DNA of 27,130 nt from assembly GCA_934183135.1 (NCBI GenBank), contig CAKPRX010000022.1, positions 1 through 27,130 of the forward strand, read 5' to 3'. Origin of the DNA: an uncultured Prevotella sp. Its GTDB lineage: Bacteria; Bacteroidota; Bacteroidia; Bacteroidales; Bacteroidaceae. Shown here one piece after another: positions 1 to 27,130 of this stretch. The notes under the pieces are model-generated. The model did not search any database. It worked only from the letters and a program-made list of their open reading frames with translations, and was not told where the DNA came from. Position 1 is the stretch's first letter; the number at the start of each line of letters is the position of its first letter. The position numbers were made by a program, and so were the translations under genes.

Positions 1-569
1 TTGGGCTTGCCGTTCACATAGATTTTGAACGAGCTGTTGCCGTTAACCTGTATGTTGTCCTGCCCGTCTACGGTTACCATGGGCACCTTCTTGAGCATCT
101 CCATCACCGTGTTCGTGTTGGCCTCGGGGTCGTCCTCCACGCTGTAGGCTATCTTGTCTACATCGGCCTTGACCAGGGGCTTGTAGGCCACCACCTCTAC
201 CGTCTGCAGCTCGTTCTTGCTGTCGCTGATGAGCAGGGTACCCAAGTCTATGGTGTGCTTGGCAGCGCTCACGGTATAAGTGCGCTGCAGGGGAGTACGC
301 CCCACGGCCCGCACCAGCAACTGGTATTCGCCCGTGCCCGTGGCCGTAATGCTGAAACGGCCGTTCAGGTCGGTCAGGGCCTGCTTTACAGGTTTGTCCG
401 TGGCTCCGGGCCGCACGATGGTAAGCGTGGCGTAGGGCTCGCCTTCATGGGTAACCGAGTCGGTCACCACGCCGCGCAGGGTGTAGGTTGTTTCCTTGGT
501 CTGGGCCGCTGCCCCCAGTGCCGTCCATAGCCCTATGGCCATCATAAGCAGTGTCAGTTTCACTTTCAT
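1..569 (-). CDS. TonB-dependent outer-membrane receptor, N-terminal part (cut by window edge)
   Basis: The frame was read directly on the minus strand from the ATG at 569; 189 codons lie in the window and the gene runs off the left edge. The protein starts with a signal peptide (MKVKLTLLMMAIGLWTALG, cleavage near AAAQT). Residues about 30-115 form a carboxypeptidase-regulatory-like beta-sandwich (TLRGVVTDSVT, then DLNGRFSI). Residues about 120-189 are the start of a plug domain (ELQTVEVVAYKP, VMEMLKKVPMVTVDGQDNIQVNG). This order is that of Bacteroidetes outer-membrane beta-barrel receptors that take up substrates using TonB energy. The substrate cannot be told because the barrel is missing. 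The start is preceded by an A-rich stretch (AAAAAAGAAAACA) instead of a Shine-Dalgarno site. It lies divergent from trxA. Confidence 0.85.
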   Translation of the reverse strand, partial: MKVKLTLLMMAIGLWTALGAAAQTKETTYTLRGVVTDSVTHEGEPYATLTIVRPGATDKPVKQALTDLNGRFSITATGTGEYQLLVRAVGRTPLQRTYTVSAAKHTIDLGTLLISDSKNELQTVEVVAYKPLVKADVDKIAYSVEDDPEANTNTVMEMLKKVPMVTVDGQDNIQVNGNSSFKIYVNGKP

Positions 570-645
570 TGTTTTCTTTTTTATAGTCATCGTTATTTTA
601 TATGTTTCCTGTATGGTGGTGGGCGGCCTTGCGGTCATGGGCCTA

Positions 646-679
646 CACCTTATTATATATATACGCGCGGACGCGCGTA
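646..679 (-). promoter_or_regulatory. AT-rich leader motif next to a GC palindrome, upstream of the TonB receptor
   Basis: On the plus strand 646-663 reads CACCTTATTATATATATA. It differs by one base from 10801-10818, upstream of the M43 lipoprotein gene. It is followed at 662-679 by a perfect palindrome with 8-bp arms and a GA centre (TACGCGCG-GA-CGCGCGTA). The motif lies about 77 nt before the receptor start codon. Function is unknown; it may be a leader element or part of the promoter region. Confidence 0.4.
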
Positions 680-918
680 GGGCAATTCCGCTTACCGATC
701 CGGCCTTTCGTCCTATGGTCACCAGCCGTTTCATGGAGGTTGCCTGGGCGTGCGGAATGGCCATTGTGCCTCGTGCGCTGCACGTTGTTATCGTTCGGCA
801 TCACTTTAAAGACGACAAAAGGGGGCATTTATGTCAACCGAGATCCGTATTTTAACTTTTTTACGGTTTATACTCCTCTTCTGACCCTTTCCGCACCTTT
901 AGCCAGTATCGGCAGGGC

Positions 919-983
919 GCTCATGGCTATGGGTACAGGCATAGCCTAACCAGCGGCTACCCTAATGGCCGAGTGCCATGAGC
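919..983. repeat. Nested inverted repeats (possible structured RNA or cruciform)
   Basis: GCTCATGGC (919-927) is the exact complement of GCCATGAGC (975-983), giving a 9-bp closing stem. Inside are GGCTATG/CATAGCC (925-931/940-946, 8-nt loop) and ATGGC/GCCAT (965-969/975-979). The inner stems share bases with the outer arms, so the structures are mutually exclusive. I could not match this to a known riboswitch by eye. Confidence 0.4.
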
Positions 984-1119
984 CTCTTGTCGTCTCTATC
1001 ACCGCGTTAGCCATCCCACGCACGCCCCCTGGATAGGCCGAACAGGCAGCTCGCCGCCAGTCGTGGTGTAAGAGAGGATGACCGCGACAGCGCCAAGCAC
1101 AAAATACTTCGCCATTTGC

Positions 1120-1150
1120 TTTGTGCTGTCCGCGGTTTGCGCTATCTTTG
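1120..1150 (+). promoter_or_regulatory. trxA promoter, Bacteroidetes type
   Basis: TTTG at 1120-1123, a 19-bp spacer, then TATCTTTG at 1143-1150. This matches the Bacteroidetes primary sigma consensus (-33 TTTG, -7 TAnnTTTG). It implies a leader of about 24 nt before the ATG at 1180. Confidence 0.75.
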
Positions 1151-1179
1151 CAGAAGTAATAATCATAAAGACTACAACA

Positions 1180-1494
1180 ATGGAAGTAAAAATCACAAAC
1201 GAGAACATTAAGAGCTACTTAGACGGTGACCTGCCCGTAGTAGTAGACCTGTGGGCCACCTGGTGCGGTCCCTGCCGCATGGTGGCCCCCATCATAGCCG
1301 AGCTGGCCAACGACTACGACGGCCGCGTGGTAGTGGGCAAATGCGACGTGGAGGAAAACGACGATATTGCCATGGAGTATGGCGTGCGCAACATCCCCAC
1401 CATCCTGTTCTTCAAGGGCGGACAGCTGGTAGACAAGTTTGTAGGGGCAGCCACCAAGGCTGTGCTCGACGAGAAAATCAAGGCCCTGCTCTAA
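1180..1494 (+). CDS. trxA: Thioredoxin
   Basis: 104 residues, the usual size of a single-domain thioredoxin. The active site is WCGPC (W28, C29, G30, P31, C32). The buried Asp is in VVDLW (D23) and the cis-proline is in NIPT (P73), so the full catalytic set is present. It reduces protein disulfides in the cytoplasm with electrons from thioredoxin reductase. I chose the ATG at 1180 because the -7 promoter box ends at 1150; the in-frame ATG at 1078 would lie upstream of the promoter and add a hydrophobic stretch absent from thioredoxins. No signal peptide remains with this start. The gene stands alone and converges on tsaE, with a shared stem-loop between them. Confidence 0.95.
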   Translation: MEVKITNENIKSYLDGDLPVVVDLWATWCGPCRMVAPIIAELANDYDGRVVVGKCDVEENDDIAMEYGVRNIPTILFFKGGQLVDKFVGAATKAVLDEKIKALL

Positions 1495-1515
1495 CGGGCC
1501 CCTGTACATAGAGAG

Positions 1516-1555
1516 AGAGCCGGGTATGCGCCATAGCTGCTGCATACCCGGCTCT
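1516..1555. terminator. Bidirectional terminator between trxA and tsaE
   Basis: Perfect 14-bp inverted repeat AGAGCCGGGTATGC (1516-1529) and GCATACCCGGCTCT (1542-1555) with a 12-nt loop, lying between two convergent genes. There is no strong T-run on either side. Confidence 0.8.
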
Positions 1556-1583
1556 TCGTGTCATGGCGGTGGGGCTCCCGCGG

Positions 1584-1997
1584 TCAGAAGGTAAGCAGGC
1601 GGCTCCCGTCGTCGCCTACGGAGATATGAACCTTGACCACATCGTCGGGCAGAATGTCCTCGATGAGCTCGGGCCACTCCAGCAGACAGAGGTTGCCGCC
1701 GTAGAAGTAGTCCTCGTACCCCATGTCGTACACTTCCTCGATGCGCTTGATGCGGTAGAAGTCAAAATGGTATATGGGCTGTCCCTGCCCATCGGTGTAC
1801 TCGTTGACCAGGGCAAAGGTGGGCGATGTAATGACATCCCTGACCCCTAACTCCTGGCACAGGGCCTTGATAAAGGTGGTCTTGCCGGCCCCCATGCTGC
1901 CATAGAAGGCGATAACGCGGGCCGGCCCCATCTGGGCGATAAACTGGCGCGCCGCGGCGTGTATGTCGGCGAGCGACGCAATGGTAATCTGTGTCAT
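1584..1997 (-). CDS. tsaE: tRNA threonylcarbamoyladenosine biosynthesis ATPase TsaE
   Basis: 137 residues, typical TsaE/YjeE length. The Walker A loop is GSMGAGKT (residues 33-40), followed by the family motif SPTFALVNEY (about 58-67), then HFDFYRI and LLEWPE, which are hallmarks of the family. TsaE works with TsaB, TsaC and TsaD to form t6A at position 37 of tRNAs that read ANN codons. Its start lies 7 nt after the porX stop codon, so it is probably the last gene of the porX operon. It ends at the terminator shared with trxA. The link to porX looks like operon packing and not shared function. Confidence 0.95.
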   Translation of the reverse strand: MTQITIASLADIHAAARQFIAQMGPARVIAFYGSMGAGKTTFIKALCQELGVRDVITSPTFALVNEYTDGQGQPIYHFDFYRIKRIEEVYDMGYEDYFYGGNLCLLEWPELIEDILPDDVVKVHISVGDDGSRLLTF

Positions 1998-2004
1998 AGT
2001 TGTA

Positions 2005-3558
2005 TCATCTTTTTTTGGGTTTCAGTGTGATAAGGGGTATAAGCATCTCTTCCATGGATATGCCACCATGCTGGAATGTGTTCTTGTAGTAAGACACATA
2101 GTAGTTGTAGTTATTGGGATAGGCGAAGAAAGCATCGCCCGTGGCAAACACGTAGCTGGTACTCAGGTTGGGGGCCGGGAGCTGGGCCTGACGCGGGTCC
2201 TTGATGACAAACACCTCCTTGGAGTTATAGCTCAGGTTCTTGCCCAACTTGTAGCGCAGATTGGTGTTGGTATTACGGTCGCCAATAATACGGATGGGCT
2301 TGGTGGCGCGTATGGAGCCATGGTCGGTGGTGAGCACCACACGGCAGCCAGTCTGGGCGACTGCGCGGAAGAGGTCAGCGATAACAGAGTGGCGGAACCA
2401 GCCAAGGGTAAGGTTACGGTAAGCCGACTCGTCGTTGGCCAGCTCGCGTATCATCTTGGACTCGGTACGGGCATGCGAGAGCATATCGATAAAGTTGACC
2501 ACCACCACGTTCAGGTCATAAGCCGAGCACTCGTTGAGCCTACTGATAAACTTCTCGGCGCCGGCGCTGTCGTTAATCTTGCTGTAGCTGAAGGTGTCGT
2601 GGCGCCTATAGCGTTCTATCTGCGTCCGTATGAGCGGCTCCTCGTTCAGGTTCTTGCCCTCCTCCTCGTCCTCGTCTACCCACAGCTCCGGAAACATCGT
2701 GGCTATCTGCGTAGGCATCAGTCCGCTGAAGATAGCATTGCGTGCGTACTGCGTGGCAGTAGGCAGTATGCTGGTGTACATATCCTCGTCTATCTCATAG
2801 AGATCGCCTATCTGCGGGGCCAGCATGCGCCACTGGTCATAGCGGAAGTTGTCTATCACAATGAGGAACACCCGTTCGCCCGCATCCAGCATGGGGAAGA
2901 TGCGGCGGCTCATCACATCGGTACTCATCAGCGGCCGGTCCGTATTGCCAGGCTTTACCCAGTCCAGGTAATGCTGGCGGACAAACTTGGCAAACCCCAG
3001 GTTGGCCTCTTCCTTCTGCATCTGCAACATCTCGGTCATGGTACTGTCCGCGCTGCTCAGCTCGAGTTCCCAGTGGGTCAGCCGGCGGTACATGTCCATC
3101 CAGTCGGCCACCGAGCGGCACTCCATCATCTGCATCATCAGGTTCTGATAATTCTGCTGGTACCCGGTCTGCGTCACCTCGGTCACTATCTCCCGGCTGT
3201 GTATATTCTTCTTTAGGGTGAGCAGTATCTGGTGCGGGTTCACGGGCTTGATGAGATAGTCGGCTATCTTGGACCCTATGGCCTGGTCCATGATGTCCTC
3301 CTCCTCGCTCTTGGTAACCATTACCACAGGCGTGGCAGGACTCACCTCCTTGATACGCTGCAGGGTCTCCAGCCCGGTGAGTCCCGGCATCATCTCGTCG
3401 AGCAGCACCAGGTCGAAGGTGCGCTGGCTGCACATCTCTATGGCGTCGCTGCCATTGGTTACGGTCACCACGTCATACCCTTTTTTCTCCAGGAACAGTA
3501 TATGGGCCCGCAAGAGTTCTATCTCGTCGTCGACCCAAAGCAGTAATCCGTTAGTCAT
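2005..3558 (-). CDS. porX: PorX: response regulator with PglZ-type phosphodiesterase domain (T9SS regulator)
   Basis: 517 residues. Residues 1-120 are a CheY-like receiver with a complete set of key residues: D10/D11 acidic pocket, D54 phospho-acceptor (LVLLDEMMPG), T82 and K104. Residues about 215-515 form an alkaline-phosphatase-like PglZ domain; likely metal or catalytic residues are D236 (VIDNFRYDQW), the Thr in LPTATQYAR (267 or 269), D358, H362, D412-H413 (TTDHGS) and H497. This layout is that of PorX, which in Porphyromonas gingivalis works with PorY and SigP to control T9SS genes. No DNA-binding domain is present, as expected. No PorY-like histidine kinase lies in the window. It starts 40 nt after porW, and the leader carries a TATATATA tract about 15 nt before the ATG. 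Confidence 0.95.
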   Translation of the reverse strand: MTNGLLLWVDDEIELLRAHILFLEKKGYDVVTVTNGSDAIEMCSQRTFDLVLLDEMMPGLTGLETLQRIKEVSPATPVVMVTKSEEEDIMDQAIGSKIADYLIKPVNPHQILLTLKKNIHSREIVTEVTQTGYQQNYQNLMMQMMECRSVADWMDMYRRLTHWELELSSADSTMTEMLQMQKEEANLGFAKFVRQHYLDWVKPGNTDRPLMSTDVMSRRIFPMLDAGERVFLIVIDNFRYDQWRMLAPQIGDLYEIDEDMYTSILPTATQYARNAIFSGLMPTQIATMFPELWVDEDEEEGKNLNEEPLIRTQIERYRRHDTFSYSKINDSAGAEKFISRLNECSAYDLNVVVVNFIDMLSHARTESKMIRELANDESAYRNLTLGWFRHSVIADLFRAVAQTGCRVVLTTDHGSIRATKPIRIIGDRNTNTNLRYKLGKNLSYNSKEVFVIKDPRQAQLPAPNLSTSYVFATGDAFFAYPNNYNYYVSYYKNTFQHGGISMEEMLIPLITLKPKKR

Positions 3559-3598
3559 TGTCTCTGTATCTATATATATTATGGTTAGGATACTACGG

Positions 3599-6500
3599 TT
3601 AGAAACCCTCTAAGTCGTAGTACTCGTCTTCTAAGTCAAACTTCTTCTTGGGCGGGGCCACCTTTTTCTTGGCCTTGCCCTTGAGGGTGTCGGCCGGGGC
3701 CGGAGTAGTCTTGTCACGGAAGTAGATACCCGTCTTGCTCACCGCGGGTTTAGGGGGCGCCGGGGCTGCGGGCTTGGCCGTGGGGGCAGCGGATGCCTTA
3801 CCCGTAGCGGGGGTCTTGGCCGCGGGGCGCGCGGTGGTCTTACCGGCAGCCGAGGGCTGGGTGGTGGGCAGGATGATACCCTTGCCTGTGTCCGAGGGCT
3901 TGGCCGCGGGGGCGGCCGTCTCGGCTGGCGGGAGGAGTATCCCGGTCTTGCCCGGAGTGGTCGCGGGCGCCGTAGTGGTGGCTCCGGGAAGTGTAACGGT
4001 AATTCCGGGCTTGCCAGAGGTGGCTCCGGGCGATGCCGGGGTGCTCTCCGGCTGTGTGGCGGGCACAAAGGTTTTGCCTGCCGGGGCCGACGGTTCGGTG
4101 GGAGCTGTCTGCCCGGTGGGTACCAGCGTACCGGCGGCCGGCGTGGTGGCGGCAGGCTCGTCGGGAGCCACATAGGTGCCACCCGTGCGCTGTCCGGCAT
4201 CCTCGGGCTCGGCCAGCAGCATGCCATCGTCGAGCGCACGGTCTATCTCCTCGACCGAGGGCTCGGGGGCAGGGCGCGTCACTATCTCATCGGGCTCTGT
4301 AAGCAGCCTGAAGGTGCTCACCTTCAGCGGGGCAAAGTGTTTGGCATAGTAGGCGGCATAGTCGTCGTAGCTATAGGGATGGCCTATAAGTTCCAGGTTG
4401 GCGTTGCTGATGACGAGCGAACGGCAACCGGGATAGCGCTGCACGATATGCTGGGCGTAGAGCTGGCGGGCATACTGCAGGGCCTCATCATAGTTGCGGA
4501 AAACGCTCACCTCCATGTGCTGCAGACCGCTGTGGTCGCTGACGGAGATTTCAAAGTTGCGCACCATGAAGTTGGTAAAGTTGTAGCGGGCCAGTTCGAA
4601 GAGTAGCTGGTTGACCTTTACAGAGTCGGGGGCATACACCAGCACGAACTTGAACTCAGCAGTGCGGTCGGGCGTAAACGTGCGCACAGAGTCGGCCGCT
4701 GCGCCACTCAGCACGGCGGCTCGCTGCGCCCACATGCCGTCCAGGTCAAACTTGTCGCTACGCAGCCGGCGACCCGCCTTCACTCCGTTGATAATCATGC
4801 CGGCCAGGGCACTTATATCGCTTTCCGGAAACTGGCTAACCACCCGCTGCAGGTCGGCCAGACAACTGTCTGGCTGACCGTCGTTCAACTTGGCCAAGGC
4901 TCCTATGAACAGGAACTTGTCGCGATTGGCACCCTGGGGGAAACGGCGGGCCGAGAAAGCGGTATTGGTACGCACCTCGGCCATGCGGTCGGCCTTGAAG
5001 GCGTTGTAGGTAGCCGCGTAGAGCGAGTCTTCCAGGTGTACGCCCACCCGGGCGTTCTCGGCAAAATAGGGGTCGGTCAGCACCGTTGTCCACTGGCTCT
5101 GCGCGTAGTGGCTCTTCAGGCTGTCCAGGCATCGCTGCGCCTGGGCCGACCGCTGCTGACGCATATAGAGCAGGTAGAGGTGGTAGTAAGCCTCGTCCAT
5201 GCCCGCATAGGTAGGATAATGGTCTGTCAGGCGGCACAGGTACTTCTCGCTGAGCCGTAGGTTGTCCAGTTTGTCCTTGAAGATGACGCCCGCATGGAAG
5301 AGGCCGTCCATGATAAGCTGGTCGCTCTCCTCCACCTGTTCGGGGGTAAATGGTATCTGGGCGAGGTAGTACTCGCGGCGATGGGGGTCGTTCTGGGCGC
5401 TGTCGGGCTGAGCCTTAATAGAGTCGGCGCGGGCAGCCTCGCGGGCCACCGAGTCGGCCTGCTGTGGGGTCAGGGTCTGCTCGTCGCCCGGTGCCGACAC
5501 CACCGTCTTGTTTATCCGTTGCCAGTTGTCCACATTCTCGCGCTTGCCCCAGAGTTTCTGGAACGTGGCCTTACCCTGGCTCACCGCCATGGGGTTATAG
5601 AAGTACCACTGGCCGTTGCCCTGCTGTCCCATGGTGGTCTGCTGGGTGTTGGCACGGCGGTTGCCGGCCATTCCCGTCTCACCCCCGTTCTGGCTCTGCA
5701 TGGCCTGGGCGTCGTTCTCCTGCTGGGCACGACGCTCCTCTTTCTCTTTCTTCTTCAGGGCCGCTATCACGCGGTCTATGGCGGCATTGCGCTCGGCCTC
5801 GCCCATGCGGGCCAGGGCCTGCAGCGAGTCCTGCAGGGCCACGGCCTCGGTATGGGGCACCAGTTCGTCCAGCACCTGCGACCGCTCAGACAGCTGCCGG
5901 TAGTCGGGGCGGTCCTGGTCCAGCAGTCCGATGGCCTCGCCATAGCAGCGGCGCGCATCCGAGAACTTCTCGCGCTGCCAGTACAGGTCGCCCAGACGCA
6001 GGAGCAGCACACCTTTCTCGACACCGCTACGGGTGGCCTTGCGGTTGCCCGTCTCGTAGGCCGACAGGGCGTGCAGGGTGTCGCGGTCGGCCAGATAGAT
6101 GTTGCCGATGGCGTAATATACCTGGTCGAGATATTCCTTGTTGTTGTCCGAGGCTGCCATACGGCGCAGCCTGCTTATCATACGTCGCGACTGACCCTTG
6201 GCCATCACCTCGGTCTGTGCGATACGCGCGTTGAACTCCAGTTCGTAAGGCGGGTTGAGCCTTATCACCCTGCGGTAAGCGCGGTAAGCCGAGTCGGGCT
6301 GGCCCACAGCGGCATAGAGCTGACCCAGCAGGAACCACTCACGGGCACGCTGCTTACGGCGCATCTCGTGGTGTATCACCCGGCGCACATAGGGTATGGC
6401 GCGGTGGTAGTCGGCCGTACGGAGATAGTAGTCGGCATAGGCATAGTCCCACTCCTTGACGGCGCGCCAGTCCATAGAGTCGCGGGCCATGTTGCGTATC

Positions 6501-7873
6501 ACGTCCTCGGCATCGTAGAGCCAGCCCCCCTCAGCGTAGCACTTGGCGAGCCAGGCCCGGGCCTTGCCGTAGATAGCGGGCTGGGTGGCATAGAGACGGC
6601 TCATGTACGAGAAGGTAGAGGCCGCCTCGTCGAAGGCTCCCATGTGAAACTGGGCACGGCCCATGAGCATCCAGGCTTTCCAGAGGAAGGGGTTGTACTC
6701 GCGACGGCTGAGCCACTCGATGTCGCGGGGTGTCTTGCGCCGCTGCTTGTCCCATACGGGACGGCGCTTGATGCTGTGCTGGTGTATGGCTTTCTCGGCC
6801 TTGGTCACCGCCGTCTCGTAGTAAGACTTGCCCAGCTCGCGACTGGCCTTGTTGCCCACCGGGTAGAGGGGTATCAGCTCGGTATAGTTGTCCTTGTTGC
6901 CCCGCTCTTTCTCCAAGGAGCCTTCCACGTAGGCCACAGAGCCGTTATAGTAAGTGTTGTAGCGCGCCTTGAAGGCATGCCACCAGCGCGACGACGACGT
7001 GTTCTTCTGGGTAGAGCACCCCGTGAGGGCCAGGACTGCCAGCGCCCACAGCAGGGCCCGCCGGCGCAGCAGGGCCACCATGGCGGCACGTCCCCAGCGG
7101 GCCAGGGCATAGACTACTACGGCCACCAGGATAATGGAGGCTCCCGAGGGCACATTGAGCAGATACGAGAGCGCCAGCCCGGCCATGCAGTCTATCCAGC
7201 CGATGACGATGCTCAGCCCTATCATACGCTTGTAGCTATAGGTAAACACATTGGCCGTCATCTGGGGAATGGTGAGCAGACTGATGGCCAGCACCACACC
7301 CACCAAGCGCAGCGTGGCCACTATGGTCATGGCGATGAGGGCCATCATAGTGTACTCTATCAGACTGACGGGCAACCGCCGTGAGCGGGCGAAGACGGGG
7401 TCGAACGCCACGCTGACTATGCTGTGGTAGAAGGCCACCGTGAGCATGCCCACCACCAGTGTGAGGGTGCCCAGGAGCACCAGGTCGGCCGTGCCGATGG
7501 TCAATATGCTTCCGAAAAGATACGAGTTGAGGTCGGGCATGAAACCGGGGGAGAGAAAACAGCAGATAATGCCCACGCTCATGCCCAGCGTCCAGAAAAA
7601 GGCGATAGTCGAGTCCTGGCGCACGTGGCCCTTGTGTGACAGCCACTGTACGCCCATGGCACTGGCCACGGAGAAGAGCAGCGCCGAGAGTATCGGACTG
7701 AATCCGAAGTAAACGCCCAGGCCAATACCGCCAAACGAGGCATGGGTAAGGCCGCCACTGATAAACACCAGGCGGCGCGTTACGATATAGGTGCCCACCA
7801 TGCCGCACAGGATGCTGGCCAGCAGGGAGCCGATAATGGCGTTCTGGAAGAAGGTGTACGTCAATATATCCAT
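3599..7873 (-). CDS. ABC-3 metal permease joined in frame to PorW/SprE TPR lipoprotein (1424 aa)
   Basis: One uninterrupted frame carries two proteins normally encoded separately. Residues 1-262 are a ZnuB/MntB-type ABC-3 permease: many membrane segments, GGLTHASFGGIGLG at 40-53, and RLVGVVLAISLLTIPQ at 189-204. From M265 the sequence is a lipoprotein signal peptide (MVALLRRRALLWALAVLALTG, lipobox Cys C286). It runs into the PorW/SprE start (SRWWHAFKARYNTYYNGSVAY, then GNKDNYTELIPLYPVGNK), many TPR-like helical repeats (about 380-1130), a Pro/Ala/Thr-rich tail (about 1247-1411) and the acidic end DLEDEYYDLEGF. PorW is a periplasmic or outer-membrane-associated T9SS lipoprotein. An internal start at 7081 would give a separate 1160-residue PorW, but then the permease would have no stop codon. 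Permease ATPase and binding-protein genes are absent nearby. The start overlaps the previous gene (TAATG). Confidence 0.85.
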   Translation of the reverse strand: MDILTYTFFQNAIIGSLLASILCGMVGTYIVTRRLVFISGGLTHASFGGIGLGVYFGFSPILSALLFSVASAMGVQWLSHKGHVRQDSTIAFFWTLGMSVGIICCFLSPGFMPDLNSYLFGSILTIGTADLVLLGTLTLVVGMLTVAFYHSIVSVAFDPVFARSRRLPVSLIEYTMMALIAMTIVATLRLVGVVLAISLLTIPQMTANVFTYSYKRMIGLSIVIGWIDCMAGLALSYLLNVPSGASIILVAVVVYALARWGRAAMVALLRRRALLWALAVLALTGCSTQKNTSSSRWWHAFKARYNTYYNGSVAYVEGSLEKERGNKDNYTELIPLYPVGNKASRELGKSYYETAVTKAEKAIHQHSIKRRPVWDKQRRKTPRDIEWLSRREYNPFLWKAWMLMGRAQFHMGAFDEAASTFSYMSRLYATQPAIYGKARAWLAKCYAEGGWLYDAEDVIRNMARDSMDWRAVKEWDYAYADYYLRTADYHRAIPYVRRVIHHEMRRKQRAREWFLLGQLYAAVGQPDSAYRAYRRVIRLNPPYELEFNARIAQTEVMAKGQSRRMISRLRRMAASDNNKEYLDQVYYAIGNIYLADRDTLHALSAYETGNRKATRSGVEKGVLLLRLGDLYWQREKFSDARRCYGEAIGLLDQDRPDYRQLSERSQVLDELVPHTEAVALQDSLQALARMGEAERNAAIDRVIAALKKKEKEERRAQQENDAQAMQSQNGGETGMAGNRRANTQQTTMGQQGNGQWYFYNPMAVSQGKATFQKLWGKRENVDNWQRINKTVVSAPGDEQTLTPQQADSVAREAARADSIKAQPDSAQNDPHRREYYLAQIPFTPEQVEESDQLIMDGLFHAGVIFKDKLDNLRLSEKYLCRLTDHYPTYAGMDEAYYHLYLLYMRQQRSAQAQRCLDSLKSHYAQSQWTTVLTDPYFAENARVGVHLEDSLYAATYNAFKADRMAEVRTNTAFSARRFPQGANRDKFLFIGALAKLNDGQPDSCLADLQRVVSQFPESDISALAGMIINGVKAGRRLRSDKFDLDGMWAQRAAVLSGAAADSVRTFTPDRTAEFKFVLVYAPDSVKVNQLLFELARYNFTNFMVRNFEISVSDHSGLQHMEVSVFRNYDEALQYARQLYAQHIVQRYPGCRSLVISNANLELIGHPYSYDDYAAYYAKHFAPLKVSTFRLLTEPDEIVTRPAPEPSVEEIDRALDDGMLLAEPEDAGQRTGGTYVAPDEPAATTPAAGTLVPTGQTAPTEPSAPAGKTFVPATQPESTPASPGATSGKPGITVTLPGATTTAPATTPGKTGILLPPAETAAPAAKPSDTGKGIILPTTQPSAAGKTTARPAAKTPATGKASAAPTAKPAAPAPPKPAVSKTGIYFRDKTTPAPADTLKGKAKKKVAPPKKKFDLEDEYYDLEGF
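3640..4135 (-). repeat. Low-complexity Pro/Ala/Thr tail repeats in PorW
   Basis: Codons for residues about 1247-1411 hold a degenerate unit around G-K-x-G-I-x-L-P, spaced by Pro/Ala/Thr linkers: GKTFVPA, GKPGITVTLPG, GKTGILLPP, GKGIILPTT, GKTTARP, GKASAAP and SKTGIYFRD. It probably forms an extended linker before the conserved C-terminus. Confidence 0.7.
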
Positions 7874-8256
7874 TATCTGTCTATCAGCATGATGAGCTCG
7901 TCCTTGAGGGGGTCGGGCAGGTTAATGCCACGCAGCACCAGGCTGCGGCTCCATCCTGCCACGTCGTCAGGGCGCAGGGTGTAGAGCACGTCGGCAAACT
8001 CCTGCACCTCATCATCGGTATAACCATCAGAAGGGCGGCCGCGGAAGCGGTCCAGCTCCTCGTCGTCATAATATTCTATCTCGCGGGTGGCCGCCTCCAG
8101 CATACAGTCTTGCTCACAGCGACTGTCGCCACCCGTACAGGTGCCGCAGGTGGGTTGCTGGGGCACGGGCTGCACATCGCCGCCATCCTTGGCATGCAGC
8201 GTGGTAAGGGCTGCCACCACACCTAAGGCTATCAGGGCCAGCACCAGATATATCAT
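7873..8256 (-). CDS. Small Cys-rich single-span membrane protein, function unknown
   Basis: 127 residues. Residues 1-20 are one hydrophobic helix (MIYLVLALIALGVVAALTTL) that could be a signal anchor. Then comes a cysteine cluster, C37-x2-C40-x6-C47-x3-C51 (TCGTC, RCEQDCMLEAA), and an acidic C-terminal half (YYDDEELDRFRGR, TDDEVQEFADVLYTL). The cluster could bind a metal or an Fe-S centre, or form disulfides; the sequence alone does not decide. The gene is translationally coupled on both sides: its ATG overlaps the aroA stop (ATGA), and its TAA overlaps the permease ATG (TAATG). I do not recognise a named family. Its position directly before a metal permease makes a metal-related role conceivable, but that is inference. 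Confidence 0.8.
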   Translation of the reverse strand: MIYLVLALIALGVVAALTTLHAKDGGDVQPVPQQPTCGTCTGGDSRCEQDCMLEAATREIEYYDDEELDRFRGRPSDGYTDDEVQEFADVLYTLRPDDVAGWSRSLVLRGINLPDPLKDELIMLIDR

Positions 8257-9500
8257 GGGGTCTGCGTAATCTTAAATCCGGCCCTGCGCAGGTCGTCCCA
8301 GTAGTGGGGATACGACTTGGACACCACCTCGGGATGGTTAATGGTGACGGGGCCCATGGCCAGGGCTGCGGGGGCAAAGGCCATGGCCATGCGGTGGTCC
8401 TGGTAGGTATCTATGGGCTCCATGGTGGGGGCGCACCGCTCGCCATTCCATATCAGCTCGCTGCCATGGCGGTCTGTAAGCAGTACACCCAACTTGCGCA
8501 ACTCGCACTTGAGGGCCTCTATGCGGTCGGTCTCCTTGATTTTCAGGCTGGCCAGCCCCGTGAAGTGGAAGGGGATGCCCTTAGCAGCACAGGCCACGAC
8601 GAATGTCTGGGCCAAATCGGGCGAATTGACAAAGTCGTAGTCCAGCCGGGGGAGCGTGCAGCCATGACTGGCGAGCACCACCTGCTGCCTACCGTCGGCG
8701 AGGGTGTCAAAGGTGGTCTTGACACCCATCAGCGAACCGATATAGCGGGTCACGGAGTCGCCCTGACGCGACCCGTCGCTCAGGCCAGACAGCACTACAC
8801 GGGCCTCGGGCTTGTTCAGCAGGGCCACAACCTCGTACCAGTACGAGGCGGCACTCCAGTCGTTCTCCACGGCATACGTGGTGGGGGTATAGGGTATGGG
8901 GGCCACGCTGATGGTGTCTACGTCGCTCCACTCGGCCTGCGCGCCAAACTCGGTCATCGTCCACAGGGTGAGGTCTATGTAGGGCCGCGACACGATGTCG
9001 CCCGTGAGCCTCAGCGTGAGGCCCTGTCTGAGCATGGGCCCTATCATCAGCAGGGCCGAGATGTACTGCGAGCTCACATTGCCGGCCACCTCCAGGGTGC
9101 CGCCCGCCAAGGGACGGCCCATGATACGCAGCGGTGGAAAGCCCTCGGTTCCTAAGTACTCGATGTGGGCGCCCAACTGGCGCAGGGCATCGACCAGCAC
9201 ACCTATGGGGCGCTGGCGCATACGCTCGGTACCCGTCAGCGTGTGGGTGCCCGTACCTACACTCAGGTAGGCGGCCATAAAGCGCATGGCGGTACCCGCG
9301 GCGCCTATGTCTATTACCTCGGGCAGGTCGCGCAGGGCGGCGGCCATCACGCGGGTGTCGTCACAGTCTGACAGGTTGGCGGGCAGCATAGTGCTGCCCG
9401 CAAGTGCCTGGATAATGAGCGCCCGGTTACAGATGCTCTTGGACGCAGGCAGATTTATAGTGGTGTCTATCAGGCTCGGGGCCTGTATAGTGTATTGCAT
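8253..9500 (-). CDS. aroA: 3-phosphoshikimate 1-carboxyvinyltransferase (EPSP synthase)
   Basis: 415 residues, slightly short of the usual 420-450. It joins shikimate-3-phosphate and phosphoenolpyruvate to EPSP in aromatic amino-acid and chorismate synthesis. Visible motifs are LPASKSICNRALI (K21, S22, R26), GAAGTAMRF (the counterpart of GNAGTAxR), RQRPIG, the substrate-binding GNVSSQYISALLM, LKIKETDRI and the C-terminal YQDHRMAMAFA. All key regions are intact, so it should be active. The start at 9500 fits the family N-terminus (MQYTIQAPS). No TAnnTTTG promoter is visible in the 73 nt before it, so it may be read from the metalloprotease promoter or from an atypical one. The stop overlaps the next ATG by 4 nt. 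Confidence 0.95.
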   Translation of the reverse strand: MQYTIQAPSLIDTTINLPASKSICNRALIIQALAGSTMLPANLSDCDDTRVMAAALRDLPEVIDIGAAGTAMRFMAAYLSVGTGTHTLTGTERMRQRPIGVLVDALRQLGAHIEYLGTEGFPPLRIMGRPLAGGTLEVAGNVSSQYISALLMIGPMLRQGLTLRLTGDIVSRPYIDLTLWTMTEFGAQAEWSDVDTISVAPIPYTPTTYAVENDWSAASYWYEVVALLNKPEARVVLSGLSDGSRQGDSVTRYIGSLMGVKTTFDTLADGRQQVVLASHGCTLPRLDYDFVNSPDLAQTFVVACAAKGIPFHFTGLASLKIKETDRIEALKCELRKLGVLLTDRHGSELIWNGERCAPTMEPIDTYQDHRMAMAFAPAALAMGPVTINHPEVVSKSYPHYWDDLRRAGFKITQTP

Positions 9501-9573
9501 AGCGTGTATATCGTTAGGGTATATATGTTGCAGCGTCTATATGCCACCGCGACGGGCGGCAGGGGGCCACGGC

Positions 9574-10749
9574 CTACTTCATATAACGTATGGGCAGGTC
9601 TACGATGCCCTGCGGGGCGGGCGTGGGCGCGGCTGCCCTGCTGGCAGAACGCAACCGCTGCTTGGGGCCGGGTATGAGCGGACTGTTGTACAGCACCCTG
9701 CGCATACGCGCCTTCTGCTGGGCAGTAAACTGGAAACCGTAGGTAAACGAGTAGTCCATGAGATTGGTCGCTCTGAAGGTGTTGCCCTCGGCATCGGTAC
9801 GCTCAGTAAGTCTGCTGAGCGACACGCTGCCGCCCTTGGCACTGTTAATATAGGCCGTAAGGTCGGCCAGGTAGGCGGTGCGGTTGTAGGTAGGCGTGTC
9901 GGTACAATAGTCGGTGTCCGGACAAGGGTCGGTATCGCCCTCGGCAGGCTCGGCAAAGACATGGAGCAAGCCCAGGTAGTGGCCCAGCTCATGGGCCAAG
10001 GTGATATTGGCATCGTACATGAGCTGCTGGATGGTGCCCGACTTGATAGTATGGTCCTCGTTGGCATAGCGGTCGCTCTCGTAGTCCAGGTACAGGCTGT
10101 TGATGGATGAGCAGTAGGCAAACCCGAGGTTGGACTTGGTGATATTGGCCTTGGCAGCCTCCAGGGCGGTCAGGCCGTCGGTCTCATTGACGCCCGTCAG
10201 CACGAAGGGCAGATGGCTGATGCCCAGCGTGGTGCCATTGTCGCCTGCCTCGGTAGCAAAGTTGTACACCATCACGTTGATGAAGTCGTTGGGCTCCCAC
10301 AGGTACTTGACATACTCCTTGTGATTGCCCATAAAGTCGCTCGGGTCGATAGGGTAAGTGCCGTCCCACTTGACGTACTCCACACCGGGGGTACTGAGCT
10401 TGTTGCCCTGTTCGTCGTGGGTGGCCAGGACAAAGTTGACCCTGATATTCTCGCTGCTCCCTATGTCGGTGCTGTACAGGCCGCCCTGGTAGAGTAGGTT
10501 TACATGCTCCAAGATAGTGGCCAGGCGCGTGGCGCTGACATACTGCTTGGGGTCGGCAGCGTTCTTATAGAGTACATGGAATATCACGGGCAGCCGGTAG
10601 GTATAGTTCTCATCGAGCGTGGCCGTGGTGTTGTCATCATCTTGGTCTACCTCCTTCGTGGGAGGGGTCGTGGGCTCGTCCTTGTCCGAGCAGGCAGCCA
10701 TGCCCAACAGGGTTACGGCAGCCAATAGAGCCAGAAACGTTTTGCGCAT
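9574..10749 (-). CDS. Zinc metalloprotease lipoprotein, M43 (pappalysin-like) family
   Basis: 391 residues. The signal peptide ends in the lipobox GMAAC (C20), followed by SDKDEP and a Thr/Asp-rich linker (about 21-48), so it is a lipoprotein. The catalytic zinc motif is HELGHYLGLLH (H253, E254, H257, H263). A Met-turn follows (NLMDYS, M331). Between them lies a Cys-bearing loop (DPCPDTDYCTDTP), typical of M43 proteases. It probably acts at the cell surface or in the periplasm; the substrate is unknown. The C-terminus (about 362-391) is a short Arg/Ala/Pro-rich extension with no T9SS sorting domain. A strong promoter lies at 10931-10961, giving a leader of about 175 nt. The A-rich stretch TAAAAAAGAAAAGAT directly precedes the ATG. 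It resembles the Bacteroides M43-type lipoprotein family. Confidence 0.9.
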   Translation of the reverse strand: MRKTFLALLAAVTLLGMAACSDKDEPTTPPTKEVDQDDDNTTATLDENYTYRLPVIFHVLYKNAADPKQYVSATRLATILEHVNLLYQGGLYSTDIGSSENIRVNFVLATHDEQGNKLSTPGVEYVKWDGTYPIDPSDFMGNHKEYVKYLWEPNDFINVMVYNFATEAGDNGTTLGISHLPFVLTGVNETDGLTALEAAKANITKSNLGFAYCSSINSLYLDYESDRYANEDHTIKSGTIQQLMYDANITLAHELGHYLGLLHVFAEPAEGDTDPCPDTDYCTDTPTYNRTAYLADLTAYINSAKGGSVSLSRLTERTDAEGNTFRATNLMDYSFTYGFQFTAQQKARMRRVLYNSPLIPGPKQRLRSASRAAAPTPAPQGIVDLPIRYMK

Positions 10750-10777
10750 ATCTTTTCTTTTTTACAGGGGTGTCACG

Positions 10778-10818
10778 GATGGGCCCATGAGGCCATCGTC
10801 CACCTTGTTATATATATA
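10778..10818 (-). promoter_or_regulatory. Leader hairpin and AT-rich 18-mer before the M43 lipoprotein gene
   Basis: CACCTTGTTATATATATA (plus strand, 10801-10818) matches 17 of 18 bases of the motif upstream of the TonB receptor. Directly downstream in the transcript is a small hairpin (10778-10797; GATG/CATC and GCC/GGC with one bulge). Both lie inside the predicted 175-nt leader. Function unknown. Confidence 0.4.
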
Positions 10819-10930
10819 GGTAACTCACCATGCTGCCAGGGTCTGCCTCTGTAGCCCTATGGCCGGCAGGGACGCCACAGGCACACGCCACGCGAGGGCC
10901 CGGGTAACCTGGGATGGCACCTATGGTTTA

Positions 10931-10961
10931 CAAAGTTAGCGCAAAAAGGAGATAACTCAAA
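10931..10961 (-). promoter_or_regulatory. Promoter of the M43 lipoprotein gene
   Basis: Read on the minus strand: TTTG (10958-10961), a 19-bp spacer, then TAACTTTG (10931-10938). This is a full match to the Bacteroidetes consensus. Transcription should start near 10924, leaving a leader of about 175 nt. It may also serve aroA and the genes after it. Confidence 0.75.
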
Positions 10962-11008
10962 ACAAATGGTATTTTTTTTGATATTTTCACGGTTAGGGCA
11001 GCCGTGGC

Positions 11009-12904
11009 CTACGCCCATTTGAGGCGCAGGCTGTTGAGCACCACGCTCACGCTGCTCATGGCCATGAGGGCGCTGGCCCACATGGGGGTTATCTGGAAAT
11101 CGGTAACGGCATAGAGGGCTCCGGCAGCCAGCGGTATGCACACCACGTTGTACACGAAGGCCCAGAAGAGGTTCTGGTGTATCATGCCCACCGTCTGGCG
11201 CGACAGGGTCACGGCATCGGCTATGCGGCGCAGGTCGGTGCCCATCAGCGTAACCTGGGCCACGTCGATGGCCACATCGGTACCACGGCCCATGGCTATG
11301 CTCACGTCGGCGGCGGCCAGCGCCTGACTGTCATTGATGCCGTCGCCCACCATGGCCACGCGGTGGCCATGGCCCTGGAGCGTCCGCACCAGGTTCTCCT
11401 TGTCCTGTGGCAGCACCCTACTCTTCCAGTGGCCGATGCCCACCTGTCTGGCCCAGTAGCTCACGGCCTCGTCGCGGTCGCCGCTCATCAGGTAGACGGC
11501 TATGCCAGCCTGCTGCAACCGGGCGATGGCCTCGGCGGCATGGGGCTTGAGCGACTCGCGCTCGGTGATGCCCATGTCGGCTGTGGCGCCCTCGCGTGGC
11601 AGGGTCAGGGTACCCGTCTTGTCTATCACCATGGCATCTATGCGCCGCATGTTCTCCAGGGCGGTGGCGTCGCGCACCAGGATGCCTTCCTGGGCGGCAC
11701 GCCCTATGCCCACCATGAGGGCGGTAGGCGTGGCCAGCCCCATGGCACACGGGCAGGCGATGACCAGTACCGACACGGCCGACAGGATGGCACGGGGGAG
11801 CTGGGCGGTGCCGCCCAGGACCAGCCAGAGCACCAGGGTGAGGAGCGACAGCCCGAAGACGGTAGGAACGAAGATGGCCGCGAGGCGGTCTACCACGCGC
11901 TGAACGGGTGCCTTGGAGCCCTGGGCCTGCTGCACGGCGCGTATGATGTGGGCCAGCATGGTGTGGCTGCCCACCTGCTCGGCCCTGAAGCGCAGGGCGC
12001 CCCGGCGCACCATCGTACCGGCCAGCACGCGGTCGGCGGGATGCTTCTCTATCAGCTCGGGCTCGCCGCTTATCATGCTCTCATCGACATAGGCCGCGTC
12101 GGTGCCCCAGCTCACCACACTGCCGTCTACCGGCATCTTCTCGCCGGCACGCACCTCTATCAGGTCGCCCGGCTGCAGGGCCGTGAGGGGTATGTCGGTA
12201 ACCCCGTCGGCAGTAACCACATGGGCGGTGCGCGGGGCCAGTTCCATCAGCGACCGTATGGCCGTGGCCGTGCTGCGCTTGGCCCGCTCCTCTAACAGGC
12301 GGCCGGTAAGTACAAAGGCCAGTATCATCACCGTGGCATCATAGTAGGTGTGCCACGACAGGCCGGCGGATGCCCAGAAGCTCCTGCCCCAGAAGGTATT
12401 GAACACGCTGAACGCGAAAGATATGAGGGTGCTCATGGCCACCAGGGTGTCCATGTTGGCTGCATGGTGGGTAAGCTGTCGCCAGGCCGAGGTATAGAAC
12501 TGGCGGCCACACCACACCATGGCAGCGGCGGCCAGCAGCATCATGGTCTGGTTGGCCGTGTCGGCGCTGCCCAGGTGTACCCACCCCATGCTGATGGCCA
12601 TGGTGAGCACGGCCAGCACCCAGGCCAGCACCATGCGTCGCAGCAGCAGGCGATAGGCCCGTCGTTCTATCTGTTCGACATTGCGGTCGTCTTCGATGAC
12701 CATGTCATAGCCCACACCGCTCAGGGCCTCTTTCATGGCCTGGGGCGAGGTGCGGGTGGGGTCGTAGGTTACCAGCACCGTGCGGGCGGCCAGGTTTACA
12801 TTGGCCTGGACCACTCCGTCTATCTCGCGGAGGCGCCGCTCTACGTTGGCGGCACATCCGGCGCACATCATGCCTAACACGGCTATTGTCCTTGTTTCCA
12901 TCAT
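11009..12904 (-). CDS. copA: Copper-type P1B ATPase with a missing nucleotide-binding domain
   Basis: 631 residues from the ATG at 12904 (MMETRT; 12901 is equally possible). Order: HMA metal-binding domain with GMMCAGC (C14, C17); membrane segments from about 91; actuator domain with SGEP (279-282); CPC in the ion-path helix (C384-P385-C386); phosphorylation motif DKTGTLT (D428); GDGIND (520-525); and the C-terminal pair of helices. It should export monovalent copper (CPC class). Oddity: only about 15 residues separate DKTGTLT from the ESLKPHAAEAI segment of the P-domain. In CopA proteins roughly 100 more residues lie there, carrying the N-domain with the SEHPL motif that contacts ATP. D428 to GDGIND spans about 93 residues against roughly 190 normally. 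The frame is otherwise intact. A longer start at 13018 would cross the promoter and was rejected. Confidence 0.88.
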   Translation of the reverse strand: MMETRTIAVLGMMCAGCAANVERRLREIDGVVQANVNLAARTVLVTYDPTRTSPQAMKEALSGVGYDMVIEDDRNVEQIERRAYRLLLRRMVLAWVLAVLTMAISMGWVHLGSADTANQTMMLLAAAAMVWCGRQFYTSAWRQLTHHAANMDTLVAMSTLISFAFSVFNTFWGRSFWASAGLSWHTYYDATVMILAFVLTGRLLEERAKRSTATAIRSLMELAPRTAHVVTADGVTDIPLTALQPGDLIEVRAGEKMPVDGSVVSWGTDAAYVDESMISGEPELIEKHPADRVLAGTMVRRGALRFRAEQVGSHTMLAHIIRAVQQAQGSKAPVQRVVDRLAAIFVPTVFGLSLLTLVLWLVLGGTAQLPRAILSAVSVLVIACPCAMGLATPTALMVGIGRAAQEGILVRDATALENMRRIDAMVIDKTGTLTLPREGATADMGITERESLKPHAAEAIARLQQAGIAVYLMSGDRDEAVSYWARQVGIGHWKSRVLPQDKENLVRTLQGHGHRVAMVGDGINDSQALAAADVSIAMGRGTDVAIDVAQVTLMGTDLRRIADAVTLSRQTVGMIHQNLFWAFVYNVVCIPLAAGALYAVTDFQITPMWASALMAMSSVSVVLNSLRLKWA

Positions 12905-12930
12905 TGTTCTGTCATTCTGTCTATCTTCTG

Positions 12931-12938
12931 CAAAGGTA
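12931..12938 (-). promoter_or_regulatory. -7 box of the copper ATPase promoter
   Basis: On the minus strand this reads TACCTTTG, matching TAnnTTTG, 27 nt before the ATG at 12904. No TTTG is found at the expected -33 position, which suggests a weak promoter that needs an activator. Confidence 0.6.
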
Positions 12939-12942
12939 CACA

Positions 12943-12956
12943 CTATCGGCCGATAG
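12943..12956. promoter_or_regulatory. Perfect 14-bp palindrome in the copper ATPase promoter spacer
   Basis: CTATCGGCCGATAG is fully self-complementary and begins 5 bp upstream of the -7 box, where the promoter spacer lies. This position suits an activator that reshapes the spacer or a repressor that blocks it. The neighbouring HMA-AraC protein is one candidate binder, although AraC proteins often use direct repeats. Confidence 0.5.
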
Positions 12957-13019
12957 GGCGTTATGTTTTTCTGCGAAAAGGTTATAACATTCTGCCACGG
13001 TGGTCGTAGGCCCACCAAT

Positions 13020-13047
13020 GGCCCTCGCTACGAGGGCCACGAGGGCC
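13020..13047. repeat. Inverted plus direct repeat between the HMA-AraC gene and copA
   Basis: GGCCCTCG (13020-13027) and CGAGGGCC (13031-13038) form a tight hairpin with a 3-nt loop. CGAGGGCC is repeated again at 13040-13047. It lies just after the HMA-AraC stop codon and could act as a terminator, but there is no T-run. Confidence 0.4.
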
Positions 13048-13067
13048 GCGGCTATAGGCCGAGGGGG

Positions 13068-13640
13068 CTATATCCGGTCCAGGGCCTGCCGCGACTGGGC
13101 CTGCAGGGCCTTGTACTGAGTGGGGGTCAGTCCGGTGACGCTCTTGAACTGTGCGCTGAGATAGGCTGTACTCGAGTAGTGCATCTGCAGGGCTATCTCG
13201 GACAGGGTGAGCTGTCCGTACTGCAGCAGTTCCTTGACACGCTCTATGCGCTGATGGATATAGTAGCGCTCTATGGTGATACCGGCAACCTCGGAAAACA
13301 CCCTGCTGGCCGAGGCGTAGTCGCAGTGGGTAAGGCGGACGATGTTGGCCGACAGGTTGACAGTGGGGTCTTCCTGGCCGTGGTGTACCATCTGGACAAT
13401 GGCGGTACGGATGCGCTCGGCGGTCTGCTGGCGCTGCTCGTCTATCAGCTCAAATCCCTCACGGGCCAACAGCGTGCGCAGCGTGTCCATGGCCGCTGCC
13501 GTGGGAACGCCCTGCACCCGCACGCAGCCCAACTGGACCGACAGCGGGACAAGTCCGGCCTGGCGCAGGATGGCCGTGACGGAAGCTATGCAGCGGTCGC
13601 ACACCATATTCTTAATGATAAATGTCGTATCCATACTCAT
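13068..13640 (-). CDS. HMA-AraC fusion regulator, probable copper sensor
   Basis: 190 residues. Residues about 4-70 are a heavy-metal-associated (HMA) fold with a CxxC site in IIKNMVCDRC (C14, C17). Residues about 85-185 are an AraC-type double helix-turn-helix (LSANIVRLTHCDYASASRVFSEVAGITIERYYIHQRIERVKELL, LTLSEIALQMHYSSTAYLSAQFKSVTGLTPTQYK; positions approximate). A metal-binding domain fused directly to a DNA-binding domain suggests that it senses copper and controls the adjacent ATPase. It has its own promoter (13655-13685), with a leader of only about 8 nt, and lies 163 nt before the copA start. The start at 13640 gives MSMDTTF; M3 is an alternative. Metal identity and whether it activates or represses are inferred. 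Confidence 0.9.
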   Translation of the reverse strand: MSMDTTFIIKNMVCDRCIASVTAILRQAGLVPLSVQLGCVRVQGVPTAAAMDTLRTLLAREGFELIDEQRQQTAERIRTAIVQMVHHGQEDPTVNLSANIVRLTHCDYASASRVFSEVAGITIERYYIHQRIERVKELLQYGQLTLSEIALQMHYSSTAYLSAQFKSVTGLTPTQYKALQAQSRQALDRI

Positions 13641-13654
13641 ACCTTATCGATTTA

Positions 13655-13685
13655 CAAAGGTAGTGCAAGCCGGAGAGATTACAAA
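13655..13685 (-). promoter_or_regulatory. Promoter of the HMA-AraC gene
   Basis: On the minus strand: TTTG (13682-13685), a 19-bp spacer, then TACCTTTG (13655-13662). The box ends 15 nt before the ATG at 13640, so the leader is very short. Confidence 0.75.
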
Positions 13686-13895
13686 GCAATTTTTAGCTTT
13701 TATTTCAGTTCAGCTGTTGGTCCCAGTCTCGCGCGCGTACCTTTATATATATTATACTATCGTGGGACAGGTGAGCCAGGCGGCCATGAGCCGATACCTA
13801 AAGGCGATAATCATATCAGAAACCCGCACGATGCCTCTACTAAAGGCTGAGGTTGTTAAGATTTATCGTTTTTCGATATTTTTTTACTGTTTTTC
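13686..13895. other. Gene-free divergent intergenic region
   Basis: No gene is visible between the HMA-AraC promoter and the DUF2975 promoter. The stretch holds an AT tract (TTTATATATATTATA, about 13742-13756) and the left operator at 13864-13878. Frames that cross it have no recognisable protein. Confidence 0.6.
13864..13878. promoter_or_regulatory. Operator 1, TATCG-N5-CGATA
   Basis: TATCG (13864-13868), TTTTT, CGATA (13874-13878). It lies 18 bp upstream of the -33 box of the DUF2975 promoter and has the same half-sites and spacing as 13930-13944. It is a likely binding site of the XRE protein encoded in this operon (inference). Confidence 0.55.
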
Positions 13896-13926
13896 TTGGT
13901 CAGAAGAAAAACAATACGTACCTTTG
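13896..13926 (+). promoter_or_regulatory. Promoter of the DUF2975-XRE operon
   Basis: TTGG at 13896-13899 (near match to TTTG), a 19-bp spacer, and TACCTTTG at 13919-13926. It lies exactly between the two TATCG-N5-CGATA sites. The leader to the ATG at 13970 is about 38 nt. Confidence 0.65.
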
Positions 13927-13929
13927 CAT

Positions 13930-13944
13930 TATCGATAAACGATA
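13930..13944. promoter_or_regulatory. Operator 2, TATCG-N5-CGATA
   Basis: TATCG (13930-13934), ATAAA, CGATA (13940-13944). It begins 4 bp after the -7 box, over the predicted start of transcription. Its centre is 66 bp from that of operator 1. A protein bound here would block initiation, and pairing with operator 1 could loop the DNA. Confidence 0.55.
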
Positions 13945-13969
13945 AAAGAATATCATTAAACAAGAAATA

Positions 13970-14626
13970 ATGACCACTAAACGCAAGTTCAATCTCTATT
14001 GCATCTTACTTCTGGCAGCCGTGGCTTTCTCTCTCTTCACGGCTGCCCAGAAGTTTGCCACGGGCTTCAGCCAGGGGTGGAAAGACGCCACCATCGAAAT
14101 GCAGCGCAGTGCCGGAACTGCCAACTACGAGGCATACGAGCTAACCCTACAGGCCAACGACCCCAGGCGGTGCGAGCTGGCCCTTACCAACACTGCCACA
14201 GGCAAGACCGACTCGCTGCGGGTAAGCCAGGCCATGGCCTGGGTATCTACCAAGGAGCGCCCCACCGAGAGCCTGCCAGTGATAGTGGGCAAGCTGGTGG
14301 TAATAGCCCTTATCCCAGTGTGCTTCATAGCCTTCTGGGTGGTGTTCGTACGCCTGGTGCTGGCCGTGAACCGCGGCGACGACTTCGACACATCGACCAC
14401 CCGGCGGCTACGCCTCATGGGCTGGCTGCTCATAGGCCAGTACGCAAGCGAATGGATATTCCAGCTCCTCACGCTGCCGCCGGCCATAAGCTACGAGGGC
14501 TACCAGGTAAGCCCGTCCATGGACACCGACCCCATGTTGCTGGTATCGGGCATCGGCCTGCTGGTGGTGAGTCAGCTCTTTGCCGTGGGCCAGCGCATGA
14601 AGGAAGAAAACGAACTGACCATCTGA
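13970..14626 (+). CDS. DUF2975 membrane protein
   Basis: 218 residues. Predicted membrane segments lie near 9-28, 103-130, 148-168 and 187-208. A soluble stretch sits between the first two, and a charged loop (NRGDDFDTSTTRRLRLMG) follows the second. This charged loop before a membrane helix is the usual signature of DUF2975. Function is unknown. DUF2975 genes are typically followed by a small YozG-like XRE regulator, as here (17 nt downstream), so the pair is probably a membrane protein with its own transcription regulator. The start at 13970 is preceded by an A-rich leader (AAACAAGAAATA) and a promoter with twin operators. Confidence 0.85.
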   Translation: MTTKRKFNLYCILLLAAVAFSLFTAAQKFATGFSQGWKDATIEMQRSAGTANYEAYELTLQANDPRRCELALTNTATGKTDSLRVSQAMAWVSTKERPTESLPVIVGKLVVIALIPVCFIAFWVVFVRLVLAVNRGDDFDTSTTRRLRLMGWLLIGQYASEWIFQLLTLPPAISYEGYQVSPSMDTDPMLLVSGIGLLVVSQLFAVGQRMKEENELTI

Positions 14627-14642
14627 CAAAACCACACAGGAC

Positions 14643-14861
14643 ATGGCTATCATAGTAAATGTAGACGTAGTAATGGCGCAGCGCAAGATGTCATCGGGCG
14701 AGCTGGCCGAACGGGTGGGCATCACCCCGGCCAACCTGTCGATACTGAAGACGGGCAAGGCCAAGGCCATAAGGTTCTCGACGTTAGAGGCGATATGCCA
14801 GGCGCTAAACTGCCAGCCCGGCGACATACTGGAATACGTGCCCGACAGCGACAGGGGATGA
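14643..14861 (+). CDS. YozG-like XRE-family transcription regulator
   Basis: 72 residues, almost entirely one Cro/C1-type helix-turn-helix: MSSGELAERVGITPANLSILK (about 16-36), then AIRFSTLEAICQALNCQPGDILEY. The N-terminus MAIIVNVDVVMAQRK is characteristic of the YozG group. Starting 17 nt after the DUF2975 gene, it is almost surely co-transcribed and probably represses its own operon through the TATCG-N5-CGATA sites. What signal relieves repression is not visible; DUF2975 itself may act as a membrane partner (inference). Confidence 0.92.
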   Translation: MAIIVNVDVVMAQRKMSSGELAERVGITPANLSILKTGKAKAIRFSTLEAICQALNCQPGDILEYVPDSDRG

Positions 14862-14920
14862 CGCGCCGGGCAAGGAGACAATCCGTGTAAATACAGAAAC
14901 AACTAAAAATACAAAATCGC

Positions 14921-16945
14921 ATGAAAATCAGATTACTGCTGATGGCTCTGACCATCACGGGCATAGCCCAGGCCCAGTCGCTCACAAGCGGCATAGACAA
15001 GGCCAACATGAACCCGGCCGTAAAGCCGGGCGACGACTTCTACCAGTATGCCGCTGGCGGCTGGCTCAAGGCACACCCTCTGGACGCCGTACACCCCATG
15101 AACGGCTCGTTTACCGACCTGGAAGAGCAGAACAACGACCGCATACGCGAGCTGGTCAAGGAGTATGCCGCCAAACGCCTGCCGCAGGGAACGGTGGGCC
15201 AGAAGATAGGCGCGCTGTACCGCATGTACATGGACAGCGTGAGCCGCAACCGGATGGGCTTCGACCCCATCAGGCCGGCCCTGGCCAAGGTGGCCGCCAT
15301 CAGCGACCGCAAGCAGGTACAGCACGTGATGTACGAGCTGGCCGCCAAGGGCTACGGCACCATGCCCTTCTGGTTCGGCATGGGCCAGGATGCCGTCAAC
15401 TCGGACAACTACCTCTTCGGCGTAGGCCAGGGCGGCATCGGGCTGGACCCCGAATACTACACGCATCCGAACCCGCAACAACAGGCGGTGATGGCTGCCT
15501 ACAAGAGTCTGATGAAAGACTACTTCAAGATGGTGGGCAACAGCGACGCCCTGGCCGAGCAGAAGATGCAGGCTGCCTTTGCCATAGAGAACCAGATAGC
15601 CCAGAAGAGCTACGACCAGGTAAAGAGCCGCGACCCGAAGGCCAATATACACAAGATGAGCTGGGCTGAGCTGCTGCGCGACTACCCGGGCATAGACTGG
15701 ATGGAGGCCCACCGGCAGTATGGCTACCCCACGGACATAGACACGGTAGACGTGGGTCAGCCCGAGCCTATACACGAGGTGGAGAAGATACTGGCCACAG
15801 CCGACCTGTTCGCCCTGAAGGCATACATGGAGGCCAGCGTCATCAGCTCGTCGGTCGGCCTGCTGTCGGACGACTTCGGCAACCGCCGCTTCGAGTACGT
15901 CAAGGCTGTCTACGGCATCAAGGAGCAGCAGCCACGGTGGAAGCGGGGCATATCATTCATCCAGGGACTCATGGGCGAGTCTATCGGCAAGCTGTATGTG
16001 GCCAAGTACTTCCCCGAGAGCAGCAAGAAACGGGTGGTAGACATGGTACACCACCTGCAGGACGCCTTCGCCCAGCGCATCGGGGAGAACACGTGGATGA
16101 CACCGGCCACCAAGGCCAAGGCCATCGAGAAACTGCGCAGCATGCGCATCAACATAGGCTACCCAGACAAGTGGCAGAACATGGAGGAGTACGTACAGAT
16201 AGACGAGAGCAAGAGCCTGCGGGCCAACTACGACGAGATAATACCTGCCCTGCGCCGCCGCAACCTGGAGAAGAAGTGGGGCAAGAAGGTTGACAAGACC
16301 GTGATGGCCTGCAACCCTCAGGTGGTTAACGCTTTCTACGCCCCCAGCTACAACAGCATCAACTTCCCGGCTGCCATCCTACAGGCGCCTTTCTTCGACC
16401 CCAACGTTGACGATGCTGCCAACTACGGCGCCATTGGCACTATCATAGGCCACGAGATGAGCCATGGCTTTGACGACCAGGGATGCCAGTATGACAAGGA
16501 CGGTAACCTGAGCAACTGGTGGACGGCCGAGGACAAGGCCAACTACGACCTGCGTACCAAGGTGCTGGCCGACTGGTTCAGCGCGCAGGAGGTGCAGCCG
16601 GGTCTGAAGGTCGACGGCAAGAAGACCCTGGGCGAGAACATAGGCGACAACGGAGGTATCAACGTGGCTTACCGTGCCCTGCAGAACGCCATGAAGCTAC
16701 AGCCCTTAGGCGACAAGGACGGCTTCGGCCCCGGCCAGCGTTTCTTCCTCTCCTATGGTCGCATCTGGGCCAGCAACACTGCCCCGCAGTTTGTAGCTTA
16801 TCTGGTTAACAGCGATGTACACTCGCCCAACCAGCAGCGCGTCAACGCTGCCCTGCCCCACATAGACGGCTGGTACACAGCGTTCGGCATCAAGCCTGGC
16901 GACAAGCTCTACCTGGCTCCCGACAAGCGGGCCCACATCTGGTAA
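14921..16945 (+). CDS. pepO: M13 family zinc endopeptidase (PepO/neprilysin-like)
   Basis: 674 residues, usual for M13. The signal peptide is MKIRLLLMALTITGIAQA with cleavage near QA/QS; no lipobox is seen, so it is probably periplasmic or exported. M13 marks in order: PGDDFYQYAAGGWLK near the N-terminus; VNAFYAPSYNSINFPAAILQ (the substrate-binding NAFY-type motif); the zinc site HEMSH (H511, E512, H515) followed by GFDDQG; the third zinc ligand in GENIGDNGG (E572); and the terminal Trp (AHIW). It cleaves peptides of limited size. The catalytic set is complete. It starts 59 nt after the XRE gene with no clear TAnnTTTG box between, so it may be read from the same operon or from an atypical promoter. 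Confidence 0.95.
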   Translation: MKIRLLLMALTITGIAQAQSLTSGIDKANMNPAVKPGDDFYQYAAGGWLKAHPLDAVHPMNGSFTDLEEQNNDRIRELVKEYAAKRLPQGTVGQKIGALYRMYMDSVSRNRMGFDPIRPALAKVAAISDRKQVQHVMYELAAKGYGTMPFWFGMGQDAVNSDNYLFGVGQGGIGLDPEYYTHPNPQQQAVMAAYKSLMKDYFKMVGNSDALAEQKMQAAFAIENQIAQKSYDQVKSRDPKANIHKMSWAELLRDYPGIDWMEAHRQYGYPTDIDTVDVGQPEPIHEVEKILATADLFALKAYMEASVISSSVGLLSDDFGNRRFEYVKAVYGIKEQQPRWKRGISFIQGLMGESIGKLYVAKYFPESSKKRVVDMVHHLQDAFAQRIGENTWMTPATKAKAIEKLRSMRINIGYPDKWQNMEEYVQIDESKSLRANYDEIIPALRRRNLEKKWGKKVDKTVMACNPQVVNAFYAPSYNSINFPAAILQAPFFDPNVDDAANYGAIGTIIGHEMSHGFDDQGCQYDKDGNLSNWWTAEDKANYDLRTKVLADWFSAQEVQPGLKVDGKKTLGENIGDNGGINVAYRALQNAMKLQPLGDKDGFGPGQRFFLSYGRIWASNTAPQFVAYLVNSDVHSPNQQRVNAALPHIDGWYTAFGIKPGDKLYLAPDKRAHIW

Positions 16946-17023
16946 GCACTGCCACCCGCAAGCCTGCCACCCACACGCCCCAGGCGGCGGGCTCCGCAAG
17001 AATTCACATAGGGTTAACCCCAC

Positions 17024-17068
17024 AAACGACGATGACCGCCACCCATACAGTAGCGGTCATCGTCGTTT
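17024..17068 (+). terminator. Terminator after pepO
   Basis: Perfect 16-bp inverted repeat AAACGACGATGACCGC (17024-17039) and GCGGTCATCGTCGTTT (17053-17068) with a 13-nt loop, 78 nt after the pepO stop. The right arm ends in TTT. Confidence 0.8.
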
Positions 17069-17225
17069 AAGCTTATACCCCTACCCCACCAAGGGAGGGG
17101 GCGGCCGACATCCGCGATTGGCCCCCAGGCGAGCCTCGGCGGCCACCACAAATGGAGGACTCACTTTTTACCCTTTTATTTCTTGGCCTTGACCCGCCGT
17201 CCTGTATCGTAAAGTTTTTTCTGAA

Positions 17226-17661
17226 AATGTATAAATATACAGTTCTGTCGTTCCGGCGTCGGGCAAGGGCTTTTCGCCCTTCTGTGGTTTGCCTGTATGC
17301 TCGCCGAGGGGACAGCGGTGGCGAAAAAGGCAATTTTCAGACCACTCGGAAACCGTCATTTTAGTGCTCGCGATGGTCATTAGAATCGTAATGACCATCG
17401 CGAGCAAAAAAATGACCATCGCGGCGACTCCAAAAGTCAACTCTGCCAGCGCCGAAAATAGCGGCGAAAAAGACACCAAATATCCCTGTTTTGTAAAAGG
17501 TTGTTACTTTTACGCCCCTCGCAGTGCCCCAAGACACCCCCGACGGCCCCGAAAATCGTCCTGGTTAGTTGAAAAAATCCGGAAATTACGCCCTATAAAA
17601 CGGGCGTTACGACTGTATATTTATACATTATGGTCTCTCGTTTTGCATAAATATACAGTCG
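17226..17661. repeat. Palindrome-rich element bounded by TGTATA-AA-TATACA sites
   Basis: An 18-mer AATGTATAAATATACAGT (17226-17243) recurs as its exact reverse complement at 17612-17629. A third partial copy (ATAAATATACAGT, 17647-17659) is in the first orientation. Between them lie a 17-bp perfect inverted repeat GCTCGCGATGGTCATTA (17366-17382/17389-17405, 6-nt centre) and a third copy of its arm, AATGACCATCGCG (17411-17423). Three shorter hairpins also occur: AAGGGC/GCCCTT (17265-17281), CGCCG/CGGCG (17450-17466) and ACGCCC/GGGCGT (17588-17607). No transposase is present. It may be a MITE-like dispersed repeat or a structured RNA; this is inference. Confidence 0.6.
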
Positions 17662-17705
17662 CGTGTAAAGGTTTTTCACCATTCACACCATGGCTATAAC
17701 CACGA

Positions 17706-17744
17706 TTGGGGCTGTGGCATTTTACATGAAAGCCACAGCCCCAA
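17706..17744. terminator. Terminator after the psd-pssA-DUF4834 operon
   Basis: Perfect 13-bp inverted repeat TTGGGGCTGTGGC (17706-17718) and GCCACAGCCCCAA (17732-17744) with a 13-nt loop, 67 nt beyond the DUF4834 stop codon. Confidence 0.8.
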
Positions 17745-17811
17745 CCATCATGGGCTAAGCGGACGGCCAGCCCACCTCTTCCAAAGAACGCGGAAGAATA
17801 CAGACAGCTAC

Positions 17812-18093
17812 CTACGAGCGCTTAGGCTCGTCGTCCTCGACCGTATAATCTACATATTCGCCATCATCCTTAGAGAATATCTTCTGACGGGCTTTCTGTG
17901 GGTCGCGGTTGTCTATGACCCCCTCACGGCCACGTGCGGGGTTGGCCGAACCACGCTGGCGCGAGGCACCGGCGGCAGGATTCTTGAGGCCATCCATAAA
18001 ACTGCGCAGCCGCCACAGGAGCTTGACGCCCGTTACGAGGACGGTTATGATGCCTATCAGAAAGACAATGGCTATCAGTTTAATAAAAATCAT
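17812..18093 (-). CDS. DUF4834 family small membrane protein
   Basis: 93 residues. One membrane helix spans about residues 3-28 (IKLIAIVFLIGIITVLVTGV), followed by a basic, Gly/Arg-rich stretch and the acidic conserved end DDGEYVDYTVEDDEPKRS. Bacteroidetes carry this family next to pssA, and the ATG overlaps the pssA stop by 4 nt (ATGA), so it is translationally coupled to it. Its role is unknown; a link to the membrane or to PE synthesis is suggested only by context. The family name is from recall of sequence and context. Confidence 0.75.
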   Translation of the reverse strand: MIFIKLIAIVFLIGIITVLVTGVKLLWRLRSFMDGLKNPAAGASRQRGSANPARGREGVIDNRDPQKARQKIFSKDDGEYVDYTVEDDEPKRS

Positions 18094-18809
18094 GGCTTGT
18101 CAGCTTTGGTTAGATTGCTGTATAACGACAGGATGATGTACCAGGCTATAGCAAGGGCTATGCCCAACACCTGGAACAGCAACAGGAGGGGGATGCAGCA
18201 GAGAATAAATATGTACTTGAGCTGATTGCCCTGCCAGCCCCAGTGCTTGAACTTGAGGGCGAACATGGGTATCTCGGCCACGAGCAGCCAGCAACTTACA
18301 GCCACCATGACCAGCAGGAGGGGAAGCCCCCAGGGGGTGCTCTCGATACGGTCGGCACAGCCTATGACAAAGGCACCCCAGAACAGAGCATTGGCTGGCG
18401 TGGGCAAGCCTATGAACCCCATGGTCTGGCGCTCGTCCAGATTGAACTTGGCCAGCCGGAGGGCCGAGAAGGCCGCCATGACAAAGGCCGCATAAGGCAG
18501 CACATCGCGCAGGGGTGCCAGCAGGGCCGGGTACTCGAGGATATAAAGTTCATTGAATATGATGGCCGACGGGGCCACGCCAAAGGTGATGTCGTCGGCC
18601 AGCGAGTCGAGCTCCTTGCCTATGGGCGACGACACGTGGAGCAACCGGGCGCTCATGCCGTCAAAGAAGTCGAACACGGCGCCCATCACTATCCACAGCA
18701 GCGCCATCTGGGGATTGCCGGCAAGGGCATAGGTTACGGCTACGCAGCCCGACACCAGGTTGCAGCAGGTGATGGTATTTGGGATGTTTCTCTTAATGGC
18801 TCGTATCAT
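18090..18809 (-). CDS. pssA: CDP-diacylglycerol-serine O-phosphatidyltransferase
   Basis: 239 residues, all-membrane. It carries the CDP-alcohol phosphotransferase motif D-x2-D-G-x2-A-R-x8-G-x3-D-x3-D: D47, D50, G51, A54, R55, G64, D68 and D72 (DFFDGMSARLL, GKELDSLAD). It transfers phosphatidyl from CDP-diacylglycerol to serine in the inner membrane, making phosphatidylserine for the decarboxylase encoded 6 nt upstream. The start MIRAIKRNIPNTIT is typical of the family. All catalytic aspartates are present. Confidence 0.95.
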   Translation of the reverse strand: MIRAIKRNIPNTITCCNLVSGCVAVTYALAGNPQMALLWIVMGAVFDFFDGMSARLLHVSSPIGKELDSLADDITFGVAPSAIIFNELYILEYPALLAPLRDVLPYAAFVMAAFSALRLAKFNLDERQTMGFIGLPTPANALFWGAFVIGCADRIESTPWGLPLLLVMVAVSCWLLVAEIPMFALKFKHWGWQGNQLKYIFILCCIPLLLLFQVLGIALAIAWYIILSLYSNLTKADKP

Positions 18810-18815
18810 TATCCG

Positions 18816-19511
18816 TCAATCTTTTAATTTGGCTATCACGGTCTGGTCGCCTGTGGTAGACTGGCCCATCTTGACACATATCTCGGTGCCGAGGGGCAGG
18901 TAGACATCCACGCGCGACCCGAACTTGATAAAGCCCAAGTGCTCGTCGATGAAGCACTCTTCGCCCTCCTTGGCATAGGTCACTATACGCCGGGCCACGG
19001 CTCCGGCTATCTGCCGGCACAGTATGTCGGTGCCCTCGGGGGTGGTTATCATTATATCGGCATGCTCGTTCTCCTCGCTGGCCTTGGGCAGCCATGCCTT
19101 GTGGTAGTTGCCGTTCTGGTGGTGTACGAACTTGACCTTGCCGTCGACCGGGAACCAGTTGGCGTGTACATTGAACAGGCTCATGAAGATAGACACCATC
19201 AGGCGGCGGTCATGGAAGTACTCATTCTCCTCGACCTCCTCGATAACGACTATCTTGCCATCGGCCGGAGCCACCACCAACCTGGCGGTGCCCTCACTGT
19301 TGAAGTAGCGGATGGGACATCTGAAGAAGTTGAGTATTACGGCATAGACAGCGCCGAACACCACAAGAAAAGTCCAAAACGGTATCTTGGTGTCAAAGGC
19401 TCTGTGCAGCAGAAGCGCCACGGCGGCTATAATGATAAATCCGTATATGATTGTGTCGGTTCCCTCGCGGTGTATTCTTATTTTCTTTAGCTTCTTAATT
19501 CTGTTGCCCAT
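18816..19511 (-). CDS. psd: Phosphatidylserine decarboxylase proenzyme
   Basis: 231 residues, the short Psd type. Two membrane helices lie near 20-36 and 44-62. Catalytic residues are D84 (APADG), H116 (NVHANWF) and the self-cleavage site G198-S199 (KFGSRVDV), where the new Ser becomes the pyruvoyl group. It converts phosphatidylserine to phosphatidylethanolamine. The start at 19511 ([17 protein letters not shown]) was chosen because the promoter -7 box is at 19536-19543; a longer frame reaching 19643 would cross both this promoter and that of dnaE. It is first in the psd-pssA-DUF4834 operon, so the two PE-synthesis steps are co-expressed. Confidence 0.95.
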
Positions 19512-19535
19512 AATAGACGGTATATATATTAGGTG

Positions 19536-19567
19536 CAAAGTTACACTAATTGTAGTTATGTCGCAAA
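19536..19567 (-). promoter_or_regulatory. Promoter of the psd operon
   Basis: On the minus strand: TTTG (19564-19567), a 20-bp spacer, then TAACTTTG (19536-19543). The leader is about 18 nt and includes TAATATATATA. It is back to back with the dnaE promoter. Confidence 0.75.
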
Positions 19568-19583
19568 TAATGGCAGATTTTTT

Positions 19584-19615
19584 TTTGGACATGTCGCTAA
19601 TTATCTGTAACTTTG
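19584..19615 (+). promoter_or_regulatory. dnaE promoter
   Basis: TTTG (19584-19587), a 20-bp spacer, then TAACTTTG (19608-19615). The leader to the ATG at 19645 is about 24 nt. The psd and dnaE -33 boxes are only 16 bp apart, so the two polymerases probably compete. Confidence 0.7.
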
Positions 19616-19644
19616 ACAGCCAAAAATATGTTTTTCGCGCCATT

Positions 19645-22600
19645 ATGGAAGATTTCGTTCACCTGCACGTACACACCCATTACTCTATTCTTGACGGACA
19701 GTCCAAGGTTCCCCATCTCGTAGACAAGGCTATCGCTGACGGCATGCGCGGCATGGCCCTTACCGACCACGGAGTAATGTACGGCGTGAAGGAACTGGCC
19801 GACTACTGTGCCGGCATCAACAAGAAACGCGCCAAAGAGGGGCTGGAGCCTTTCAAGCCTATCCTGGGCTGCGAGATGTACGTGGCCCGCCATCGCAAAG
19901 AGGACAAGGTCAAGGAGAACGGCGACAACAGCGGTTACCACCTGATAGTCCTGGCCAAGAACTACCATGGCTACAAGAACCTTATCAAGCTGGTGTCGCG
20001 AGCCTGGACCGACGGCTACTACTATCGCCCGCGTACCGACCGGGCCGACCTGGAGAAATATCACGAAGACCTCATCGTATGCTCGGCCTGTATCGCCGGC
20101 GAGGTTCCGGCCAAGATACTCAAGGGCGACATGGACGGCGCGCGCGAGGCTTGCCAGTGGTACCACCGGGTGTTTGGCGACGACTACTACCTGGAGCTGC
20201 AGCGCCACGAGGTAAAGGACCCCAACGTGCTGGCCAACCGCGAGACGTTCCCCCTCCAGCAGAAGGCCAACAAGGTGCTTATCCAGTTTGCCCGCGAATA
20301 CGGCATCAAGCTGGTGTGTACCAACGACTGTCACTTCGAGGACAAGGATACGGCCGAGGCTCACGACCACCTGCTGTGCCTGGCCACCGGCAAGGACCTG
20401 GACGACCCCAACCGCATGCGCTACTCCAAGCAGGAATGGTTCAAGACGCGGGCCGAGATGAACGAGGTGTTTGCCGATATACCTGAGGCATTGGCCAATA
20501 CCACCGAGATACTGGACAAGGTGGAGATATACAGCATAGACCATGGCCCCATCATGCCTTTCTTCCCCATACCCGAGAGTTTCGGCACCGAGGAAGAGTG
20601 GCGCCACAAGTTTACTGAGGAACAGCTCTTCCACGAGTTTACCAGCGACGAGAAGGGCGAGAACACCCTGCCCCCCGAGGAGGGGCAGAAGGTGATAGAC
20701 CGGCTGGGCGGCTACGACAAGATATACCGTATCAAGTTTGAGGCCGACTACCTGGCACACCTGGCCTACAAGGGCGCGCGCGAACTCTATGGCGACCCGC
20801 TGCCCGACAACGTGCGGGAGCACATCAACTTCGAGCTGCACGTGATGAAGACCATGGGCTTCCCCGGCTACTTCCTTATCGTGTCAGACTTTATCAACGC
20901 GGCCCGCCAGGAGCTGGGCGTGTGGGTGGGCCCTGGCCGTGGCTCGGCTGCAGGCTCCGTGGTGGCCTACTGCTTAGGCATTACCAAGATAGACCCACTG
21001 AAGTACGACTTGCTGTTTGAGCGTTTTCTGAACCCGGACCGTGTAAACCTGCCTGATATAGACACCGACTTTGACGACGACGGGCGTGGCCGCGTGCTGC
21101 GATGGGTAATGGACAAGTACGGGCATGAGAACTGCGCCCACATCATTACCTACCAGGCCATGGCGACCAAGAACTCTATCAAGGACGTGGCTCGCGTGGA
21201 GCGGCTGCCGCTCGACAAGTCGAACGCGCTGTGCAAGGCCATCCCCGACCGTCTGCCCGACGGCATGAAAATGAACCTGACCAACGCCATCAAGGCGACG
21301 CCGGAACTGCGCGACGCCGAGGCTTCAGACAATCCGCAAGAGCGCAACACCATCAAATACGCCAAGATGCTGGAGGGCACCGTGCGTGGCGTGGGACTGC
21401 ACGCCTGCGGTTTTATCATCTGTCGCGACCCCATCAGCGACTGGGTGCCCGTGTCTACCGCCGACGACCCCGACTTCCCGCAGTTCAAGACGGCCGTTAC
21501 CCAGTACGACGGCCATGTCATCGAGTCGACCGGCCTTATCAAGATGGACTTCCTGGGACTGAAAACGCTGTCGGAGCTCAAGGAGGCGGTGAAGAACGTG
21601 AAACAGACGATGGGCATAGACGTGGACATAGACCGCATACCCATCGACGACGAGCTTACCTACAAGCTCTACCAGGAAGGCCGCACCATCGGAACGTTCC
21701 AGTTCGAGTCGCCGGGCATGCAGAAATATCTGCGCGAGCTACACCCCACGGTATTCGAAGACCTCATCGCCATGAACGCCCTCTACCGCCCGGGGCCCAT
21801 GGACTACATACCCGACTTCATCAAACGTAAGCACGACCCCTCGCTGGTCACTTACGACATTCCCTGTATGGAGAAATATCTCAAAGACACCTACGGCATC
21901 ACGGTGTACCAGGAGCAGGTGATGCTCCTGTCGCGCCAACTGGCCAACTTCACCCGCGGCGAGAGCGACGCACTGCGTAAGGCCATGGGTAAGAAGAAAA
22001 AGGCCATTGTTGACGCCATGAAGCCCAAGTTTATCAAGCAGGGACAGGAGAATGGCCACGACCCCAAGATTCTGGAGAAGATATGGGGCGACTGGGAGAA
22101 GTTTGCCTCGTATGCGTTCAACAAGTCGCACGCCACCTGCTACTCGTGGGTGGCCTATCAGACTGCCTACATGAAGGCTCACTATCCTGCCGAGTTTATG
22201 GCAGCCATTATGACTCGCCGCAAGAGCGACATCAAGGAGATAACCAAGCTCATGGACGAGTGTCGTACCTACGGCGTGCCCACGCTGGGCCCCGATGTAA
22301 ACGAGAGTTATGAGAACTTCGGTGTGAACCAGCGCGGTGAGATACGTTTCGGCCTGGCGGCCATCAAGGGTATGGGCGAGGCTGCGGCTGCAGCCATCAT
22401 AGCCGAGCGCGACAAGAATGGGCCCTTTAAGGACATCTACGACTTCGCCGAGAGGGTCGATTTCCGCAACGTGAACCGCAAAGCCTTTGAAAGTCTGGCT
22501 TATAGTGGCGGTTTTGACAACTTCGGGCTATACCGCGAGCAGTACTTTGCTCCCTGTGGCAAGGACGATAGTTTCCTGGATGCCATCGTACGCTATGGAC

Positions 22601-23361
22601 AGCGCTATCAGGCCAGCATGGCCGAGGCTGCCAACTCGCTCTTCGGGGCCAGCGATGTAGAGATAGCCCGCCCCATGCCGTCGAAGCCCGAACGGTGGAA
22701 CACCTTTGAACGCCTGAACCGAGAGCGCGACCTGGTGGGCATCTACCTGTCGGCTCACCCGCTGGACGACTACAAGGTGGTGCTCACCCACCTGTGTAAT
22801 ACGCCCTGTACCGACATCCGCGGGCGCGACACTGACTATAACGCCCTGGCCCGGGTACAGGAGGTCACCTTTGGCGGCATCATCACCGAGGTCAAGGAGC
22901 GTTTCTCGTCGCGTACCAACAAGCCTTTTGGCATTGTCAGCATCGAGGACTACAGCGGAACGGGCGAGTTCACCCTCTTTGACGAGGAATGGACACGCTG
23001 GAGCAGCATGCTCAAACACGAGTACACCGTACGCATTACCGGACAGTGTACAGAGCGGTTCCGGGGAACGGGCAACTACAGGCTGTCCATACTGAACATA
23101 GAGTTCTTGGACGATGTGAAGCGGAGGGGCTTTGACAACATGACCATAACGATAGACAGCACCTCGATAGACGAGACCCAGGCCAATGAGCTGCTGACCC
23201 TTATCGAGGAGAACCCCGGTGCAACGCAACTCAGCCTGCGCCTGTGCGACGGCACGCAGTATGGCGAGGTGACCCTACGCGCCAGGAACAGTATTAATAT
23301 ATGCAAGCAGTTGCTGGACTTCTGCGAGACGACCGCGGGACTGGGCTACCAGTTTGCCTAA
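19645..23361 (+). CDS. dnaE: DNA polymerase III alpha subunit
   Basis: 1238 residues, normal for DnaE1. Order: PHP domain ([13 protein letters not shown], residues 6-18, with H6/H8/H10; then DHGVMYG); polymerase core with [11 protein letters not shown] (about 429) and the catalytic pair D471/D473 in [13 protein letters not shown]; fingers ([67 protein letters not shown]); helix-hairpin-helix (about 910-940); OB fold from about 1074 ([16 protein letters not shown]); and a short C-terminal domain. It is the replicative polymerase, acting with the clamp and DnaX complex. The start [10 protein letters not shown] lies just after the promoter; an upstream in-frame ATG at 19387 would read through psd and was rejected. 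It stands alone and ends at the terminator at 23429-23478. Confidence 0.97.
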
Positions 23362-23428
23362 GCATGCCGGCATAGGCATAACGGAGACCGGAGGCACATA
23401 GGGCAACCACCACGCAGGACATAAACGA

Positions 23429-23478
23429 TACAGGCAGCTAACGCAAGGCCCAACGGGGCACAGCGTTAGCTGCCTGTA
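23429..23478. terminator. Bidirectional terminator between dnaE and the coiled-coil lipoprotein gene
   Basis: Perfect 16-bp inverted repeat TACAGGCAGCTAACGC (23429-23444) and GCGTTAGCTGCCTGTA (23463-23478) with an 18-nt loop between convergent genes. Confidence 0.8.
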
Positions 23479-23500
23479 CTGTTATGGGGATGACCGGAGC

Positions 23501-24352
23501 CTACTTAACCAGTACCACCAGGTACTTGCTGGTAGACCAGAAGAGCTGCGGGTTGGTGATGCGCAGCACATACTGCTTGTTGACATCGCGCGTAAGCGTG
23601 TAGCTGCTGGACGGGTGCATCGTCAGCACCTTGGCAGACTTGGAGTAGAGTTTTATCTCCTTGTCTATGCGGATGTCAATCTTAGCGAAATAACTCTTGT
23701 TGAAGTTGGACTGAAGCACGTTGCCGTTAACCAGGATGTGCTGTTCCTTGAGCTCCTTCTTGGTGCCGAAGACAAACCACGCCGTGTTGAGCTGCTTGTC
23801 CTGGTTGCTGATGGTCTGCGCCTTCTGCTGGGTCTCGGTCTGCAGATTAGCCACATTGGTGTTCAGGTTGGTTATCTTCTCGTCCAGCTCGGCTATGTGT
23901 ATGTCCTTAGAGTCCAGTTCGACCTTGAGCCGCTGCAGTTCCTGGTCCTTCTCGTCGAGCTGCTGAGTAAGGTTGCTGATAGTCTTGCGGAGCTCGTCGC
24001 CGTTGAAACGGCTCTCGCGCAGCTGTTGCTGCAGGCGCTTCATCAGCTCGCGGTTGCGGGCCATGGTGTTGGCTATGAAGCGAATATTCTCCCTGATCTG
24101 GACAGCCCTGTTGGCGCCCTCGCCGTCCTTGGCTATGCTCAGGCGGTTCTCTGCCTCATTGATCTCGCGGAACCCCTCCTGTATATCATTCAGCGTTCCC
24201 ATCATGTCGTTAATCTCACTGTCTCTCTGGGCAATGATGCGCTGCAGGGAGTCGGTCTGTTCCATGTTGGCTGTGTTCGGAGTGGTTTTCTTCTCCGAGC
24301 ACGCGCTCAGCACTACCAGTGCGAGGCATGCAAGAAATGTCAACTGTTTCAT
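23501..24352 (-). CDS. Coiled-coil lipoprotein (possibly Cbp1-type adhesin family)
   Basis: 283 residues. The signal peptide ends in the lipobox LSAC (C18). Residues about 35-195 are a long, heptad-like coiled coil (DSLQRIIAQRDSEINDMM, LRKTISNLTQQLDEKDQELQ, LDEKITNLNTNVANLQ). Residues about 195-283 form a beta-rich globular domain (AWFVFGTKKELKEQHIL, SYTLTRDVNKQYVLRI, LFWSTSKYLVVLVK). The protein should sit on a membrane with the coil extending outward or through the periplasm. The layout recalls Bacteroides proteins annotated as Cbp1-type collagen-binding adhesins, but I base this on memory of the family and hold it loosely. It is translationally coupled to rsmI (ATGA overlap). Confidence 0.8.
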   Translation of the reverse strand: MKQLTFLACLALVVLSACSEKKTTPNTANMEQTDSLQRIIAQRDSEINDMMGTLNDIQEGFREINEAENRLSIAKDGEGANRAVQIRENIRFIANTMARNRELMKRLQQQLRESRFNGDELRKTISNLTQQLDEKDQELQRLKVELDSKDIHIAELDEKITNLNTNVANLQTETQQKAQTISNQDKQLNTAWFVFGTKKELKEQHILVNGNVLQSNFNKSYFAKIDIRIDKEIKLYSKSAKVLTMHPSSSYTLTRDVNKQYVLRITNPQLFWSTSKYLVVLVK

Positions 24353-25044
24353 AACTTTTCCTTTTTAGTTTTCTTATTATTGCCAGCCACCACGATGACG
24401 AACTCGCCACGCGGGGCATGGTCAGTAAAGTGGCTGATAGCTTCGGCTAAGGTGCCGCGTACGTGTTCCTCGTGTATCTTGGAGATTTCACGGGCCACGC
24501 TCACCTGACGCTCGGGGCCAAACACCTCGGCCATCTGCTGGAGCGTTTTCAGCACGCGGTAGGGCGACTCATAGAATACCATCGTCCGGGGCTCCTCGCG
24601 CAGCGACTCGAGTAGTGTCTGCCGCCCTTTCTTCTGTGGCAGGAAGCCCTCGAAGCAGAACCGGTCGCAGGGCAGCCCTGACGCCACGATGGCAGGTATG
24701 CAGGCCGTGGCCCCAGGCAGGCACTGCACCTCGATACCGGCGTTGGCAGCCTCGCGGGCCAGATAGAAACCAGGGTCGCTGATGCCTGGGGTGCCGGCAT
24801 CGCTCACCAGGGCTATGGTCTGACCAGCCCTGAGCCGCTCGACGATGCCGGCCGACGTGCCGTGCTCGTTGAACTTATGGTGGGCCACGAGGTGGTTCTT
24901 GATATCGAAGTGTCTGAGCAGATTGCCCGATGTCCGGGTATCCTCAGCCAGCACCAGGTCGGCCTCGCGGAGTATGCGTATGGCGCGCATGGTCATGTCC
25001 TCCATATTGCCCACAGGGGTCGGTATAATATATAATGTGCCCAT
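24349..25044 (-). CDS. rsmI: 16S rRNA (cytidine-1402-2'-O)-methyltransferase
   Basis: 231 residues from the ATG at 25044 (MGTLYIIPTPVGN, the usual RsmI start). Further motifs are VLAEDTRTSGNLLRHF, LVSDAGTPGISDPG (SAM-binding Gly-rich loop), CLPGATACIPA, FEGFLP and FYESPYRV. It methylates the ribose of C1402 in the decoding centre of 16S rRNA. An in-frame ATG at 25056 overlaps the -7 promoter box (25054-25061), so 25044 is the better start; the transcript then has almost no leader. The C-terminus is a basic Lys tail (KKTKKEKL). It is first in a two-gene unit with the coiled-coil lipoprotein. Confidence 0.95.
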   Translation of the reverse strand: MGTLYIIPTPVGNMEDMTMRAIRILREADLVLAEDTRTSGNLLRHFDIKNHLVAHHKFNEHGTSAGIVERLRAGQTIALVSDAGTPGISDPGFYLAREAANAGIEVQCLPGATACIPAIVASGLPCDRFCFEGFLPQKKGRQTLLESLREEPRTMVFYESPYRVLKTLQQMAEVFGPERQVSVAREISKIHEEHVRGTLAEAISHFTDHAPRGEFVIVVAGNNKKTKKEKL

Positions 25045-25053
25045 ATATGGTTG

Positions 25054-25061
25054 CAAACTTA
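25054..25061 (-). promoter_or_regulatory. -7 box of the rsmI promoter
   Basis: On the minus strand this reads TAAGTTTG, matching TAnnTTTG. No clear TTTG is at -33. It lies only 9 nt before the ATG at 25044, implying a leaderless or nearly leaderless mRNA. Confidence 0.55.
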
Positions 25062-25162
25062 CATAAAAATATCGGTAATGGCCATGACATTGTCTAAAAA
25101 GTTGTCTACGAAAAAGGAAAAAACGTTAAATTGCGCCGTGGTCCAAAAAAAACTCCTTTTTC

Positions 25163-25194
25163 TTTGCTTGGTATAAATCGTCTTCGTACTTTTG
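25163..25194 (+). promoter_or_regulatory. tdk promoter
   Basis: TTTG (25163-25166), a 20-bp spacer, TACTTTTG (25187-25194). The box ends 7 nt before the ATG at 25202, so transcription should start at or next to the start codon. Confidence 0.75.
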
Positions 25195-25201
25195 TACCAT
25201 T

Positions 25202-25813
25202 ATGATGGAGAACTTATACAGGGAGAGTCACCGCCCTGGCAGGATAGAGGTGATTTGCGGCTCCATGTTCTCTGGCAAGACAGAGGAGCTGATACGCAGA
25301 ATGAAGCGGGCCAAGTTCGCCCGGCAGCGGGTGGTGATTTTCAAGCCCGCCATAGACACCCGGTACTCGGACGAGGACGTGGTGAGCCACGACCATAACG
25401 CCATACCCAGCACGCCCATAGACACGTCGGCCTCGATACTGCTTCTGGCCGAGGACATAGACGTGGTGGGCATAGACGAGGCTCAGTTCCTGGACGCAGG
25501 CCTCACCGAGGTGTGCAACAGCCTGGCCAACCGCGGAGTGAGGGTCATCATAGCCGGACTGGACATGGACTTCCAGGGGGTGCCCTTTGGGCCCATCCCC
25601 GCGCTGTGCGCCGTGGCCGACGAGGTTACCAAGGTACACGCCATCTGTGTCAAGTGTGGCGCGCTGGCCTATGTGAGCCACCGGCTGGTCAAGAATGACC
25701 GCCGAGTAATGCTGGGCGAGGCACAGGAATACGAGCCCCTGTGCCGCGACTGCTACCAGAAATCGTTAGAGGAAGAAAAACTGACATCCACACAGCCATG
25801 CCCAGGGAAATAA
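25202..25813 (+). CDS. tdk: Thymidine kinase (type II)
   Basis: 203 residues. The Walker A loop is GSMFSGKT (20-27), the catalytic Glu is in GIDEAQF (E93), and the structural zinc cysteines are C149/C152 (CVKC) and C181/C184 (CRDC). It phosphorylates thymidine to dTMP in the salvage pathway. All key residues are intact. Two adjacent ATGs (25202 and 25205) follow the promoter directly, so the mRNA is nearly leaderless. The 3' end overlaps the AI-2E transporter gene by 16 nt. The C-terminal tail (TSTQPCPGK) is encoded by this overlap region and is probably not conserved. Confidence 0.96.
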
Positions 25814-26904
25814 CTTTCGACCTCTTTATCCGCCGAACCGGCCTGATACTGATAGTCATCGGCGTACTGCTGCTGGTAAACTACCTGAGCGGCGTACTGT
25901 TGCCCTTCTGTATCGCATGGCTTTTCGCCTACCTGCTCTACCCCATCGTCAAGTTTGTACAGTACCATCTCGGTGTCAGGGTCCGCGCGCTGGCCATCCT
26001 CATCACCATGTTGCTGGTGCTGGCTGTGGTGGGCGGCATCGTGTATCTCATCATACCACCCATGATAGAACAGTTTCAGAAGGTGGGCACCATACTGAGC
26101 CACTGGGTACACCAGACCACACACACCAATGACCTCACGGCCTACATATCGGCATGGGTAGAGAACAACCAGGCCGAGGTAGAGCGGTTCTTTCACAGCG
26201 ATGAGTTCTCTAACGCCATGAAGACGGCCATGCCCAAGGTGTTCAGCCTGGTGGGACAGACAGCGAGCATCGTCATCAGCATTGTGGCCTCGATGATTAC
26301 CCTGCTCTACATGTTCTTCATACTCATGGACTACGAGTTTCTGACCACTAACTGGATACGCATATTCCCCAAAAAGAACCGGCCTTTCTGGCATGAGCTG
26401 GCCAAGGACGTGGAACGAGAGCTGAACAACTATATACGCGGACAGGGCCTGGTGGCGCTCTGCATGGGCTTCATGTTCTGCATAGGTTTCTCCATTATGG
26501 ACTTCCCTATGGCCATCGGCCTGGGCATCCTTATCGGCATCATGGACTTAGTGCCCTATCTGCACACCTTTGCCCTCATTCCCACAGCCTTTTTAGCCAT
26601 GCTCAAGGCCGCAGATACCGGGCAGAGCTTCTGGCTGGTCTTCGGTATGGCCGTGGGCCTCTTCATCGTAGTACAAGTCATCACGGACATGATAGTAACG
26701 CCCAAGATAATGGGCAAGGCGATGGGCCTCAACCCCGCCATCCTGCTACTGTCGCTGTCAGTATGGGGAGCCCTGTTAGGCTTCATAGGCCTTATCGTGG
26801 CCCTGCCCCTCACCACCCTCATCATAGCCTACTGGCAGCGCTATGTAACCAAGGAAAAGAAGGTGAGCCACGCGCAAATAGAAGAAAACCAGCACGAAGA
26901 ATGA
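25798..26904 (+). CDS. AI-2E family (TqsA/PerM-like) membrane transporter
   Basis: 368 residues from the ATG at 25798 ([20 protein letters not shown]). It has the usual layout: a hydrophobic N-terminal pair of helices (about 15-50), one at about 60-88, a long amphipathic soluble segment (about 90-150), then further helices with the family motif [20 protein letters not shown] and the C-terminal [37 protein letters not shown]. The family includes AI-2 exporters and Na+/H+ antiporters, so the substrate cannot be given. The start overlaps tdk by 16 nt, suggesting coupled translation; an in-frame start at 25741 would overlap tdk further and lacks the family N-terminus. Confidence 0.9.
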
Positions 26905-26921
26905 AAAAAGGTACAGAATAA

Positions 26922-26953
26922 TTTGTAAGGTAACGAAAAAATCTGTAATTTTG
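26922..26953 (+). promoter_or_regulatory. tRNA-Lys promoter
   Basis: TTTG (26922-26925), a 20-bp spacer, TAATTTTG (26946-26953). It lies 31 nt before the tRNA and 18 nt after the transporter stop codon. Confidence 0.75.
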
Positions 26954-26984
26954 CACTCGCTTTCAGCCATTGAGAGCCAAGAGC

Positions 26985-27057
26985 GACTCGCTAGCTCAGC
27001 TGGTAGAGCACAACACTTTTAATGTTGGGGTCATGGGTTCGAGCCCCATGCGAGTCA
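26985..27057 (+). tRNA. tRNA-Lys (anticodon TTT)
   Basis: A full cloverleaf in 73 nt. Acceptor GACTCGC/GCGAGTC pairs 7 of 7, with discriminator A27057. D arm is GCTC-AGCTGGTA-GAGC. Anticodon stem CAACA/TGTTG has loop CTTTTAA, so the anticodon is TTT at 27018-27020. T arm is ATGGG-TTCGAGC-CCCAT. CCA is not encoded, since CAA follows. Confidence 0.97.
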
Positions 27058-27086
27058 CAAGGAAACAAATTTTCAAGGCAGAAAGA

Positions 27087-27120
27087 AAGAGGATTTTACG
27101 CTAAGTAAATTCCTCTTTTT
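27087..27120 (+). terminator. Rho-independent terminator after tRNA-Lys
   Basis: AAGAGGATTTTAC (27087-27099) pairs with GTAAATTCCTCTT (27105-27117) with one mismatch and a 5-nt loop (GCTAA), followed by a T-run to 27120. Confidence 0.85.
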
Positions 27121-27130
27121 GCGTATAATA

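Follow-up and report, generated by a model that had tools for sequence, protein, structure and literature searches.

Can one gene supply both an inner-membrane metal permease and a lipoprotein of the T9SS? The question is raised by a stretch of DNA of 27,130 nucleotides from an uncultured Prevotella sp. (contig CAKPRX010000022.1, positions 1 to 27,130, assembly GCA_934183135.1; hereafter the window), in which an ABC-3 permease and the T9SS protein PorW/SprE had been predicted to share one open reading frame, with a lipoprotein signal peptide at their junction. We examined the frame, its neighbors, and the corresponding loci of related genomes.

Composition of the fused frame and its operon

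The frame occupies positions 3599 to 7873 of the minus strand (coordinates below are on this strand unless marked plus) and comprises 1424 codons, free of stops across the permease and PorW/SprE parts; its GC content is 62%. Residues 6 to 258 (7100–7858) matched the ABC-3 profile PF00950 with 217.7 bits against a cut-off of 20.1 and covered profile positions 2 to 254 of 258, indicating a full-length domain. Residues 280 to 1027 (4793–7036) matched NF052312 (T9SS_PorW_SprE) with 852 bits against a cut-off of 250, and the remainder of PorW (3599–4792) consists of a C-terminal region and a Pro/Ala/Thr-rich tail. The open frame and the two matches above cut-off agree with the original prediction of a complete permease joined to PorW/SprE. 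Solved chains related to the permease by sequence are those of the Mn permease (7kyo and 7kyp) and of ZnuB (9oko). The protein scored 93.8 bits with the ZnuB equivalog model NF007089, below its cut-off of 284, and also fell under the cut-off of the AztB equivalog model, so that neither model assigns a metal to the permease.

Between the two domains lies a short basic linker (residues 259–274, 7052–7099), which forms both the C-terminal tail of the permease and the n-region of the signal peptide, followed by a hydrophobic core and the lipobox LTGC (residues 275–286, 7016–7051). The lipobox itself spans residues 283 to 286 (7016–7027), with Cys286 at 7016–7018; the type II signal peptide was assigned by eye and by motif. 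The only ATG near it, that of M265, stands in frame at 7079–7081 behind the leader CCCGCTGGGGACGTGCCGCC. M265 and C286, between which the signal peptide had been placed, were thus both found. A programmed frameshift that would make the permease alone was considered and rejected, since the 300 nt around the junction hold a single slippery-type heptamer, in the wrong phase. A 696-codon frame antisense to the fused gene (5294–7384, plus strand) is most likely a shadow ORF of the GC-rich coding strand.

The fused gene is part of a tightly packed operon with the order aroA, Cys-rich gene, permease, porW, and porX. The aroA gene for EPSP synthase (8253–9500) ends in a TGA that overlaps the ATG of the next gene (ATGA). 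This gene (7873–8256), separate in the window, encodes a Cys-rich one-helix protein of 127 amino acids without a Pfam or NCBIfam match, and its TAA in turn overlaps the permease ATG (TAATG). The response regulator gene porX of the T9SS (2005–3558; NF052313, 838 bits) follows 40 nt downstream of the fused gene. With overlaps of this kind, loss of the last stop codon would be a small step. A relative of the Cys-rich protein was also found 400 to 1500 nt upstream of porW, that is, upstream of the permease, in 54 of 59 permease-bearing loci; the protein represents an uncharacterized family tied to T9SS genes.

Farther along, the window carries a gene for a copper-type P-type ATPase with an HMA domain (11009–13018), and adjacent genes for phosphatidylserine synthase and decarboxylase in the region of 18090–19643. 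The decarboxylase gene is overlapped by 257 nt by a dnaE frame with a TTG start on the opposite strand (19387–23361, plus strand); the true dnaE start is probably later because the first dnaE domain begins only at residue 92.

Permease and Cys-rich fusions in related genomes

A sequencing or assembly error that conceals a stop codon could also explain the long frame, and some relatives do have two genes: a permease lies directly upstream of a separate porW in a different frame in 38 of 307 loci, and in 10 of 307 the two share a frame but are divided by a stop codon (some genomes contribute several loci). However, permease–PorW fusions made up 66 of 121 proteins (the best 120 of 7771 matches plus the window protein; 65 were recognized by motif, and P0027, whose motif differs, was added), with 56 to 91% identity to the window protein over the aligned part. 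Among the listed fusions, the 90% cluster P0003 stands for 1802 member sequences. At the DNA level, fusion was seen in five genomes, those of loci L109 to L112 and of L001, the nearest locus, which is 91% identical to the window. These fused proteins and loci rule out an artifact as a general explanation, and we regard an error in the window as extremely improbable. Two genes in different frames, named with the original prediction as an observation that would refute it in close relatives, are found in more distant relatives, yet the closest relatives are fused; because of this, and because fusions recur across the PorW tree, the distant two-gene loci do not refute the fusion. The gene fusion is real and recurrent.

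When the candidate whose leader is richest in A is taken as the porW start, half of the separate pairs (18 of 36) have porW beginning within the end of the permease gene and overlapping its stop codon, as in ordinary overlapping, translationally coupled genes; in the fusions this stop is gone. At a further locus, L146 (genome G371), the match across permease and porW reads through 12 stops and the permease frame is short, so that the permease may be decaying.

The permease is not the only partner. DNA upstream of porW was available for 197 of 399 genomes, mostly from the best-scoring rows and not as a random sample, and for one of them (G311) extended less than 900 nt. Within the DNA examined, no permease was detected upstream of porW in 248 of 307 loci. 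In 204 of these, the next upstream gene is usually the Cys-rich one-helix protein, which lies less than 400 nt from porW in 173. In the other 44, which correspond to 35 genomes, the reading frame of the Cys-rich protein itself continues into the PorW signal peptide. By genome, the 197 comprise 5 with the permease fusion, 35 with the Cys-rich fusion, 28 with separate permease–porW pairs, and 129 others; genome G372 (locus L158) was later moved by hand to the Cys-rich class, which raises it to 36 genomes, and these figures as well as the start-codon counts below predate the move. In the genomes sampled, the Cys-rich fusion is therefore commoner than the permease fusion, and it occurs where the permease is absent.

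The Cys-rich motif was present within the PorW frame in 44 of 44 Cys-fused loci, 13 of which had been scored as upstream instead of in frame, an outcome that we attribute to matches starting before the last stop. Eight of the fused extensions were compared with the 127-residue protein of the window, with E-values computed against a handful of sequences. Those of L150, L158, and L276 are full-length relatives (E 3e-54 to 5e-47), the first with 58% identity over 127 amino acids (E 3e-54); four short extensions matched weakly (E 4e-6 to 4e-4), and that of L130 gave no match (E 0.26). The presumed kinship of the short forms with the Cys-rich protein rests also on the common helix, the CxxC motif, and their position. 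Four other loci, L216 (G387), L237 (G544), L242 (G429), and L211 (G427), have porW frames without a usual start between codons −35 and −15. Their upstream in-frame sequence shows neither the permease nor the Cys-rich motif and perhaps represents further fusions or unusual starts.

Both fusion types recur on PorW phylogenies in which the fusion groups were defined from sequences and not from the tree. By parsimony, which does not separate gain from loss, the permease fusion takes 7 changes on each of three PorW trees and the Cys-rich fusion 6 or 5 on two trees; well-supported branches force 4, 3, and 3 of these changes for the permease type and 3 and 3 for the Cys-rich type. One of the trees consists of 47 rows chosen by hand out of 276, and in the 276-row tree the single-member clusters P0022, P0026, and P0027 each count as their own lineage; genome G500 was left out because its lipobox was not located. 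Holding the permease-fused rows as one clade cost 209 log-likelihood units (p-AU 5e-45), and holding the Cys-fused rows as one clade cost 103 (p-AU 1.7e-4), so a single origin was rejected for each type. On the PorW tree, the fused P0022 adjoins Segatella copri, which has separate genes. As judged from these trees, more than one event is needed for each type.

Lipobox conservation and candidate starts at the junction

The lipobox Cys was present in all 32 rows of an alignment in which the site was not chosen by a Cys pattern. It was likewise retained in the 30 permease-type representatives left by greedy clustering at 88% (some pairs still reach 92%), and the counts of 31/31 permease-type representatives and 36/36 Cys-type genomes were obtained with a pattern that itself requires the Cys. 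Comparison of the window with L001 gave, for the 24 codons of linker and core, 7 nonsynonymous changes against 2 synonymous ones and, for the four lipobox codons, few as they are, 2 changes, both synonymous; the permease shows 9 nonsynonymous and 46 synonymous changes, and the PorW core shows 39 and 123. In the fusions examined, the linker thus changes while the lipobox Cys is kept. The linker is basic in all of the 31 permease-type representatives, with a net charge between +2 and +6, as would suit a turn on the cytoplasmic side, and this would give the permease type a compatible topology. The topology of the Cys-rich type is less clear because only 24 of 36 have a net positive charge in the 15 residues that precede the signal core. 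An AlphaFold model of residues 1 to 400 was too weak to be of use (mean pLDDT 66.9); in it, the final helix of the permease runs without a break into the signal helix.

Two proteins could also arise without any cutting if PorW were started, additionally or mainly, inside the long frame, in the window at the ATG at 7081. The position of this ATG is suitable, 21 codons before Cys286, as the likely starts of separate pairs mostly lie 20 to 24 codons before the Cys. Its leader is poor in A. Bacteroidetes lack Shine–Dalgarno sites, and A at position −3 aids initiation in Flavobacterium johnsoniae, according to PMC6847099. The 20 nt before 7081 hold one A, as against 7, 6, 8, 10, and 12 before aroA, the 127-residue gene, the fused gene, porX, and tsaE, respectively. 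The earlier remark that no A-rich leader precedes 7081 was borne out by these five gene starts on the same strand. In the six permease-fused genomes with DNA, the window included, the best leader of any candidate start has 2 to 4 A per 20 nt, whereas the two classes of separate pairs have medians of 8 and 11 (quartiles 7–10 and 10–12; one-sided Mann–Whitney test of permease-fused against separate pairs, p 7e-5); the A count is a proxy, and both coding constraint and base composition also affect this comparison.

A Met lies 15 to 40 residues before the Cys in 11 of 30 permease-type representatives, but 9 of 30 have no Met at the junction at all, as seen in the proteins, where GTG and TTG are not visible, and L001 has no ATG at −21. 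Among Cys-fused genomes, ATG, GTG, or TTG is absent from codons −35 to −15 in 20 of 35, compared with 0 of 36 separate permease–porW pairs (Fisher p 1e-8) and 9 of 136 others. The other 15 Cys-fused genomes have such a codon, an ATG in 5, and in 9 of these 15 the best leader holds 7 to 11 A, like real starts; internal starts are for this reason possible in some Cys-fused genomes. Where the Cys-rich frame begins, the leader contains 8.9 A on average (22 of 35 scored). Taken together, these results make an internal start unlikely as the general solution, and we give only a minor chance to PorW being produced in this way.

Proposed processing of the fused protein

In each of the five permease-fused genomes, all drafts, no ABC-3 match other than the fused gene was found, and PorW was also sole: one copy above cut-off in G001 and one match each in G221, G546, G291, and G334. 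One chain must therefore supply both the inner-membrane permease and the PorW lipoprotein. ZnuA was present in four of the five and was not detected in G001, the genome nearest to the window, a draft MAG whose incompleteness may explain this; nor was it detected in the two Cys-fused genomes checked. One of these two, G451, carries an ABC-3 match at another place, but a weak one (26.6 bits). A gene for LspA was found in all ten fused genomes checked, five per type, and SprA_N in eight. SprA_N was not detected in the Cys-fused drafts G372 and G418, possibly through incompleteness, and a working T9SS is therefore not established for every fused genome.

We consider it quite probable that the fused gene encodes a precursor polyprotein that is cut by signal peptidase II, the partner staying in the inner membrane and PorW being freed for the outer one. 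The permease half would insert into the inner membrane with its C-terminus, judging from the predicted topology, in the cytoplasm. Its short basic tail would double as the n-region of the PorW signal peptide, and PorW would be exported as from a signal peptide of its own. Lgt would then lipidate Cys286, and signal peptidase II (LspA) would cut before this residue. The permease would stay behind in the inner membrane, where the old signal peptide would form an additional helix at its C-terminus, and PorW would move on to the outer membrane. That LspA cuts a polyprotein behind a polytopic membrane domain is what we infer from these sequences. Stop-free junctions would have arisen repeatedly from the packed operon, the partner being the permease in some cases and the Cys-rich protein in others.

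The chain could instead stay uncut, so that PorW, tethered to the inner-membrane permease, would bridge metal uptake and the secretion machine. The continuous frame and the compatible topology, with a basic linker in 31 of 31 representatives, would allow this. However, the lipobox Cys, needless for an uncut tether, is strictly kept, and the partner differs between lineages. In addition, P. gingivalis PorW is an outer-membrane lipoprotein that faces the periplasm and bridges or binds PorN and Sov, according to PMC8754138, and given this location a PorW permanently attached to a permease of the inner membrane would be in the wrong place. As one chain supplies both proteins, cutting at the lipobox reconciles the two membranes and a tether does not. 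We therefore hold a tether to be very unlikely. Of the three options first proposed for this locus, the comparative evidence favors release at the lipobox and makes the other two, a tether and initiation at 7081, less likely. The suggested coupling of a metal permease to a secretion system found no support, as a different membrane protein, the Cys-rich neighbor, is fused to the same signal peptide in other lineages. An interchangeable partner suggests that the fusion is not about what the partner itself does, and the driver was probably operon compaction and coupled expression rather than a common function.

The PorW part shares with P. gingivalis PorW/SprE (PMC8754138) the NF052312 homology, the lipobox, a Ser after the Cys, and the neighboring porX. 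It differs in that it probably has no start of its own and in that a permease or a Cys-rich membrane protein precedes its signal peptide within the frame. The permease shares the full PF00950 domain with ABC-3 permeases such as ZnuB and the Mn permease 7kyo, but its C-terminal tail merges with a lipoprotein signal peptide. A closer parallel in architecture is FbcH of Bradyrhizobium, reportedly described by Thony-Meyer et al. in 1989, a cytochrome b/c1 precursor that is said to be encoded by one gene and cut at an internal signal peptide, by signal peptidase I, into subunits of one complex. There too, a polytopic membrane protein and an exported protein share one frame with an internal signal peptide between them. 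By contrast, the proteins described here are joined by a lipobox, are functionally unrelated, belong in different membranes, and recur with two partners. No such fusion was named in the published titles and abstract openings that we searched for PorW fusions and internal lipoboxes. A polyprotein cut at an internal signal peptide would thus be of a known kind, and an internal lipobox behind a polytopic protein with interchangeable partners appears to be absent from those titles and abstract openings.

If the proposed processing is true, a lipoprotein signal peptide can function even when an entire polytopic membrane protein precedes it, and one chain is turned into two proteins by signal peptidase II. 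The fusions would then show, in repeated natural trials, to what extent Lgt and LspA accept internal substrates. More broadly, we lean, with some reserve, toward the view that signal peptidase II serves Prevotella-like bacteria as an enzyme of polyprotein processing, by which unrelated inner-membrane partners and a secretion lipoprotein are cut apart at an internal lipobox. This arrangement would have arisen on several occasions and may extend more widely among the Bacteroidota, whose ribosomes work without Shine–Dalgarno use.
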